The position numbers and the translations under genes are program-made. The notes beneath the pieces were generated by a model that was not told where the DNA came from, made no database searches, and was given only the letters and a program-made list of their open reading frames with translations. This document shows positions 1-64,000 of a stretch of DNA of 64,000 nucleotides, piece after piece. Position 1 is the stretch's first letter; the number at the start of each line of letters is the position of its first letter. Source of the stretch: Candidatus Chloroploca sp. Khr17 (GTDB lineage: Bacteria > Chloroflexota > Chloroflexia > Chloroflexales > Chloroflexaceae); the NCBI RefSeq assembly GCF_004138165.1, contig NZ_RYFF01000003.1, forward strand, positions 62,001-126,000. Reading direction: 5' to 3'.

Positions 1-1
1 G

Positions 2-1126
2 GCCGACGGGCAGCGTGGCCTCAACGCGACCCAGCGCAACATGGCGGGTACCGGGATTGCCACCTTCTCGGATCGCCTGCGTGACGCCGTACGCGGGGGC
101 GGCCCCTTCGACAGTGGCGAGGGTGCCAGGCGCCAGGGCTTCGCGACCGGGCTCTTCACCGACCCGAACGACTTGAACCAGGGCAGCGCAGCCGAGCAGC
201 GCAACAACCTGCTGGACGCGACTGACCTGATTCGCGTAGGCTTGACCGGCAATCTAGCCTTCTTCCCGCTGGAAAACCGCACCGGGCGGGTCGTCAACGG
301 CGAAGACGTGACCTACAACGGTGCGCCGGGCGGCTACACCCTTGACCCGCAAGAGGTGATCACCTACGTCGAGGCCCACGACAACGAGACCCTCTTCGAC
401 GCGGTGCAGCTGAAGGCCCCAGCGGCGGCGACCCTAGCCGACCGGGTGCGCATGCACAACCTGGCGGTCAGTGTCGCGATGCTAGGTCAGGGCATCCCCT
501 TCTTCCAGGCGGGCCAGGATCTGCTGCGCTCGAAGTCAGGCGACCGCAACAGCTACGACGCGGGCGACTGGTTCAACCGCATCGACTGGACGCGCAACGA
601 GCATGGTTGGGGTTCAGGTCTGCCGTCCCAGGGCGAGAACAACAACAACTGGGGTGTGTTGCGCTCGGTGCTCGTGCGCGAGGAGATCAAGCCCGGACGG
701 GCCGAGCTTGACCTTGGTCACTACCACTTCCGCGAGATGCTGCAGATCCGCAGGAGCTCGCCGCTCTTCCGCCTGCGTACCGCCGAGCAAGTGATCGCCC
801 AGGTCAGCTTTATGAACACCGGGGCCGACCAGATCCCGGGCCTGATCGTCATGCAAATCAACGACAACGGTACGCGCGACCTTGATCCGCAGCGCGAGCA
901 GATCGTCGTGCTGTTCAACGCGGCCCCCGAGCCAGTCACCTTCACCGCCGCAGCCCTGGCAGACGCGCAGCTACGTCTGCACCCGATCCATGGCACGTCC
1001 GTCGATCTAGCGGTGCGTAGTGCCAGCTTCGACTCAGCCACGGGCACCTTCACCGTCCCGGGCCGCGCCACGGTCGTCTTCACCGACGAACGCACGCGGA
1101 TCTTCATGCCCATCGCCGGACGGTAA
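2..1126 (+). CDS. pulA: Pullulanase-type alpha-1,6-glucosidase, C-terminal part (5' end outside window)
   Basis: The reading frame is open from base 2, so the gene starts upstream and only about 375 C-terminal residues are seen. The text resembles the end of the GH13 catalytic barrel of bacterial pullulanases: a VEAHDNETLFD segment (the conserved barrel histidine region), GIPFFQAGQDLLRSKSGD, and NSYDAGDWFNRIDW. A beta-sandwich tail of the DUF3372 type follows. The family hydrolyses alpha-1,6 branches of pullulan, glycogen or limit dextrins. The extreme C-terminus (RIFMPIAGR) carries the aromatic-(L/M)-P-(L/I) motif also found on two other secreted proteins of this window, which suggests export. 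The next gene is 295 bp downstream on the same strand, with a strong hairpin between them. Confidence 0.85.
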   Translation, partial: ADGQRGLNATQRNMAGTGIATFSDRLRDAVRGGGPFDSGEGARRQGFATGLFTDPNDLNQGSAAEQRNNLLDATDLIRVGLTGNLAFFPLENRTGRVVNGEDVTYNGAPGGYTLDPQEVITYVEAHDNETLFDAVQLKAPAAATLADRVRMHNLAVSVAMLGQGIPFFQAGQDLLRSKSGDRNSYDAGDWFNRIDWTRNEHGWGSGLPSQGENNNNWGVLRSVLVREEIKPGRAELDLGHYHFREMLQIRRSSPLFRLRTAEQVIAQVSFMNTGADQIPGLIVMQINDNGTRDLDPQREQIVVLFNAAPEPVTFTAAALADAQLRLHPIHGTSVDLAVRSASFDSATGTFTVPGRATVVFTDERTRIFMPIAGR

Positions 1127-1277
1127 CCGCGCCCAACACGCACCCCTCCCGAAGCTCACCCTTGGGGAGGGGGCCTACCAACGCCTGGCAAAGGAATGTA
1201 CGTTACAAGCTAATCAGCGGAACTGAGCCGTCGCACAACGAACGACCCGACGGCGGGATCGGAGCAGGGGTGAGCTA

Positions 1278-1322
1278 AACCCGTGGGTGTGCTGGACGTT
1301 TTCGCCAGCACACCCACGGGTT
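1278..1322 (+). terminator. Strong hairpin, probable terminator after the pullulanase gene
   Basis: Two perfectly complementary 18-base arms (1278-1295 and 1305-1322) enclose a 9-base loop and are followed by a short pyrimidine-rich run. It sits in the 295 bp gap between the pullulanase stop and the next gene. The lack of a long T tract leaves it a probable rather than certain terminator. Confidence 0.55.
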
Positions 1323-1421
1323 CTTTCCCTCGCCCCTCATCCCCACACGCCCGCCTCCAGGCAATGGTATACTCTAGCAGTTCCTTTTGCTGAAGCGGTT
1401 GGTTGTTGATGAGGGTGCGCA

Positions 1422-3581
1422 ATGTTTCGTGTGCAGCCCGGTCAGTTTGAGGTGTCGCCGTCGAAAGACCCCGGGGTGGCTCGGCGGGTGCGTTGGGTGT
1501 TGCTCGTTAGTACGGTTGTCCTGGTTTTGTTGGCGCTTTTCCTGGCGATCCGTTTTCTCGTGGTGCGGGCGCAAGTGAGTGCCCTGGCCCTAGAGACGGC
1601 ACGCACTGAGGCGCAGGCGGCGGCGACGACGATTGATGTGGCGTTGCTCCGTGCGCAGACCCTTGCGGTTGCGATCGGTGACGATCTCGCTGCGGGGTCG
1701 CTTGCCTATGCCGAGGTACCTGAACGTCTCCAAGCGCTCCTCGCTGCTGAACCTGAGCTCGATGGGGTTGCGGTGACCTGTGAGCCCTTTGCGTGCGATC
1801 CGAACCTCCGTTTGACGCAGGTCTATGCGTTTCGTGATGCGAATCAGGGCCTTGGTCTGCTTGAGGGCGCGACCTATGATTATACGCTGCCGCCTCAGGA
1901 TGATCTCGGTGCTCCGGCGACGGGTTGGTACTATGATCCGATCCGTGAGGGTGCGCAGTGGAGTGAACCATTTCTGGCGACGGGCGCAGCCAAGGTGTTG
2001 ATTGAGTATGGGACGCCGTTTGCGCGGCTTGATCCCGCTGATCCTGCGCCTGCCGGCCTTGTGACGGTCGATTTTTCGACCCAGGGCATGCGGCGGTTGA
2101 TGGCAAACCTTGAGCTCGGGGGGCGTGGCTATGGGTTTATTGTGACGGCTGACGGGACGTTTTTGAGCCATCCCGACATCCGCTTTGTGGCCCGCCGTTC
2201 GATCTTTGACCCGGCGAGTGGCTATGATGCGGCGGTGCAGGCCGCAGTTCGTCGTGCGCTCGCCGGTGAGATGGTTGAACTTGCGCAGCCTGATGCCGTG
2301 ACTGGCCGCGAGGCCTGGTTTTTTCTGGTACCACTCGAGTCGAATGGCGGGGTGGTTGGCGTGGTGATCGATGCCGCTGATATGGCCCCCCCCGCCGAGG
2401 CGACGCTGCGCAATCTCGTGGCTCTTGGGCTGACCTTGGGTGGTCTCATGGTGCTGCTGACTGCTCTCGTGGTGCGGGTAGAACACGGGGGGCGGCGCGA
2501 ACTCTGGCTGTTGGCGCTCGTCTTTACCGGGGTCTGTGTCGGGTTGATCGGGTTGACCTGGCGGCTTAGTGCGCTCACCCGTGACCAGGCGAGCCTGGCC
2601 TTGACAAGCCCTGCGACGGTCGAGCGGATGGTTGAGCGCTATCGCGAGGGTCTGCATGGCGATGAGCAGCCTTTTGTGGTGCCGACCGGGATTGAGCTGA
2701 CGGCGTTGCAGTTTCCGACGCCGACAACGGTGACGATCAATGCGCTCATCTGGCAGCGGTATGCCGATACGATCCCTGAAGAGGTTGAACGCGGGTTTGC
2801 GTTGTCCCAGACGATTGGGGAGTTGCTGCCGATTGAGGAGGCGGCACGGGTGCGCGAGGGCGATGGCGAATTGATTGTCTGGCGGGTTGGCATTGTGTTG
2901 CAGCAACGCTTTGATCCGCTGCGCTTCCCCTTTGATACCCGCGCGGTTGAGGTCTGGTTGCAGCCTGCCGAGCTCGATGAGAATGTCATGCTGACCCCTG
3001 ACCTCGAGGCCTATCCGTTGCTGCGCCCTTCGGCCCTGCCGGGGGTTGGCGAGGCGATCTGGCTGAACCAGTGGGAACTCGAAAATAGTTATTTTACGCT
3101 GCGTGAAGGGCACGAGGGCGCGAGCCTGGGCCTTAGTCGGCGGGCTGACCGTCTCCCCCCGCCCGAGCTCTTCTTTACGCTGACGCTGCAGCGCCAGGTG
3201 GTTGGCCCCTTCATTGCCTATTTGCTCCCCGGGATGGTGACACTGGTACTGGTGTTTGCGTTTCTCATGTCGGATCGCCAGATCAGTGATCGTCAAGATC
3301 TCGTGGCGGCGCTTAGCTATGCGGCAGCCCTCTTCTTCGTCATTGCGCTCGCGCATACCGCGTTGCGTGAAAATGTGGCCGCGATTGGCATCACCTATCT
3401 CGAACACCTCTATTTGCTGCTCTATCTAATCGTTGTTGCGGTGATTTTCGATGCCTTTTTGTTGGTGCGAGCGCCAAACCTGCCGCTGATCACCTACGGC
3501 GATCACCTGTTGCCCAAGTTGCTCTATTGGCCGTTCTGTGCGTTTGCGATGCTTGTTTCGACGCTGGTTATTTTTGTTTAG
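1422..3581 (+). CDS. Cache-domain sensor fused to a pentameric ligand-gated ion channel-like module
   Basis: This 719-residue membrane protein has three parts. Residues 24-48 form a membrane helix, followed by an extracytoplasmic double-Cache-like sensor (about 55-320). It shows W170, W180, the small-molecule pocket style text around 180-220 and GYGFIVTADGTFLSHPD at 236-252. Two more helices follow at about 329-352 and 361-380. Residues 395-590 look like the beta-sandwich of pro-loop (Cys-loop-like) receptors, with FPFD at 502-505 in the position of the diagnostic loop, and W547 and W551. Four helices at about 595-616, 626-645, 654-682 and 697-719 match M1-M4. I infer a ligand-gated channel with an extra Cache sensor. 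The channel assignment rests on the FPFD loop and helix pattern, not on a search. A hairpin follows the stop, then another membrane protein gene. Confidence 0.68.
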   Translation: MFRVQPGQFEVSPSKDPGVARRVRWVLLVSTVVLVLLALFLAIRFLVVRAQVSALALETARTEAQAAATTIDVALLRAQTLAVAIGDDLAAGSLAYAEVPERLQALLAAEPELDGVAVTCEPFACDPNLRLTQVYAFRDANQGLGLLEGATYDYTLPPQDDLGAPATGWYYDPIREGAQWSEPFLATGAAKVLIEYGTPFARLDPADPAPAGLVTVDFSTQGMRRLMANLELGGRGYGFIVTADGTFLSHPDIRFVARRSIFDPASGYDAAVQAAVRRALAGEMVELAQPDAVTGREAWFFLVPLESNGGVVGVVIDAADMAPPAEATLRNLVALGLTLGGLMVLLTALVVRVEHGGRRELWLLALVFTGVCVGLIGLTWRLSALTRDQASLALTSPATVERMVERYREGLHGDEQPFVVPTGIELTALQFPTPTTVTINALIWQRYADTIPEEVERGFALSQTIGELLPIEEAARVREGDGELIVWRVGIVLQQRFDPLRFPFDTRAVEVWLQPAELDENVMLTPDLEAYPLLRPSALPGVGEAIWLNQWELENSYFTLREGHEGASLGLSRRADRLPPPELFFTLTLQRQVVGPFIAYLLPGMVTLVLVFAFLMSDRQISDRQDLVAALSYAAALFFVIALAHTALRENVAAIGITYLEHLYLLLYLIVVAVIFDAFLLVRAPNLPLITYGDHLLPKLLYWPFCAFAMLVSTLVIFV

Positions 3582-3601
3582 GGCTGACGCCCTAAATACG
3601 A

Positions 3602-3656
3602 TGGTTCTTGTGGCGCGAGAAGCCAGCTTTGCTGGCTTCTCGCGCCACAAGAACCA
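3602..3656. repeat. Perfect 26-bp hairpin of the GCCAGC-NNN-GCTGGC family
   Basis: Two perfectly complementary 26-base arms (3602-3627 and 3631-3656) are separated by only TTT. The tip reads GCCAGC-TTT-GCTGGC. Two other hairpins of this design occur at 20891-20935 and 48816-48886 with different outer arms but the same tip. It lies between two tandem + genes, right after the stop of the first, and may end or attenuate transcription. There is no T tract, so the role is inferred. Confidence 0.75.
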
Positions 3657-3674
3657 GCTGTATCGAGGAGGGCG

Positions 3675-4388
3675 ATGAAACCTGAGTTGCACGATCATGA
3701 TACGCTGCTTTTGCGTTCGTATCTCGAGCGGATACCGGCGCATGAGAGTCCGTTGCTGATTTCGTATCTGACGCTGCGCAAGGCGGTGGGGGTGATCGGT
3801 ATTTTGTTGCCTTTTGTGCTGGCGCTGGGCAATATGTTTCTGCAGGAACCTCAGCTGCAAGGGTCGATCAGTGCGTATTACCATACCCCCATGCGCGATG
3901 TGTTCGTCGGCAGCCTCTGTGCGATTGCGGTCTTTCTCTGGGCGTATCAGGGCTACGATTGGCGTGACAATGCCGCGGGCAATGTCGCCGGGTTTGCCGC
4001 GCTGGGGGTGGCGTTTTTCCCTACGACGCCCGAAGTTGAACCGACGAGGGTCGAGCAGGTACTCGGGGCGTTGCATCTAGGCGCGGCGGCGATCTTCTTC
4101 GCTACGCTGGCCTACTTCTGCCTGGGGCTCTTTCGCCAGACTGGTGCGGGCACGCCTACGCGGGCAAAAGAGCGCCGTAACGAGGTCTATACGATCTGTG
4201 GCTATCTCATCATTGGTTGCCTTGTGGCGATCGCGGGCGTTGGCGTGTTGCCCGAGGATAGCCCGATCACGCCGCTTGCCCCGGTCTTCTGGCTTGAGGC
4301 ATGTGCCATTCTGTCCTTCGGGGTTTCGTGGATGATCAAGGGCGAAGCATTGCTCAAGGACGCGCCGCAGGCACCGTTGCCTCGTTGA
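3675..4388 (+). CDS. Conserved multi-pass membrane protein (DUF998-like, tentative)
   Basis: A 237-residue protein with about six hydrophobic helices (residues 35-57, 75-97, 106-122, 137-157, 174-195 and 207-226). The most recognisable piece is QGSISAYYHTPMRDVFVG near residue 62, followed by a helix and a GYDW turn, a signature I associate with a widespread family of unknown bacterial membrane proteins. The start is supported by a GGAGG-type ribosome binding site 4-8 bases upstream. It follows the Cache-channel gene on the same strand with a long hairpin between them, so it may be co-expressed. No catalytic motif is visible and no function is proposed. Confidence 0.6.
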   Translation: MKPELHDHDTLLLRSYLERIPAHESPLLISYLTLRKAVGVIGILLPFVLALGNMFLQEPQLQGSISAYYHTPMRDVFVGSLCAIAVFLWAYQGYDWRDNAAGNVAGFAALGVAFFPTTPEVEPTRVEQVLGALHLGAAAIFFATLAYFCLGLFRQTGAGTPTRAKERRNEVYTICGYLIIGCLVAIAGVGVLPEDSPITPLAPVFWLEACAILSFGVSWMIKGEALLKDAPQAPLPR

Positions 4389-4450
4389 TCCAAAACACCA
4401 GCGACGCCGGATGTTCTGGAGTAACGAAACGACCGCTTCAAGCGCGAGGT

Positions 4451-5002
4451 TTACCCCTCGATGGCTGCCGAAAGCACCCAGCGCCAGCGTCTGGTGTAGT
4501 AGACAAGCGCTTGTTGTCCGTCAAGGTTGCCGCGCTTCAGGCGGGTGTAGGCGGCGTGATCGATCGAAAACTCGTGGGCACCGACAGAGAAATAGTAGCT
4601 TGGTGTTTTGTTCTGGCGCATGACGAGGCGCAGTGAGCCACGGATCTGGGCCAGGTCGCCGTCGCGAAGCGTGCGCTCGAGTTGCCGTCGGTCAAAGAAG
4701 ATGATCGCCCAGGCAAAGCCGGAGAAGCAGAGGAAGCCGAAGCTGACCCATCCCCACATCTCAAGGAGCGAAAGCCCTTCGGTGAGGGCGGCCGCGCCAC
4801 TACCAAGGTAGCCGATGATCATAATGAAGCTAAAGAATTCTCGCGTGAGGCGGATCGTATCCTGATGTTGCTCACGCATGCGTCTTTCTTGGCGCTCGGT
4901 GATGCGCCCCTGCTGATTCGCTCGTAGATCAGCAGGGGTGAAGTGAAAACCGGCTTGGAGGGCCGCGTTGGCGGCACCAGGATTAAATGTTTCTGGTTGC
5001 AT
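4451..5002 (-). CDS. Small membrane protein with two central helices, unknown function
   Basis: The 183-residue product starts best at MQPETFNPG; the longer open frame upstream runs through a CGCAAAGG-type repeat and is unlikely to be coding. A basic amphipathic stretch (about residues 28-52) precedes two hydrophobic helices at about 56-78 and 83-104. A soluble tail follows with IRGSLRLVMRQ, YYFSVG and QALVYYTRRW. The tail resembles short membrane proteins in which a beta-rich domain follows two helices, but I do not recognise a named family. It is convergent with the preceding + gene and divergent from the M50B-like gene. No operon partner is visible. Confidence 0.6.
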   Translation of the reverse strand: MQPETFNPGAANAALQAGFHFTPADLRANQQGRITERQERRMREQHQDTIRLTREFFSFIMIIGYLGSGAAALTEGLSLLEMWGWVSFGFLCFSGFAWAIIFFDRRQLERTLRDGDLAQIRGSLRLVMRQNKTPSYYFSVGAHEFSIDHAAYTRLKRGNLDGQQALVYYTRRWRWVLSAAIEG

Positions 5003-5213
5003 TGTCTTGGGTAGGGGGTTGCCAACGAAGTTTCCCGATGATTTGACGCAAAGGCGGAAAGGCGCAAAGGTTGTTGCGACCGCATCAGATGAGCATAGTT
5101 TATCTGATGCGCATACCTTTTGGCAAGGGATAGAGCCTGCAACATCCTTGTGATGCACGGCGTCTTTGTTATATCATGAAGGCGTGCCTACAGGTTCGCT
5201 CAAGGAAGAAGCT

Positions 5214-5951
5214 ATGCAAGCATCTGGTATGCAACCACCGTCAGTTGCTCGTCCATCGAGCACGATCCCGCTGCTGGCTGCGGTCGGCGCGTTTGCCCTG
5301 GGCTGGCTTGGCCCGCTGGCGTTTCCGTTTCGGTTGTTGACGACGATTGTTCACGAGTTGGGCCACGGGCTTGCTGCCTTGCTCACCGGTGGGGCCTTTG
5401 TGCGCTTTGTGGTCTTTCCTGATGGCTCAGGCCTGGCCTACACCGCCGGCGGTATCCCGTGGTTGATCATTCCCGCTGGCTATCTTGGGACCGCCTTTTT
5501 TGGGGCGGTGCTGATCATAGTCGGGCGGAGCCCACGGGCAAGTCGGATCGCCCTCGGCATCATTGGCGCGGTGCTTGTTCTGCTGACCGTGCGCTACGCC
5601 TTGCCGTCGGTCTTTAGCGTCCATATCTTGAGCGGGCTTTTGACGCTGGGCGCAGGGCTGGCGTTGGGGGCGGTGCTGCTCGGGGTTGCCTGGAAAGCGA
5701 CCGTTCCGTGGGCGCTTGGTCTGTTGAACCTGCTCGCCTTTTGGATCGGCCTGAGTGCCCTGAGTGACCTGCGCGTGCTCTTTCAGCTCAGCACCAGCAC
5801 GGGTATGACAGGCATGACGGACGCGCATGCGATGGCGCAGATCACCTTTCTTCCTGCGGCATTCTGGGCGATCCTCTGGGTCATCATCGCGCTTGCGGCC
5901 CTCGGGAGCGCCTTTTGGTACACCTGGATCCGACCCCGTACCAATCCCTGA
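5214..5951 (+). CDS. M50B-like membrane zinc metalloprotease family protein
   Basis: The start at MQASGMQPPS is preferred because an AGGAAG ribosome binding site sits just before it; an in-frame start 48 bases upstream lacks one. The 245-residue protein has several hydrophobic helices and a HELGH zinc-binding motif within TTIVHELGHGLAALLTGG, typical of the M50B group of intramembrane peptidase-like proteins. Substrate and cleavage activity are unknown, and many family members are only annotated by fold. A paralogue with HEMSH lies at 17535-18242. The following regulator gene starts 20 bp downstream on the same strand, so the two may be co-transcribed. Confidence 0.75.
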   Translation: MQASGMQPPSVARPSSTIPLLAAVGAFALGWLGPLAFPFRLLTTIVHELGHGLAALLTGGAFVRFVVFPDGSGLAYTAGGIPWLIIPAGYLGTAFFGAVLIIVGRSPRASRIALGIIGAVLVLLTVRYALPSVFSVHILSGLLTLGAGLALGAVLLGVAWKATVPWALGLLNLLAFWIGLSALSDLRVLFQLSTSTGMTGMTDAHAMAQITFLPAAFWAILWVIIALAALGSAFWYTWIRPRTNP

Positions 5952-5971
5952 CGTTGGAGTAAAATAACGTT

Positions 5972-8632
5972 ATGCCTCACCGACACGTTGCAATAGATGT
6001 TTCGGCAGGAACAACCTTTGGCACACAACTACGCCTCCTGCGTCGCCGCGCCCGGCTAACCCAAGCCGAGCTGGGGCGGGCCGTAGGCTATAGTGACGCG
6101 CAGATTTCGCGCCTTGAAATGGGCCGTCGCCCGCCTGATCTGAGTATCCTCGTTGCGCTCTTTTTTCCTGCGTTGGGCCTCGAAGCATACTCCGCCGATG
6201 CGCACGACCTTTTACGTCTGGCCGATGAAGCACGAAGGGTTGATGGTGAACAAGTAGCCAGGCCCGTGCTGGCGCTCGAAGACGCGCCCATGCCGGAGTT
6301 CAACCGGCCTACGCTCCCTCTGCCAACAACAACGCTCATTGGGCGAACCCACGAGCGTCAAGCGCTGCGGCTCCTCTTGGGCGATCCGAACGTGCGCCTT
6401 GTCACCCTGCTCGGTACTGCCGGTGTCGGCAAGACCCACTTGGCCCTCCAGATAGCGCACGACCTCTCCATGCATTTTTCCGATGGGGTCTATTTTGTTG
6501 ACCTCAGCCCGATGAATGAGGCCGAACTTGTTTTGCCAACCCTCGCACGCGCACTTGATCTGCCAACCGACGAGTCGGGTGATCTCCGTGCATCGGTGAT
6601 TCATGCCTTGCAGAGGCGTCACGTCCTGGTCATCCTTGATAATTTCGAGCAAGTGCGTGAAGCAGCACCACTGCTGGGCGAACTTCTGTTGAGCGCAGCA
6701 GGACTCCACCTTCTGGTCACGAGCAGGGTTGCGTTGCACCTCCAGGTTGAACATCGCTTTGCACTTGAACCGCTCGCTGTGCCTGATCTCGCCAATTTGC
6801 CGCCACTTGCGACCCTGACACAGATCGAGTCAATGGCATTGCTGCTCTCCCGTTTGCGTACCGTTGCGCCTGAGTTCCTGCTGAAGGAAACCAACGCCCT
6901 CCCCCTTGCCGCCATCTGTGTGCGCACTGATGGGTTGCCCCTGGCAATCGAGTTGATCGCAGCCCGTGGACGGCTCCTTGGGCCACAAGCATTGCTAACC
7001 GAAATTACGCAACATTTTATGCAACTGCGCCGACACGGCCACGATATACCGCCACGCCATCAGACCCTGACGGCGGCGCTCGACTGGAGCTATGCGCAGT
7101 TGCCCCAGGCAGCCCAGGTCACCTTTGCCCGGCTGAGTATTTTGCCTGGCTCGTGGCGTACCGATACCGCTTGTGCCGTCTGTGATCTGGAGGATAGAGG
7201 ACGGGCGGCGCTCTTCGAGCACCTGGAATTATTGCTTGACCATAGCTTGCTTCAGCGCGAGATGGTGCGCGATACAGGACGCCTGCACCTGCTAACGATG
7301 GTGCGAGAGTTTGCCCACGTGCGCCTGACCGAACGAGGTGAGAGCGATCTTGTGCAGCAACGGCTCTTGTCCTCTTGTCTGGAACTGGCTGAACAGGCTC
7401 GTCAAGAAATGAACTACAGCGCAGGGCTCGCCGATTGGATCGCGCGGCTTGAAGCGGAACACGAGCTCATCCGTGCCGCACTACGGTATGCGCTCGACTC
7501 AGGCAAACACGAATCTGGTCTGCGCCTAGCGAGTGCGTTGCGGGTTTTCTGGTATACCCGCGGGTACCTGCGCGAAGGGCGAAGCTGGATTGAGCATTTC
7601 TTGCAAGTGGCGCGCACCGGACAAAGTCAGTTTGAGCAGCAGCTACGCGCCACCGCGCTCGATGATGCGGGCATACTGGCCTGGCGTCAGGGCGATTACT
7701 ACCAGGCCGCAAGCTTCAGCCGTGATGCTGTGCTCATCCACCAGCGGATCAACAATACGACGGGCCAGGCGCGAGCCCTGATGCATCTTGGCTTGATCAG
7801 CTTTGATCGTGGCGATACGGGGGCTTCGCAGGTGTGTTATGAGCAGAGTCTCGCGCTTTATCGCACGCTCGGCACCCCCGTCGAAACGGTTGGCGTCTTG
7901 CACAACCTGGCGAACTTGTACAATCAGTTGAACGAGAGCGCGCAAGCTTTGAGCCTTTATCAAGAGTGTTTGCGCATCTACCAACAGATCGGAGACACCT
8001 CTGGCTTGGCGCTCGTGAGTCTGGGCATCGGCGTGATTTATCGTGATCTGGCTGATCCTGGGCAAGCCATCGCAACCTTGACCCAGAGCCAGGCCCTTTT
8101 CCGCGAACTCGGAGATACGTGGAGCGTCGCCGTCGCCGAGTTAAACCTGGGCGATCTTGCTGCTGACGCGGGCGACTTTGCCACCGCCCGGCAACGCTTG
8201 CACCTTGCCCTCGCGGAGTTCCAAACGATTGGCGACCAACAGATGATCAGTACAACCCACGGACGCCTTGGCGATGTCGAACTTCTAGCCGGCGTTATCC
8301 CTACCGCAATTGAACATTTTCGGCAGTGCCTGATGCTTGCTCATGGGCTTGATTTTCAACATGGCATTGCGAGCGGGCTTGAAGGATTAGCCGGTTGCGC
8401 TGCCGTGCATCAACCATTAGTCGCAAGCCGGTTGCTTGGCTGTGCCGCCACCATCCGTGCGTCCACCGGTGTGCCAATTCCGCTTGCCGACCAACCACGC
8501 TATGAGTACACCCTAGAACTTGCCCGTACCCACAGCGAGGCAGCCGCATGGGCCGCCGCATGGGACGAAGGCACGCAACTTTCGCCAGCGCGTGCGGTCA
8601 CCCTCGCCCTCTCTATTGTTACGCCGCGCTGA
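5972..8632 (+). CDS. XRE-HTH / NB-ARC (STAND) ATPase / TPR transcriptional regulator
   Basis: The 886-residue protein opens with a Cro/C1-type helix-turn-helix (residues 17-60, with RLTQAELGRAVGYSDAQISRLE). The STAND ATPase core has Walker A GTAGVGKTH at 148-156 and Walker B HVLVILDNFEQ at about 217-227, plus the TSRVALHL sensor text. The C-terminal half (about 520-860) is a run of tetratricopeptide repeats. Family members are ligand- or partner-gated regulators that oligomerise after ATP binding. It lies 20 bp after the M50B-like gene. Immediately downstream begins a six-unit palindromic repeat array. Targets cannot be told from the sequence. Confidence 0.85.
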   Translation: MPHRHVAIDVSAGTTFGTQLRLLRRRARLTQAELGRAVGYSDAQISRLEMGRRPPDLSILVALFFPALGLEAYSADAHDLLRLADEARRVDGEQVARPVLALEDAPMPEFNRPTLPLPTTTLIGRTHERQALRLLLGDPNVRLVTLLGTAGVGKTHLALQIAHDLSMHFSDGVYFVDLSPMNEAELVLPTLARALDLPTDESGDLRASVIHALQRRHVLVILDNFEQVREAAPLLGELLLSAAGLHLLVTSRVALHLQVEHRFALEPLAVPDLANLPPLATLTQIESMALLLSRLRTVAPEFLLKETNALPLAAICVRTDGLPLAIELIAARGRLLGPQALLTEITQHFMQLRRHGHDIPPRHQTLTAALDWSYAQLPQAAQVTFARLSILPGSWRTDTACAVCDLEDRGRAALFEHLELLLDHSLLQREMVRDTGRLHLLTMVREFAHVRLTERGESDLVQQRLLSSCLELAEQARQEMNYSAGLADWIARLEAEHELIRAALRYALDSGKHESGLRLASALRVFWYTRGYLREGRSWIEHFLQVARTGQSQFEQQLRATALDDAGILAWRQGDYYQAASFSRDAVLIHQRINNTTGQARALMHLGLISFDRGDTGASQVCYEQSLALYRTLGTPVETVGVLHNLANLYNQLNESAQALSLYQECLRIYQQIGDTSGLALVSLGIGVIYRDLADPGQAIATLTQSQALFRELGDTWSVAVAELNLGDLAADAGDFATARQRLHLALAEFQTIGDQQMISTTHGRLGDVELLAGVIPTAIEHFRQCLMLAHGLDFQHGIASGLEGLAGCAAVHQPLVASRLLGCAATIRASTGVPIPLADQPRYEYTLELARTHSEAAAWAAAWDEGTQLSPARAVTLALSIVTPR

Positions 8633-8677
8633 GCGACCTCACCGGTCTTGATGCTGGCGTCCCAAGGCCAACGCGCC

Positions 8678-9205
8678 GACCTGTGAGGTCTGGCCTTGTC
8701 TCGCCTTGCCGATCAAGGATCACCGCAAAGAAGAGACCTCACAGGTCTTCTCGCCCCGGTGACGTCTCGTCCAGACCTGTGAGGTCTGGCCTTGTCTCGC
8801 CGTGCCGATCAAGGATCACTGCAAAGAAGAGACCTCACAGGTCTTCTCGCCCCGGTGACGTCTCGTCCAGACCTGTGAGGTCTGGCCTTGTCTCGCCGTG
8901 CCGATCAAGGATCACTGCAAAGAAGAGACCTCACAGGTCTTCTCGCCCGGTGACGTCTCGTCCAGACCTGTGAGGTCTTGCTTTGTCTTGCCGTGCTGAT
9001 CAAGGATCACTGCAAAGAAGAGACCTCACAGGTCTTCTCGCCCGGTGACGTCTCGTCCAGACCTGTGAGGTCTTGCTTTGTCTTGCCGTGCTGATCAAGG
9101 ATCACCGCAAGGACGAGACCTCACAGGTCTTCCCGCCCGGTGACGTCTCGTCCAGACCTGTGAGGTCTTGCTTTGTCTTGCCTTGCTGATCAAGGATCAC
9201 CGCAA
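8678..9205. repeat. Six-copy tandem array (95-96 bp units) of AGACCT palindromes
   Basis: Units begin at 8678, 8774, 8870, 8965, 9060 and 9155, giving periods of 96, 96, 95, 95 and 95 bp. Each unit holds AGACCTGTGAGGTCT (six-base arms, GTG loop) and its inverted form AGACCTCACAGGTCT, joined by a conserved spacer containing GATCAAGGATCA. The units are near identical except for single-base drift. The array fills the space between two convergent genes. The same motifs recur at 39933-40212 and 61254-61316. I see no open frame that is plausibly coding, and the repeats are too long and too alike to be a CRISPR array. Confidence 0.85.
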
Positions 9206-9225
9206 GGAAGATCAAGGTATTAACC

Positions 9226-11010
9226 CTAGATCAAGGGCAGATAGAGCCGGTACGCTGGCCGGGCCGTATCTAAATGCAAGACGCCGCCGGCGTCAGCACG
9301 CAACGCGCCACCCACGCGAATCTGCACGTCCACCTGATCAGCGGTCACGACGGTCAAGGTGGCCTGATACGCGCCACCTGGCATCAAGCCTGTGATCAAG
9401 TGTTCCTGGATCGTCGCCGGCACCGTATAACGAAGGCTCGCAAAAGATTGACCTGCGGTAACAGGAAAGAGAACTGCCACAGCACCCACCACGACTCCTT
9501 CGTAAGGGGTGCCCGAGTTGCTCTGCAGCAGCGTTGCCTCAGTGGCCGAGGCCCCACCATCGGCCCCTTCCAACACATGCAAAAAGCGTACACTGGCCGC
9601 ATCAGGAGCCGTCACCACGATGCGCTGGGTCATCGGCTCATCAGTGGCAACGGTATCACCTACATTGTCTTCGGCTGGATCGACCAGCCGCATCGTCGCA
9701 TCCTCAGGCAGGAGCGTGGTGAGAAAGAGTTGCTGGCCTCGACTCGTGGTCATCGTTGCGCGTAGATCCTCAATCGTGGCTGGCTGTGGCAACTGGATCC
9801 AGAAACGCTTGAAGCGGCCAACGGGCGCTTCAGCACGGTCATAGACAATAATGCGATCCGGCTGAAGCCAGATCAGTTCCCGACTGGCGTGGATAACCTC
9901 AGTAGCGCCTTCCGACACCGTATTGTAGAGATTAGTCGCATCACCGGCGGCATAGGTATACCCAGAGCCAAAACTATGTTGCAACGGCCCTGGGTCGCCG
10001 CTTGCTACCAGGTTCCACTGCGAGCCGCGTCGCCACAAATCGATCCGCCAATCGTCATCGTCACGATCAACAGGGCGGGCATTCTGGATCGCAACGCTGT
10101 TGCGAAACTCGGAACTAGCGATACCTTCAGCGATATTAGCATAGCCAATGCGCGCCTTGGTCAGCCATTCGCCATTGCGATAAAACTCGAAGTGGTTGCC
10201 CTCGGCATGCTGGTGGTCAATCGCATTCCACGGCAGCGCATAGATCAACCAAGCGGCATCAGTGTCCCAGCTGGTACGGCTGAAGAGGCGCTGCGGGCCC
10301 GACGCAACAAAATTGGGCGCCAGCGCTGAGCGCGGGTCAACTGGTGGCACGTCAGCGGGATCAAACAGCATAAAATAGAGGATCGCCTGGCGCGCAGAGT
10401 CAGGACGGCGGATGCGCTCGAGCAGGTTAGCAGCCCCGCCCGGTGCTGTATGGGTCTGTATCCAACGCACCGTTTCGAAGCGACGCGTATTCTGATCCAG
10501 ACGATCATAGGCGGCCAAGGCACCAAAAGCATCAATAAAATCAGTCAGATGATAACGCTGAGCGTCGCCATACCAGGCAGGCTGGTACACCGGCCCTACA
10601 CCCTCTTGCTCAACCGTAGCAGGACTCAGCGCATGCAAATAAGCCGTCACAAACGCATCCCAGAAAGGATTCTCGTCCAAGCGGACATGCAACCCATGCA
10701 CAGAGGCATCGTCCTCACCGGCGGTGCGCAAGGCAAGCAAAAACTGCAGGGCATAACTGGCCGTCTGAGGGCTGTATTCAAATCCCTCGGGCAAAAGGCC
10801 GCCGCGTGCATCACTGCGCGTCGCTTCATCAAAGAGATAGAGCCAGGCACCTGTGGCATTATCAAGGTAGCCCTGAAGCAGCGGGCTCGAGTCTTCCGGG
10901 TCAAGTGCCATGGCAAGCAAGCCAAGATTCCGCATATGCGCAGCAAAATAGTTATTGCCCGCCCAACGTACCTGAGCACGATCGGTAAGCAATTGTGGGT
11001 CACGCACCAT
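9226..11010 (-). pseudogene. Heparinase II/III-like secreted protein, C-terminal portion after an in-frame TAG
   Basis: The 594-residue segment continues the frame of the gene piece at 11032-11715. Between them there is a single TAG and seven sense codons, so together they make a protein of about 830 residues. It carries the conserved core of the heparinase II/III and alginate-lyase-like family: SWDTDAAWLIY, DHQHAEGNHFEFYRNGEWL and FRNSVAIQN, followed by a beta-sandwich. The family cleaves acidic polysaccharides by beta-elimination; the substrate here is unknown. The C-terminus reads RLYLPLI, the motif shared by other exported proteins of the window. A methionine codon at 11010 could restart translation, but such a product would lack a signal peptide. 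Confidence 0.7.
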
Positions 11011-11031
11011 GCCGATGGGTTCGGGATGGTG

Positions 11032-11715
11032 CTAGCCCGCATCAATGATCTCCTGGCCCCAACGGGTAAAGACCGTACGGATCGTCGCTTTGTCGGCAGC
11101 ACTTAAAACAGGATAGATCCAGTCGACGGTCAGGGCAAAGGCTTCGCCATGCCAACGTGGACGATCAGAATCTTCGGTAAAAAATGCCGGATCGCGAAAG
11201 GGGGGATAGTAGATCGGCCCCGATTCGTCGCCTGGGCAAGCATAGTCACGCATGGTAGCTGGCCCTTGGGCAGCCGCGTCCATAATATGCATCAACAAGG
11301 TGCGGGCACGTCCAGCATAATCGGTACGGGCATCCGCATCAGGGTGAATGAGCGCCATAAAGGCAAACAATTCAGCGTACGCTTCGGTGGGATACTCGGT
11401 ATATGCACGCTGCCCGCAATCCTCATCTGGAACACGACCCTCATCCATATCGGCTACCGCACTCGCTACCAACGGTTCTAAGCCTTCGGCATAGATGGGA
11501 TTGCTCGGCACCGCTAGACTACGTAGCCTGATTACCTCCGCAGGCGTCAACCAAAGCCGGGGATGGGCCGCAGTCTGCGCCAGCGCACTGTCGGGAGCCG
11601 GATCAGCAACGGGCACCTGAGTCAGTCTCGGCAAGGCGAAGGTAGGAGTGGTGGCTCGCATGCCACTACTGTTGAGCAGGAGCAACACAATGATAAAGCC
11701 GATAGAGCGTCGCAT
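11032..11715 (-). pseudogene. Heparinase II/III-like secreted protein, N-terminal portion ending at TAG
   Basis: The start at 11715 has an AAGGAAC ribosome binding site and gives a signal peptide (MRRSIGFIIVLLLLNSSG). The following text (HPRLWLTPAEVIRLRSLA, FAMLIHPDA-like helices, RWHGEAFALTVDWIYP) fits the alpha-toroid N-terminal domain of the heparinase II/III family. The frame stops at TAG (11032-11034) and then stays open for a further 600 codons in the same frame. This points to one nonsense change, a sequencing error, or stop-codon readthrough. The RF1 gene that reads UAG is present at 50004-51086, so readthrough would be inefficient. Confidence 0.7.
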
Positions 11716-11856
11716 AAATGTTCCTTTCCAGCCTGGGATTCTGCGCCTCCAGAAGGATTTGCTCTGCTGGACAGCGCTGTTTGCAAGCGTCATCTGCCAG
11801 CAGAGCATCAAATTGACGGACAAGAACATGTTACATGCGTGCCAACTGCTTGGCGA

Positions 11857-14800
11857 TCACCGTTGGATCAACGGCAACCAGGTTGCATAGCGAATCGCAG
11901 CAGGGGTAGTAACACAGCGCTCAGCACTCGGTGGCGAGAGCAGGCCAGTAGCATCAAAACTACGTGCTGTGTAGCAATAGGTCTCTTCGCGCTCGAGCAA
12001 AAGGTCATGGTAGTACGCACCCGTCGTTTCACCGACCAGTTCAACTTCGGTCATCGCGGAGGTGCGTCGATAGATGCGATAACCCTCGAGTCCGGGTAAT
12101 GGCGGGCCAGCCAGGCCTACTTCCACGGCATTCGGCCACAATTCGGTAGGAATGGCGCTGATGATTTCCGGGGCTTCCGGTGTGCCCAGTTCGGCAAAGG
12201 CGAGATTGTTGCTCGTATCGTGGTCTGTTGCGCTGCTTATCTCGGCGAAGATCGGTTGGAGCGTGCCATCGGCGAGCAGGGTGAAGGTTAACAGGCTGTC
12301 CTCGTTCAAGCCTAGTTCAGGCAGGGCAACACTGTCGCGCAACGTAGGGGCTTCGGGTGTACCTGCGTAGAGCTTGACAAGACCCCCTGGGCCAATGGGC
12401 TCGCGCCCAAGGTTGCGTAGCGTTGCCGTTATCACAACATTCATCCCAAATGGGGCATGCGCTTGACTCAACTCCAGTTCTGGCGCCAAGGCTGGGTCAG
12501 CTGCGCTTGGTATCTGTGCCCAAACCAAACCATCGGCGCCATCAAGGGTCGCCAGACGAGCTACCGTGGGGATATCAGCCATTGTTTTACGCAGTTCAGC
12601 TTCGTCGGCTTCGCTTCGCGCATACACCCGGCGCTCGGCAAGCAGCATCATTGTCCCAGTGCTATTGATCGCCATGCTATGCTGCCAATGCTGGCGATAG
12701 CCGTTACTCAGATACGCAGGCACCGTGTAGTTCACCTCTCCACTCGCAGCAAGCGTGAGGCGCGTGAGGGCAAGTTGCCCAAGCGTTGCCGTCGTACTGC
12801 CAGCGCCAAAGCGGCGAAAAAGCAGGAGCGTTTCGCCCAAAGGTCCCGTCTGGATCAGCGGTCGCTGCGCACGGATCTCGCTGCCATCCTCCAGCAACTC
12901 ACGCGCTTCGCCTTGCCACCCTTCGGCACCCACATCAGCCACATAGCCGGCCCAGAGCACCGCCAGATCGCTCACATGGATTGGTTGTCCAGACTCATCG
13001 ATGGGCAGTTCGGTGAAGGCGACATTGAGTTGCGCGAGCGGAGCGCCATTGGCGTCATCGCTAATCGCCACGGTCGGCATATCCACCCCAAAAGGCGTAT
13101 TGTTTGGGGTTGCGACCATTTGCCAATCAGCATCACTGCCAGGAATGCGTGTCGCCAGGCGTAGCGTACGGTCGCTGATCGTGGCGTCAGACTCATCTTC
13201 GTCGTTTGTCCAGGCGAGGGCCGCACGACTTTGATAGAAAAGACATCCAGCGGGGCAACCACGCTCAACGCGGGCCACACTCACCTGGATATTGCGCCCT
13301 CCGTTGCCAAGCAGCGCGAGCGGTGTCCAGCTGCCATTGGCCCATTCGCGTACGGCAATGCGCGTATCGGGCGTTGACGCATCGCCATCGAGATCGCGTA
13401 CCCAGGCGAGGGTCAAGCCAGTGACGCCACCAGCAAGACTGGGGCGTCCGTCGGGCACATCGTCTTCGGTCAGGCGCTCAGGGGTGCCCCACGCTGTACC
13501 ATCCCAGGTGGCTGCATAGAGTTCAAAGGTGCGCAACTGAGCGAGCGGCGTCTCTTCTTGGGCAACCGACGAAGCCTCATCTAACCCTATCTGCGCCCAT
13601 ACCGCCATTGCCTGTGTGCCATCGCCATAAAATGCCACAGCCGGACGATCAACCAGATTGGCCCCATCAGTCAGTGCCACGGGTGGGCCCCAGGTTTCGG
13701 TCGCAACCTCCCAGGCTCGGGCCACAAGCTGCGGCGAAGCAGCCTCAGCCTCTGGCGTGGCGTCCTCAATCGCCAAGGCCAGCATGCGCCCATCGGCACC
13801 TGCGGCAAGCGTTGTCTGCGCCAATACACGGGGCAAGGTCGCCTCGTCTTGCTCGATCTGACTGACCGTCGCCTGTGGCGTGATTGAACTACACGAGGGC
13901 GGCTCGCGCACATCAAAGAGCGTGATTGGTTTGAAACGCTTCTTGAACAAACCCCAAACCGCCGAAGCATACGGCTGCATGTAGCCAAAGAGGCGGAAAC
14001 AAGGCGTACGCAGACCAACATTGATTTGTGGATCGGCATTCACGGTAGGCGAACCAACATCTACCCCAAGCGGCAAATTGATGATGGCATCAAGCCCCCC
14101 ACGAACACCACCTTCAACCAAACCGCCCAGCAGATCAGCCGAAAATTCGAGCCAACCCCCAACAAAGCCACCGGCACTGAGCGTTGCATCAAAGCGTGGC
14201 TGCAGCGGATAGACCACCGCACGGAAGGCGAGGCCAGCCCCAAAGCGTGCCCCGACGGCACCATTGAGATTGAAAATCCCAAACCACGAGAAGATCGTGC
14301 CCCGAAAAAAAGTAATCTCTTGTTGCACGGACACCAGGGTCCCAAGATCAACCGGGATCGACAGACTCCTTGGATTATGCGGATCAAAACGCGTTCCTGA
14401 AGGGGCAAGTTGTTGGCGCTTGTTGAGCAGATTTTGACCAACAATCTTTGCCAGCAACTCAGCATCAAGCACATCAATCGTCATCACCTGATTGAGTTCG
14501 AGAAAGCCCCGTATGCGAAGACCGGCGCTCATCCGAGTGCCAAGGTCGCCTAGGTACTCAACATCAAGGGGAAGCTCAACCGGCAAGCCAGGAACCTTTG
14601 GTAACACACCCTCGAATTCATAGTAACCATCGGAATTCCAACGCGTTCTTGTATCGGCAAAGAGCCCGGCAAGTGGATCCATCGCCACATTGAGCGTAAC
14701 ACGACGGCTACACTGCCGCTCTCCATTGACCACTGGCACAAACGCCAACTCTGAGGCACCCACCGGAAGGGTGCCCACATCCATGTTGTAAGTAAAACGA

Positions 14801-15885
14801 TGATTGATCCGCGCCACATCGGCAACTTTCGCGAATTGGCTGCTGGTCGCATCGCGACGCCAGACTTCGACCTGCTGCACACTATTGCCAAACCGAGATT
14901 GGATCCTGGCCTGGAACTGATTGGGCGCACTGACCCCGCTCACATACCAGCCAAGTTGGGGCTGTTGCGCCTGCGTATTCGTTGGATTATAGAAAGGATT
15001 AGGGCCATAGTAGGTTGCACGAGCGGCCATCAAGCCAGCCCGTGTCGTTGACGCCGAGGCGCCACTCCCAGCCGATGGCGGCGTAAAACGTCCCTCATTG
15101 GAAAAGAGTGCGCCAATTGAGGCGACCAGCGCATCATTGTTATCGCAGAACTCTCTGGTCACCGGATCAACCCGTTGAACCAAAGGCGAGAGCGGCGACA
15201 CGGTCGTCATCTGTTCCGCCGGCCCCAGATCGAGCACCTGATACTCACTCAGCCGATAGACACTACCACTCAGGATCGGCTGATAGACCCCTGGAGGTAT
15301 ATTGGCGATCTGCACCCGTCCATCAGGTTGCACAAGCGCACTCGCAACCGTATTGCCAGCCATATCAAGCAACCGAAACGTCGCTTCTTCCTCTTGCTGA
15401 AGCATTGCTCCCGAAGGGAACATATCAGCAGGCAGAATGAAATCGAGCCTAGCAGGAGGAGGCGACTCGACCGTAAAATCAGCACAGGCAAACGCGGCCT
15501 GTTCACTCCCCGTGGCGGCAACACAAAGCTGCGCTGCGCCAACCCCGGCTTCAGGTGGCACCTGAATGGCAGCCTCGTAGCGGCCCTCAGGGTCGGTCGC
15601 AACGACCGCCGCTGCATAAGTGGCCCCCTCGAGCAACCAGACGACCCGCACACCAGGCAAGCCTGGTACACCTTCACCAGTGACAATGATAGGCTGCTCG
15701 GCGTAGCCCGAAGCGACCGAGAGCGCCATACTTGGCGAAGGTGCGCCCGGGATCGGGGCTGGCAGCGCCGCGAGGTCGGCAGCACGGGCCTGAGGCTGAG
15801 CCAAGGGAAGTGGCGTATGTGTAGGGAGCAAACCTGCGAACAGAACAGCGACCAAAACCAACAACGCAGCATGCCGACGCGCCAT
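11857..15885 (-). CDS. Large secreted multidomain protein (propeller-like middle, CARDB/Fn3-like tail)
   Basis: The start at 15885 is set by a perfect AGGAGG site five bases upstream and opens a signal peptide (ARRHAALLVLVAVLFAGLLP). The 1342-residue protein has an Ig-like first part (about 45-150), a central region with repeated ITF/LAGGxxW-like blades (for example MAVWAQIGLDE, LTLAWVRDLDGD) suggesting a beta-propeller, then a CARDB-like domain near PELELSQAHAPFGMNVVITATL. A fibronectin-III-like domain (EGYRIYRRTSAMTEVELVG) comes last. The protein ends in TWLPLIQR. It probably acts outside the cell or at the envelope in adhesion or matrix work. That is inference; no catalytic site is apparent. 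Confidence 0.7.
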   Translation of the reverse strand: MARRHAALLVLVAVLFAGLLPTHTPLPLAQPQARAADLAALPAPIPGAPSPSMALSVASGYAEQPIIVTGEGVPGLPGVRVVWLLEGATYAAAVVATDPEGRYEAAIQVPPEAGVGAAQLCVAATGSEQAAFACADFTVESPPPARLDFILPADMFPSGAMLQQEEEATFRLLDMAGNTVASALVQPDGRVQIANIPPGVYQPILSGSVYRLSEYQVLDLGPAEQMTTVSPLSPLVQRVDPVTREFCDNNDALVASIGALFSNEGRFTPPSAGSGASASTTRAGLMAARATYYGPNPFYNPTNTQAQQPQLGWYVSGVSAPNQFQARIQSRFGNSVQQVEVWRRDATSSQFAKVADVARINHRFTYNMDVGTLPVGASELAFVPVVNGERQCSRRVTLNVAMDPLAGLFADTRTRWNSDGYYEFEGVLPKVPGLPVELPLDVEYLGDLGTRMSAGLRIRGFLELNQVMTIDVLDAELLAKIVGQNLLNKRQQLAPSGTRFDPHNPRSLSIPVDLGTLVSVQQEITFFRGTIFSWFGIFNLNGAVGARFGAGLAFRAVVYPLQPRFDATLSAGGFVGGWLEFSADLLGGLVEGGVRGGLDAIINLPLGVDVGSPTVNADPQINVGLRTPCFRLFGYMQPYASAVWGLFKKRFKPITLFDVREPPSCSSITPQATVSQIEQDEATLPRVLAQTTLAAGADGRMLALAIEDATPEAEAASPQLVARAWEVATETWGPPVALTDGANLVDRPAVAFYGDGTQAMAVWAQIGLDEASSVAQEETPLAQLRTFELYAATWDGTAWGTPERLTEDDVPDGRPSLAGGVTGLTLAWVRDLDGDASTPDTRIAVREWANGSWTPLALLGNGGRNIQVSVARVERGCPAGCLFYQSRAALAWTNDEDESDATISDRTLRLATRIPGSDADWQMVATPNNTPFGVDMPTVAISDDANGAPLAQLNVAFTELPIDESGQPIHVSDLAVLWAGYVADVGAEGWQGEARELLEDGSEIRAQRPLIQTGPLGETLLLFRRFGAGSTTATLGQLALTRLTLAASGEVNYTVPAYLSNGYRQHWQHSMAINSTGTMMLLAERRVYARSEADEAELRKTMADIPTVARLATLDGADGLVWAQIPSAADPALAPELELSQAHAPFGMNVVITATLRNLGREPIGPGGLVKLYAGTPEAPTLRDSVALPELGLNEDSLLTFTLLADGTLQPIFAEISSATDHDTSNNLAFAELGTPEAPEIISAIPTELWPNAVEVGLAGPPLPGLEGYRIYRRTSAMTEVELVGETTGAYYHDLLLEREETYCYTARSFDATGLLSPPSAERCVTTPAAIRYATWLPLIQR

Positions 15886-15992
15886 ATGCCCCTCCTGTAA
15901 ATTACACGGCAACCCACAAAGCTGAGTAAGGTTGACTGTAACCTACTAGGGCACGCATGACTTGACATTTTCTACCAAAACCGCACGCATTG

Positions 15993-16063
15993 CGGAGGGG
16001 CGCAGCAGTGATGACACCCGCCGGTTCTGAACGGAGGGGCCAATGGGCTGCTGCGCCCCTCCG
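15993..16063. repeat. Hairpin of GGGCGCAGCAG repeats, possible terminator of the transglutaminase-like gene
   Basis: Arms of 16 bases (15993-16008 and 16048-16063) are perfect complements separated by 39 bases. It lies directly downstream of the - strand transglutaminase-like stop at 16066. The arm core GGGCGCAGCAG appears again several times at 17388-17540, so it belongs to a dispersed family rather than being an isolated terminator. Confidence 0.6.
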
Positions 16064-16065
16064 AC

Positions 16066-16905
16066 TCATTGCTGGGCCTTCTGCTCGCCGAGCAGCGTAA
16101 GGTCAGGCTGCTCGTTGGCCCAGACTGTCATACCCGTCAGGATGCTCGCGCCATAGCTGGTCAGAATGGCCGTATCGACAGCATCACGGCCATGGGCGAT
16201 CACCACACGACCGATGCGCGGTTGATTATGGCGCGCATCGAAGGTGCGCCACGCCCCGCCAAGGTAGGCCTCGAACCAGGCGTGAAAGTCCATGGGCTCA
16301 GGGTTCACCGGCACGTTGATATCGGGGAGGTAGCCGCAGACATAGCGGGCCGGGATGCTCAAGGCCCGGCAGAACATCACGCCAAGATGGGCAAAGTCGC
16401 GGCAGACGCCCCTGCGGCTCTGATAGACATCATAGCCCGAGGTCGTCCCGGTGCTGCTCCCCGCGACGTAGGCAACACTGTGGTACGCCCAGTCGCAGAT
16501 CGCCTGCACGCGGGGCCAACCGTCCGGCACGCCACCAAAGAGCTGCCACGCATCGTTGAGCACCATGTCAGAGGGGCAGTAGCGACTGGGCAGCGTATAG
16601 AGCAGCACCGCATCGGGAAGCTGGTCAACCGGCGTGCCAGGCAGATCGGGCAGAACCGGGTCGGCCAGGGGCGAGACCTCGGCGATAGCATCGTAGTGAA
16701 TGCGCTGCATCCCCTGGGGCGCCGTCCAGCGCCAACCAATGTTCCCAAAGCTATCGTTGTAGGTGTGCAGCGGCATCTCTGGCGTGATGGTCAGACACGG
16801 ACCAAGGATGCGTTGGCACTCGGTCGAGCGCGGCTGGGTTATTGCGACGGTTGGCGTTGGTGCCCCCGACTCAAGCACAAGTTCGAAGCCAATCTGGACG
16901 TGCAT
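16066..16905 (-). CDS. Transglutaminase-like (papain-fold) protein
   Basis: A 279-residue cytoplasmic-looking protein without a signal peptide. An N-terminal beta domain (1-110) precedes the transglutaminase core with the expected triad: C168 in RRGVCRDFAHLG, H208 in MDFHAWFEAYL and D223 in TFDARHN. Proteins of this layout belong to the bacterial transglutaminase-like group that is thought to act as peptidases or amide-forming enzymes, with unknown substrates. The gene stands alone on the - strand. The 630 bp upstream are gene-free and a repeat hairpin follows its stop. Confidence 0.85.
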   Translation of the reverse strand: MHVQIGFELVLESGAPTPTVAITQPRSTECQRILGPCLTITPEMPLHTYNDSFGNIGWRWTAPQGMQRIHYDAIAEVSPLADPVLPDLPGTPVDQLPDAVLLYTLPSRYCPSDMVLNDAWQLFGGVPDGWPRVQAICDWAYHSVAYVAGSSTGTTSGYDVYQSRRGVCRDFAHLGVMFCRALSIPARYVCGYLPDINVPVNPEPMDFHAWFEAYLGGAWRTFDARHNQPRIGRVVIAHGRDAVDTAILTSYGASILTGMTVWANEQPDLTLLGEQKAQQ

Positions 16906-17534
16906 AGCACCCTACTCTATTTCAGATTGCAGATTTTGGATTGTAGATTGCCGCGCATGGCGTTCTCATGCGCTCGGGCAGCAATACCGATGCGGCTTGC
17001 TCAATGCCAATTGGTATGAGGCGTCAAAAACAAAAAAAGCTGAGCGCACCAGTAATGGCACGATCAGCAACACTGCGTCGGTAGTTGTCCGCTGCTACTA
17101 GTATAGCCTATGTAGCGCAGACTTGGTGATACGGATCTATCTGGTTCACCTAGAGCCGACCCCGTGCCCATCCCTGACGCTGGAATGGTATTCCACTGCT
17201 CCTGCTAACGACGACCTGCACCAGCCGAACCGCCCCCTCGCGAGGCGAGCAAGCGAACTCGGGCTGGAGCATAACCACCGCCAGCGCGGATACACCGCTA
17301 CAGCGGAGGCAGCGCCAGGAACGAGCACGGGATCACCTTTAGTATACCCAGGTGGTGGGGCGCAAATGCGCGTGGATGGGGGTGACGTAGGGGCGCAGCA
17401 GCACCTACGCATCTGTTGATCGCCACGTCCTCCCCCTCGCTGCTGCGCCCTCCCGTGGGGCAAGGCACGCCCGTGGGCGCAGCAGCGCATCGGCCCCTCC
17501 GTTGGAACGGGCGGGTGCCGTCGCTGCTGCGCCC
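16906..17534. other. Gene-free interval with dispersed GGGCGCAGCAG elements
   Basis: No convincing gene is seen here on either strand. The left end holds a short degenerate GATTG/AGATT-rich stretch (about 16918-16955). The right half contains four copies of the GGGCGCAGCAG element in both orientations (near 17392, 17441, 17475 and 17523), related to the hairpin at 15993-16063. The region separates two - strand genes and may carry the promoter of the transglutaminase-like gene, but I could not fix one. Confidence 0.5.
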
Positions 17535-18242
17535 CTACGCCCCCGCCGACCACGCAACGGTCACGGTGACGACCACAATGATCAGGGCGAGGAGAAACCA
17601 AAGCAGCGCCCAGACCAGCGCCGGAAGGTGCGTCATTTCGGCGAGCACCTCGGCGTCGGTGCGTTGTTCGCGGGGCGAACGGCGCGCTGATAGCCGTATT
17701 AGGTCAATGAGGCTGTTGGCGGACGTCAAGGGCAGGTGCATCATCAGCAAGAGAAAGAGCCACGAGGCTGGTTGGGGTGGCAGGTACCATCCGGCGGCAA
17801 TGAGGCTGGCCGCAAGGAGCAATCCCGCCACAAAACCAAACAGATTGCGCACAAAACCCAGGCAGAGCAGGGCCAATCCGATCCCGAGGCCCATCAGGAT
17901 CGTCGGTTCAGCAAGGTCGGTCGCTGAGAGCAGAATCAAGGCTCCGCCGAGCAACGCAGGGCCAAGATAACCGGCGCTCACCACCACAAAACGGGTGCCG
18001 CCACGAATATGTGCCAGACCCTCGCGATTTGGGTAGACAACAAAACGCTCGAAGCACCCCCCCGTCATGATCGCTGCCAGCCCGTGGCTCATCTCGTGAA
18101 CAAAGGTGTCGAGCAGACGCAACGGATAGAAGAGCCAACCCAGGATCGGCACGCGCCATAACACCGCCAACAACAGGCTGAGCCCCGCAAGTGTGAGCAC
18201 CTCGGGCTGGCTCCAGGTTGTGATGATCGCGTCGAGCGCCAT
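17535..18242 (-). CDS. M50B-like membrane zinc metalloprotease family protein (second copy)
   Basis: The start at MALDAIITTW is preferred; the upstream in-frame extension runs through the repeat at 18262-18425. The 235-residue product has multiple hydrophobic helices and a HEMSH motif within LLDTFVHEMSHGLAAIMTGG, matching the layout of the first copy at 5214-5951 (HELGH, then GLAALLTGG). Further shared text includes FVVYPNREGLAHIRGG versus FVVFPDGSGLAYTAGG, followed by a SAGYLG/PAGYLG element. This supports paralogy. It lies downstream of dnaA on the same strand, separated by a dispersed repeat. Substrate and physiological role are unknown. Confidence 0.75.
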   Translation of the reverse strand: MALDAIITTWSQPEVLTLAGLSLLLAVLWRVPILGWLFYPLRLLDTFVHEMSHGLAAIMTGGCFERFVVYPNREGLAHIRGGTRFVVVSAGYLGPALLGGALILLSATDLAEPTILMGLGIGLALLCLGFVRNLFGFVAGLLLAASLIAAGWYLPPQPASWLFLLLMMHLPLTSANSLIDLIRLSARRSPREQRTDAEVLAEMTHLPALVWALLWFLLALIIVVVTVTVAWSAGA

Positions 18243-18261
18243 AAACCTTTGCGCCTTCGCG

Positions 18262-18425
18262 CCAATCAAACCTGCCCGGTGTGCGCCGGGACACCGCTCC
18301 GTTCCCCCACGGATCGCGGCGGCGCACACCGGGCAGGTTTCCTATGGCGCGACGAAGCCGCCCGCCATCCAGACGCCCTGCCGGGCCTCAGGGCGGTTTG
18401 ACGCCCTCTGGTGAAACCCTTTGAC
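18262..18425. repeat. Dispersed repeat of about 155 bp, copy 1 (inverted relative to copy 2)
   Basis: The reverse complement of this interval matches 46668-46830 over about 155 bp with few differences. It includes the blocks GGGCGTCAAACCGCCCTGAG and CGCGATCCGTGGGGGAACGG. This copy contains a perfect 21-base hairpin (18268-18288 with 18320-18340). It fills the gap between the dnaA stop and the next gene and could serve as a terminator. I see no coding potential. Confidence 0.8.
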
Positions 18426-18436
18426 GTGCACACCCC

Positions 18437-19840
18437 CTACGCACTCTGGGCATAGAGCCGCTCGCGGATAGTGAGCACCTCGTTGCGCAGGCGGGTATCG
18501 GTGTTGATATCTTCCCCGATCTTCTCATAGCCATGCATGACGGTGGTATGGTCGCGCCCGCCGAGCAGGTTGCCAATGTCAACCAAACTACACTCGGTCT
18601 CTTCGCGCAGCAGATACATTGCGACTTGGCGTGGGCCAACGATATTGCGTGAGCGGCCACGGCCTTGCAGAATGCGCACATCAATGCCATAGTGCTCACT
18701 GACCGCCTGAATAATCATCTCGGGCGTGATGCGACGGCGGCGTGAGGTGCCAAGCAGATCGGCCAGGGCGAGCGTTGCCACCTCGACGTTGACGGGCAGA
18801 CCGTGCAAGTCGGCGTAGGCCGCAACACGATTGAGACTCCCCTCGAGTTCACGGATGTTGCTCTGCACTTTATAGGCCAGGAAATCAAAGACCTCGTCGG
18901 GAATATAGACATTCATCTGCTCGCCTTTCGCGCGCAGGATGGCCGTACGAGTCTCGAGATCGGGCGGTTGCACATCGCAGATCAGGCCCCATTCAAAGCG
19001 GCTGCGCAGGCGTTCTTCAAGGGTCAGTATCGCTTTCGGCGGCTTATCCGAGCTAATCACGATATGCTTGGCAGCCGAATGCAACGCATTGAACGTATGA
19101 AAAAACTCCTCCTGGGTGGCATCTTTGCCCGCAATAAACTGAATATCGTCAATCAACAACACATCAATATTACGATAGCGAATGCGAAATTCTTCGGTCT
19201 GCTGGCGACGAATGGCATTAATCAGATCATTCGTAAACTTCTCGGAAGAGACATAGAGCACATTGATTTCAGGGTCGCGATCGAGCACATAATTGCCAAT
19301 CGCGTGCAACAGGTGGGTCTTGCCGAGCCCCACTCCGCCGTAGAGGAAGAGGGGATTGTAGGCCTGGCCGGGATTATCGGCCACCGCAAGGCAGGCCGCG
19401 TGGGCCATCCGGTTGCTTGAGCCGACAATAAACCGCGAAAAAGTATACTTTGGATTGAGCATCCCGGTGCGGAGCGCACTCGACAGATCGAGTTGCACGG
19501 CCCGCTCATTGTTGCCATACGCCTCATCATCCGCTGCCGTGACCAGGGGCGTCGTCGTGGCTAGCTCATGGCGGAGCATCCCGCTGGTGCCATTGGCAAT
19601 CACGATCCGCACCTGCACTGGGTAGCCGACCACATCGCCGAGCGAACGGCGGACGGGCGTGATGTAACGCGTCTCGATCCCCTCTTTGTGGAAGGGCGAG
19701 CTCGTCCCGACCGTTGCCGTCCCACCATCGAGCGCAAGGAGGGTGGTACCACGCAGCCACGTATCAAACTCTTGACGGGATGTCTGCATCTGAATGGTGC
19801 CCAGTGCTGCTTGCCAGATCTGGTTCAGATTCACAGGCAC
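18437..19840 (-). CDS. dnaA: Chromosomal replication initiator protein DnaA
   Basis: At 467 residues the protein is of normal length. It has the N-terminal interaction domain ([10 protein letters not shown]), AAA+ Walker [10 protein letters not shown] at 168-176, Walker B LLIDDIQF near 226-233, and the domain IV DNA-binding signature [15 protein letters not shown] near the C-terminus. DnaA binds nine-base boxes at the origin, melts the DNA and loads helicase. Matching boxes lie 350-490 bp upstream at 20196-20327. The downstream neighbour is an M50B-like gene, so the usual dnaA-dnaN pairing is absent here. Confidence 0.97.
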
Positions 19841-20089
19841 CTCCTTGTCCTACATAGACAATACAAAGCCAGGGGGCAAGGCACACTGCCTTCCCACAGA
19901 CTTCTCACGATAAAGCGGGGCCGCTGCCCCTTACACATCAAAATGAACCTGGAAAGCGGGCCGTAGGCCCTCATGTAGCTCGCTTCTGCTCACACAAGCT
20001 ACGAGCGAAGCAGGAGTAGTCGCCGTTGCGTTTTTAGTCTGCTGGCAATCATACTCGATCTTCCCATCCATTTCAAGCAACATAACGTA

Positions 20090-20335
20090 CGATCTCTATA
20101 ATTCTTGCTTATAGTTTTGCACGGTGCTCTAGGGCTGAAACTTTCGATTCTAGTGCTTGATTTACGTGTTTATGTTGACAACTATGAACGATTAATGTGG
20201 ATAACTTTTCGTGGTGTCATGGCTTTTTGGATGGTGCGAGAGCATTGCAGTGGCTTGGAAGCCCTGTTGTGAGCCAAGCAATGCTTCGCAACAAAATTGT
20301 GGATAACTGGGGGGTGAGTGTGGACAACGCGTGGG
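20090..20335. other. Candidate replication origin (oriC) with DnaA boxes
   Basis: The gap between dnaA and scpB has two perfect DnaA boxes in the same orientation (TGTGGATAA at 20196-20204 and 20298-20306). There is also a one-mismatch box (TGTGGACAA at 20319-20327) and a weaker one near 20174. An AT-richer stretch at about 20090-20195 could be the unwinding element. Against this, gene orientation does not switch here: genes on both sides run on the - strand. Box clustering could also reflect dnaA autoregulation. Confidence 0.6.
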
Positions 20336-20863
20336 TTATTGCGCCGCTTCGACCTGGGGAAGATCGAGGGGCGGCAGATCGGCGAGGCTAAGCAGGCCAA
20401 ATTGTTGCAGAAAGGCGGGCGTCGTGGCATAGAGAATCGGTCGACCGACGGTTTCGAGGCGCCCGGCCTCGCTGATCAGGTCACGGGCAAGCAGGGCGCG
20501 CAGCGTGCCGCTACTATCCACCCCGCGGATCGCGTCGACCTGGGCGCGGGTGAGCGGCTGGCGGTAGGCGATAATGGCCAGCACTTCGAGCGCAGCGTTG
20601 GAGAGCCGTCCACTGGCCTGGAGCCCGAGCAGCCGTGCGATGGCTGGCGTAGCCTCTGGCGCACTGACCAGTTGCAGTCCGTCACCGTGGCGCTGGAGGC
20701 GGATGCCACGGGTCTGCAAGTGCGTTGCCAGTTCTTGCAAAGCCTGTTCCACCGCCTCTGTTGGTGCCTCAAGGGCTCGCACTAGATCAGCCAGCGTCAG
20801 TGGCTCACCCGCTACAAAAAGCAGACTCTCGACCAGTTGACCCAGACTCGCTTCACTCTCCAT
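20336..20863 (-). CDS. scpB: Segregation and condensation protein B (ScpB)
   Basis: The start at MESEASLGQ is chosen because an upstream in-frame extension would translate a hairpin at 20891-20935; a GAGG motif precedes the chosen codon. The 175-residue protein has the two winged-helix domains typical of ScpB, with LLFVAGEPLTLADLVRAL at the start and ALEVLAIIAYRQPLTRAQVDAIRGV in the second domain. A GRPILYATTPAFLQQFGL segment follows. ScpB works with ScpA and SMC in chromosome condensation. No scpA is adjacent in this window, and the stop borders the candidate origin. Confidence 0.92.
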   Translation of the reverse strand: MESEASLGQLVESLLFVAGEPLTLADLVRALEAPTEAVEQALQELATHLQTRGIRLQRHGDGLQLVSAPEATPAIARLLGLQASGRLSNAALEVLAIIAYRQPLTRAQVDAIRGVDSSGTLRALLARDLISEAGRLETVGRPILYATTPAFLQQFGLLSLADLPPLDLPQVEAAQ

Positions 20864-20890
20864 CACGGTAAACCTCAGCCCAATCATACT

Positions 20891-20935
20891 TATGCTTATG
20901 CAGAGGCCAGCAAAGCTGGCCTCTGCATAAGCATA
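20891..20935. repeat. Perfect 21-bp hairpin of the GCCAGC-NNN-GCTGGC family
   Basis: Arms 20891-20911 and 20915-20935 are perfect complements with the loop AAA; the tip is GCCAGC-AAA-GCTGGC. It lies between the stop of arsJ (20947) and the start of scpB (20863), both on the - strand, as expected for a terminator-like divider. Outer arms differ from the other two family members. Confidence 0.75.
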
Positions 20936-20946
20936 TCCTACCACAG

Positions 20947-22272
20947 CTATTCACCGAGGTCGCCGAGCGCAAGCGGGCGGGTGCGCGGGGCGATATGGCG
21001 AGGCAGCAGCAGCGAGATCAGGCCGGCCAGCAAGACAAAGGCCACCGAGGCCCAGAGACAGATGATCAGACCGCCATAGGTGCTTAGGCTCATCCCGATC
21101 TGGTAGAGTAACCCGGAGAGCACGGTTCCGGCGAGGCGCCCCATCGCATTCGCCATATAATAAAAGCCGACATTCATGGCTACTTTATCGCTGTCAGTAT
21201 ATGCAAGAATAAGGTAGGAATGCACGGCTGAATTGAAGGCGAAGACAATGCCAAAGATGATCAACCCGGTCACGACCGAAAAGGCTGGGGCCAACGCATT
21301 CATCAGGGCAAAGGCAATGGCTGCCGGAAACAAGGCCAGGGCAAAAGCGAGCATGGTCGCGGTACGGCCATCAGGCTCGTGATTGCCCTCGACGCGTCGG
21401 CGGATCAGGCGTGGGGTGGCGGCTTGCACCACGCCATAGCCAATTGTCCAGGCGGCCATAAACCCACCCGCGAGCCAGAAATCCCAGCCGAGCACGCTTA
21501 CAAAGAAGATCGGCAGCGCAACGACAAACCAGACATCCCGCGCCCCAAAAAGGAAGATCCGGGCGGCAGCCAGCAGATTGACGGCCCGGTTATGCGAAAA
21601 CATCTGGGTAAACTTCGCCTTCTTATTGGCCGTACCGAGATCGCCGCGCATCAAGAGCGCCGTAGTAACCAGCGCGGTCAGCACCAAGACGGCCAGCACC
21701 AGCATGGCGAGCTGAAACCCGATCAGGGTGAGCAGCAACGCCCCCAAAAAGAAGCCGACGCCCTTAATCGCATTCTTCGAACCGGTGAGCACACTCACCC
21801 AGGTATAGAGCTGCCCCTGGGTTTCGCCGGCCACTAGCTTGACCGCACTCTTGGACGACATCTTGGTCAGATCTTTGGCGATCCCCGAAAAGGCCTGCGC
21901 GAGCATCACATACGGCACCACCAAGAGTGACGGCGGCGCCAACGCAAGCAGACTCAACGCGAATATCTGTGTCCCAAGGCCGAGAAAGAGGGTTGTCTTG
22001 AGCCCGAAGCGAGCGCCCAGATAGCCACCAAACAGATTAGTGAGAATGCCAAAGATCTCATAAAAGAGGAAGAGCGAGGCGACCTGCAACGGCGTAAAGC
22101 CGAGTTGGTAGAAATAGAAGAGCACCAGCATCCGAATCGCGCCGTCAGTAAGCGTATCGGCCCAGTACGCAAACGTCACGAGCACATAATTGCGCAGGTT
22201 CGTGTGGCGCTGAGCCAGGGCCTCGGCCTCACCGAGGGGCGCTGGTGCTTGCGGCGTCCTGGTCGTGGTCAT
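20947..22272 (-). CDS. arsJ: ArsJ, MFS exporter of 1-arseno-3-phosphoglycerate
   Basis: The 441-residue major-facilitator protein closely follows the ArsJ family. It shows [24 protein letters not shown] near residue 26, [63 protein letters not shown] and [21 protein letters not shown]. In characterised systems, a dedicated GAPDH makes the unstable product 1-arseno-3-phosphoglycerate from arsenate and glyceraldehyde 3-phosphate, and ArsJ exports it. The GAPDH gene lies directly upstream and overlaps by four bases, which strongly supports the assignment. No arsR-like gene is seen nearby. Confidence 0.92.
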
Positions 22273-23276
22273 AACAACCCAGCCACCTTACGAGCCAGCT
22301 CAACCAGACGATTGGCATAGCCCCACTCATTATCGTACCAAGCATAGATCTTCACCTGGGTCTCATTCGTCACCATTGTACACGCCGCATCAACAATCGC
22401 CGAACGGGGATCGGTGACATAATCCATCGAAACGAGCGGGCGTGTCTCATAGCCAAGAATGCCGGCGAGCGGGCCAGCGGCGGCGGCCTGCAAGAGGGCA
22501 TTGACCTCGGCGACGCTGGTTGGGCGCGTGACTTCAAAGACACAATCGGTCAGCGAGGCATTGAGCAACGGAACGCGCACCGCCTGCCCATTGAGCTTGC
22601 CATTCAACTCGGGGAAGATCAGGCCAATCGCCGTAGCCGAACCGGTGGTCGTTGGCACAAGCGACAGACTCGAAGCTCGTGCGCGGCGCAGATCGGTGTG
22701 CGGCGAGTCATGTACCGTTTGCGTATTGGTTGAGCTATGCACCGTCGTAATCATGCCGTGCTTGATGCCAATGCCCTCGTGGATCACCTTGACCACCGGC
22801 CCGAGGCAATTGGTCGTACACGACGCTGCCGTCAACAGATGGTGGGTCGCGGGATCGTACCAATGGTCATTCACGCCCATCACAATATTGAGCGCCTCAC
22901 CCTTGACGGGGGCGGCCACGATCACCTTTTTGACCCCGGCGGCAAAATAGGGGGCCAATTGTTCGGGCGTACGGAACTTGCCGGTCGCCTCGATCACCAG
23001 ATCAACCCCGGCGTCGGCCCACGGCACGGCGGCGAGATCTTTGATGCGACTAAAACCAAGCGTCTGCCCATCAACCAACAACTGGTCACCCTCACCTGAA
23101 GCCTCGCGGCCCCAACGGCCATGCACCGAATCAAACATCAAGAGATGGGCACAGGCCGCCGCATCACCTGCAACCTCATTGACATGGACAAACTGCACCT
23201 CGGGCCAGCCCCACGCCGCACGCAACGCCAGCCGCCCGATCCGCCCAAAGCCATTCATACCAACCCGTACCGTCAC
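22269..23276 (-). CDS. gap: Glyceraldehyde-3-phosphate dehydrogenase, arsenate-detoxification type
   Basis: A 335-residue GAPDH with the NAD-binding start [13 protein letters not shown], the catalytic cysteine C153 in SCTTNCLGP, and the C-terminal [12 protein letters not shown]. In place of the usual N-D motif the dinucleotide region reads [15 protein letters not shown], followed by FDSVHGRW, as I associate with GAPDHs paired with ArsJ. It starts with GTG after an AGGAGAAGG site. The 3' end overlaps arsJ (ATGA), so the two are translationally coupled. It probably forms 1-arseno-3-phosphoglycerate for export. A role in ordinary glycolysis cannot be excluded. Confidence 0.9.
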
Positions 23277-23311
23277 AAGCCTTCTCCTCTACTACAACAA
23301 ATCTGATTGAT

Positions 23312-23340
23312 ATTATACGAGTTCAACCCGCTTCTGTCGA
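23312..23340 (-). promoter_or_regulatory. Predicted promoter of the gap-arsJ operon
   Basis: On the - strand a TCGACA -35 box (23335-23340), a 17-base spacer and a perfect TATAAT -10 box (23312-23317) lie 36 bases before the GTG start. An inverted repeat TAACAGAG-N10-CTCTGTTA at 23341-23366 abuts the -35 box and may be an operator. Activity is inferred from the motif only. Confidence 0.6.
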
Positions 23341-23517
23341 TAACAGAGCGCGTTAAGGCTCTGTTAAGTGAGGATTAAGACAGTTTAGATTGATATAATG
23401 ATGCACGTGCGGGCCAGGACAAGCCTGGGGGCGAGGGGGTCCCGCCCGCGAACGCACCCCGAGGGCGGGACGCCCGCGCTCCCTGGCGAAGGGTGAATAC
23501 GTACAGGTGAATATTTT

Positions 23518-23547
23518 TTGCGAGCATTGCCGAGAACGTGTTACAAT
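23518..23547 (+). promoter_or_regulatory. Predicted promoter of bioY
   Basis: A TTGCGA -35 box, an 18-base spacer and TACAAT -10 box end 41 bases before the bioY start. A second TATAAT occurs further upstream at 23394-23399 without a clear -35 partner. No BirA-like palindrome was recognised. Confidence 0.45.
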
Positions 23548-23587
23548 AGGCCCCATCATTCGTACGATCTATGAAGGAGTGACCTGT

Positions 23588-24229
23588 ATGACCACTGGCG
23601 TGACGACTGTTGGAACCCTGGCTGACCGCCTGGTCCCCGCCCGCGGGTCTCTAGCCAATCCCATTGTGCGTGATGGATTGCTGATCGTAGCCGGGACAAT
23701 CTTGATGGCAATGCTGGCGCGGATCAGCATTCAGTTGCCCTTCACCCCCGTGCCAATCACTGGTCAGACGCTTGGCGTCTATCTGATTGGTGCCCTGTAC
23801 GGCCCGCGGTTGGGGGCGCTGACCCTGCTCGCCTACCTGGGTCAGGGTCTCTTGGGCTTGCCGGTCTTCTCGATGGGCACGAGCGCATGGAGTCCGAGCC
23901 GCATTCCGGGGCTGCCGGTCATCTTTGGGCCAACAGCTGGCTACCTTTTTGCCTTCCCGGTGGCCGCAGCAGTTGTTGGTTATCTAGCGAACCGTGGTTG
24001 GGATCGCAAAGTACGCACGGCCCTGCCTGCAATGCTCGCCGGCGAAGCGATCATCCTGGTGATGGGCTTCACATGGCTTGTGGTTGCCACCGCGATGTTG
24101 ACGGGCAGTGTCAGCATTTCCACCCTGCTGGTTGCCGCCGTGATCCCCTTCTTGCCAGGGGCAGCGATCAAGATTGGCCTTGCCGCAGTCGCCTTGCCGA
24201 GTGGCTGGCGCCTGTTTGGTCATCGGTAG
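23588..24229 (+). CDS. bioY: BioY, substrate-binding membrane subunit of a biotin ECF transporter
   Basis: The start MTTGVTTVG follows an AAGGAG site by eight bases; the longer upstream frame is discounted. The 213-residue protein has about six helices and the BioY signatures RISIQLPFTPVPITGQTLGV, GALYGPRLGALTLLAYLGQG, LGLPVFS and GPTAGYLFAFP. BioY is the S-component that captures biotin. It works alone or with the energising EcfA/EcfT module, genes for which are not in this window. The gene is followed by a hairpin terminator and a tRNA-Arg gene on the same strand. Confidence 0.93.
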   Translation: MTTGVTTVGTLADRLVPARGSLANPIVRDGLLIVAGTILMAMLARISIQLPFTPVPITGQTLGVYLIGALYGPRLGALTLLAYLGQGLLGLPVFSMGTSAWSPSRIPGLPVIFGPTAGYLFAFPVAAAVVGYLANRGWDRKVRTALPAMLAGEAIILVMGFTWLVVATAMLTGSVSISTLLVAAVIPFLPGAAIKIGLAAVALPSGWRLFGHR

Positions 24230-24248
24230 TTCATTGTGTTTCAGTGAG

Positions 24249-24274
24249 CGTTGGCCCATTGCGGTGGGCCAACG
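24249..24274 (+). terminator. Hairpin terminator after bioY
   Basis: A ten-base-pair stem (CGTTGGCCCA with TGGGCCAACG) and six-base loop lie 19 bases after the bioY stop and are followed by TTTA. The position and shape fit a factor-independent terminator, though the T run is short. Confidence 0.6.
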
Positions 24275-24377
24275 TTTACCGTGTGATCAAACCTGGTTTG
24301 CTGGGCTTTTTCGGAGGGCTTGCGCCCCTCAAACCCTCTTTGGTGGGTCTGTCAACGGGCCGGATTGCAAATGATAT

Positions 24378-24453
24378 GCCCCCGTAGCTCAGAGGATAGA
24401 GCAGCAGTTTCCTAAACTGCGTGTCGGCCGTTCGAGTCGGCCCGGGGGCGCCA
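24378..24453 (+). tRNA. tRNA-Arg, anticodon CCU
   Basis: A full cloverleaf is visible. The acceptor arms are GCCCCCG (24378-24384) and CGGGGGC (24443-24449). A D arm with GCTC and GAGC follows. The anticodon stem is GCAGT/ACTGC with loop TTCCTAA giving anticodon CCT. The T arm is GGCCG/CGGCC with loop TTCGAGT. The discriminator is G and the CCA end is encoded. It should read AGG codons. No integrase gene adjoins it. Confidence 0.95.
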
Positions 24454-24516
24454 CTGTTTAGGGCTTTCTAGCCAAAGCCCACGTCGAAGTCGTCTGATGC
24501 CACAATGTGCGCTCAC

Positions 24517-24990
24517 TTACCGATCAAAGCTTGCTTCAAGCCGCTCGGCGAGGGCATCAGTCAGCATGCGCCGGGTTCGGGGCACGAGGGGCGGCAGTTG
24601 GTCCGGCAGAAAGAAGCCTGTACCGACATTTTCGTGCCCCGTCGGGGTCAGGGTACCGCTCGCGATGCGCGCCCGAAAGAAGATCGTGAGGATCTGAGCC
24701 TGATCGCCGTTGGGGTAAGTCCACTGAAAATCGTGGCCGCCATAGACGCCGATCAAGCGCTCGGCTTCGAGGTGCAGCCCAGTCTCTTCAGCGACCTCGC
24801 GCGCCATGCCATGCGCCGGAACTTCGTCAAGCGCAATGGTGCCTCCCGGCACATCCCACAACATCACGTCGGCGCGCCGACACAGCAGGATCGCGCCTTC
24901 TTCGTTGCGCACAAAAGCGCACGCCCGTACTTGCAAGATCCGTTGGTGTCCGACGTAGCTTCGCAGCCAGCGGGTATATTTAATGGTCAT
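24517..24990 (-). CDS. Nudix hydrolase
   Basis: The 157-residue protein has a complete Nudix box, GGTIALDEVPAHGMAREVAEETGL near residues 50-73, fitting GX5EX7REUXEEXGU. Upstream of it is ACAFVRNEEGAILLCRR, typical of the fold. Nudix enzymes hydrolyse nucleoside diphosphates linked to other groups; the substrate cannot be read from this sequence. It is the last gene of a - strand run with the SUMF1-like gene, which ends 12 bases upstream, so co-transcription is likely. Confidence 0.9.
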   Translation of the reverse strand: MTIKYTRWLRSYVGHQRILQVRACAFVRNEEGAILLCRRADVMLWDVPGGTIALDEVPAHGMAREVAEETGLHLEAERLIGVYGGHDFQWTYPNGDQAQILTIFFRARIASGTLTPTGHENVGTGFFLPDQLPPLVPRTRRMLTDALAERLEASFDR

Positions 24991-25002
24991 TCGTGGATCC
25001 TT

Positions 25003-25779
25003 CTAGATCGCGAGGCGAAAACCCGTAAATTCGTTGCGGACGGTTGGCGCAAGCCGAAAGCGACACGCACACCGGGCATAGCCCTGTGGGTTGACATAAC
25101 ATCCACCACGCATAATGCGCCGCCCCTCACGCGTTGGATCTTCGCGTCCGTCATGACGCTGATACGGGTACAATGCGTCAAGGCTCGCGGTCCATTCCCA
25201 CACATTGCCCGCCATGTCATGTGCGCCGATGGGGCTGATGCCTTCGGGCCGGCTGCCGACAACGCTGCTACTGCCAAGGTTGCTTTCGCGCGTGTTGGCC
25301 AACTCAGCCCGAAATTCGTCGCCCCACGGAAACCGTCGTCCATCAGTGCCTCGTGCCGAGCGCTCCCATTCCGCTTCGCTGGGCAGCCGGAAGTGGTATG
25401 GTGCCGCAAGGCCTGGCACCACAATCGGTGTTTGGTGCAGCGACGCGGTGAGCCATTGGCAGAAGGCGACGGCCTCGTGCCAGTTGATATCAACCACCGG
25501 GTGATCGTGCAGAGCTACCGGGGGGAGCGTGCCACGCCAATGGAGTGGTGGTGTGATGCCGGTGGCACGCACAAAGGGGGCATAGAGCGCATTTGTCACG
25601 GGTGTTGCGGCGAGGGCAAAAGCCGGGAGCGCGACCTCGTGTTGCGGTGCCTCTTCACGATAGCTCTCACGGGTGCCACCATAGCGCCGCGCGAGCGCTG
25701 ACAGATCGCGCTCGGACGTACCCATACGGAAGATACCGGCAGGGACATGCAGAAAGATGGGCAGCAGATCAGCGTTCAT
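25003..25779 (-). CDS. SUMF1/formylglycine-generating enzyme-like domain protein
   Basis: The 258-residue protein is nearly all one FGE-sulfatase-like domain. It shows VPAGIFRMGT at the start, ATPVTNALYAPFV, HPVVDINWHEAVAFCQWL, RLPSEAEWERSARG, FPWGD, DMAGNVWEWTASL and RIMRGGCYV, ending FRLAPTVRNEFTGFRLAI. The cysteine pair of true formylglycine-generating enzymes is not clearly in place (GGCYVNPQGYARCACRF). It is therefore more likely one of the related proteins of unknown activity than a sulfatase activator. No sulfatase gene adjoins. It overlaps the preceding gene by 11 bases and sits in an operon with a TPR protein. Confidence 0.85.
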   Translation of the reverse strand: MNADLLPIFLHVPAGIFRMGTSERDLSALARRYGGTRESYREEAPQHEVALPAFALAATPVTNALYAPFVRATGITPPLHWRGTLPPVALHDHPVVDINWHEAVAFCQWLTASLHQTPIVVPGLAAPYHFRLPSEAEWERSARGTDGRRFPWGDEFRAELANTRESNLGSSSVVGSRPEGISPIGAHDMAGNVWEWTASLDALYPYQRHDGREDPTREGRRIMRGGCYVNPQGYARCACRFRLAPTVRNEFTGFRLAI

Positions 25780-26377
25780 AAATCCGATCTAGACGGGCCA
25801 GTTCCCGTGTGTAGACAGTCTGCGCAAAATGTTCAATCTCGGTTACGTTGCGCACCGCGTCATAGCCTTTGACAAGGAAATCGTGCGCGACCTCGATCCC
25901 AGCCAATTTGGCGACCAGGCGGGAACGGTGCAGGCCGATCCCAAGCAACTGGGAACGTGAGAGCCGAAAGACATTGTAGAGGCTTGTGTCAACCAGCTTC
26001 AACTGAGTCAGGCGGTCATCATAGTTGTCGGTGAGCCGATAAAAATAGTCGTACGTCGCTTCGTCAAAATCAGTGCCCGTATTGTGACGAAACATCAGAC
26101 GGGCTAACCCCCCGTCAAGTTTGTTGGTGAGATCGAGCAGTTCGAGGACAACCTCAACATCACGTACATGAACCCCCGGCAGCATTTGCAAAATATGCTG
26201 CAGCCGACGGGCACCCGCATCCCGCGCGGTAAAATCCCGCGGGCCGTACATTTCCGAAAAAAAGAACTCACCGACGAGATCGTACTGCGGGATCTCGGCC
26301 AGATCGCTATAGTCGCGCCGGAGGCGGTTGGATTGGAAGATCTGCAGCGCGATGCGGTATTGTGTCAGAGTTGTCAT
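25769..26377 (-). CDS. Conserved hypothetical protein, mainly helical
   Basis: A 202-residue soluble protein, strongly predicted helical, with FFFSEMYGPRDFTARDAGARR near residue 38 and a charged C-terminus (TRELARLDRIYER). The FYGPxDFxxRD element recurs in bacterial proteins of unknown function that I recall but cannot name. Its start codon overlaps the stop of the TPR gene by one base (TGATG), and its 3' end overlaps the SUMF1-like gene by 11 bases. It is therefore translationally coupled to both and likely works with them. No catalytic motif is visible. Confidence 0.6.
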   Translation of the reverse strand: MTTLTQYRIALQIFQSNRLRRDYSDLAEIPQYDLVGEFFFSEMYGPRDFTARDAGARRLQHILQMLPGVHVRDVEVVLELLDLTNKLDGGLARLMFRHNTGTDFDEATYDYFYRLTDNYDDRLTQLKLVDTSLYNVFRLSRSQLLGIGLHRSRLVAKLAGIEVAHDFLVKGYDAVRNVTEIEHFAQTVYTRELARLDRIYER

Positions 26378-29300
26378 CAGGTCAAACGATCAAGCTGCAC
26401 ACGAGCGCGGGCGGCAAAGTCGCTCGATGCGTCGAGCTGGATAACCGTGCGGTAAGCACGGATAGCTTCTGCGGTATTGCCCATCGCCTCGGCGACGAGC
26501 CCACGATAAAACATGGCTTCGACAAAATCAGGCCGGTACGTAAGCGCCTGGTCAAAGGCGTTCGCGGCGGCGGCATAACGTCCCTGAGCATAATAGGCTC
26601 GCCCGAGCCAGTAGGCCGCATCAGGAAAGTTGGCCTCGAGCTGAATGGCCCGGTTGAGATCATCCATCGCTTGTTCTTCATTGTTCTGTTGAAGGGCAAG
26701 CACCCCTCGCCGGTAGAAGGTCTCTGCAATGGTATTATTTGCGGCAATTGATTGATTATATGCGTTCATCGCCTCCTTGTGACGCTGTTGTTCCTGCAAG
26801 AGTTTGCCTTGGAAGAGCAGGGCTTCGGCGTAGGTGGGCCGTTGTGCAAGCCCCTGATTGACAATCTCCAGGGCAAGGTTGCTCTCACCCTGGGCATGAC
26901 GGGTCTGCGCTAGCCCGAGATAGGCTTCGGCAAAGCCTGGATCCAGGGCGAGGGCCTGGTTGTAGCGTTCGGCGGCCCCATAGAAGTCGCCCCGGCGCAA
27001 GAGGCTCTCGCCCACCCAGAACTGGGCATGCGCACTGGTTGGGCCATCAGGCAGCGCCGCCGCTGCTTCGAAATAGCTCTGCGCAAAGCCCCAGTTGTCT
27101 TGCGCCACGGCAATCATGCCGAGGCCAAGTTGGGCGTTGACGCGATTTGGGTCGAGACGGGTCGCCTGAGTGTAAAATTCACTTGCCAGGCTCAAATTGT
27201 CGCTGCGTCGGTGAAGATCGCCAAGTGCGATCAGAGCCTGCACGCGCAGATCGACCAGGGTGGGGTCGGAACTGCCTGCGGTCAATTCGAGCACGCGCTG
27301 CTGTTCGCCGATCGCGGCCTCAAGTTGCCCACGGGCGGCATAGGCCTCCCCCAGTTTGAAGTGTACCTGGGCGACGCCAGGTTGTGCGGCAAGAGCTTCA
27401 CGGTAGGCAGTGATCGCCTGATCATAGGTACCGTGGGTCATAAAGGCATCACCAATGCGTTCCAGCGCCTTGGGATCACGCAGGCCCTGTTCGAGAATCG
27501 CCTCGTATTCACGATCGGCCTTCGCCGGATCATTCAGGGGCCCGTGGTAGAGATCGGCAAGCACAAGCCGTGCATCAAGGTTGGTGCTCTCAAAACGAAG
27601 GGCGTCGCGAAGGGCGCGTTCGGCTCCTTCGTAATCACCCAGGCGCATCAGCGTTTCGCCAAGCTCAAAGGCCGCTGTGCTATTGCGTCGCTCAAGCCGT
27701 AACGCATCACGGTAGATATCGCGGGCACGTTCAGGATGACCAGCATCATTATATAAACGCGCCAGTTCAATCGCTGCCATGGCGTTCGTGGTGCTCAAGT
27801 CGAGCAATTGGGCTTCGGCCTCGGCCCAGCTATCTGGCCCACTGAGCCGTAACAGGCGCGCATAGCTGATCGTCGTCAGCGATCCGGGCCGGAGCTCTTG
27901 CAACGCTGCGTAGTGGGTGAGGGCGGTGGCCCAATCGCCCTGTGCCTCGGCAATCCGGGCCAGGGCGACATGACTTGGAAAGAAGGCACTGTTGCGCGCC
28001 AGCGCCTCGTTGAAGAAACGCGTCGCCTCGCCCTGCTCACCTCGCGCAAAAGCGACCATGCCCTGCCCAAAATAGCCCTCTGGTTGTTGTGGGGCCACCT
28101 GGATCGCTTGATCATACCGCTCACCGGCTCGCTCTTGCTGACCCTGCAGGCGGTACATGCGCCCGAGTGCATTGACAACGGCAGGGATATTTGGATTGCG
28201 CTGATCAAGTTCATCAAGCACGGCGAGACTCGTCGAACGGGACGCCCCGGTGCCAAAGAGGGCCGCCAGAAAGCCTGGTTGTTCACTCAGCGTGGTGCGC
28301 TCGATCTCACCATGCACTAGGGCATAATAGTAGCGCTGACGGTCGCGGTTGCGTTCCGACCCTGCCGCCTGGGCACTCGCGAGCAACCCTGTTCCGGGGA
28401 ATGCGGCGGCTTCGGTGACGGCGTGGCGTCGCCACTGGATGCTCTCTGCTTCGCTTGCCTCAAACGCACGCTGCAGATCAGCGAGGATCGGGCGTAACGA
28501 ACTAACTGGTTGCTCCGGGGCGATTTCGAGCTCCCAGATCAGTTGTCCTCTGGTTTCAAGTTGGCGGGCAAGCGCGAGCAGGGCTTGCTCCTCATACAGA
28601 CGAGCTTCATGCCGCTGATTGAACATCACGCGCAATGGCGTCGGGACGAGCCGTGGATCCCGGCGCATCTGGTGTTCCGCCGCTTCTAGCGTGGTGCTCG
28701 CCGCCTGCAATTGTCCGGTCTCACGATAGCCAGTTGTTAATTCAAACAAGAGCGGGGCGCTGGCTGGTAACAGATTCTGGGCCTGCTTGAGTTCAACCAG
28801 GGCATCGGCAGGCCGTTGCTCACGGAAGGCAAGCAGCGCCAGGTTGACCCGTAGCTCGCCGAGATCGCGTCCATCGAGTCGGCGCACAGCTTCGGCATAA
28901 GCAGCCAGCGCTTCGGGGTTGCCGCCATCAAAGAGGATCGCCCCGAGATTATTGGCGAGCAGCGCCTGCTCATGTCCCGGGAGGGCAAGCGCCTGGCGGT
29001 ACTGGGTTGCTGCTTCATTAGCAAGCCCACGCGCCCAGAAGATATTGCCGCGCAGGGCATAGATCAAAGGATTTTCAAGCGCCGCATAGTCTTCTTGCAA
29101 CTGATCAAGGCGGTTCAAGGCACGATCTGGTTCGCCCATGGCATAGTCGTAGAGCGCCACGACGAAGGGGGCAAGCACCGCTTGGCCGTTGATCGCTTCG
29201 GTCGTCAGCATATAGCTTCGGGGCAGCGCAAACCGACTGAGATAGCCATCCCAGGCGTTCGGGCCATAGATCCCGGTGGGGTTATAGATAAGGAACGGGC

Positions 29301-29856
29301 GCAGGGCCGCCTGATCGAGCAGGCTGCCCGCCTCGACTTGCCCCCAAATCAACAGATCCGCTTCGGCATCAACGGCCAAGGCCAGCGCCTCGACCGGATC
29401 GGCGGGTCGTCGTTGGGCCACACTCGCCACAATCGCCCGTTGCCCGGCACCTTGCAACACCTGCACCAGTTCGGCCGCGACACTCTCCCCGGTCGTCCCA
29501 TCCCCTCCATCATCAAACGGGGCCACCACCACGATGAAGCGATCCGCCCGACTGACAAACTGATCCTGCATAAGCAGATAGCCAGCCCCGACAATGATCA
29601 ACCCAACGATCAGCACCAAAACCAGCGCCTGGCGGCGACTGAGGGTGCGCAGATACGCACGAAGACGCGCCATGCCCTTGCCACGACGGGCACCACGAGC
29701 TTCGCGCTCGGGAGCGGCAGCCGTTCCTGGTTCAGCATGTGGCGTCGCGGGCAGTACATCATCGGTACGTCGCCGTCGCACAATCAGCAACGTGGTAACA
29801 ACTGCCCCCACCACTGTGAGTAGTCCAAGCAGGACTAGCAGCACAAGTGTATCCAT
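26377..29856 (-). CDS. Large membrane-anchored TPR-repeat protein
   Basis: The 1159-residue protein has a hydrophobic helix at about residues 3-25 and a second at about 77-96. A domain of about 150 residues follows with FIVVVAPFDDGG and LLIWGQVEAG. More than 20 tetratricopeptide repeats then run to the end, each with the A-x(3)-Y/F-x(2)-A pattern. TPR arrays serve as scaffolds for protein partners. The gene is coupled to the following conserved hypothetical gene by a one-base overlap and is preceded, 32 bases upstream, by a zinc dehydrogenase gene. An outward- or inward-facing scaffold role is inferred. Confidence 0.8.
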   Translation of the reverse strand: MDTLVLLVLLGLLTVVGAVVTTLLIVRRRRTDDVLPATPHAEPGTAAAPEREARGARRGKGMARLRAYLRTLSRRQALVLVLIVGLIIVGAGYLLMQDQFVSRADRFIVVVAPFDDGGDGTTGESVAAELVQVLQGAGQRAIVASVAQRRPADPVEALALAVDAEADLLIWGQVEAGSLLDQAALRPFLIYNPTGIYGPNAWDGYLSRFALPRSYMLTTEAINGQAVLAPFVVALYDYAMGEPDRALNRLDQLQEDYAALENPLIYALRGNIFWARGLANEAATQYRQALALPGHEQALLANNLGAILFDGGNPEALAAYAEAVRRLDGRDLGELRVNLALLAFREQRPADALVELKQAQNLLPASAPLLFELTTGYRETGQLQAASTTLEAAEHQMRRDPRLVPTPLRVMFNQRHEARLYEEQALLALARQLETRGQLIWELEIAPEQPVSSLRPILADLQRAFEASEAESIQWRRHAVTEAAAFPGTGLLASAQAAGSERNRDRQRYYYALVHGEIERTTLSEQPGFLAALFGTGASRSTSLAVLDELDQRNPNIPAVVNALGRMYRLQGQQERAGERYDQAIQVAPQQPEGYFGQGMVAFARGEQGEATRFFNEALARNSAFFPSHVALARIAEAQGDWATALTHYAALQELRPGSLTTISYARLLRLSGPDSWAEAEAQLLDLSTTNAMAAIELARLYNDAGHPERARDIYRDALRLERRNSTAAFELGETLMRLGDYEGAERALRDALRFESTNLDARLVLADLYHGPLNDPAKADREYEAILEQGLRDPKALERIGDAFMTHGTYDQAITAYREALAAQPGVAQVHFKLGEAYAARGQLEAAIGEQQRVLELTAGSSDPTLVDLRVQALIALGDLHRRSDNLSLASEFYTQATRLDPNRVNAQLGLGMIAVAQDNWGFAQSYFEAAAALPDGPTSAHAQFWVGESLLRRGDFYGAAERYNQALALDPGFAEAYLGLAQTRHAQGESNLALEIVNQGLAQRPTYAEALLFQGKLLQEQQRHKEAMNAYNQSIAANNTIAETFYRRGVLALQQNNEEQAMDDLNRAIQLEANFPDAAYWLGRAYYAQGRYAAAANAFDQALTYRPDFVEAMFYRGLVAEAMGNTAEAIRAYRTVIQLDASSDFAARARVQLDRLT

Positions 29857-29888
29857 ACAATTAGGATCCCTCGTATACCCAGCGTGGC

Positions 29889-30845
29889 TCAGTCACTGCT
29901 GCGCATCTGCAGCAGGATCTTGAGGTTGCCGCGGGCGGCAGCAAACGCTTCAAGCGCCCTCGTCAGCGGATACGTCGCCGTGATCAGTGGTCCGGTTTCG
30001 ATCAGGCCGCGCTCGAGCAGACGCAGGGCCGGGGCAAAGGGGCCGCAACGTGAGCCAAGCAGTTGCACTTCATCAACAACCAGCATCGTCAGATTGATCT
30101 CTGAAGCCGCTTCAAACGTACTTTTGAGCACCAGCCGTCCCCGGGGGCGCACAAGCCGCCGGGCGGTGGCGAGGCCAGCCGGTTGCCCCGTACAATCAAC
30201 GACAACGTCAAACGATCCCGCTGCCAGATGATCTTCGGTGGTGCAAGTGATGCCCTGGCGCTGATAGACGCCCCAGCGCTCAGGGTGGCGCCCAACCAGG
30301 GTCAGCGCGCATCCAGTGAGCCGTACGACCTGGACAATCATTGCCCCAAGCTTGCCGTCACCAACCACGGCAACCCGCTCGCTTGGCCGGAGATGGCTCT
30401 GTTCGACAATCTCAAGCGCTGCCGCCAGCGGCTCGACAAAGACGGCCGCTGTGTCGGGCACGTTTGGAGGAACGGCATGCAGACAACGCACCGGTAGGCT
30501 AAAACACTCGGCCATGACGCCATCGCGTCGGTCGATGCCGAGCGTCGTGCGCTGCGGACAATGGGGTTCATCGCCGCGGCGACAGGTCGCACAGACACCA
30601 CAGGCCGCATTGATTTCGCCGACAACGCGTTGCCCAACCCAGGCCTGATCTTCACACGCAATGACGGTGCCAACAAATTCATGCCCAGGAACGCCTTGAA
30701 AGCCCATGTACCCACGCGTGATTTCAAGATCGGTATTGCAGATACCAGCCAGATGCGGACGAATCAAGGCCTCGCCGGGGCGCAACGCGGGATCGGCATA
30801 CGTTGTTACCAGATTGAGTGAACCATCAAAAACCAGGGCTAGCAT
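29889..30845 (-). CDS. Zinc-dependent alcohol dehydrogenase-like (MDR superfamily) protein
   Basis: The 318-residue protein has the catalytic-zinc motif GVPGHEFVG near residue 50 and the structural-zinc cysteines CGVCATCRRGDEPHC near 81-95. The Rossmann dinucleotide site reads VAVVGDGKLGAMIVQ, followed by ALTLVGRHPERW. It is short for the family, which usually has about 340-360 residues. The substrate is unknown; sorbitol- or threonine-dehydrogenase-like relatives share the layout. It lies 32 bases before the TPR gene on the same strand and may head that operon. The stop of the integrase gene lies just upstream. Confidence 0.8.
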   Translation of the reverse strand: MLALVFDGSLNLVTTYADPALRPGEALIRPHLAGICNTDLEITRGYMGFQGVPGHEFVGTVIACEDQAWVGQRVVGEINAACGVCATCRRGDEPHCPQRTTLGIDRRDGVMAECFSLPVRCLHAVPPNVPDTAAVFVEPLAAALEIVEQSHLRPSERVAVVGDGKLGAMIVQVVRLTGCALTLVGRHPERWGVYQRQGITCTTEDHLAAGSFDVVVDCTGQPAGLATARRLVRPRGRLVLKSTFEAASEINLTMLVVDEVQLLGSRCGPFAPALRLLERGLIETGPLITATYPLTRALEAFAAARGNLKILLQMRSSD

Positions 30846-30887
30846 AGCGCCTCAAGGGGACAGAGCACATCCTTCTTCTCTGCTTGA

Positions 30888-32015
30888 TTATACTACATTC
30901 TCATCTTGCTCATCGAGACGAATGCGTTCATTGGCCGTCTGGCTTGACTCAACATAACGTCCTGGCATCATCAGACTCGTCCAGCCCCCAGCATCGCGCA
31001 GGGCAAAGGGGTCGCTCTTGCCCCGAGCGGCGCGGGTTGCCCAGGTATGGCGCAAGTCGTGCGGCGCAAGCCCGGTGACGCCAATCCGTTCGCCGAGCAG
31101 GGCAACCCGGTCGCGGATGGCCCTAGTTGACATAAAACCCCAGAGTTCACCATTCTTGCGTGAGCCGCGCAGCAGCGGGCCGGTGGCGAGCGCATCGTTG
31201 GCAAGGTAGGCTTGGGCTGCCGCGAGACTATCAGTTGGCAGGTGGTGCGTCTGGGTTGTATGCACCTTCTCGCGATAGAACGTCAGCGTGCCATCACGGA
31301 GATCAATGCTCGCAACGGTCAGCGCCGCGAGCTCGCCGACGCGCAGGCCAAGATCGAGCAACAGACCGACGAGCAACGCATCGCGGCGGCCCTGGGGCGT
31401 AGCAGGCTGCTCCTTCAAGGCCTGGACCTGGGGCGTCGTCAAGACGATCGCCTGGGCCTTTTTGCTCCCCACCCGAGTTGGCGTAGCAGTGCGCCGTCGC
31501 TGCGTATCCATCGCCCGCGCCTGGCGACCACTATACCCACGCACCGTCCGGATCAGGGCAAGATCATCGGCCGGAATCACGCCAGCCTCATAGGCGAGCA
31601 AGCAATAGCGCCGGACAGTTGCGAGGCGCACATTGATCGACCCGATCGCATAACCCTGTTGCAACTGCCACTGCACAAACCCACTGACGAGGCCGTGGGT
31701 CACATGCTCCCAGGCGTCGGCCTGGGTCGGCAGCCGCGCCCCCAACGCCGCAACCTCAGCCTCAGGGATCGCCTTGATCGACCCAAGGAAAAAGGCAAAA
31801 AGCGCCAGATCCGCTTCCTGGCGGCGCAGCGTATCACCATCAATGCGTCCACGATACTCGGCAAACGTCGTCGCCAGCGCCGCAACATTCGCCGACGCCG
31901 CAACGCTCGGATCAATCCTTGGACGCACGATCCGGCCTGAAGGGGACGATGTTCCGTTTTCTTTACTTATGTCAACCATATGAGGGCTTTTTTCATATAA
32001 CTTCCGATTACCCAT
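30888..32015 (-). CDS. Tyrosine recombinase / phage-type integrase
   Basis: A 375-residue protein with an N-terminal SAM-like core-binding domain (about 45-155) and a catalytic domain with all expected residues: R225 in DLGLRVGELAAL, K250, H319-x-x-R322 in HDLRHTWATRAA, W345 and the nucleophile Y354 in MPGRYVESSQT. The first in-frame ATG (32015) lies in the 7-base spacer of a perfect palindrome (31997-32031). A second ATG at 31979 gives 363 residues; neither has a good ribosome binding site. It is not IntI-like in any motif I recognise. It marks the left end of an accessory island. Confidence 0.88.
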   Translation of the reverse strand: MGNRKLYEKSPHMVDISKENGTSSPSGRIVRPRIDPSVAASANVAALATTFAEYRGRIDGDTLRRQEADLALFAFFLGSIKAIPEAEVAALGARLPTQADAWEHVTHGLVSGFVQWQLQQGYAIGSINVRLATVRRYCLLAYEAGVIPADDLALIRTVRGYSGRQARAMDTQRRRTATPTRVGSKKAQAIVLTTPQVQALKEQPATPQGRRDALLVGLLLDLGLRVGELAALTVASIDLRDGTLTFYREKVHTTQTHHLPTDSLAAAQAYLANDALATGPLLRGSRKNGELWGFMSTRAIRDRVALLGERIGVTGLAPHDLRHTWATRAARGKSDPFALRDAGGWTSLMMPGRYVESSQTANERIRLDEQDENVV

Positions 32016-32031
32016 ACTAATCGGAAGTTAT
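31997..32031. other. Lox/dif-like recombination site candidate: 14-7-14 palindrome at the recombinase gene
   Basis: Left arm ATAACTTCCGATTA (31997-32010), spacer CCCATAC (32011-32017) and right arm (32018-32031) form a perfect 14-base inverted repeat around a 7-base spacer. This is the layout of tyrosine-recombinase core sites. The outer eight bases of each arm (ATAACTTC/GAAGTTAT) equal those of loxP. Its place at the 5' end of a tyrosine recombinase gene makes a site for that enzyme, or its operator, plausible. No second copy was noticed in the window. Confidence 0.55.
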
Positions 32032-32246
32032 TGTAACCCAGGCGGAGGCCCCTGTCAACTGGCGGCAAAAGCATGCTGTTGCACTGTTTGGACAACTGCT
32101 GCGGCAAGTTTGATCGGTGTTGACGCAACGACACAACGGCGCAAAGGTCTGCTCCATCTCCCCACGCAGCAACGTGTTATTGTCAACTTGGTGCAGAGTG
32201 CATGGATAGCGAACCCCAGGGGCTATGCCACAAACGGAGGCAGAGA

Positions 32247-32465
32247 ATGAAAGCAGAATTCACAGCAATTATCGAACCAGCTCCGGAAGGGGGATACTGG
32301 GCAAGGTGCCCTGAAGTCCCTGGGGCGAACGGACAGGGAGAAACCGTAGCTGAAGCAAAGGAGAGTTTGCGCCAGGCTATTGAATTGATTATGCATGACC
32401 GAAGAGAAGATATGTTGCGTGGTTTGCCCGATGATGTCATTCAAGAAACAATTGTGTTGACATGA
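32247..32465 (+). CDS. hicB: HicB-family antitoxin-like protein
   Basis: The 72-residue product begins at MKAEFTAII after a GGAGG site six bases upstream. It matches the HicB N-terminal fold: EFTAIIEPAPEGGYWARCPEVPGANGQGETVAEAKESLRQAIELI, a partial RNase H-like fold with a short helix. No DNA-binding tail is present. Its stop overlaps an ATG (ATGA), the usual place for a partner, but the frame there stops after 24 codons. It thus looks like an orphan antitoxin whose toxin has decayed. Confidence 0.8.
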   Translation: MKAEFTAIIEPAPEGGYWARCPEVPGANGQGETVAEAKESLRQAIELIMHDRREDMLRGLPDDVIQETIVLT

Positions 32466-32536
32466 AGCGTAAGAGCGACGCACCCAACCGACAGAGGCCT
32501 CTTCGGTGCGGAGTGAAGAGGGTTTCCGGCGGATAG
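32462..32536 (+). pseudogene. Possible decayed hicA toxin start
   Basis: A 24-codon frame begins at the ATGA overlap with hicB, the standard coupling of these systems. Its text (MKRKSDAPNR... LRCGVKRVSGG) recalls the MKRR...GC...REGG layout of HicA but ends at TAG and lacks the catalytic histidine. The similarity is weak and may be chance. Confidence 0.25.
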
Positions 32537-32555
32537 CGATGCGTACCTGACAGGA

Positions 32556-32657
32556 CAGATTTAGGTGGCAAACGTGCGGCGTCGCACTATACAGAGCAGA
32601 TTTAGGTGGCAAACGTGCGGCGTCGCACTATACAGAGCAGATTTAGGTGGCATCATC
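32556..32657. repeat. 41-bp tandem repeat, about 2.5 copies
   Basis: Units begin at 32556, 32597 and 32638. The first two are identical over 41 bp and the third is cut after about 15-20 bp. The unit starts CAGATTTAGGTGGC. It lies between two antitoxin genes and has no coding potential. It may be a small minisatellite or a remnant of a mobile element end. Confidence 0.8.
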
Positions 32658-32824
32658 GCGGTATAGAACGGGTAAGGCTCATCTAGGCCGCTGAATCGCT
32701 GTCTAATTCATGTTGGGCCGCCCTCAACCCAGAATGCTCTCCTATCTTGTTCGCATCCGCCTTTCCGCGTACCCACGTGGTACAATGTGTTTCGTACCCA
32801 AGACCGTTGATGGAGGAGCAAGAT

Positions 32825-33037
32825 ATGACCTTCACGATTGAAACTGAACAAGAAGCAGACATGCGCTGGATTGCGGAAATCATGGAATTAGCAGGTGTGC
32901 TCGCGTATGGGACGACCCGTGATGAAGCAATTGCACGCGCCAAAGCGCTCGCGCTGCGCGTACTTGCAGAGCGGTTAGAGCATGGGGAAGAACCGCTTGC
33001 CTTGGCGACCATTGCCTTTGAAGCGGCCCTCGTATGA
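32825..33037 (+). CDS. hicB: HicB-family antitoxin
   Basis: The 70-residue protein starts at MTFTIETEQE after a GGAGG site. It follows the HicB layout: FTIETEQEADMRWIAEI, a GVLAYGTTRDEAIARAKALALRVL helix, and a short tail. Its stop codon overlaps the start of a HicA-like gene (ATGA), giving an antitoxin-toxin order. HicB binds and neutralises the mRNA-cleaving HicA and often represses the pair. This is the second HicB-like gene within 600 bp. Confidence 0.85.
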   Translation: MTFTIETEQEADMRWIAEIMELAGVLAYGTTRDEAIARAKALALRVLAERLEHGEEPLALATIAFEAALV

Positions 33038-33243
33038 GTACATGGCCCGCAACGAAAGCACGCCGTGTCCTTGCCGCACTCATTCGCATTGGGTGGCAGA
33101 TCAAACGCACGTCTGGCTCCCACCGGACCTTATCACGTCCTGGCTGGCCCGATATGGTTTTTGCCTTTCACGATATAGACGGGACGCAGCCTATTTACAA
33201 GGCAATCGCACCCTGTTTTTACCTCCTTACTATGATAAAATGA
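33034..33243 (+). CDS. hicA: HicA-family mRNA interferase toxin, altered C-terminus
   Basis: The 69-residue product has the double-stranded-RNA-binding-like core of HicA: KARRVLAALIRIGWQIKRTSGSHRTLSRPGW, including the catalytic histidine in GSHRTL. After FAFHD the usual GPRMLARIAKxTGL ending is replaced by unrelated text (IDGTQPIYKAIAPCFYLL), as if by frameshift or end replacement. It overlaps the HicB start-stop by four bases. It may be a weakened toxin. Confidence 0.75.
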   Translation: MSTWPATKARRVLAALIRIGWQIKRTSGSHRTLSRPGWPDMVFAFHDIDGTQPIYKAIAPCFYLLTMIK

Positions 33244-33286
33244 CGTATTATCGCTTTCAAAAAGAGCGAGTACCACGCACGGAGGA

Positions 33287-33526
33287 ATGAATACCATGGA
33301 TATAATGACAACGCAAAGTATATCCGCAGTAAAGTACGAGGCAATCGTACAGGAAGATGGGCATATCGAACTCCAAGTTCCGTTTGCGCCAGGAAGGCGT
33401 GTTGTTGTCTTTGTGCTTCAAGAGCAGGAAGAACCCGATACATTCAGTGATCTTACCCATGCGGCCGCAAGTAGTCTCGCATTTTGGGATCACCCCTTTG
33501 ATGATGAGGATTGGAATAATGATTGA
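33287..33526 (+). CDS. MazE-like antitoxin partner of the adjacent MazF
   Basis: A 79-residue acidic-tailed protein. A second in-frame ATG at 33296 has better spacing to the GGAGG at 33283. Residues 16-46 resemble a short beta DNA-binding module (YEAIVQEDGHIELQVPFAPGRRVVVFVL). The tail SSLAFWDHPFDDEDWNND is the type of flexible acidic end that antitoxins insert into MazF toxins. The toxin gene overlaps its 3' end by eight bases, supporting the pair. Confidence 0.7.
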   Translation: MNTMDIMTTQSISAVKYEAIVQEDGHIELQVPFAPGRRVVVFVLQEQEEPDTFSDLTHAAASSLAFWDHPFDDEDWNND

Positions 33527-33863
33527 CCAAGGTGTAATTGTCCTTATACCGGTGCCCTTTACCGATCTTTCATCAACAAAACGTCGGCCCGTGATTGTTA
33601 TTTCAAGTGCGACGTATAATCGGACGACATCCGACATGATTGTGGTGGCGATGACCTCAAATCCAGCCCAAACACGGTATAGCTTTACGATTACCAACCA
33701 GGATCTTGTGGAAGGATCACTGAATCGGCCAGGACAAGTACGGACAGATAAGATCTATACGCTTTCACAAAGTATCGCTGTTCGTGTTTTTGGCAAAGTG
33801 AAAACAGAAATAATAGAGAAAATAAAAGTACTCTTGAATAAAGCGACAAATATAGAGCAATAA
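33519..33863 (+). CDS. mazF: MazF/PemK-family endoribonuclease toxin
   Basis: The start at 33519 (MIDQGVIVLIPVPFTD) overlaps the antitoxin gene. The 114-residue protein carries the family landmarks GVIVLIPVPFTDLSSTKRRPVIVIS, DMIVVAMTSNP and LNRPGQVRTDKIYTLSQS. These enzymes cut mRNA at short motifs when freed from the antitoxin. Base composition is more AT-rich than the surrounding core genes. Only 16 bases after the stop an integron attC-type site begins, so the pair may itself be a captured cassette. Confidence 0.88.
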   Translation: MIDQGVIVLIPVPFTDLSSTKRRPVIVISSATYNRTTSDMIVVAMTSNPAQTRYSFTITNQDLVEGSLNRPGQVRTDKIYTLSQSIAVRVFGKVKTEIIEKIKVLLNKATNIEQ

Positions 33864-33878
33864 AAGCACTGCCCGCCC

Positions 33879-34008
33879 GCCCAACATTCGCCGTAGCCGA
33901 CGCCGCTGCGCGGCCCCAAACGAGGGTGAGTCTGTCAGTCTGATCGCGTGCCGACTGTGGTTGCCATCCCGACCGTCGCAGCGGCGCGGCTAGGCTCTGG
34001 CGTTAGGT
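33879..34008 (+). other. Integron attC-type recombination site
   Basis: The interval starts with GCCCAAC (RYYYAAC consensus, 33879-33885) and ends with GTTAGGT (GTTRRRY consensus, 34002-34008), 130 bp apart. The inner parts AGCCGACGCCGCTGCG and CAGCGGCGCGGCT pair as inverted repeats with one extra base on one strand, as in attC folded structures. The following gene starts eight bases after the site, which is normal for cassette genes. No intI gene is in this window. Confidence 0.75.
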
Positions 34009-34015
34009 CTCGCAA

Positions 34016-34498
34016 ATGAACACCTTGCCCTCCATCGACGAAGTAATCGCGCAGCTCGCCGTGCATGGAATCGCGCTCCCGCAAGGTACTGTTCGCGTTG
34101 ACGGATACGGAGATTCAGCCGAGCTGTCCACAGAGCTACTCGACCTCATCAAGTCAGGGCGCAAGCGAGCAGGGACTGGACTGCTATGGGCTTACGAACA
34201 CGATGGTGAACCCATCGCACAGACAGGAGACATCGAGATCGTCGTTGACCATCGAAACCAACCTGCACTGATCACAAGAATCGTGAGGTCTGAGGTCGTC
34301 GCTTTCATTGAAGTCAGCGCGGAGTACGCAGCAATCGAGGGAGAAGGCGATGGTTCATTGGAATACTGGCGCAAGGGGCACTGGAACTTCTTCTCCCGTG
34401 AGTGCAGACGCATCGGAAGGGAGCCAACGGAAACCATGCCAGTCATCTGCAACGTCTTTGAAGTACTGCATGTTCTACCTGCGCCGAGCGACGCCTAA
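34016..34498 (+). CDS. ASCH-domain protein, integron-cassette gene
   Basis: The 160-residue protein has the ASCH fold signatures LLDLIKSGRKRAGTGLLWAYEHDGEP, IEIVVDHRNQPALITRIVRSEVVAF and EGDGSLEYWRKGHWNFF. ASCH domains relate to PUA-like RNA-binding folds; some members act on modified nucleosides. The gene begins just after an attC site and its stop TAA lies inside GCCTAAC of a second attC-like end, so it fits a single gene cassette. Its codon use differs from nearby chromosomal genes. Function is not assigned beyond the fold. Confidence 0.82.
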   Translation: MNTLPSIDEVIAQLAVHGIALPQGTVRVDGYGDSAELSTELLDLIKSGRKRAGTGLLWAYEHDGEPIAQTGDIEIVVDHRNQPALITRIVRSEVVAFIEVSAEYAAIEGEGDGSLEYWRKGHWNFFSRECRRIGREPTETMPVICNVFEVLHVLPAPSDA

Positions 34499-34530
34499 CC
34501 ACTCGCTCAAGTGGAGCGCCCCCAACCCGT
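34493..34530 (+). other. Left half of a second attC site, right half missing
   Basis: GCCTAAC (34493-34499) followed by CACTCGCTCAAG and a GGAGCG run matches the first half of gamma-proteobacterial-type attC sites. A GTTRRRY right end was not found in the following 280 bp. The site appears to have been cut by a later deletion or insertion, near the IS3 fragment at 34655. Confidence 0.55.
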
Positions 34531-34654
34531 ACACACCCAGGCCGAATCGCGAGTCAAAAAGACATACAACATGGCTCTGCGTGTATCGTGGCTTGACGGC
34601 TTCTTGCTTCCCTTGTAAGGTCGAACACCTGCTGAGCGGAAAAGCGTCCAATGA

Positions 34655-34792
34655 GAGCCAGCCATCCCTGCAGCGCTGAACGAGAAGCGCACGCTCCTCG
34701 AACCCGATCATCCTGACCTGAGTATTCGGCGTCAGTGTGCGCTCCTCGGCCTCAACCGCGCATCATATTACTACAGTGCACAAACACCCTAG
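34655..34792 (+). pseudogene. IS3-family transposase OrfB remnant
   Basis: A 46-codon open stretch includes NEKRTLLEPDHPDLSIRRQ followed by CALLGLNRASYYYSAQTP. This is the start of the OrfB region of IS3-type elements (HPxLSIRRQCxLLGLxRxSYYY). It ends at TAG with no DDE catalytic domain and no terminal repeats found, so it is a relic. It abuts the stop of the Uma2 gene on the other strand. Confidence 0.75.
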
Positions 34793-35346
34793 AAGAGATC
34801 GTGCGTATGTAGCTGTACTTCTGGAAGCATCGTTGCCGTAATCATATTGCCGCGTAATACTTTGTGGAGTTGCGTATATTCATTTTGCACGGGTTGGGTA
34901 TACTGCTCAATTACGAGCTTATGTACGTCAATAATCCATACTTCACTAATCCCGGAACGTGCGTACCGCGGCAATTTTTCGTCGCGATCATACTCGATTG
35001 AACTATCGGCAATCTCAATAACGAGCAATACATCATCTGGGGTTGCGAGGGCGCGCGTATAAAAATCATCACGGGGACTCAAGATCGCAATATCAGGTTG
35101 TGGCTCGCTATAGTCGCTTAAGCGGATGGGGTTTTGAATACTTACAATGCCTGCCGTTCCCACAAGGAGGCTTAAGAGCCGATTTAACTTATTGACGATC
35201 CCCACATGCAGCGGGCCAATTGGGCTCATAACGTAGATCTCTCCATCCAGCAGTTCAACCCGATCATCTTCGGTAAGAATACCCGCCTGACGCATCAGGG
35301 TATAATCGTGAACCGTAAATTGGTGCCGTGTGCGCGTGATCGTCAT
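34789..35346 (-). CDS. Uma2-family putative endonuclease (DUF820)
   Basis: The start MTITRTRHQFTV has a GGAG site eight bases upstream. At 185 residues it is full length for the family. It shows TVHDYTLMRQAGILTEDDRVELLDGEIYVMSPIGPLH, EPQPDIAILSPRDDFY, VLLVIEIADSSIEYDRDEKLPRYARSGISEVWIIDV and a family-type end. The D-(E/D)-x-D pattern and VIEIADSS match the PD-(D/E)XK-like nuclease core. These proteins are very numerous in Cyanobacteria and Chloroflexota and their role is unknown; a link to mobile elements is suspected. Confidence 0.85.
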   Translation of the reverse strand: MTITRTRHQFTVHDYTLMRQAGILTEDDRVELLDGEIYVMSPIGPLHVGIVNKLNRLLSLLVGTAGIVSIQNPIRLSDYSEPQPDIAILSPRDDFYTRALATPDDVLLVIEIADSSIEYDRDEKLPRYARSGISEVWIIDVHKLVIEQYTQPVQNEYTQLHKVLRGNMITATMLPEVQLHTHDLF

Positions 35347-35545
35347 CTGTAGTGCTCCTCGTTCCCGCCCGCTATCTCTGTGCCGATGTTGGCATATCAT
35401 ACCATCCGGTCTTCTTTGCAAAGGATTGGGGCAAGCGGGCCAGTACAGGCAGTTACCCAGAAGCGCATCTACCCCTCCGTCGTTGCCAAGGGCATGCAGT
35501 TGGTCAGGTAATCGCGTGGCACATTGGCCCCTTTGGTGCCGACTA

Positions 35546-35743
35546 CTACTTCAATAAACCGGGCGTGTTACGAAATGATACAAGAATATCAACATCGCTC
35601 TCGGCATGTTGCTCATTTCGTACATATGACCCAAAAATACCAAGTCGTTCTACATCATATTCTTCACGAAGCTGTGGTAAAATGGTCTGTAATCGCTGGA
35701 TAATGGGGTCAATCGGTGGTGACTGATCGATAACGTTTCTCAT
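35546..35743 (-). CDS. MntA-like minimal nucleotidyltransferase, C-terminally truncated
   Basis: The 65-residue product starts at MRNVIDQSPP. It has the nucleotidyltransferase signature LGIFGSYVRNEQHAESDVDILVSF with the GSx10DxD pattern. It ends soon after (NTPGLLK), missing the second half normally present, about 30 residues. MntA proteins are antitoxins that adenylylate HEPN toxins. The next gene upstream overlaps region 35743-35770 and is unrelated. It is probably a remnant of a transferase gene. Confidence 0.65.
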   Translation of the reverse strand: MRNVIDQSPPIDPIIQRLQTILPQLREEYDVERLGIFGSYVRNEQHAESDVDILVSFRNTPGLLK

Positions 35744-35766
35744 AAAACCCTCGTATAGCTTACGTG

Positions 35767-36516
35767 TCATACGATACCACAGAGAAACATGAATAGATAG
35801 GTTGTTCCTCGTTTTGACGGCAGCATGCGCTGAAATTGGCGCACTAATTGCGTCTGGTCAGAAGCTTTCGACGTGATGGCGCTCGGCCAACTCCCGTGCC
35901 AGACGTGTTGCAAGTAGGCCCATGCCCAACTATCACACCCAATAATGCCCCGGCCCATCGCCCCAGAAGCTGCGCGATCCAAAAAGCGACGCACCAAGCG
36001 AAGCCCACTGGCATGACGCAGGTAGGTCTTTTCCAGTGTGGGATAAATCCAAAAGGTATCTCTTTCGGGAAGGGAAGCGAGCCAGACATCTGCGTTTTCC
36101 ATGATTTGCTCTGGCGTAGGCGAGTTGACGATTGTTGCATCGCTCTGAGCCGCCCATGCCATCAGCTTTTCAGCATGACCGCCATGTGGTGGTTCAACAA
36201 GGAATACGATATTCTGACCGATCCGATCGGGTTTTAACCAAGTTTGCAGGGTTTCTCTTAAGGCGCTACCACTAGCCTCCCAATTTGGCGCAGAGCTGAT
36301 CTGCTCTAACTGGCTGGCATCTAGTGTCCGTAAATCTGACTCTGGTTTGAAGGCCACTTCAGATTTCTCTTCCTCTTGGCGAAAGATGCGCCATATTTGG
36401 GAGAGCCCCTTTCTGGTCACTTGCGAGGCAGGGACTTCTGGGGATTTATACTCGGAGATCGGAATGAATTCCCAGACTTGCTGAGGGTCGTCTTGCTTAC
36501 GTGAAGGATTGGTCAT
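35767..36516 (-). CDS. Conserved hypothetical protein, probably truncated
   Basis: The 249-residue product has a disordered charged start, then a globular part with QNIVFLVEPPHGGHAEKLMAWAA, MENADVWLASLP, TLEKTYLRHASGLRLVRRFLDR and GCDSWAWAYLQHVWHG. I recall similar text in cyanobacterial and Chloroflexota proteins of unknown role but cannot name a family. It ends with an odd hydrophobic tail (TYLFMFLCGIV), which suggests a frameshifted or cut C-terminus next to the truncated MntA-like gene. No enzymatic motif can be claimed. Confidence 0.45.
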   Translation of the reverse strand: MTNPSRKQDDPQQVWEFIPISEYKSPEVPASQVTRKGLSQIWRIFRQEEEKSEVAFKPESDLRTLDASQLEQISSAPNWEASGSALRETLQTWLKPDRIGQNIVFLVEPPHGGHAEKLMAWAAQSDATIVNSPTPEQIMENADVWLASLPERDTFWIYPTLEKTYLRHASGLRLVRRFLDRAASGAMGRGIIGCDSWAWAYLQHVWHGSWPSAITSKASDQTQLVRQFQRMLPSKRGTTYLFMFLCGIV

Positions 36517-36533
36517 AAGGGCACAAGCTATTT

Positions 36534-36983
36534 TTATCCTAAAATCAGTGAGGTATTGAGTGCGATACGGGGAAAGGTTGGCGATGTAACGGTATCACCC
36601 AGTAACACTTTTTGAAGACGGGTATATTGGCCTTTGACCGGCAACGTGTACTGCTCAATGAGGAGTTCTGTTAGATTGACAATCCACGCTTCCGGTACAC
36701 CTGCTTGCGCATAGCGCGGCATCTTTTCTTCGCGATCATACGTGAGCGCGGTATCAGCGACTTCGATCAATAGCAAAATATCATCCGCCCTTGGCAATGC
36801 CTGCGCATAATAGTCGTCACGGTAGCGCAGCACGGCAAGATCGGGTTGGGGTTCTGTGTAATCAGTCAATTGCACGGGATTTTGCGGGCTGATAATGGCC
36901 TCATCTTGCACTTGGCGCATAAGAAAGGTCATCATTTTGGTATCGTATTCTGGTTGCATCTCATCATCATTGTCAAGTCGCAC
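36534..36983 (-). CDS. Uma2-family protein lacking its N-terminus
   Basis: The 149 residues match the second part of Uma2 proteins: EPQPDLAVLRYRDDYYAQALPRADDILLLIEVADTALTYDREEKMPRYAQAGVPEAWIVNL, then the usual end. The first approximately 45 residues found in the intact copy at 34789-35346 are missing and replaced by MRLDNDDEMQPEYD. The 5' end overlaps the broken HepT gene, so a deletion likely fused the two regions. It is probably non-functional. Confidence 0.65.
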   Translation of the reverse strand: MRLDNDDEMQPEYDTKMMTFLMRQVQDEAIISPQNPVQLTDYTEPQPDLAVLRYRDDYYAQALPRADDILLLIEVADTALTYDREEKMPRYAQAGVPEAWIVNLTELLIEQYTLPVKGQYTRLQKVLLGDTVTSPTFPRIALNTSLILG

Positions 36984-37212
36984 ATCGAATGCGCATCCCG
37001 GCGATCAACGGCCAGGGAATGTTGGGCGTGCCCGCTTTTGCCTCCAGCGAGACCATCCGGGCGGCCTCGCCCAGCACCTGAAGCTCGCGCATCACGGCAC
37101 TTTGGACGAGATCGTTCGCAAGAAAGTCGGCTTCACGCATCCCACGGATAAACCTGGCGATCTTCTGCAGGGCGAGCAGCATGTCCAGCATCAGGGCTTC
37201 ATCGCTCCGCAT
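36973..37212 (-). pseudogene. HepT-like HEPN toxin, truncated before its catalytic motif
   Basis: The frame from MRSDEALMLDMLLALQKIARFI matches the N-terminal helices of HEPN/HepT toxins, with QSAVMRELQVLGEAARMVS and IPWPLIAGMR. Intact HepT continues Rx4-6H around NRLIHDYF to build the RNase site; here the text runs RIRCAT and stops. It is coupled (14-base overlap) to the intact MntA gene. It probably lost activity by deletion joining it to the Uma2 fragment. Confidence 0.7.
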
Positions 37213-37525
37213 AGACCACCTCGGCAGCATGCAAGATGAGGTCGCGACGGAGGTAATTGGCACTCTGCTCAATGGCCTTGCGATCAATCAAATCGACCGG
37301 TCGGCCAAACACCTGCTCCAACTGGGCGCTCATCCGTACCTGATCAAACAAGCTATAGCGCACCTCGTCGCGAAACTGGACGAGCACATCAATGTCGCTG
37401 TCGGGCCGAAAGTCGCTCCGCAAGACCGATCCGAAGAGGGCAAGCTCAGTAATGCCCCACTCCTGGCAGAACGACCGAAGCGCGTCGATCGAGTCGCGTA
37501 TGATGGTGTCAGCCACTGCGTTCAT
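37199..37525 (-). CDS. mntA: MntA-family nucleotidyltransferase antitoxin
   Basis: The 108-residue protein is intact: a LALFGSVLRSDFRPDSDIDVLVQF core with GSx10DxD, then a complete C-terminal helix pair (FDQVRMSAQLEQVFGRPVDLIDRKAIEQS). In MntA-HepT modules this enzyme blocks the HEPN RNase by adenylylation. Here the toxin gene is truncated, so the antitoxin survives alone. A second, truncated MntA-like gene is at 35546. Confidence 0.83.
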   Translation of the reverse strand: MNAVADTIIRDSIDALRSFCQEWGITELALFGSVLRSDFRPDSDIDVLVQFRDEVRYSLFDQVRMSAQLEQVFGRPVDLIDRKAIEQSANYLRRDLILHAAEVVYAER

Positions 37526-37600
37526 CGCGTACCACCTTGCTGAGCGTACGATGCTGATACCGTTCTCTAACGGCCAGCAATCATCATTGACCTATTCTAG

Positions 37601-37678
37601 CACCCCCGCACCTTGCGCGGGTGTGACACGCCAAGCGCGGCGGCAATCGGCGCAACGCTGGTTTCCTTGGCAAAGGGA
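37601..37678. repeat. 76-bp dispersed repeat, copy A
   Basis: This interval matches 39823-39898 over about 76 bp at roughly 85% identity by eye, same orientation. It shares CGCCAAGCGCGGCGGC and TTGGCAAAGGG. Neither copy lies in a recognised gene. It might be a mobile-element end or an old coding fragment. Confidence 0.65.
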
Positions 37679-37741
37679 TGGCACAGACGACGCGGCAAAA
37701 AACGCCCAGGGGCAGCGATGCGCCAGCGGCGTCCGCGTGAT

Positions 37742-38236
37742 TCATCCTTCGCCATCTTGATTTTTCAAAACCGTCGCCAACAAATCAATCTGCCCGATAT
37801 GATGGGTGGTGTGGAGCAGGTTCCGCAGGATGGCTTTGACCACGCTGTGCGCCTCGTCACGGATGTAGACGGTTTTGGCAAAGTCTTCTTCTGTGAGCGA
37901 TTCGAGGGTTGCGAAAAGGATCTGCCAGCCTTGCTCCCAACGTTCCATGATCTGTGGGCGATTGTCGCTCGCCTCATGCACAAACTCACGTGGGCGCTGA
38001 CGGTCCGCCTTTTCACCATCTCTGGTCAAAAAATCAGTCCAACGCGAGATGAAGTTGCCACTGATGTGCTTGATCAAAACAGCAATGCTATTGCTTTCAG
38101 CGTCCCCGCCCTGTTTCAGGCGGGTAAAAAACGTCGTGTCATCGATGCGGCCTAAGGCTGCATCCGCCATTTGTTTCTGCTCTTGGTACTGCGCAATGAA
38201 TTCTGCCTTACATTCCATCCAAAAACTGGACATCAT
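37742..38236 (-). CDS. DinB-superfamily protein (DUF1572-like)
   Basis: The 164-residue protein is a four-helix bundle with the metal-site style text VLIKHISGNFISRWTDFLTRDGE and HTTHHIGQIDLLATVLK. This resembles the DinB/YfiT-like DUF1572 branch, which includes thiol S-transferase relatives. The three histidines expected to bind a metal (in LIKHISGN and in HTTHHIGQ) are present. Its substrate is unknown. It stands alone between repeat copy A and the XisI gene, with 317 bp of gene-free DNA downstream of its start side. Confidence 0.85.
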   Translation of the reverse strand: MMSSFWMECKAEFIAQYQEQKQMADAALGRIDDTTFFTRLKQGGDAESNSIAVLIKHISGNFISRWTDFLTRDGEKADRQRPREFVHEASDNRPQIMERWEQGWQILFATLESLTEEDFAKTVYIRDEAHSVVKAILRNLLHTTHHIGQIDLLATVLKNQDGEG

Positions 38237-38553
38237 TCAGTCTCCTTCTTATTTTGGGTATGCCGAGGGATCTGCCACCAGATCTGCGAATGCCCCCATC
38301 CGCCCCTCCCGTCGGCGTCAATGCCTCGGCAACGGAACGCGAAGGCGGCCGGTGCCGACTGAATCCAGCCAGCGCATCCCGGCGCGCAACGACTCAACCG
38401 ACCGCAAAATCAGTATACGGACGCTTATAGGGCGGATGGAAGGCTTTTCGGAAGCATTTTCATCAGAGACGGCTCGAAGACGTTGCGCCCAGGCTGAGGA
38501 ATACGCACGCAGCGGCAGGCTGCACACCGGTGTTGGGCCGCTTGGAGGATGGA
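38237..38553. other. Gene-free interval
   Basis: No frame here is supported by codon pattern or family similarity. It holds a few short inverted stretches only. The left end presumably carries the promoter and ribosome binding site of the DinB-like gene on the - strand, where GAAGGAGA precedes the start. Confidence 0.4.
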
Positions 38554-38889
38554 TTATGCTGTGGCATATTCGGTAAATGGACGTACGCTTGCTTCTTGAA
38601 ATCCTAAAACAATAGCACTTTTTGGAATACCTGCGTGTACTAAATCATAAGTAATACCACTATCTATTTCATCACGCTGAACCCAGACTTTATCGTGAAT
38701 GATTTCGATATGAACAAGGCAGCCATGAATACGTTTTGATCCATCCCATCCTTCAGTAAGAAGGACATAGCTGTCGCGTTCCACATCAAAAACGGGCTTA
38801 CACTGAATACTCCCATGGGCATACGGTATTTTCGTGTATATTAGCAGGACAGCTTGAATGATTTGGCGATACTGCGCTAGGGTATCCAT
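38554..38889 (-). CDS. xisI: XisI-family protein
   Basis: The 111-residue protein follows the XisI family: MDTLAQYRQIIQAVLLIYTKIPYAHG, FDVERDSYVLLTEGWDGSKRIHGCLVHIEIIHDKVWVQRDEIDSGI and LVHAGIPKSAIVLGFQEASVRPFTEYA. XisI is named for its role, with XisF and XisH, in excising the fdxN element of heterocystous cyanobacteria. Its biochemical activity is not established and most copies, as here, are far from any fdxN element. It overlaps the XisH gene by 13 bases. Confidence 0.92.
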   Translation of the reverse strand: MDTLAQYRQIIQAVLLIYTKIPYAHGSIQCKPVFDVERDSYVLLTEGWDGSKRIHGCLVHIEIIHDKVWVQRDEIDSGITYDLVHAGIPKSAIVLGFQEASVRPFTEYATA

Positions 38890-39293
38890 TGGAGAACCTC
38901 CGCTGTTTCTGGATTAAAGACGATCAGGCGAATCCGCTCTTGCTCAACGATGAACTGGCCAATTGGTTCGACAAAAAGCGCCAGATAGGTTGCTTCGCGA
39001 ATTGCGAGATACAGCACCCGCTCAGGCTCTGTCGCCTGTAAAAGCGTCCGATACAAGATAAATTGGCCCAGGGCATTGCGCAGGTCTTCTATTTCTGATG
39101 GCCCGATAAAGCTTTTAATCTCGACGGCAATTTTTCGCCCCTGATACTCTGCTGCGACAAGTTGCTCTGCACCAAGATCGACATACATATCCTTGGTGCC
39201 CCATTGGAGCCGTAGCGGATCATGCGTGATCTCCCACCCGGCTTTCGTCAGCGCCTGTTTTACCGTCGTGTGATAGACATCGCGTGCGGGCAC
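38877..39293 (-). CDS. xisH: XisH-family endonuclease-like protein
   Basis: I place the start at a GTG (39293) because XisH proteins usually begin MPAKDIYH and the text here is VPARDVYHTTVKQALTKAGWEITHDPL, with GAGGAAGG upstream; an ATG 42 bases earlier gives 152 residues. The family core is present: YVDLGAEQLVAAEYQGRKIAVEIKSFIG is a PD-(D/E)XK-like nuclease site with D, E and K. FILYRTLLQ and the C-terminal VFNPETAEVLQW follow. It pairs with XisI by overlap. Confidence 0.88.
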   Translation of the reverse strand: MPARDVYHTTVKQALTKAGWEITHDPLRLQWGTKDMYVDLGAEQLVAAEYQGRKIAVEIKSFIGPSEIEDLRNALGQFILYRTLLQATEPERVLYLAIREATYLALFVEPIGQFIVEQERIRLIVFNPETAEVLQWIP

Positions 39294-39822
39294 GTACACA
39301 CTCCCTTCCTCGCGAAGGTATCGTTCTCGCTCCATTATACAAGGTTTTACGGTACGGTAGGGCTCTATGATGAGAGGGCATCAAAAAAGTACCATGCAAG
39401 CGCTGCCACTGCCGCCTTTCGCCACCATACCATCGTGGTGATGCACCGGCACACAGGGTTGACGATAATCAATACGTAAATCAAAACCTCCGAATTGAAT
39501 AACTAATGGATCATCTGTTACATTGCAACTTCACGGTAACTGTCCCGCCTACTGTAACAGAAGGGCGGATGCTCAGCAAGAGGTATGGCGTCGTTACTGC
39601 CGCCGAACATGAAGTAGACAGCACGTTTGCCACCTCTATCCACCCCATCCCTGTTCCACCGCGATGCGCCCATCTCCATCTACGTTCCCGCTATGCTCTA
39701 CACCGCGTAGGTGCTGACGCTGTCGCCTTCCGCCACGCGCTACGGCAAACCCACCGGCGATAACCGTCAGGTGCAAAGCTCCCCGGCGATCATGCCGCCG
39801 CATCCATCACGGATGCAATGCT
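39294..39822. other. Gene-free interval upstream of xisH
   Basis: I see no supported gene. Open frames of 60-85 codons exist but have no recognisable family text. A -10-like hexamer lies close to the xisH start on the - strand (TATAATGG, about 39333-39340). The interval ends where the 76-bp repeat copy B begins. Confidence 0.4.
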
Positions 39823-39898
39823 CACCCCCGCACTTTGCGCGGCGTGGTACGCCAAGCGCGGCGGCGATCGGCGCAAAGCCAGTTTCGTTGGCAAAGGG
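39823..39898. repeat. 76-bp dispersed repeat, copy B
   Basis: This is the second copy of the element at 37601-37678. It lies directly before the palindromic array at 39933. Between the copies are the DinB-like and XisI/XisH genes, so the direct pair flanks about 2.1 kb. Confidence 0.65.
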
Positions 39899-39932
39899 GG
39901 CCGGCGGCGGCCTCTCACACAAGGTCTAGGCA

Positions 39933-40212
39933 AGACCTCACAGGTCTGGACGAGACCGCATCGGGTCGAGAAGACCTGTGAGGTCTTCCATGGAGTGATC
40001 CTTGATCGGCATGGCCAGACCTCACAGGTCTGGACGAGACCGCATCGGGGCGAGAAGACCGGTGAGGTCTTCCATGGAGTGATCCTTGATCGGCACGGCA
40101 AGACCTCACAGGTCTGGACGAGACCGCATTGGGTCGAGAAGACCGGTGAGGTCTCGTCCTTGCGGTGATCCTTGATCGGCACGGCACGGCAAGGCCAGAC
40201 CTCACAGGTCTG
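39933..40212. repeat. Second AGACCT-palindrome array, 84-96 bp units
   Basis: AGACCTCACAGGTCT begins at 39933, 40017, 40101 and 40197. The units carry the spacer TGATCCTTGATCGGCA, the reverse complement of the spacer of the array at 8678-9205. The arrays are therefore related and in opposite orientation. In the second and third units the inverted partner has drifted to GACCGGTGAGGTC. It lies between the XisH/XisI genes and the Type IIG gene. Confidence 0.8.
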
Positions 40213-40592
40213 GTTGAGCGGATTCATTTCTTAAAATCCATAACGCCTCGGCTCCCGCGTGCGAAGCCGGCCTTCGCCGACTCGCCTAGGCCACGCAGGT
40301 GGCCTTCGCTCCCCAGGAGCCGAGCCGTTGACGGCGACGGAAGAAGATGCAATCGCTCTGATGCGCATGGTGGATGCAGATCAAATCTCCGCCCTTATGT
40401 TTGCTGGATTCACCGATCGGATATTTCGGGAATATGCCCTTTCCCCTGGTCATACTCGTCGTGCGTCAAAATGGCACGAATGGACAGAGGAATCAGACCA
40501 CAGCAAACTATAGAACCACAACCCTTCGCGCCTTTGCGTCAAAAACTGGTCTTCTTTGCATACCGACTCACGTCGGTGACGCCGCTATGCTC
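40213..40592. other. Interval with dispersed elements, no supported gene
   Basis: It contains a 27-bp element (40314-40340) identical to 46550-46576, embedded in GGCC-rich inverted stretches of the same style. A partial CCTTTGCG element follows at about 40526-40560. An 84-codon frame at 40259-40513 on the + strand lacks a ribosome binding site and known relatives; I do not call it. Confidence 0.45.
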
Positions 40593-43500
40593 CTACTCTT
40601 CGCCATAATGATACTTCGTGCTCGCTTCGATCAGGGCGATTTCGTCGGCGCTTAGGTCAAAGAGTTGGTAGACCCTGGCGTTGAGTGCGGTTTCTCCTGC
40701 GATGATCGCTGCGGTGTGCGCGGCATGCGCGGCCCGCTGTGTGTCGAGCCAGTCTTGCCAGTCGTCACGCTCTTTGAGGGCGATCTCGCGTTTGAGCGCT
40801 TTGTGGACCTCCGTGCGGAAGGCCGGGAAGTCGAGCGTCCACCAGGCGGTGAGTTTTTGATTGAGCTTGGTGCCTGGTGCGCCGCCCAGGTCGCTGAGGA
40901 TGCGGCGGCGCGCGCGCTGGTGCAGGGTGTAACGCGCCTGCGCTTCGGCAGTGATTTGCATCGCTAGGTCGCCGATGATGTCGCGCTCGGCGGCGGTCGC
41001 GTCGGGAATGGGGAGGCGTGAGATGAATTGGGCGAAAAGTTGAAATCGCTCCATGCCAGCTCGCTCACCTAAACCTAGCGCAGTTCGCATAATAAGAAAC
41101 CAAATAGTGCGCGAGTTGAGAAGCCCTACCAGCCAGGGTTGCTCGGTTGGAATAATAAAGCCTTTGTTGTTCACGTAAGCTCCCGTATCATCCCAACTGA
41201 AGCGAGGTTGTTTCGCAAGTTCGGGGTAGAAAACCTTGGTTTTCCCAAACGCGTCGTAGTAATCACAAGGACGCAATTCCCACCAGTACTCACCTTTATC
41301 GCCTCGCTTCCGCGCATCAGCAGCAAAAGGTTTGAGGTGTGCCGCAATACCAGGGTAGAGCGCTTGGAGTTTGACCCATGCCTCCGCTTCATTCAAGCCG
41401 GGGCCAAAGGTTTGCCCAGTCCACTTGTTTGGCAGTAGGATGAGCCAGCGACCTTCGGCCTCTTGATACCAGGGTCGCAAATCTTCACCACGTAAGAACG
41501 GTTTCAGTACCGCAGTACTAGCAGGATCGGTCTCCACGATCCGATCATAAGTTACTTGATCAATGATAAAGGCTTCATTTAAGCCTGTTAAAACACCTCG
41601 GTATATTGCATTTTTAGCTGCACTTCCTAATGGTTTCCGATCCAATACTAACTTTGCAAGTAACTGCCGCCCCGCGCCATCCCCAAGCTGCCAACCGGTA
41701 TCCTGCTGATCATGGATGCTGACCAGGGTGAGCTTGGCGGCAACCTGGGTGGCAAACGCTCTCACGCCTTCGCCCCGGTTGAAGGTGGCGACCTGGGCGG
41801 TGTGATCATGCGGCGGCGTGGCTTTGCGCACCAGCGGAATGGCCGGGTAGACATCGGGCGCATCGGCAAAGACCCGGTTGTCGCCCAGGTCGATCAGTTG
41901 CTCAACTGTTACCTGTTCACGCATAAAGCTGCGCAGCGGTGTCGCGTAGTTGGCCCGTAGCCAGGAATTGCTGGCAATATACCCCAGCCGCCCGCCTTGC
42001 CGCAGCAACTTGACGCCCTGGTGGAAGAAGAAGACAAAGAGATCCGCTGTCCCGCTGTAGGTTTCGGGGTAGGCCCGTTGCAGGTAGGGCTTGAGCGGGC
42101 CGAGTTGTTCCTGGCGCACGTAGGGCGGGTTGCCAATGATCGCGTCAAAGCCGGCCTCTTCCCCCAGCGGGCGACCGTGGCGATCAAAGAAGACTTCGGG
42201 GAATTCGAGATCCCAATGCAAGAAGCGTTGCGCTTCGGCCAACGCACGTACCTGCGCCAGCAGCGGCTCGTAGGCGGGCATGGCAAACGCCCCGCTCTCG
42301 CGCTTGCTGGCATACGCAAGCAGACTCGGCCAGAGGCTCTGGTCGGGCGCCTGGGCGAAGTCGTCGGCGGTGCGCAGATCGGCCTGTACCGCGAAGCGTT
42401 CGGTCAACTCGCGCCGGATCAGTTCGTACAGTTGCTCCTGCTCTTTCACCTCGGCCACGGTGCGCCCGGCGCTGCCTTCAATCAGCCACATCGACCCGAC
42501 GGCGCTCGACATCGCCCCGGCAAAGGCCGGATCTTCCAACATCGAGAGCTGGCCCGCCTGCGCCGCCGCAAGCTCTTTTTTGCTCCGCTTCGCCGGCTTC
42601 ACCGGCTTGCTGACCGCGACCTCGGTCGCTCTGGAACCCACCAGCGCATTGCCACAGCGCAGGTGATGGTCAAGGAAGGAGAGCGGGCGACCCTTCGCGG
42701 CGGTCGCCAGCCAGAGCGAGAGCTTGGCGAGATCAACCGCCAGCGGGTTGAGATCGACGCCGTAGATGCAACTCTGCGCCACGCGCCGCTTCCAATAGAC
42801 CAGATCAGGCTCCTCACCGGCCTCGGCGGGCGGCTGAACGCCCAACTCGACGAGGTAGCGCGCGATATACTCCGTCGCCGCCACCGGAAAATGCCCGCTA
42901 CCCATCGCCGGATCGAGGCAATTCACCGCCAGCACCGCCGCAATCTTCGCCTCATCCGTCGTCTGCCCAGCGACCGCCGCGTCCAGCAGCGGGCGCAAGG
43001 TCTGCTCAACAATATACTGCACCACAAAATCGGGCGTATAGTAGCTGCCGGTGCGATGACGCTCGCCCTTATCATTGAAAAGATCAAGCGTAAAGCCGTC
43101 AGACGTAGGCGCAATCGGCTGCAAATGGTACTCCAGCAAGCCTTCGTAGATCGTACCAAGATGGCGCTCGGCCAGGTCGCGGTAATCGATCTGCTCCTTG
43201 TTCACACGAGCGAGCTTATCCAGCGCCCGCTGAAGCTGCGCATCACCAATCGTATAGCGCTCAAGAAAAGGATGCCGCTGCGGATCAAACAGGCCGCCAT
43301 TGAACGTCGCAACCTGAAGCGGCGGACTCCCGCCATTGATGATCTGGAAGAGATCGCGCAAGCGTGCCCAAGTACGCCCAGTATCGGCAAGCAGCGTCAA
43401 GCCACTATCGAGACGACGCACCACCTGACGCACCGTCGCCGCCAGGCTATAATCCTCGCGATAGGACGCACTCGCACGCAACGGCAGCAACTCACGGGCC

Positions 43501-44390
43501 TCAGCGTAAAAGATAAAGAGCAACCGATAGAGCACAATCAAGCTATGGCTATAGACCTCACGCAGCGTCTCGGGCGTCGGTTCTAACCGATTGCCCGGAT
43601 AATCGAGCAACCCCTGGGCAAGATGGCGGAGCGCATCAAAGACCTGCGCCTTGAGACTCTCACTCACGCCACGCGCATAAGCACTGCTCTCGCGGAGCAT
43701 CGCTTCGAGCGCGAGCGGTTCCGTCGCCGCAGGGTTGAAAGCAGCCCGCCGAAAGAAGGCATAAAAATAGAGGAACGCATCAACATCACCGGCCTCGACC
43801 AACTGACGCAGATCGACCTCGTAGAAACGATCCTGCTTATGAACGGTATCCTTATGATAAAGCCGCCAGAAGCGCCCATTGGTCAAGACACCCCAGGCCA
43901 CCCCGCTATGGCGCATGTAAAAAGCAATCTGATCAGCCGGAACTTTATTGATCTCATCGCCCTCACCGGTACTCGAAACATCCAGCTTACGCTCCCAATG
44001 CTTCGCATCGCCCACCGCAAACGCCGCACCGAGATCGGCCTCCGTCAACACCCGGCCCTTATTGGCATTCAGCGCCGCCTGATCGCGATAAAAGACATAA
44101 TCCGGCTTCTTCGTCCCCTTGGGCGTACGCAACGCAGCCTGAACCTCAAAGCTATGCCCAAGCGCCAGCAGCACCGGACGCACCAAATCATGCTCCGTCT
44201 GCGCCTCATTATTCGAAGGCGTAAAAGCTGCCAGCAGTGCTTGCACCTGAGCCAGCACCGGCATAGCTTCCGCACGCAGCGCCAGCCACTCCTCACGCTG
44301 AGGCAACGTCACATCAAGATACCGATCAGCAAAAAGCTGGCGATTGTGGTGGCGCTGAGCCAGGGCCAGAGAGAGTTGCGCTGCTGACAT
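40593..44390 (-). CDS. Type IIG (Eco57I-like) restriction endonuclease / adenine methyltransferase
   Basis: I take the ATG at 44390 (1265 residues); a TTG lies 24 bases upstream. The N-terminal region holds a PD-(D/E)XK-type nuclease site (KPDYVFYRDQ near 95-104 and GDAKHW at 127-132). The methyltransferase has GSYYTPDFVVQYIV near 448, AdoMet motif DPAMGSGHF at 493-501 and catalytic NPPY at 754-757. A C-terminal region of 450 residues resembles TaqI-like target-recognition domains (LRPWYQEAEGRWLILLPN). The single chain should both cut and modify DNA. No separate methylase or BREX gene is nearby. The recognition sequence cannot be read. Confidence 0.88.
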   Translation of the reverse strand: MSAAQLSLALAQRHHNRQLFADRYLDVTLPQREEWLALRAEAMPVLAQVQALLAAFTPSNNEAQTEHDLVRPVLLALGHSFEVQAALRTPKGTKKPDYVFYRDQAALNANKGRVLTEADLGAAFAVGDAKHWERKLDVSSTGEGDEINKVPADQIAFYMRHSGVAWGVLTNGRFWRLYHKDTVHKQDRFYEVDLRQLVEAGDVDAFLYFYAFFRRAAFNPAATEPLALEAMLRESSAYARGVSESLKAQVFDALRHLAQGLLDYPGNRLEPTPETLREVYSHSLIVLYRLLFIFYAEARELLPLRASASYREDYSLAATVRQVVRRLDSGLTLLADTGRTWARLRDLFQIINGGSPPLQVATFNGGLFDPQRHPFLERYTIGDAQLQRALDKLARVNKEQIDYRDLAERHLGTIYEGLLEYHLQPIAPTSDGFTLDLFNDKGERHRTGSYYTPDFVVQYIVEQTLRPLLDAAVAGQTTDEAKIAAVLAVNCLDPAMGSGHFPVAATEYIARYLVELGVQPPAEAGEEPDLVYWKRRVAQSCIYGVDLNPLAVDLAKLSLWLATAAKGRPLSFLDHHLRCGNALVGSRATEVAVSKPVKPAKRSKKELAAAQAGQLSMLEDPAFAGAMSSAVGSMWLIEGSAGRTVAEVKEQEQLYELIRRELTERFAVQADLRTADDFAQAPDQSLWPSLLAYASKRESGAFAMPAYEPLLAQVRALAEAQRFLHWDLEFPEVFFDRHGRPLGEEAGFDAIIGNPPYVRQEQLGPLKPYLQRAYPETYSGTADLFVFFFHQGVKLLRQGGRLGYIASNSWLRANYATPLRSFMREQVTVEQLIDLGDNRVFADAPDVYPAIPLVRKATPPHDHTAQVATFNRGEGVRAFATQVAAKLTLVSIHDQQDTGWQLGDGAGRQLLAKLVLDRKPLGSAAKNAIYRGVLTGLNEAFIIDQVTYDRIVETDPASTAVLKPFLRGEDLRPWYQEAEGRWLILLPNKWTGQTFGPGLNEAEAWVKLQALYPGIAAHLKPFAADARKRGDKGEYWWELRPCDYYDAFGKTKVFYPELAKQPRFSWDDTGAYVNNKGFIIPTEQPWLVGLLNSRTIWFLIMRTALGLGERAGMERFQLFAQFISRLPIPDATAAERDIIGDLAMQITAEAQARYTLHQRARRRILSDLGGAPGTKLNQKLTAWWTLDFPAFRTEVHKALKREIALKERDDWQDWLDTQRAAHAAHTAAIIAGETALNARVYQLFDLSADEIALIEASTKYHYGEE

Positions 44391-44405
44391 AGGGGGAGGG
44401 GCAAT

Positions 44406-44514
44406 CCTTTTCAAATAAGCTCACGTGAAGGCGCGAAGGCTTCACTCACCTATGCGAAAACCTTTGCGCCTTTGCGCCTTTGCGTCAAAAGAACCGGCGT
44501 ATTTGCAAGGTAGT
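44406..44514. repeat. CCTTTGCGC dispersed element, copy 1
   Basis: About 105 bp running AAATAAGCTCACG, (GCGAAGGC)n, GCGAAAACC, (TTTGCGCC)n, TTTGCGTCAAAA and ending TTTGCAAGGTA. Two other full copies occur at 52677-52790 and 61361-61454. The G- and C-rich runs are complementary and could fold. It occupies the gap between the Type IIG gene and the DUF2142-like gene. Confidence 0.75.
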
Positions 44515-44518
44515 GCGA

Positions 44519-46069
44519 CTACACCCGCGCCACCGCCCAAACCCGCCACAGACACACGCTTGCACTCAGCGCAGTGAGCACACCAAGCGCAGGATAGAGC
44601 GCGGGCACGGCAAAGAGCCAGGGCTTGCCGGCAGTGAACGCCTCGAGCGTCCAGGGCTGCCCATAGTATTCGGTGATCAGCGTGACGAGGCCGTACGTGT
44701 TAAAGATAAAGACGAAGAGCACAAGCGCCAGCAAGAGCGGCGTTTCGAAACGGCGCGGCAAGAGACCGAGCAGGCCAAAGACCAGCAGCCAGATCGTGGC
44801 ACCGAGCATCCCAAAGAGGTAGCGCCCCCGCGAAATATAGACATAATCGCCATAGGGCGGGATTGGATGCACACGCAGCAGCAACGCGGCCACCCCGACC
44901 GCGAGCAGGCTCAACAGCATCCAGAGCACCCGCCGCTGCCAGAGCGCCACCTCAGCGCGGCGGCGGAAAGCCCGGACAAGCAAGCCAAGGCCGGCACCGG
45001 CACTGAGCAGCAGAAAGATGATCGTCCAGACCCCATCGAGCACAATGCGATCCCAGCCATAGGCGCCCCAGTGCGTACGAAAGGCAACGTCAAGGGTAAA
45101 AGGATAGAGTTGCGAACTGTTTTCCCAGTCCATAAGCGAAAGGAAAAAGGGCTCAAGCCTGAGGCGCAGATACTGCTGATCGAGTTGCAGCAACCAGGGT
45201 CGCAAATCGAAGGCGAGGCCCGCGTCGGTCGGCGCGATCTGCACTGCCGCCACCAAGCCCCCCACAGCAAGCGCAGCAAGAAGCAGCAGCGTCACCCAAC
45301 GCCAGATCCCACGGATCGGCTGGCGTTTGAGCGCCCAGAAGAGCGCCAGCACCAGCGGCACCACGCCGAGCACCGCCGTCCGTTTGGCTGCCACCCCGAT
45401 CCCCAGGCTAAGCAACGCCATCAGCAACGGCAGCGGACGCAGACCATCGCGGATCAGCAGCGCACAGGCGAGCAACAAGCTAGCCCCGGTCGCATTGATC
45501 AACACATCGTTATTCACCGTGACCATCAACGAGGCAAACGAAGGCAGCGTGGCATAGATCAACGGCACCGCCACCTGGAGTGACGGCTGATCAGGGGCCA
45601 GCACCACCGCGAGCCGCCAGATCGCCAGCACCGAGACGACATAGAGTGCGAGGCTCACGAGACGAGCGGCATAGAGCTGCGTTTCGATCGACTGTTCAAG
45701 CGTCTGTTCAATGGGCACCCCGGCAAGCTCATAATAGAAGGGCGGATGAATGCGCTGGTTAAAACCAATGAAAGGCACCCCAGGCGAGCGGTAGGTCGGC
45801 TCGCCATCAGGCCCCCAGAAGTCAAAGCGCAGCATCGAATCGGCAATTGGCTGCACAAACTCATTGCGGTAGGTCGCAAGATCGCTCGCCGCGCGGATCA
45901 ACGCATGCTCAAAATGGGTTGGCTCATCATAGCCCTGCCAGGGCAGCACCAAAAAGAGATAGAGCAAGCCGTGGAGCACCGCAAAACTCAACAGGCACGC
46001 GAACGTCACCCAATCTGTTGCCTTGCGGCGGGAAGAAGCAAGCGGGGAATCGGCAGCAATCTGGGTCAT
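44519..46069 (-). CDS. Multi-pass membrane protein, DUF2142/GT-C glycosyltransferase-like
   Basis: The 516-residue protein has about 12 hydrophobic helices. The first loop carries GYDEPTHFEH, in the position of the acidic pair of GT-C fold glycosyltransferases, and YVYISRGRYLFGML lies near residue 400. This layout suits the DUF2142 group of predicted polyprenol-linked sugar transferases. The donor and acceptor are unknown. Its start overlaps by four bases (ATGA) the stop of the small membrane protein gene upstream, so they are coupled. Confidence 0.7.
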   Translation of the reverse strand: MTQIAADSPLASSRRKATDWVTFACLLSFAVLHGLLYLFLVLPWQGYDEPTHFEHALIRAASDLATYRNEFVQPIADSMLRFDFWGPDGEPTYRSPGVPFIGFNQRIHPPFYYELAGVPIEQTLEQSIETQLYAARLVSLALYVVSVLAIWRLAVVLAPDQPSLQVAVPLIYATLPSFASLMVTVNNDVLINATGASLLLACALLIRDGLRPLPLLMALLSLGIGVAAKRTAVLGVVPLVLALFWALKRQPIRGIWRWVTLLLLAALAVGGLVAAVQIAPTDAGLAFDLRPWLLQLDQQYLRLRLEPFFLSLMDWENSSQLYPFTLDVAFRTHWGAYGWDRIVLDGVWTIIFLLLSAGAGLGLLVRAFRRRAEVALWQRRVLWMLLSLLAVGVAALLLRVHPIPPYGDYVYISRGRYLFGMLGATIWLLVFGLLGLLPRRFETPLLLALVLFVFIFNTYGLVTLITEYYGQPWTLEAFTAGKPWLFAVPALYPALGVLTALSASVCLWRVWAVARV

Positions 46070-46338
46070 CGTCGTCTCCGCAGCCAGCGCATCGTCCAGA
46101 GCGCCAAAAAAAAGACCGCCGCCGTAATCGTCAGCCTGATCAACTCAAGCCAGAGCATTTCACGGGCGATCAACATCACCCCGATGAGAAAGAGGGCAAA
46201 CCCGCTGGAAAACCAGGACTCAATCGGTGCAGCGAGAGGAATACGCCGCATATGATCGCCATAACTCAGCGTCGCAAAGAGGATCGCGACCCCGCTGATG
46301 ATCAATGCCAACTCAGCGAGATAGGGCCAATCTTCCAT
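46066..46338 (-). CDS. Small three-helix membrane protein
   Basis: The start at MEDWPYLAELA is preceded by a GGGGG run that can act as a ribosome binding site. The 90-residue protein has three helices (about 9-25, 43-60 and 65-83) and a basic end (RWLRRRR). It overlaps the DUF2142-like gene by four bases, so it probably assists that enzyme, much as small subunits accompany some glycosyltransferases. No known family was recognised. Confidence 0.6.
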   Translation of the reverse strand: MEDWPYLAELALIISGVAILFATLSYGDHMRRIPLAAPIESWFSSGFALFLIGVMLIAREMLWLELIRLTITAAVFFLALWTMRWLRRRR

Positions 46339-46667
46339 CCCCCAAATCCCCCTTGCGCATGAACCACGAACCATCTCGCGCACGCATGGTAGCACACACC
46401 ACGCGGAGGACGCAACCAGCAGCAGGGGCACGGCCAGGGCTGAGGCAACGCCCACCTGACCGGAGCACCGTCGGGCTGAAGCCCTCGGCGATGGGTCGCG
46501 AAGGCCGCCTGCGCGGCCTCATTCAGCCCGCGCAGGCGGGCTTGGCACGCAGGAGCCGAGCCGTTGACGGCGACGGCAACCCCGGAGATCTGACGTTGCA
46601 TCAGCCCTGTAGGGGCACGGCGGTGCCCTGCCCCCGCGGTGCCGTGCCCCGGCGGTGCCGTGGCCGT
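46339..46667. other. Intergenic repeats including the 27-bp element copy 2
   Basis: No gene is supported. Bases 46499-46549 hold GC-rich inverted stretches and 46550-46576 the 27-bp element also present at 40314-40340. GGGGCACGGCGGTGCC-type runs fill 46609-46664. Confidence 0.5.
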
Positions 46668-46830
46668 CAAAAGGTTTCACCAGAGGGCGTCAAACCGCCC
46701 TGAGGCCCGGGAGGACGTCTGGATGGCGGGTGGCTTCGTCGCGCCGTCGGAAACCTAGGTGTGCGCCGCCGCGATCCGTGGGGGAACGGAGCGGTGTCCC
46801 GGCGCACATCTGGCAAGTTTGATGGGGTGG
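46668..46830. repeat. Dispersed repeat of about 155 bp, copy 2
   Basis: Inverted match to 18262-18425. The hairpin of copy 1 is imperfect here, with three or four changes (for example ACCTAGGTGTGC for ACCTGCCCGGTGTGC). The two copies sit 28 kb apart and so offer a substrate for inversion of the intervening DNA. Confidence 0.8.
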
Positions 46831-46904
46831 CACACCGCCATGTGGCAATAGCGCGCACGGGAACGCCCGTGACCGAGCAGGTGAAACCCTTTGACGGGCC
46901 GTGC

Positions 46905-46945
46905 CCCCACGCCCCCACGCCCCCACGCCCCCACGCCCCGTGGCA
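46905..46945. repeat. Short CCCCCACG tandem repeat
   Basis: About four copies of an eight-base unit CCCCCACG in succession in a GC-rich gap. Such runs can vary in length by slippage. Nearby 46970-47010 is also GGCACGGCGGTGCC-rich. No gene is seen between 46668 and 47067. Confidence 0.7.
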
Positions 46946-47067
46946 TCCCCGGTGACATTCCCGCCCCATGCGATCCGTCGTACGGGCACGGCGGTGCCGT
47001 GCTCCCCACGCCGCCGTGCCATCCCCGTCACCCCCGCTCTAGGAGGCGGGTGAGAGCGAGAAGTCCA

Positions 47068-48735
47068 TCAAGCTGCGATGCTCGGCACTTCAGGTATCAC
47101 CCGCCCGACCGCCTGGCGCAGAGCCGCTGGGCGATGGCAAAAGACATGATCCTCTGGGATCATGGCAAAAATATCGAGGCGACTCAACTGGCGATGCATC
47201 GCGGCGGTGGGGCTCACGATGAAGACCTCGCCCCTGGCGTCGACGGCATCTTTGATCGCATTCTCGATCGCCAGCGAAATCGTATCATCCAGCAGGGGCA
47301 CATTGCTCAGATCGATCACCACGGCATCATACTCGCTGATAGTCGCGTGCTGACGCGCAATCGCCTTCGAGACCCCAAAGATCATCGGGCCACTCAGGTA
47401 AAAGAGCAAGACCCGTCCATCGGCCTGTTGCAAGAGGCTGCGCTCTTCGTCAGTCATCTGGATCGCATCGTCAGCGTCACTAATCGCCTTCACATGCTCT
47501 GACTGCAACGCGCTCAGCCGCTCGATCGTCAAAATGTTGGCAATAAAAATGCCCACCCCAACCGCAACAATCAGATCAACAAAAACCGTCAACAACAACA
47601 CGCCATACATAATCACCGTTGTCTGGAATGAGACCCGATGCGCCCGTTTGAGCAAGCTCCAGTCGAGGATGTTGAAGCCAACATGCATCGCAATGCCAGC
47701 AAGCACGGCAAGCGGGATCTGTTCGGTCAACCTGGCGGCCCCGAACACCACGACGAGCAATAGCAAGGCCCGGATCACTCCGGCAAGCGGCGTTCTGCCT
47801 CCACTCTGGATATTGACCACGGTTCCCATCGTGGCCCCCGCACCCGGCAACCCCCCAAAGAGACCCGCGAAGAAATTGCCAATGCCCTGACCAATCAACT
47901 CCTTATCTGAACGATGCTCGGTACGGGTCAGGCTGTCGGCAATCATTGCCGTGAGTGTCGTATCAATGCACCCGAGCATCCCCAGGATAAGACCATCAAT
48001 CACCATCGTCGTGATCTGCTCGGGGGTAAAGGTGGGAAAGATCAACTCGGGCAAGCCAACCGGAATCACCCCGATCCGACGGAGATCTTCATTGGCAAAG
48101 ACCAACAACGAGACAACCGTACCCGCAACAAGCGCGATCAACTGAGGGGGCACATAGCGTTTGAAGCGCGCCGGAAAGAGAAAGAGGATCGCTAGCGTCA
48201 AAACACCCAGGATCGTCTCGGTAGGGCGAATATTCGCCACCAGGGTCGGCAGATTTTGCAACGTCCCCAGGACACCCCCCGGCGGACTCGGCTGGCCCAT
48301 CAGCGGGGCCAGTTGCAACGTCATCAAGATAATGCCAATCCCCGACATAAAGCCCGAAATGACACTGTAGGGCATCAGCGTAATATACTTGCCCAGTTTG
48401 AGCAGGCCAAACAAGATCTGAAAGAGGCCCGCAAGCATCACCACCGTAAAGGCCATGGCCATCCCTTGATCGGGGTTCTGCGCCAGCATCGCGACAATCA
48501 CCGCCGTCATAACCACCGTCATCGGGCCAGTTGGCTCTGAGATGAGCGTTGATGTCCCCCCAAAGAGTGCCGCAAAGAGACCAACCAGCACGGCCCCATA
48601 CAGACCGGCTGCAGGCCCTGCCCCCGAAGCAACCCCAAACGTCAACGCCAGCGGCAACGAAATAATGGCCGTCGTCACCCCACCGAACAGGTCCCCGCGA
48701 AGGTTATCGAACCGGAAGTGATTGAAGACCTGCAT
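47068..48735 (-). CDS. bicA: SulP-family transporter, BicA-type sodium-dependent bicarbonate transporter
   Basis: I start at MQVFNHFRFDN (48735), after a GGGAGAGGG site; an upstream in-frame ATG gives 562 residues. The 555-residue protein has the SulP membrane core and a C-terminal STAS domain (about 420-540). It follows cyanobacterial BicA over long stretches: GGVTTAIISLPLALTFGVASGAG, GTSTLISEPTGPMTVVMTAVI, FMSGIGIILMTLQLAP, GIGNFFAGLFGGLPGAGATMGT, VNIQSGGRTPLAGVIRA and VSFQTTVIMYGVLLLTVFVDLIVAVG. I infer bicarbonate uptake feeding carbon fixation. SulP sulfate transport cannot be fully excluded. Confidence 0.85.
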   Translation of the reverse strand: MQVFNHFRFDNLRGDLFGGVTTAIISLPLALTFGVASGAGPAAGLYGAVLVGLFAALFGGTSTLISEPTGPMTVVMTAVIVAMLAQNPDQGMAMAFTVVMLAGLFQILFGLLKLGKYITLMPYSVISGFMSGIGIILMTLQLAPLMGQPSPPGGVLGTLQNLPTLVANIRPTETILGVLTLAILFLFPARFKRYVPPQLIALVAGTVVSLLVFANEDLRRIGVIPVGLPELIFPTFTPEQITTMVIDGLILGMLGCIDTTLTAMIADSLTRTEHRSDKELIGQGIGNFFAGLFGGLPGAGATMGTVVNIQSGGRTPLAGVIRALLLLVVVFGAARLTEQIPLAVLAGIAMHVGFNILDWSLLKRAHRVSFQTTVIMYGVLLLTVFVDLIVAVGVGIFIANILTIERLSALQSEHVKAISDADDAIQMTDEERSLLQQADGRVLLFYLSGPMIFGVSKAIARQHATISEYDAVVIDLSNVPLLDDTISLAIENAIKDAVDARGEVFIVSPTAAMHRQLSRLDIFAMIPEDHVFCHRPAALRQAVGRVIPEVPSIAA

Positions 48736-48782
48736 ACCCTCTCCCAGGCTACGCATGACTTTTTAAGTCACTATATATAGTT

Positions 48783-48800
48783 CACGATATATGTATCGTG
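48783..48800. promoter_or_regulatory. Inverted repeat upstream of bicA, possible operator
   Basis: CACGATA-TATG-TATCGTG lies 48 bases before the bicA start in an AT-rich stretch with several TATA-like runs. Its place suits a repressor or activator site controlling the transporter. No flanking regulator gene is present. Confidence 0.45.
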
Positions 48801-48815
48801 ATTATAACACACTAA

Positions 48816-48886
48816 GCCAATGGTGGCGCACAGCAAAAAACAAGCCAGCATTGCTGGCTTGTTTTTTGCTGTGCGCCACCATTGGC
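48816..48886. repeat. Perfect 34-bp hairpin of the GCCAGC-NNN-GCTGGC family
   Basis: Arms of 34 bases (48816-48849 and 48853-48886) are perfectly complementary around the loop ATT. The stem is the longest in this window and contains runs AAAAAA and TTTTTT that would give a terminator-like U tract in the - strand transcript. It starts two bases after the adenosine deaminase stop, so it likely ends that gene. The tip matches the hairpins at 3602 and 20891. Confidence 0.8.
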
Positions 48887-48888
48887 CG

Positions 48889-49929
48889 TTACAGCCCAAG
48901 GCGTTGACGGAGCAGCGTCATCTCTTGCTCAACCCGCGTCGTGAGCGCCTCCTGGTCAGAGGCGGGCAAGAAGGTAGCCCGGGCCGCTGTGCTGACCGTA
49001 CCACACAACTGGTCGAGGGTCAGACCAAGGTGCGTCAGCGAGCGGCGGTACTCTTCGGTCAACGTCGTCGCAAAGAAGGTCGGGTCATCAGAATTAATCG
49101 TCACCGGCACCCCCGAGGCCACCAGCGAGCGCAACGGGTGGCTGGCCCACGTCTTGATGGCACCGGTCAACAGATTGCTACTGGGGCAAATATCGAGCAC
49201 AATGCCCCGTTCGGCCAGCGTCTGCACCAGATGAGGATCATCAACGCTGCGCACCCCATGGCCGACCCGTTGCGCCTCAAGAAAGTCGATCGCGCCCCAG
49301 ACACTCACCGGCCCGACCACCTCACCCGCGTGGGCCATCACGCCAAGCCCTGCGGCACGGGCAGACGCAAAGACGGGGGCAAACGGCTCGGGGGGATGCC
49401 CAATCTCATTGCCACCGATCGACCAGCCGACAACCCCGCGGTGCATCAGCGCACAGGCGACTTCGAGTGACTCCCATGCCCGTTCGGGGCCATACTGGCG
49501 CCCATAATCAAGCGCCAGACGGAGCATAATATCAGCCTCACGCTCGACCTGCGCAAAGCCGGCCATCGTGCCCTCAATGACCTCATAGAGATCCACCCCA
49601 CGCAGCAGGTACTGCATCGGTGAAATCATCACCTCGGCGTAGCGCACATGTTGGTGGGCGAGATCGTGGCCCAACTCATAGGCCAGTTGTTCAAAATCCT
49701 CACCACTCACGATGGCACGCGTCATCGCCATAAACACATTGAGAAAATCGCCAAAATCGCGATAGCGAAAGAGGGCGGCGACACCCTCTTCATCATTGGC
49801 GGGTAAGGTGACCCCATTGCGTTCAGCCAGCACTAACAACGTGCGCGGGGTAATCGTCCCCTCCAGGTGAAGGTGGAGTTCCACCTTGGGCATCTGAGTG
49901 ATAAAGGTCTCAAGCACTGGCGTGAGCAC
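48889..49929 (-). CDS. add: Adenosine deaminase
   Basis: The 346-residue TIM-barrel protein has the full metal-site set: ELHLHLEGTI near residue 17, MAHAGE near 226 and NSDDPTFF near 299, along with VGHGVRS. The enzyme deaminates adenosine to inosine; the shorter adenine-deaminase-like branch cannot be excluded by eye. The stop is followed by a strong hairpin. The next gene upstream, prfA, is on the same strand 74 bp away. Confidence 0.9.
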   Translation of the reverse strand: MLTPVLETFITQMPKVELHLHLEGTITPRTLLVLAERNGVTLPANDEEGVAALFRYRDFGDFLNVFMAMTRAIVSGEDFEQLAYELGHDLAHQHVRYAEVMISPMQYLLRGVDLYEVIEGTMAGFAQVEREADIMLRLALDYGRQYGPERAWESLEVACALMHRGVVGWSIGGNEIGHPPEPFAPVFASARAAGLGVMAHAGEVVGPVSVWGAIDFLEAQRVGHGVRSVDDPHLVQTLAERGIVLDICPSSNLLTGAIKTWASHPLRSLVASGVPVTINSDDPTFFATTLTEEYRRSLTHLGLTLDQLCGTVSTAARATFLPASDQEALTTRVEQEMTLLRQRLGL

Positions 49930-50003
49930 AATGATCTTCCCTGACTATCTTGCCGATGGTGTCTGAAGATTATAGACTATCCTCTCAGCAAGCGCCAATC
50001 GAA

Positions 50004-51086
50004 TCACGCAATCCCGGAAGCCTGCAGGCGTTCAGCGTTATCATGCACGATCAGGGCATCAATAATCTTATCCAGGTTGCCAGCGAGCACACCGGGCAGA
50101 TTCGAGAAGTTCTGGCCGATACGATGATCGGTGATGCGATCCTGCGGGAAGTTGTAGGTACGAATCTTCTCGGCACGTTCACCGGTGCCAACCTGGGCAA
50201 GGCGTGATGAGCTCAGTTCACGATCCTGCTTCTCTTGTTCACGGGCATAGAGCCGCGCCCGCAACACCACCATCGCCTTATCCCGGTTCTTGATCTGCGA
50301 ACGGCCATCCTGACATGTCACCACAATCTCATCAGGCGTTCCCGCTCGATAGACCAGGCGCACCGCCGAGTCGGTCGTATTGACCCCCTGGCCGCCGTGG
50401 CCACCGGCGCGGAAGACATCGAGGCGGATCTCGTCTGACTTGATCTCAAATTCGGTTGGTTCGACCTCGGGCAAGACCGCAACCGTCGCCGTAGAGGTAT
50501 GAATACGCCCACGCGCCTCGGTCACGGGCACCCGCTGCACCCGATGCACGCCACCTTCATACTTCATCCGGCTATAGGCACCTTCGCCACGGATCTCGAA
50601 GATCACTTCTTTCATTCCACCAGTATCACTTTCGGTGGTACTGTTCACTTCAACTTTCCACCCGCGCAACTCAGCATACCGCACATACATCCGATAGAGA
50701 TCGCCGGCAAAAAGGCCCGCCTCATCGCCCCCCTCGCCCTGCCGGATCTCCATAATGACATCTTTGGCATCATTCGGATCGCTCGGCAACAGCAACAAGC
50801 GAATCTCTTGGTCGAGCCTGGCAATCGTGGTCTGCTGCTGCTCAACCTCCTCTTGCGCAAGCGCCTTCAGCTCGGCATCATCGGTCTCATACGCCATCGT
50901 CTGCGCCTCATCGAGCGCGGTGACGGCCTGGCGATACGCACGATAAGCGGTCACAAGGTCGGTCAAATCGCTCTGCTCACGCGCATACTGTTGCAAGCGC
51001 GCCAAATCAGTCATCACCTCAGGGTTCGCCATCAGGTGATCAAGCTCTTCATAGCGAGCTTCAACAAGTTTCAGCTTATCAAACAT
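50004..51086 (-). CDS. prfA: Peptide chain release factor 1
   Basis: The start MFDKLKLVEAR follows AAAGG by nine bases. The 360-residue protein has the GGQ tip AGGHGGQGVNTTDSAVRL near 230 and the class-1 specificity region with GRIHTSTATVAVLPEVE. CQDGRSQIKNRDKAMVVLRARLY is the RF1 form. It ends translation at UAG and UAA. Its presence bears on the in-frame TAG in the heparinase-like gene. It is followed by the adenosine deaminase gene. Confidence 0.97.
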   Translation of the reverse strand: MFDKLKLVEARYEELDHLMANPEVMTDLARLQQYAREQSDLTDLVTAYRAYRQAVTALDEAQTMAYETDDAELKALAQEEVEQQQTTIARLDQEIRLLLLPSDPNDAKDVIMEIRQGEGGDEAGLFAGDLYRMYVRYAELRGWKVEVNSTTESDTGGMKEVIFEIRGEGAYSRMKYEGGVHRVQRVPVTEARGRIHTSTATVAVLPEVEPTEFEIKSDEIRLDVFRAGGHGGQGVNTTDSAVRLVYRAGTPDEIVVTCQDGRSQIKNRDKAMVVLRARLYAREQEKQDRELSSSRLAQVGTGERAEKIRTYNFPQDRITDHRIGQNFSNLPGVLAGNLDKIIDALIVHDNAERLQASGIA

Positions 51087-51171
51087 ACGGTACAACCTTT
51101 AAAAAGACACAAACGACACGAGAAGAGCGGACAAATGACCGCTAGCCTCGTGTCGTTATTGTATGGATTGG

Positions 51172-51363
51172 TTAGAAACCCTTCGACATCTTCTTGCGCC
51201 GATTGCGCTCGGCACGACGACGTTTTTCCTTGCGCTGTTCGCTCTTGGAAACGAAGTGCATCTTCTCGCGATATGTTTTCGTAATCCGCTCAGAGACCAC
51301 GCCCTTGTTAAAACGGCGGATCAACTGCTCGACAGTCTCGCCTTCACGACGTTCTACACGCAT
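51172..51363 (-). CDS. rpsU: 30S ribosomal protein S21
   Basis: The 63-residue basic protein starts at MRVERREGETVEQLIRRFN. It continues with KGVVSERITKTYREKMHFVSKSEQRKEKRRRAERNRRKKMSKGF, typical of S21: an N-terminal beta strand, central helix and highly basic tail. An upstream in-frame extension of 36 codons shows no family character. It stands between prfA and apt on the same strand. Confidence 0.9.
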   Translation of the reverse strand: MRVERREGETVEQLIRRFNKGVVSERITKTYREKMHFVSKSEQRKEKRRRAERNRRKKMSKGF

Positions 51364-51569
51364 TGCTCTGCATCGATCAATATCGTACGACCACCTCAGA
51401 TGGCCTGGACTCTCATACGCGTGGGGCAGCGCCTGTTCCAGACACGCCTGATATTGATCTCGTCTGCTCACCCCCTTTGCCGTGGATTTGGTGTGGCCCC
51501 ATGCAGCCCTCAGAACAACGACGATACACCGTACAAAAGTATAGCCGAGATTCAGGCGTTGTGCAAGTC

Positions 51570-52091
51570 TTAATACTGGATCAGCGAGTAGACCGGATAG
51601 CCCTCAAGTTTTTCGCGTCCATTGAGAAACGCCAACTCGATCACAAAGGCAAGTTCAACGACCCGTGCGCCAGCCTGTTCAATCAGTTGCGTGGCGGCAC
51701 TGATTGTGCCACCCGTCGCCAGCAGATCATCAATCACGATGACTCGTGCCCCTGGCACAAACGCATCACGGTGAATTTCCAGTTTGCTGGTGCCATATTC
51801 CAACGCATACTCGATCTGATAGGTATCAGCCGGCAACTTGCCCGGTTTGCGCACCGGCACCAGGCCCACCTTCAGTTCCAGGGCCAGCGGGGCGCTAAAG
51901 ATAAATCCCCGTGACTCGATCCCTACCACCGCGTCGATCCCCAGAGGGCGGTACCGATCAGCCAGCGTCGTGATCACCTGCTGAAACGCCGAGCCATTGC
52001 TGATCAGCGTGGTGATATCCTTGAACTGAATGCCCGGAATCGGAAAATCGGGCACATTGCGCACCAGACTCGCAAGATCCACGTTTGCCAT
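51570..52091 (-). CDS. apt: Adenine phosphoribosyltransferase
   Basis: A 173-residue protein of normal length with VPDFPIPGIQFKDITTL, GIESRGFIFSAPLALEL and the PRPP-binding motif VIVIDDLLATGGT near residue 119. It salvages adenine to AMP and fits with the nearby adenosine deaminase in purine metabolism. A GGAGG site lies just upstream of its start. Transcription is on the - strand, with rpsU 206 bp downstream. Confidence 0.96.
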   Translation of the reverse strand: MANVDLASLVRNVPDFPIPGIQFKDITTLISNGSAFQQVITTLADRYRPLGIDAVVGIESRGFIFSAPLALELKVGLVPVRKPGKLPADTYQIEYALEYGTSKLEIHRDAFVPGARVIVIDDLLATGGTISAATQLIEQAGARVVELAFVIELAFLNGREKLEGYPVYSLIQY

Positions 52092-52142
52092 CGCTCCTCC
52101 TCGCCTAGAGGCATATCTACCATTGGAACCATGCCTATTATA

Positions 52143-52544
52143 CTAGCGGACGACCACCTCGACGGTAAAACTCTGCACGGGCATCGCATCTGGCTCAAAG
52201 GGGCGCTTATAGCCAAGCGTCAACATGGTAGTCCCCGCGCCTTGCGCCGTAAACCGCAGGATCTCCATCCCACCGGCCCCGGGCATGCTCGCGCCCTGGA
52301 CATATTCAGCCTCGCCCTGTTGCGCGATGATCGCCTCATCGCCAGCGATGAATTGCCAGGCGTAGCCGGTTGATGGATTGCTCGGCAAGGTCAGCGCAAG
52401 CACCTGGCCCACCGCCAGATCAACGGTCTGACCGACCGCATCTTCGGTCAGTTGCACCTCGGGCAAGGGCGGTTGGGGTTGCGCACAGGCAGCCAGACTC
52501 AGCAGCAGGACGATCACGAAAACGAGACGTTGTGGGTGGTGCAT
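52143..52544 (-). CDS. Chagasin-family (I42) cysteine peptidase inhibitor, putative lipoprotein
   Basis: The ATG at 52544 follows an AAAGGA site (an upstream TTG gives two more residues). The 133-residue product has a signal peptide ending LSLAACAQ, a lipobox-like cleavage site, so it is probably a lipoprotein. The chagasin loops are visible: NPSTGYAW (BC loop), GAGGMEILRF (DE loop) and RPFE (FG loop). Chagasin-like proteins block papain-type peptidases. The transglutaminase-like protein at 16066 has a papain fold, but no link is proposed. Confidence 0.82.
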   Translation of the reverse strand: MHHPQRLVFVIVLLLSLAACAQPQPPLPEVQLTEDAVGQTVDLAVGQVLALTLPSNPSTGYAWQFIAGDEAIIAQQGEAEYVQGASMPGAGGMEILRFTAQGAGTTMLTLGYKRPFEPDAMPVQSFTVEVVVR

Positions 52545-52676
52545 CAACAATTCCTTTTTAATGCTTAGACAAGGATTTAGGAGCTAGAAAATAGGAAAGA
52601 GCCGAGCGCATCAGGACGCGATGGAGGCCTCCAAACTGTAAAGTAACCTGAAACCTTGCCTTAAAACCAATACTTT

Positions 52677-52790
52677 TCCAATAAGCTCACGCGAAGGCGC
52701 GAAGGCGCGAAGGCGCGAAGGGTTCGCTCACGTACGCGAAAAACTTTGCGCCTTTGCGTCAAAACAACCGCGTTCTTTGCAAGGTATTGT
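52677..52790. repeat. CCTTTGCGC dispersed element, copy 2
   Basis: About 113 bp with the same ends as copies at 44406 and 61361 (AATAAGCTCACGCG ... TTTGCAAGGTATTG). It carries four GCGAAGGC-type units against one or two TTTGCGCC units, so the number of internal units varies between copies. It lies just after the stop of the glycosyltransferase gene. Confidence 0.78.
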
Positions 52791-52792
52791 GC

Positions 52793-53929
52793 TTAAAAAC
52801 CCCTCACGGCGGCTTCGTAGGCGGCGAGCGTTCGTTCTGCCGTCGTATGCCACGAAAAAGCCTCGGCCCGCCGCAACCCACGCTCACGCAGTTCGTGGTG
52901 CAAGTCGTGGTCGTCAAGCATGGCTATGATCGCCTGCGCAAAGGCCCCAGCATCGTGCGGGTTGACCATCAGACCGGCGTCACCGACAACCTCGGGCAGG
53001 CTTGCACTCGCCGAGGTGATCACCGGAGTGCCACAGGCCATTGCTTCAAGCGGCGGCATGCCAAAGCCTTCATAAATTGATGGAAAGACAAAGATCGTCG
53101 CCGCCGCATACCAGAGCGGCAGTTCCTCTTCTTCAATATAGCCGACAAACTCCACCAGATCGCGCAACCCAAGTGCCTCGAGACGCTGAAAGACGGCATC
53201 ATAAAGCCAGCCCTTGCCGCCACCAATCAGCAGTGGAACCTGATGGGTGCGCACCACCTGGGCATACGCCTCAAGCAGGGTCGTCAGATTTTTCCGTGGC
53301 TCAAGGGTACCGACGGTCAAGAGAAAGCGCTCGGGCAGACCTTTGCGGGCGCGGAAAGCAGCGAGCATGCCTGGCTCGGGGGGGCGAAAATGGTCACGGA
53401 CGGCATTGGGCGTGACGATAATGCGATCCTCTGGGATGCCCAGCAAGCCGACAACTTCGCGTTTGGTATGCTCAGACACCGCCAGAATCCGTGACGCCCG
53501 CTTGGCGCTCAAGCGGGTCGCAAAATCAAGATAGGTACGATTATAGGCCCGGAAGGTCTGAGGGAAGCGAATAAAGGCGAGATCGTGGATGGTAATAACG
53601 CTCGGCACGGGGCAAACGAGCGGAGCCACATTCAAGACCCCATGAAAGAGATCGGCGCGGATCGAACGCAGCAACAGCGGGGCGAGCAACTGTTCCCACG
53701 GAATCCGCACGCGCGGATTGATCGTCGGCAGATGGCTAGGGATCACACGAAAGTTGGGGGGCAACCCGAGGGCCGCATTGGTCAAGCCACGGGTCGTATA
53801 GACGGTATACCAATTCTGGCGATCAAGGCGACCAAGGTGCAGCAACACCTGTTCAATATAGTGCGAAACCCCAGCGCGTCGGAAGGAACGGGTATGGGCA
53901 AGCAGATGGGCATTGATGGCAACATGCAT
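52793..53929 (-). CDS. GT4-type glycosyltransferase
   Basis: The 378-residue enzyme has two Rossmann halves. The N-terminal half shows INAHLLAHTRSFRRAGVSHYIEQVLLHL. The C-terminal half carries LTVGTLEPRKNLTTLLEAYAQV and the E-x7-E region SIYEGFGMPPLEAMACGTPVI, as in GT4 retaining transferases, with a UDP- or GDP-sugar donor. A role in envelope or extracellular polysaccharide is inferred. Its start is 35 bases from the signal peptidase gene stop on the same strand, so the pair may be co-transcribed. Confidence 0.9.
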   Translation of the reverse strand: MHVAINAHLLAHTRSFRRAGVSHYIEQVLLHLGRLDRQNWYTVYTTRGLTNAALGLPPNFRVIPSHLPTINPRVRIPWEQLLAPLLLRSIRADLFHGVLNVAPLVCPVPSVITIHDLAFIRFPQTFRAYNRTYLDFATRLSAKRASRILAVSEHTKREVVGLLGIPEDRIIVTPNAVRDHFRPPEPGMLAAFRARKGLPERFLLTVGTLEPRKNLTTLLEAYAQVVRTHQVPLLIGGGKGWLYDAVFQRLEALGLRDLVEFVGYIEEEELPLWYAAATIFVFPSIYEGFGMPPLEAMACGTPVITSASASLPEVVGDAGLMVNPHDAGAFAQAIIAMLDDHDLHHELRERGLRRAEAFSWHTTAERTLAAYEAAVRGF

Positions 53930-53964
53930 AGAATTGATCGTTTTTTGTAACGTTACCCGTCGAG

Positions 53965-54759
53965 CTACGGTTCAAAAGCAAGCTCGGCTGGCGGTTGATG
54001 AGCGCCAGCCAGCGACGCATAGTCATAATGCGGCACCAGGCCCCAGTCGCTCAGCGGATAATAGACAAACCAGGCTTTGCCGACCACCCGCTCGAAGGCC
54101 AGCGGCCCCCACTCGCGCGAGTCACTCGAATTCGCCCGATTATCGCCCATCACAAAAAGATGGCCTTCGGGCACCACCAGCGGGCCAGTTTGACAGGCCG
54201 AATTGATCATACAGTAGGTTGACGCACCACCCAGATAGGGCTGCGCCAACTCCTGACCATTCACAAAGACCTTGCCATCGCGGATCTCTACGCTATCACC
54301 AGGCAGGCCAATTACCCGTTTGATATAATCCTTGGCAACATCATTGGGATACTCAAAGACGACGATATCACCACGGCGCGGCTGATGAAACGGATAGATA
54401 ATGCGTTGCGGCAGATCCTCCTGGCCGGGCATCAGGCGTAATGGCGCATTGAGGTCAAAGTGAAAATAGACCAACTTGTTGACAAGGATATACTGACCAG
54501 TGTGCATCGTCGGCTCCATGCTACTTCCTTCGATCTTGAAGTTTTGCACCATACCGCGCACAATAAAGAAGATCAGCAAAATAAAGAGGGCCGTTTCCAA
54601 CAATTCGCGCACAACCCGGCGCACCTGGTTCACACGGAACCCAGGGTGCGGCGGTTCGCCAACGTGCGTCCAGGGCTGATCATCACCAGGGGAACGCTCA
54701 TACTGAACGGAACGAGCAACCTCATCGGGTTGCCCGGGCCGGAGGGGGGTATCTTCCAT
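53965..54759 (-). CDS. lepB: Signal peptidase I
   Basis: I start at MEDTPLRPGQ (54759); a TTG twelve bases upstream is less likely. The 264-residue protein has a proline-rich cytoplasmic lead, one membrane helix (about 55-73), the catalytic serine in IEGSSMEPTM, and the catalytic lysine in DYIKRVIGLPGD. VMGDNRANSSDSREWGPL follows, the conserved box E. It removes signal peptides from exported proteins, as expected with the several secreted proteins in this window. Confidence 0.95.
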   Translation of the reverse strand: MEDTPLRPGQPDEVARSVQYERSPGDDQPWTHVGEPPHPGFRVNQVRRVVRELLETALFILLIFFIVRGMVQNFKIEGSSMEPTMHTGQYILVNKLVYFHFDLNAPLRLMPGQEDLPQRIIYPFHQPRRGDIVVFEYPNDVAKDYIKRVIGLPGDSVEIRDGKVFVNGQELAQPYLGGASTYCMINSACQTGPLVVPEGHLFVMGDNRANSSDSREWGPLAFERVVGKAWFVYYPLSDWGLVPHYDYASLAGAHQPPAELAFEP

Positions 54760-54851
54760 GAAGTTTCTCAAATTGACGCACGAATACCTATGTTACACTG
54801 TCCTATTATACGTCATCTCATGAATGCAATGCTAGAGCAACAGGAACTCGC

Positions 54852-55850
54852 ATGACAGACGCGCACAACCTCGCCGATCTCGTCATCGCCAGAGATGAAA
54901 ATCGAACGACATGTCAGGCGTGCCAATGGCGTTGCACCCTCGCTTCTGGGGAAACCGGGCGCTGCCAGATGCGCATCGGGGTCGAAGGCGGCATCGCCAT
55001 GCTCAACTACGAACGCATTGCTGGCGCAGCGCTTGGATCGATTGAAGATTATCGGCTGTGGCACTTTTTCCCCGACACGATGACCCTGGCGCTAGGAGGA
55101 TGGGGCTATGCAACCCTGGTGGATCAGGAACGCGGCCTGTACGGCGCACTCCCCGAAGATCCGGCGCAGCAGCGACGGCTTGATCCCGAACGTGCGGCCA
55201 ACGTCGCCCTCGAACGGCTCTGTCGAGGGGTCATCTGGGCCTTTGGCGAGCCAGCGGTCAACCTTGAATATGTCCGCAACCTGTTGCAACTCTGCCGGGC
55301 GACCAGTCGCTACACTGCGCTGGTAACGACGGGTGCCTTCACCATCGAAGCCCTTGATGCGCTCGGGCACTACCTTGACGGCATGAGCCTCGACCTACGC
55401 GGGTTTAGCGACGCGAGCTATGCACGGCTCGGCGGACTCCCCGCGTGGCGCGAGGTCTTGGACATCGCCGAGCGGGCCCAGCAACGCTGGCAATGCCACC
55501 TCGAAGTAACCACCCGCATCCATCACGGGGTCAACGACAACCCTGACGAACTTGCCGCGCTCATCGACTGGATCCGTGACACCCTGGGCGCAGCCACGCC
55601 CTGGCATATCCTACCTGGCGATACCGGCAGCGCCACAGCAGCCTCAACCATGCGCGCACGGAGGCTCGGCCACGAACGCGGCCTCTTCCACATCTACGGT
55701 CTGGAACCAGACCAGGAGACCCTGTGCTCCCACTGCGAGCAGACCCTGATCACCCGCACCAACGGCATCACCCGCATCGTCGGCCTCGACGGCACAGCCT
55801 GCACCGGATGTGGGCAAGAAACGGGGATCAGACGATCGATTTTCAAGTAG
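54852..55850 (+). CDS. AmrS-like radical-SAM-fold protein lacking the iron-sulfur cysteines
   Basis: The 332-residue protein matches the AmmeMemoRadiSam radical SAM family (AmrS) outside its active site. It has the N-terminal zinc-like cluster CQACQWRC...GRC (C21, C24, C28, C38), YRLWHFFPDTMTLALGG at 67-83, GEPAVNLEYV, and a TIM-barrel with SLDLRGFSD. The C-terminal CSHCEQTLITRTNG...CTGCG is also family-like. Where AmrS has the CxxxCxxC that binds the 4Fe-4S cluster, the text is GGWGYATLVDQERG, without cysteine. It is therefore a probable pseudo-enzyme. It is convergent with the R-M fusion gene, the stops touching. Confidence 0.75.
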   Translation: MTDAHNLADLVIARDENRTTCQACQWRCTLASGETGRCQMRIGVEGGIAMLNYERIAGAALGSIEDYRLWHFFPDTMTLALGGWGYATLVDQERGLYGALPEDPAQQRRLDPERAANVALERLCRGVIWAFGEPAVNLEYVRNLLQLCRATSRYTALVTTGAFTIEALDALGHYLDGMSLDLRGFSDASYARLGGLPAWREVLDIAERAQQRWQCHLEVTTRIHHGVNDNPDELAALIDWIRDTLGAATPWHILPGDTGSATAASTMRARRLGHERGLFHIYGLEPDQETLCSHCEQTLITRTNGITRIVGLDGTACTGCGQETGIRRSIFK

Positions 55851-58352
55851 TCAAGGATGCGAGCCAGTCTCGTAACCAGAATCATACGGCCCCAGAAAAC
55901 GCTCACCATCAAAATGGATCAAATGCGAGGGTGCCTCAGCAAGCCAGACCTCCGTTTCCCATGATATGTGGGATAAATCTTTTTGCAGCGATTTACGATC
56001 TAAAAAAGCTGTAATATAGATAATTCCAGCCGTAGCATTGACAAAGATCCGCCGCAATTCATCATGGCGCTTACCATCAATCGGCCCATGCGAGGTTACA
56101 GCTTCAATCAGAAAAAGCCAGCGGCGTTTCCGCTCAAACAGAATAACATCAGGCATCTTGCCATGCTCATCGATCACGATGTTTAGCTCTTCAAGCTCAT
56201 CACGCTTGATAAAAGCAAACTTTTGACCTGCGTCTCCAACATATAAAACTTCACTTTCTGGTGCAAATTGTGGTCGAAAGACTTCAACGATCTGTTTTAC
56301 TAATTCATTCTGACCTCCGGGAGTAAGATAGAGCAACTGTGCCTCAGCAAGTTGAACTTCGAGTCGCCGTCCAGAGCGCTCACGAGCATAACGTTCACGC
56401 AGGGTCTCAATCGTATCAAGATACGCAGTGAATTGAACCTCCCATTGATCAGTTCCATAGGTCTGGAGAACAGCTAAGAGCGTTGCTTCAATCTGATAAA
56501 CCGCTTTTGGCGAGTTGACTGGTCGATCCGGTTGATCAGGATTAGCCGTAATAAAACCAGCTTCTAGAAATTGGTGTACGGTCTGACGGCGTACGGTCTC
56601 GCGGGTATTAGGTGCATATGTACGCCCATAGTAACGCTGAAAAAATTCCATCATTGGCGTAATGCCGCATAAGGGTGCCTCAGCTTGTGCCCATGAGGTA
56701 TCAGGTTTCAAGTTGAGGAGAGCGAGCAAGGTCAAGGCTGACCGTTCGTTCTGTTGAGCGCGAGGTAAGCCAAGCAACTTCAAAAGTGCGAGAGCCTCTT
56801 GAATACGCCGTTGCCCAAGCGTAGGATCTCCCTCTTCATGCATATCAAACACCTCTTGTGCTACAGCTGTATCAATAGTATGTTGATCAGCATCGGGGCT
56901 AACCGCTCGTCCGAGAGCAATCAATTGGTCACGATCAGGATAGCGCAGCGTACGTAGATCAGTAGCGTTTACCTGCGTATGACCATTAAATTGACGAAAA
57001 AAAGTATCAACAAAAGTCGAATTGAGAAAAGCCGTCAAACCACGAGCTAGGTGATAATCAATTCCACGTCTCTGGTTATGTATATAATTGAGGTGATTTT
57101 CAAAAGCTACAACGCTACCAGGCACAGCTTCTGGGAGGAAAAGGGTAGCGACGACGCGACGACGTTCTTCTTTGGACGAAAAGCGTTTCACCAGCACATA
57201 GGGTTCATTTGGGACGAGCAGATCCTGGGTTGCCTCGTTGATCACCAAAGCATTAGGCTTTTTACCAATTTTCGGCCAGACGACATGCCCGCGCTCACAA
57301 TGAGTTGGATAGAGCAAGGCGGCGGTATCTGGGCCTGGATCGCGCCTCAGATGCGCTGTTGCACGAAAGTCAACGACACGACCCGTTGAGACACTCAGGC
57401 CTAGTGTAGCGAGCGTCGCTGGCAAACTCTGCAGGCGCGAAGCAACGCTCTGACCGTCTTGATGGGCAACAAGATGGAAGAAATGCTCGGGATCATGTGG
57501 ATACACCACCTGGTCAAACGGAATGGCCTGGATCGTGGGCATCTCATCAGCAGGATCATGCGCATTCACCATTTTGACCATTGGCGACTGTGTACAACCG
57601 GCAACTAAAGAAGTAATTACGGTCTCCTGTAGCACTGCATCGTCCCGAAAAGCTTCTTCACGATCCTCAAAGAGATAAAACCCTCGTAGATCAGACCTGG
57701 CAAGCAGCATCTCGCGAAAAGAGCGAAAATACGGCCCATTGCAGAAACTACGTGGTGAGATCGCAACAAGCTCACCGCCTCTTTGGAGCAGTTGTAAGCT
57801 AAGCGCGATAAAACCAGCATACAGATTTGAGACCTCAATCCCAAGACGGCGCAGTAAACGTCTTTCGCGTGATACCGTCTGAATTTTGCGATAGGGCGGA
57901 TTGAGAATTGCCAGATCATAACGCATTGGTGTAGCTGTAAAGAGAGGCTCAAGCTGATTGGCCGCAAATTCAAGGAAGTCACCCTTGATAATGTTGGCCT
58001 CGAAATGAATCCCCAATGCCTCACACTCACGCTCACATAAGTCCATCGTCATCCGCAAAGAGGGGATCAATTGCGCATCAAGTTCACAGGCCGTGACCGA
58101 GATCCTATGTGGAGGATCAGGCCGTTGACAAAGTGCGGCAACCGTTGCCGCCGTAAGCATCCCCATACCAGCACCAGGATCAAGCATTCTAACCGTTGTT
58201 CGTGGTTGCTCAAATAATCCTGCCATCAGGCGAGCAAGCGAAACTGGTGTAAAGACCTGCCCCATGGTTGTGCGTGCATTAGCAGCGGGCATAACCTGCA
58301 AACGCATCAGATCTACCTGCTCAAGCAAAGTTCCAACACTGCGCATGGTCAT
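55851..58352 (-). CDS. Fused PstI/BsuBI-type adenine methyltransferase and restriction endonuclease
   Basis: I start at 58352, after GAGG and 34 bases from the -10 box; an upstream ATG at 58397 lies inside the promoter. The 833-residue protein begins with a methyltransferase like M.PstI (MGQVFTPVSLARLMAG, AdoMet site LDPGAGMGML near 57-65, NPPYRK at 151-156). It ends with a BsuBI/PstI-type nuclease domain (VLYVGDAGQKFAFIKRDELEELNIVIDEHGKMPDV, WLFLIEAVTSHGPIDGKRHDEL, AGIIYITAF). The known systems have separate genes, so the single chain is notable. By family, CTGCAG may be the target; this is not shown. Confidence 0.87.
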   Translation of the reverse strand: MTMRSVGTLLEQVDLMRLQVMPAANARTTMGQVFTPVSLARLMAGLFEQPRTTVRMLDPGAGMGMLTAATVAALCQRPDPPHRISVTACELDAQLIPSLRMTMDLCERECEALGIHFEANIIKGDFLEFAANQLEPLFTATPMRYDLAILNPPYRKIQTVSRERRLLRRLGIEVSNLYAGFIALSLQLLQRGGELVAISPRSFCNGPYFRSFREMLLARSDLRGFYLFEDREEAFRDDAVLQETVITSLVAGCTQSPMVKMVNAHDPADEMPTIQAIPFDQVVYPHDPEHFFHLVAHQDGQSVASRLQSLPATLATLGLSVSTGRVVDFRATAHLRRDPGPDTAALLYPTHCERGHVVWPKIGKKPNALVINEATQDLLVPNEPYVLVKRFSSKEERRRVVATLFLPEAVPGSVVAFENHLNYIHNQRRGIDYHLARGLTAFLNSTFVDTFFRQFNGHTQVNATDLRTLRYPDRDQLIALGRAVSPDADQHTIDTAVAQEVFDMHEEGDPTLGQRRIQEALALLKLLGLPRAQQNERSALTLLALLNLKPDTSWAQAEAPLCGITPMMEFFQRYYGRTYAPNTRETVRRQTVHQFLEAGFITANPDQPDRPVNSPKAVYQIEATLLAVLQTYGTDQWEVQFTAYLDTIETLRERYARERSGRRLEVQLAEAQLLYLTPGGQNELVKQIVEVFRPQFAPESEVLYVGDAGQKFAFIKRDELEELNIVIDEHGKMPDVILFERKRRWLFLIEAVTSHGPIDGKRHDELRRIFVNATAGIIYITAFLDRKSLQKDLSHISWETEVWLAEAPSHLIHFDGERFLGPYDSGYETGSHP

Positions 58353-58385
58353 CTGTGGCCTCAAGTATTGCGTACACTTGTTTTC

Positions 58386-58414
58386 ATTATAACACACGAA
58401 ATCGTGTATGTCAA
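58386..58414 (-). promoter_or_regulatory. Consensus sigma-70 promoter with embedded operator-like repeat, for the R-M fusion gene
   Basis: On the - strand TTGACA (58409-58414), exactly 17 bases and TATAAT (58386-58391) form a full consensus promoter. The spacer contains ACACGA-AA-TCGTGT (58394-58407), a perfect inverted repeat that a repressor could occupy to block polymerase. The leader to the chosen start is short. No C-protein or other regulator gene is adjacent. Confidence 0.8.
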
Positions 58415-58427
58415 GACTAGCGCTCGC

Positions 58428-59882
58428 TTACCCCACTGGCCGCCCATTGCGACAGAGGATCACCGCGGTGCGGGTGTCGGTGTGATAGTCGTAGAACTGT
58501 TCGTCTAGCTTGAGCACGATCTGGTAGCCTGGGGTGAGTACCTGGAGGTAGTTTTGGCCTGGTTCAGGGCAACCGAGTGACCCATCCGGCCAGACGACTT
58601 CGTCGGCAGCGTGCAGGCTGATTGCGGCGACCGAGGCCCCGGTACGCTTAATGAGATCGGCTTGCGCAAGGGCAAGCGCTCGGTCGATGCCACGCGCAAC
58701 ACCCTCGATGATCACTGGTTGACGTGCAATGATTGTTTCGCTGCCATCAAGTGGCGAGATGACAAAGACTTCGATGACACCAGGGGTTTCGGTTTCGGGT
58801 GGCGTGAATTCAAGGCTCGTCACAAAGGGGCCGGCAATGTTAAGATCGGGACGCTGCACCGAGGTGCCACCCTGGGCGATGATCGCGCCGCTGGCCGTGC
58901 GTAGCCGAAGATCAATGCCCGCCTCAAAGGCTTTTCCACGCTCAAAGCCTTGCACAAGTACGGGACTGCTGATGCGCGTCGCCGCCGCCGGTGCCGTAAG
59001 CAACGCCTGCTGTCCCTCGGCAAAGGGTAGTTCGTAACGCCAACGGTAGTAGTGCAGGCCAACGTTGCCCATTTCGACCTGAAATTGGGGCGGATTGCTT
59101 GGGGTGTAGGTCAGCAACCGCCGCTCGAAGGGCTGCACCATGACGTCACGCTCGACCCCGGCAATCGGGACACGCACCCAGAAGGCGTCAGCAAGAGGAT
59201 ACCCCGCTACATAGAGCCAGTCGAAACGCGGGTTCACTTGCCCAAAACGTTGCCGCTCGTACACAACTCCGCCTTCGTTGAGGTATGACCAGAAGGCTCG
59301 TGGGATGCCATATCCATTGACGACCGCACTGTCAATGCGTGCCGCCGCAAGGTTGGCGAACTCTGGGGCGGCACGCAAGCCAACGGACGTCAAACGCTGG
59401 GCGACGGTATCGCCAGGGCCAAGGCGCGGTTGCGCCCGCACATAAGGCTGTAGGTCGGCGTAGGTTGGAAAGCTCGCGTTAGGATCGCCCGCCACTGGGA
59501 TGGTCGCTGGGGCCAACGGAACAAAATCGCCATTGCCAACCTGCACCCGCCCATCAATCATGTCACGCACGAGTAACCCGCTCGTGACAAACCAGAGATT
59601 ATCGGGATCACCAAGTGGATCGTTGATCTCCATCCGCCCCTTGTCGAAGTATTGCACCGAGCGAAACTGCTCTGGCCCGTCAACATACCACTCCCGCAAC
59701 CCTTGCGTGCGCGGAACAGGCCCCCAGAGCCACGAATGGCTGCCACGCCCCTGCTGCACCGGGTAATCGCTGCGCTCCCAGAGTGTCCTGAAAGCGGGTG
59801 GATCAGAGGTCTGTGCAACAACGCTGAGCGGCAGAAGGATGGTCAGCAAAAGCAAAAGACCGAAGGCATAGCGCATAGGCAT
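58428..59882 (-). CDS. Secreted protein with Gmad2-type Ig-like domain
   Basis: The 484-residue protein has a signal peptide (RYAFGLLLLLTILLPLSVVAQ). Residues 30-130 hold a stretch that I recognise as common in Chloroflexota secreted proteins: LWERSDYPVQQGRGSHSWLWGP, FRSVQYFDKGRMEIND, FVTSGLLVRDMIDGRVQVGNGDF. A Gmad2-like immunoglobulin fold follows at about 300-400 (ISSPVLVQGFERGKAFEAGIDLRLRTASG). The C-terminal 90 residues form another beta-rich domain with YLQVLTPGYQIVLKLDEQFYDYHTD. It presumably acts at the cell surface; no enzymatic residue set was found. Confidence 0.75.
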   Translation of the reverse strand: MPMRYAFGLLLLLTILLPLSVVAQTSDPPAFRTLWERSDYPVQQGRGSHSWLWGPVPRTQGLREWYVDGPEQFRSVQYFDKGRMEINDPLGDPDNLWFVTSGLLVRDMIDGRVQVGNGDFVPLAPATIPVAGDPNASFPTYADLQPYVRAQPRLGPGDTVAQRLTSVGLRAAPEFANLAAARIDSAVVNGYGIPRAFWSYLNEGGVVYERQRFGQVNPRFDWLYVAGYPLADAFWVRVPIAGVERDVMVQPFERRLLTYTPSNPPQFQVEMGNVGLHYYRWRYELPFAEGQQALLTAPAAATRISSPVLVQGFERGKAFEAGIDLRLRTASGAIIAQGGTSVQRPDLNIAGPFVTSLEFTPPETETPGVIEVFVISPLDGSETIIARQPVIIEGVARGIDRALALAQADLIKRTGASVAAISLHAADEVVWPDGSLGCPEPGQNYLQVLTPGYQIVLKLDEQFYDYHTDTRTAVILCRNGRPVG

Positions 59883-59886
59883 TTGT

Positions 59887-60633
59887 TCACCTCACATTCG
59901 CATTATGCAGTGGCATTCTCTCCCGCCACCATCCCATCGCCCCCAACATCAGGCCCAGGCCGACGATCTGCGCGATCCGTAGGCCAAAGACGGTCAGCAG
60001 AGCATCGCCACGCAGCGGTTCAAGCAACAGCATGGTCAGGCCTTGCAGCCAGAGGTAGACGGCAAAGAGTGCCCCCGGTGCCAGGGTCCGCCGGGCAAGT
60101 ATCTGAAGCATACCATAGCTGATGAGCGCCGCGAGCATCAGATAGATCTGCGTTGGGTGGCGCATGGTGCCAAAAAGCGGAATGCCCCAGGGCAACGCAG
60201 TTGGTACACCAAAAGCCTCGCCGCTGAGCAACAGGCCGAGGCTGGCAATGGCCTGTACCAGCGGCATGGTCAGCGCCGCCACATCCGCGCTCGGCGCGAG
60301 GTCGCACCGCTGCCACCGGCACCAGAGCCACGCCGCCGCCATGCCACCGATCAGCGCCCCCGCCCAGGCAAGATCGGCAACCCGCAAGGCAAGCAAGAGC
60401 CCCGGATTGCGCCCATACAGATCCCAGTTGAAGAGCCCATACCAGAGCCGCCCGCCAATCAGCGCCCCCGCCAACACCGGCAAGGTGAGCCGTGAAACCT
60501 GATCGGCCAGTTCCGCGCCGCCTCGCTGACGCGCAATGCGTTCGCTCAGGAACATCCCCACCATGATGCCGAGCAGCAGCAACAGACCGCCACTGCTCAA
60601 GTTGAGCGGGCCAAGCGGAATGAGTGGGTACAT
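59887..60633 (-). CDS. Prolipoprotein diacylglyceryl transferase-like membrane protein, divergent
   Basis: The 248-residue membrane protein shares the Lgt layout: about seven helices, IGGRLWYGLFN in place of the second-helix motif, GEAFGVPTALPWGIPLFG and RHPTQIYLML. Key Lgt text is missing: the HGG histidine is replaced (AWAGALIGG) and GRxGNFxN reads SLGLLLSGE. It is therefore unlikely to be the housekeeping Lgt. It is coupled by a one-base overlap to the TlpA-like gene upstream, suggesting a shared role with that thioredoxin-like protein. Confidence 0.75.
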   Translation of the reverse strand: MYPLIPLGPLNLSSGGLLLLLGIMVGMFLSERIARQRGGAELADQVSRLTLPVLAGALIGGRLWYGLFNWDLYGRNPGLLLALRVADLAWAGALIGGMAAAWLWCRWQRCDLAPSADVAALTMPLVQAIASLGLLLSGEAFGVPTALPWGIPLFGTMRHPTQIYLMLAALISYGMLQILARRTLAPGALFAVYLWLQGLTMLLLEPLRGDALLTVFGLRIAQIVGLGLMLGAMGWWRERMPLHNANVR

Positions 60634-61211
60634 TAGGGTGCCTCGGCCAGCAGTTGTTCGACGGTACCGACAATGACGCTGCGCGCCAGTGGCCCACGGT
60701 AGACTGCCCGGATCACCCCGGCACGATCAACAAAAAAGCTCGATGGCATCACACGGGCCTGATAGGCATTGCTCACAGTGCCATCTTGATCAAGCAGGGC
60801 GGGAAAAGTGAGGCCGCTTGCATCCATATAGCCTGCAACCGTTGCGGCATCCTCACCGGAATTGACTGCCAGGACGGTGAACCCCTGGTCACGGTACTGC
60901 TCATACGACGCCTGAATCATTGGCATCTCGGCACGGCACGGCGGGCACCAACTCGCCCAGATGTTGATCAAGACCACCTGGCCTTGCAAGTCAGCCAGGC
61001 GCACCGGTTGCCCCGTGAGATCGAGCAGGGTAAAGTCAGGCGCAGGATGGCCTTCACGAGGCGCTGGCGTCGTTGCAACGGATGGGCCACCAGGCTCGCC
61101 CAGCGCAACGGGAACATCAGGCCGCACACGGGTCAGCACGATCAACCCAAGACCCACCACCAGCGTGACAAGCATGAGCAGATCAAACTGGCGGCGACGA
61201 AACATAAACAT
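60633..61211 (-). CDS. TlpA/ResA-like membrane-anchored thiol-disulfide oxidoreductase
   Basis: The 192-residue protein has one N-terminal helix (about 10-26), a low-complexity linker and a thioredoxin-like domain. The domain has PAPDFTLLDLTGQPVRLADLQGQVVLINIWASWCPPCRAEMP; the WCPPC active site lies near residue 85. Such extracytoplasmic proteins reduce or oxidise cysteine pairs, often for cytochrome c or copper-site assembly. Its stop overlaps the start of the Lgt-like gene. No cytochrome gene is adjacent in this window, so the client is unknown. Confidence 0.9.
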   Translation of the reverse strand: MFMFRRRQFDLLMLVTLVVGLGLIVLTRVRPDVPVALGEPGGPSVATTPAPREGHPAPDFTLLDLTGQPVRLADLQGQVVLINIWASWCPPCRAEMPMIQASYEQYRDQGFTVLAVNSGEDAATVAGYMDASGLTFPALLDQDGTVSNAYQARVMPSSFFVDRAGVIRAVYRGPLARSVIVGTVEQLLAEAP

Positions 61212-61253
61212 ACTGTCTTACTGCTCCTCTAGGTCCAATACCTTGCAAATAAG

Positions 61254-61316
61254 AAAGACCTCACAGGTCTGCTCGTCGGCATTGGGACGCCATCATCAAG
61301 ACCTGTGAGGTCTCTG
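61254..61316. repeat. Single AGACCT palindrome unit, related to the arrays
   Basis: AGACCTCACAGGTCT and AGACCTGTGAGGTCT lie about 40 bases apart with TTGGGACGCCATCATCA between them. The reverse complement of that spacer is also found at the edge of the 8678 array (8646-8668). It lies upstream of the TlpA-like gene start. Confidence 0.65.
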
Positions 61317-61360
61317 CTCGTCCTTCTTTAAAAAGTATTGCCTCTAGACAATACCATTCA

Positions 61361-61454
61361 AATAAGTTCACGCGAAGGGTTCGCCCACCTACACGAAAAC
61401 CTTTGCGCCTTTGCGCCTTTGCGTCAAAACAACCACCTTATTTGCAAGGCATTG
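61361..61454. repeat. CCTTTGCGC dispersed element, copy 3, overlapping a gene end
   Basis: About 94 bp with the same ends as copies 1 and 2 and TTTGCGCC/TTTGCGTC units inside. The last part (TTATTTGCAAGGCATTG) supplies the stop codon and the final residues (MPCK) of the HD-GYP response regulator. The element has therefore inserted into, or donated to, the 3' end of that gene. Confidence 0.72.
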
Positions 61455-62442
61455 CCTCGAGGACTTGAAAAAAGAGCTCGACTGCCCACGGGTCAAAGTG
61501 TGTTCCCGCTTGCGCCCGCAGATAGGCCAGAACATCTTGCTCGGGCCAGCCACGGCGATAGGGACGATCAGAACGCAGGGCGTCCCAGACATCGACAACC
61601 GCAAAGAGCCGCGCCGCCAGCGGAATAGCGCTGCCCGCCAGAGCACACGGGTAGCCTGTCCCGTCCCACTTTTCGTGGTGGCAATAAGGAATAGCGAGCG
61701 CTGGTTGCAGATAGGCGATCGGCGCAATCATATCGTAGGCATACTGCGGATGCTGGTGCATAATGGCCCACTCTTCTGCGGTCAATGGCCCTGGTTTGAG
61801 CAGGATCGCATCAGGAATGCCGAGTTTGCCAATATCATGCAGCAACGCCCCACGCCGAATCGCGGTCAATTCAGGTTCAGTGATGCCAGCGGCGCGGGCC
61901 ATACGTACGGTCATCTCGGTCACACGCAATGAGTGGCCCTCGGTCTCTTTGTCACGCAGATCAAGGGCATGCACCCAACCTTCGATGGTCGCATCATAGC
62001 TCGCGATCAACTCCTCGTGGGCACGCTGCAAAGCGGCGCGCTCTTCGAGCAGGCTCCGATAGCGATTGAGCCGCGTAATCGTCTTGACCCGTGCCCGCAA
62101 CTCGGCCCGTTTGAAGGGTTTGCTAATGAAATCATCGGCCCCGGCCTCGATCCCACGCAGCCGCGACTCTGAGTCATCGAGGGCCGTGACCATCACGACA
62201 GGGACTTCGGCCAGATGCGGATCGGCGCGCAGGTGCCGGCACACTTCAAAGCCATCCATGCCTGGCATCATCACATCAAGCAAAATTACGTCAGGCGTCA
62301 GAGCACTTGCTTGCTGCAACGCTTCAGGGCCATCAGCCGCAAACGCCAGGGTATAGCCCTGCCCATAAAGCAGATCTTCCAGTGTCTCGCGGCCAATCGG
62401 ATTATCATCAACAATGAGGACAATGCTCGGTGCGGTCATCAT
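61438..62442 (-). CDS. Response regulator with HD-GYP output domain
   Basis: I start at MMTAPSIVLIVDD (62442), after an AGGGGGG run; it overlaps the kinase gene by 35 bases. The 334-residue protein has a receiver domain (D53-like aspartate in DVILLDVMMPGMDGFEV, lysine in DDFISKPFKRAELRA) and an HD-GYP domain. The output domain shows ETEGHSLRVTEMTVRMA, HDIGKLGIPDAILLKPG, HPQYAYDMIAP, CHHEKWDGTGYP and FAVVDVWDAL. HD-GYP domains degrade cyclic di-GMP. It is the likely partner of the kinase encoded just upstream. The C-terminus derives from a repeat. Confidence 0.93.
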   Translation of the reverse strand: MMTAPSIVLIVDDNPIGRETLEDLLYGQGYTLAFAADGPEALQQASALTPDVILLDVMMPGMDGFEVCRHLRADPHLAEVPVVMVTALDDSESRLRGIEAGADDFISKPFKRAELRARVKTITRLNRYRSLLEERAALQRAHEELIASYDATIEGWVHALDLRDKETEGHSLRVTEMTVRMARAAGITEPELTAIRRGALLHDIGKLGIPDAILLKPGPLTAEEWAIMHQHPQYAYDMIAPIAYLQPALAIPYCHHEKWDGTGYPCALAGSAIPLAARLFAVVDVWDALRSDRPYRRGWPEQDVLAYLRAQAGTHFDPWAVELFFQVLEAMPCK

Positions 62443-64000
62443 AGCCCCCCTGCGGATGATCGAGAAGCCGCTCAATCGTCTCGACCAAGCCACGCAGACT
62501 CACCGGTTTCGTGAGATACTCACTCGCCCCCGCCTCCATGCAGCGCTCACGATCCCCGGGCATCGCAAGAGCCGTCAGCGCAATAATCGGCGTCAGCGTA
62601 AAAGTAGGATCGGCGCGCAACTGCCGAATCGCCTCGAGTCCATCTAATTCAGGCATCTGAATATCCATGAGCACGAGATCGGGGGGCGTCTCGGCAGCCA
62701 GGTCAAGGGCTTCACGCCCATTACGTGCCACCGAGAGCCGATAGCCTTTGTCTTGCAGATAGTCACCAAGCGCAACAATATTGACTTCGTTATCTTCGGC
62801 CATCAGGATGTGGGTTGCTGATGGGCGTCGTGCCGGTGCTGAAGCAATGACAACCGCTTCACGTGGTGCTTGAGGCTTATGCACCGCAACCCCAAGCGCC
62901 CGGCGCAGGGTCTCGCGCGAGATGGGCTTCACCAGATATTCGGCCGCCCCGGCCGCCAGGCCACTCACCCGATCATCAACTACCGAGATAATAATCACCG
63001 GTATCACATGCAAGACTGGATCAGCCTTGAGTTGGGCCAGGATCTCCCAGCCTGATTGCTCGGGCATCTGGAGATCAAGGAAAATGACATCAGGATGCAG
63101 ACGAGCAACCTGCTCAACGGCCCCGACACCCCGACCATAGATCACCGCATGGATGTTGAGTTCCTCAAGGTACCGGGCGATCTGTTCACCGGCCGTTTCC
63201 GAGTCTTCAATCACCAGCGCCGAGCGGAGCTCGTCGGAAGCAGGCGCGTCTGCCGACTTGGTCGGCAAGCGTGCTGGAACCGTAGGAAGCGGTGGATAGG
63301 GTAGCGCGACCGTAAAGCAACTGCCCTTGCCTGGTTCGCTCGTCACCGTGACACTGCCCCCGTGCAACTCAACCAGCCGTCGCACCAGCGCGAGGCCAAG
63401 ACCAGTCCCTTCATGCTGACGGCTCAGGCTCGAGTCGAGCTGCATAAAGGGTTTGAAGAGTTGGGCTATGCCTTCGGGTTCCATGCCAATGCCGGTATCC
63501 TCAACCGCAAAACGGATCGCCCCCTCGCCCGCCTGCGCCTCGACGCACAGACTCACCCGGCCCCCTGACAGGGTAAATTTTACCGCATTGCTGAGGAGAT
63601 TGACAAGGATCTGCTTGAGGCGCTTGGGGTCGGCTTCAACGCGCGCCTGGGGTTCATTGATCTGCATGTGCAACTGGATCTGCTTTTTATTGGCGAGTTC
63701 TTTAACAAAGACCATACTCGCTTCGCAGATGTCGCTCACCAGCAGGGTTTCGGGTTGCAGATCCATGCGTCCGGCTTCAACCTTCGAGAGATCGAGAATA
63801 TCGTTGATCAAGGCAAGCAAGTGGCGACCACTCACTTCGATATTGCGTAGCGAGGCCTGCTGGCGTTCATTGAGCGGACCACGCAGTTGTTCCAGCAAAC
63901 CTTCACTCAAGGCCAGGATCGCATTGAGCGGCGTGCGCAACTCGTGGCTCATATTGGCAAGAAAGTCATCTTTGGCACGCACAGCGCGGGCAAGTTCCAG
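62408..64000 (-). CDS. Hybrid sensor histidine kinase with two receiver domains (5' end outside window)
   Basis: The frame runs off the right edge, so any sensor domains are missing. The visible 530 residues have HisKA with SHELRTPLNAILALSE, HATPase with NLLSNAVKFTLSGG, DTGIGMEPEGIAQ and a GTGLGLALVRRL box. Two receiver domains follow: ALVIEDSETAGEQ with FLDLQMPEQSGWE, and HILMAEDNEVN with LMDIQMPELDGLEA. Phosphotransfer within the chain, and to the HD-GYP protein encoded downstream with 35 bases overlap, is the expected circuit. Confidence 0.93.
   Translation of the reverse strand: MELARAVRAKDDFLANMSHELRTPLNAILALSEGLLEQLRGPLNERQQASLRNIEVSGRHLLALINDILDLSKVEAGRMDLQPETLLVSDICEASMVFVKELANKKQIQLHMQINEPQARVEADPKRLKQILVNLLSNAVKFTLSGGRVSLCVEAQAGEGAIRFAVEDTGIGMEPEGIAQLFKPFMQLDSSLSRQHEGTGLGLALVRRLVELHGGSVTVTSEPGKGSCFTVALPYPPLPTVPARLPTKSADAPASDELRSALVIEDSETAGEQIARYLEELNIHAVIYGRGVGAVEQVARLHPDVIFLDLQMPEQSGWEILAQLKADPVLHVIPVIIISVVDDRVSGLAAGAAEYLVKPISRETLRRALGVAVHKPQAPREAVVIASAPARRPSATHILMAEDNEVNIVALGDYLQDKGYRLSVARNGREALDLAAETPPDLVLMDIQMPELDGLEAIRQLRADPTFTLTPIIALTALAMPGDRERCMEAGASEYLTKPVSLRGLVETIERLLDHPQGGYDDRTEHCPHC

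Follow-up and report, generated by a model that had tools for sequence, protein, structure and literature searches.

A conserved palindrome beside a tyrosine recombinase gene of Chloroploca: a candidate Xer/dif-like resolution module of Chloroflexota

Results

The recombinase gene and the adjoining palindrome

The window (the whole 64,000-nucleotide stretch analysed, from Candidatus Chloroploca sp. Khr17) is part of contig C92 of a 6.38-Mb draft genome in 171 contigs (G000). It contains a minus-strand open reading frame that matches PF00589 (E 5e-19) and, upstream of it, a perfect inverted repeat that a sequence-only reading had taken for the crossover site of the encoded enzyme; direct reading of the window confirmed two 14-base arms around a 7-nt centre (Table 1). 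Residues R213, K238, H307, R310, W333 and Y342, which we take to be the full catalytic set of a tyrosine recombinase, are invariant in 34 of 34 aligned sequences (the recombinase and 33 homologues). Against the NCBIfam equivalogs XerS, XerC and XerD the protein scores 38-51 bits, far under the curated cut-offs of 267-335, and identity with any of the three was rejected. The structure model (mean pLDDT 79.9, pTM 0.52) resembles two known recombinases: over 236 residues it fits XerA with Z 18.2 and rmsd 15.5, and over 264 residues Cre with Z 17.3 and rmsd 14.9. A different hinge between the two domains is the probable cause of these high rmsd values. No XerL-type entries were among the structural matches listed. 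A XerD-like protein, separate from the recombinase, occurs in 40 of 41 family genomes, this one included (312 bits, below the curated cut-off), and the recombinase is therefore not the sole candidate chromosome resolvase.

Table 1. Positions of the recombinase gene, the palindrome and associated elements in the window
Feature	Position	Strand	Basis or remark
Tyrosine recombinase, 363 aa	30888..31979	-	PF00589; six catalytic-type residues invariant in homologues
TTGACATAA element	31967..31975	-	8-21 nt downstream of site in eight of nine gene-abutting close relatives
Perfect inverted repeat, 14-7-14	31997..32031		direct reading of the window
Arm 1 of core site, ATAACTTCCGATTA	31997..32010	+	sequence; kept in relatives
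Core-site centre, 7 nt, CCCATAC on + / GTATGGG on -	32011..32017	.	length conserved, sequence variable
Arm 2 of core site, TAATCGGAAGTTAT on +, ATAACTTCCGATTA on -	32018..32031	-	sequence
Putative -10 box, TACAAT	32030..32035	-	overlaps outer two bases of arm 2
Putative -35 box of recombinase promoter, TTGACA	32053..32058	-	consensus match

The suggestion that the recombinase ATG can lie in the spacer holds insofar as an ATG is present there on the recombinase strand, where it opens a longer frame (30888-32015, minus strand). The start is probably the in-frame ATG at 31979 instead: in one relative (G001) the conserved Met-(Val/Ile)-Asp-Ile start is separated from the palindrome by two stop codons, and in two others (G002 and G031) the first Met also lies downstream of the palindrome, which makes the spacer ATG the less likely choice.

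In 20 simulated windows drawn from a first-order Markov model of the real one, the mean number of perfect repeats with at least 12 bases per arm and a spacer of at most 20 was 0.05, and none had arms of at least 14. The window itself holds six such repeats with arms of at least 12, the core palindrome included; because five further ones are present, palindromicity is not special there, and our argument rests on conservation. Long perfect hairpins are 35-1-35 at 48816-48886, 26-3-26 at 3602, 21-3-21 at 20891 and 18-9-18 at 1278, and the stems of several of these contain GCCAGC/GCTGGC or CCAGC; tandem copies of a ~41-bp unit, acagagcagatttaggtggcaaacgtgcggcgtcgcactat, were seen by eye at about 32562-32645. 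For the core palindrome, a plain terminator hairpin was rejected on account of its 7-nt centre, its link to one gene family and its position at the -10 box. The outer eight bases of each arm, ATAACTTC, are presumably identical to those of loxP. Unlike the inner arm CCGATTA, which is conserved, these outer bases differ among relatives (ATAAGTAC, ATAACTAC, ATAAATAC, ATACGTTC and ATAAGTTC), so homology to loxP was rejected and the likeness is, as had been suspected, one of convergence.

Site conservation among close relatives

Among 158 genomes of the class, the recombinase was present in 25 at E 1e-40 or better. Twelve genomes, the Khr17 genome included, carry a close recombinase (about 70% identity or more), and a thirteenth, G003, has a fragment at a contig edge. 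The pattern TWCCGATTA-N7-TAATCGGWA with at most one mismatch was found in all 13 of these close-clade genomes and in G086, with three sites in the reversed control. When no mismatch and centres of 6-9 nt were allowed, 12 of the 158 genomes matched, namely 11 close relatives and G138, and the reversed control gave none. The exact inner core with a 7-nt centre occurs in 11 of 158 genomes, once in each and always with a close recombinase, and two of these 11 carry an additional site with an 8-nt centre on a plasmid contig. The 6-nt-centre site of G138 and the one-mismatch sites in G003, G039:C353, G086, G180 and G318 were treated as probable chance matches.

In 11 of the 13 close-clade genomes the site lies beside the recombinase gene. 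Nine of these linked sites abut the gene or overlap its leader, and those of G024 and G027 are a few hundred bases upstream. The exceptions are G003 and G026; in the latter the site is on a contig other than that of the recombinase gene, where the 19 kb read contained no match to the recombinase, and adjoins the same upstream gene family as in its sister genomes. Centre sequences vary (CCCATAC, ATCATAC, TTCATAC, TCCATAC, CTCTTAC, CCCTTTC and others). The three Chloroploca genomes share an identical site and centre in the same orientation, and on the gene side they also keep the adjacent dehydrogenase and TPR genes. Their promoter-side flanks differ; in the window this side holds a cluster of HicA toxin, PemK/MazF-like toxin and Uma2 nuclease genes (33034-35421). 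Relative to the gene, the centre is oriented one way in G001, G031, G024, G027 and Anaerolineae and the opposite way in Chloroploca, G002 and G023, and so differs even within one genus (G001 and G002).

A putative promoter accompanies the gene-abutting sites. In all nine close relatives with such a site the -35 box (TTGACA; TTGACG in G002) begins exactly 27 nt before the arm; after 17 nt comes a -10 box (TANNAT in eight, GATAAT in G023) that shares its final two bases with the start of the arm. The boxes are absent from G024, G026 and G027, where the site is away from the gene. Bound recombinase would thus cover the -10 box and the start site; this fixed geometry makes autoregulation of the recombinase gene likely, and control of the gene by bound recombinase, without any rearrangement, is plausible.

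Searches of the draft Khr17 genome (171 contigs; degenerate copies would escape) gave no further site whose centre is 7 nt long, and contig C92 yielded no additional copy, inverted or otherwise. The only other clear site has an 8-nt centre and was found on C33, a contig apart from C92 that is probably a circular plasmid. Single-arm matches with at most two mismatches numbered six beyond the site, the same as in the reversed control, and only the C33 pair among them is meaningful; single arms with three mismatches in the window are at chance level. With up to two mismatches per arm, the draft genome gave no second att-like copy apart from the plasmid site.

Paralogues, distant homologues and the phylum

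Paralogues of about 50% identity have another site, GACTCGCATAA-N7-TTATGCGAGTC, whose centre is also 7 nt long. With at most three mismatches it was found at nine places in eight of the 158 genomes (two in the reversed control): five adjoin an intact paralogue, three a broken or truncated copy, and one, G039:C196, has no copy in 1.5 kb. Arm sequence follows the enzyme clade, and the centre is constant in length (7) and variable in sequence. Recombinase copies beside sites are often broken with the site still recognisable (L220 on pHAU01, L204, L205 and L207); the copy on pHAU01 is split by about 2 kb, and those in G015:C69, G000:C24 and G037:C686 are truncated. The sites L269 (pHAU01, 256,178) and L278 (G045:C38), with three mismatches each, have two arms that resemble those of two different recombinase clades (CTGATTT type and AAGTTGGCCCT type), which would suit the involvement of two enzymes or of half-sites joined by recombination.

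For more distant homologues we used a profile trained on eight close-clade sites, allowing centres of 3-12 nt within at most 450 bp upstream, and 3,800 shuffles, which replaced an earlier random-window control. The 38 loci were hand-chosen at less than 55% identity, with most same-species duplicates and short-upstream loci left out. Thirteen of the 38 exceeded the 99th percentile of the shuffles, all with a 7-nt centre; when L225 and L226, originally found by the pattern itself, were dropped, 11 of 36 did so, again all with a spacer of 7, and seven of the 36 scored above every shuffle. Records of Anaerolineae, Caldilineaceae and Ardenticatenaceae are among the positive loci, as is a Leptolinea plasmid of 212 kb. 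The remaining 25 of 38 had no site over the 99% shuffle level in the stretch scanned, and in a profile-free search many distant homologues had no repeat or had another spacer. Other arms were found at L011 and L053 (7 nt) and at L038 (8 nt); other distant homologues may lack a site.

In a sample of 400 genomes of the phylum, the pattern CYGATTWNYNATACWAATCRG with at most one mismatch was found in 17 genomes (three in the reversed control) and the recombinase in 32. All 11 genomes with an exact match, six of which are the close relatives that supplied the pattern, are among the 32 recombinase carriers (0.9 expected). One-mismatch matches came from four genomes with the recombinase (G044, G045, G183 and G450) and two without it (G180 and G318), so that 15 of the 32 recombinase-bearing genomes match the pattern and 17 do not. 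Searched for beside homologous recombinases, the palindrome was thus found conserved across genera and, more weakly, across classes; together with the clade-specific arms and the constant centre length, this is how the core crossover site of the adjoining enzyme would behave, and that part of the sequence-only reading was upheld. The outcome named beforehand as counting against it, absence of a second site from every genome together with lack of conservation beside homologous recombinases, did not occur.

Sites on plasmids and phages

The plasmid contig C33 of the Khr17 genome (18,363 bp) and contig C3 of G014 (17,193 bp) are related and, as their ends repeat 77 bases, are probably circular plasmids. 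Each has one site with the same inner arms as the chromosomal one and an 8-nt centre, which leaves use of the host enzyme by these Chloroploca plasmids uncertain. C3 also encodes its own 308-aa integrase-family gene, and the corresponding stretch of C33 is without about 0.4 kb of it. Two Herpetosiphon contigs are circular as well and have a single 7-nt site apiece: G043:C8, whose ends overlap by 8,381 bases, and G045:C52, with an overlap of 127 bases. The 212-kb Leptolinea plasmid mentioned above (AP024711.1) carries both the recombinase gene and the site.

Sites with a 7-nt centre were also present on the viral contigs L215, L216 and L217, whose whole records, which may be fragments, gave no PF00589 match; L216 carries portal and terminase genes. 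Read on the opposite strand, the centre of L216 and L217 is TTTATAC, as it is in the Chloroflexota chromosomal loci L133, L136 and L128, and a shared centre is what integration by a host enzyme would require. Two other viral matches, L214 (within a coding frame) and L218, were treated as probable chance. Homologues of the recombinase itself occur on two viral contigs.

Position relative to the replication terminus in Herpetosiphon

Herpetosiphon genomes have one to six matches each at up to three mismatches (the six of G043 include one counted twice; the reversed control gave one each in G045 and G047), and the site is mostly away from the recombinase gene. In H. aurantiacus only the plasmid pHAU01 matches at this level; its chromosome (G042:C1) has the recombinase and no site match at up to three mismatches.

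GC skew was followed around the three sites on non-plasmid contigs known to exceed 140 kb (the lengths of G043:C18 and C24 were unavailable). In 20 samples of 20 kb from the 1.16-Mb contig of G047, skew stays positive as far as 320 kb, is close to zero between 335 and 397 kb and negative over 400-960 kb, with weakly positive values (0.037 and 0.006) after that; the site, at 365.6 kb, is inside the 335-400 kb zone of the turn from positive to negative. The cumulative-skew maximum of G046:C123 is at 48.4 kb and its site at 21.9 kb (26 kb apart), and that of G043:C6 is at 117.9 kb and its site at 142.3 kb (24 kb apart), with just 30 kb of weakly negative skew beyond. These may represent one inherited location rather than three independent cases. 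The distance from dif to the skew switch has a median of 7.3 kb and a third quartile of 21 kb in Proteobacteria (PMC2731167) and is 35-43 kb in L. pneumophila (PMC9765430). On the shorter contigs G043:C17 and G044:C28 no positive-to-negative switch was seen at the site: the ends of the former are positive throughout, and in the latter skew is negative at the left end and close to zero about the site. For Chloroploca (G000:C92, G015:C72 and G014:C45) the skew was too noisy, with no clear terminus seen at the site, and the gene-strand bias on G015:C72 runs in the wrong direction for a terminus.

Discussion

Interpretation and alternatives

The palindrome is well supported, on comparative sequence grounds, as the recognition site and recombination core of the adjoining tyrosine recombinase. 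Taken as a whole, the locus would be a single-recombinase, Xer/dif-like resolution module of Chloroflexota that is also used by plasmids and phages, a reading to which we assign a probability of about 0.62. A recombinase dimer would occupy the pair of arms; on a dimeric or multimeric circle, two such sites would meet in a tetramer, and strand exchange inside the 7-bp centre would convert the circle dimer to monomers, as in single-recombinase Xer/dif systems. With the arms overlapping the -10 box, bound recombinase would probably repress its own gene, and plasmids and phages with similar arms could rely on the host enzyme to resolve or integrate themselves. Dimer or multimer resolution fits best as the use, given the one 7-nt site per genome in the clade of the window, the circular plasmids and the closeness to the terminus in Herpetosiphon. 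What we propose is a likeness to the single-recombinase Xer/dif modules; membership is not claimed, since a XerD-like protein is also in the cell and the activity of the recombinase is a prediction from sequence. The wide occurrence of that XerD-like protein in the family further argues against a housekeeping role in Chloroploca.

Integrase genes usually have an attachment site beside them, and the layout seen here would also suit the integrase of an integrated mobile element with the palindrome as its attachment core (attL or attP-like). The gene is accessory, being present in 25 of 158 genomes, has paralogues and homologues on two viral contigs, and its neighbourhoods differ between genera, all of which would suit such an element. 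We nevertheless regard this as improbable: the draft genome, searched at up to two mismatches per arm, yielded no second att-like copy besides the plasmid site, single-arm matches equal the reversed control in number, the gene-side dehydrogenase and TPR neighbours are constant in three Chloroploca genomes, and full sites occur without an adjoining gene in G026, on some Herpetosiphon contigs and in phages. The same unlinked sites bear on the possibility that the palindrome is an operator only, at which the recombinase or another regulator represses the promoter while recombination takes place elsewhere. Promoter boxes at constant distance, with the -10 box overlapping the arm in nine of nine gene-abutting relatives, would be expected of an operator, and recombinase-fold proteins that act as prophage regulators exist, MrpR/YopR being among the structural matches (PMC10516654). 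G024, G026 and G027 keep the site without the promoter, however, sites on plasmids, on phages and for the most part in Herpetosiphon are not next to the gene, and the six catalytic-type residues are retained, so we hold an operator-only function to be unlikely; the constant length and free sequence of the 7-nt centre also suit strand exchange, although an operator could show likewise. In G026 and Herpetosiphon the site evidently persists apart from the gene.

Of all the readings considered, the self-switching system first proposed for this locus fared worst. The site does lie between promoter and start codon, so that inversion or excision there would alter expression, and the centre points in opposite directions with respect to the gene in different species. 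Against this, searches of the draft genome gave no partner on C92, nor one elsewhere that shares the centre, three-mismatch matches to one arm are no commoner in the window than expected by chance, and site, centre and orientation are identical in three Chloroploca genomes; switching is thus very improbable.

Beyond the preferred reading of a resolution module, we tentatively suggest, in a picture that is somewhat less probable than its converse, that Chloroflexota may harbour independent, autoregulated Cre-like resolution modules. Several paralogues per cell, each with an orthogonal 7-nt-centre site at its own promoter, would then serve the chromosome and plasmids, plasmids would be set apart from the chromosome by a centre one base different in length, and phages would borrow the site for integration.

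Relation to known systems

Cre/loxP shares with the present module a tyrosine recombinase of similar fold (structural match given above) and symmetric arms, and the Trp at the second histidine position is, we take it, likewise found in Cre. The arms of loxP are 13 bases long and its centre 8, compared to 14-bp arms and a 7-nt centre here, and the sequence similarity to Cre is weak (29 bits).

By architecture the nearest system is XerL/dif of the Legionellales (PMC9765430). Common to both are a single recombinase, perfectly palindromic arms, a plasmid on which the site adjoins the recombinase gene (in Coxiella there) and a mobile element that carries the site, an integrating one there. In both, too, chromosomal sites are close to the GC-skew switch, here on three Herpetosiphon contigs. 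The Legionella arms, by the same account, are 10 bp long, reportedly without homology to known ones, and were shown experimentally; the module described here differs in its 14-bp arms, 7-nt centre, promoter overlap, more than one recombinase-site pair in one genome and second, XerD-like protein. Next nearest are XerS/difSL and XerH/difH, which share a single recombinase linked to its site as one module and inverted-repeat arms (PMC2731167, PMC5357621), with a centre of 11 bp in difSL and of 6-10 bp in difH (PMC5357621), compared to 7 nt here. As for the traits typical of Xer/dif, a short palindromic site of ~30 bp with a centre of 6-8 (up to 11) bp is matched by the 14-7-14 repeat. Site and gene are linked in most of the close clade and mostly unlinked in Herpetosiphon. 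One 7-nt site was found in each of 11 draft close-clade genomes with no mismatch allowed. Herpetosiphon genomes gave one to six matches at up to three mismatches, where two of the carriers are circular plasmids and the H. aurantiacus chromosome has none. The recombinase is not the only Xer recombinase of the cell, given the XerD-like protein. Xer/dif systems resolve dimers, usually together with FtsK, and for the present module such resolution is a prediction. XerCD (PMC2731167, PMC5357621) employs two recombinases on asymmetric arms, in contrast to the symmetric arms and apparently single recombinase here; there too the plasmid centre is the longer one, 6 bp in dif and 8 bp in ColE1 cer, compared to 7 and 8 here.

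The best literature matches among open-licence papers contained no earlier description of such a module in Chloroflexota. One survey (PMC3025954) predicted dif in three Chloroflexi, all Dehalococcoides, and the module, if the proposed reading is true, would add a resolution system to a phylum in which surveyed dif was limited to these three. Alongside dif and cer, it would also be a further natural example in which the chromosome and plasmid sites have the same arms and centres of different length, and it would provide natural recombinase-site pairs with different arms inside one genome, useful for specificity studies and as genome tools. A minor feature of the locus touches on dif itself: the TTGACATAA element, found 21 nt downstream of the site in six genomes, 13 nt in G031, where it is placed upstream of the likely start, and 8 nt in G002, is the reverse complement of TTATGTCAA, a stretch within the XerD half of the F. 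alni dif given in PMC3025954.
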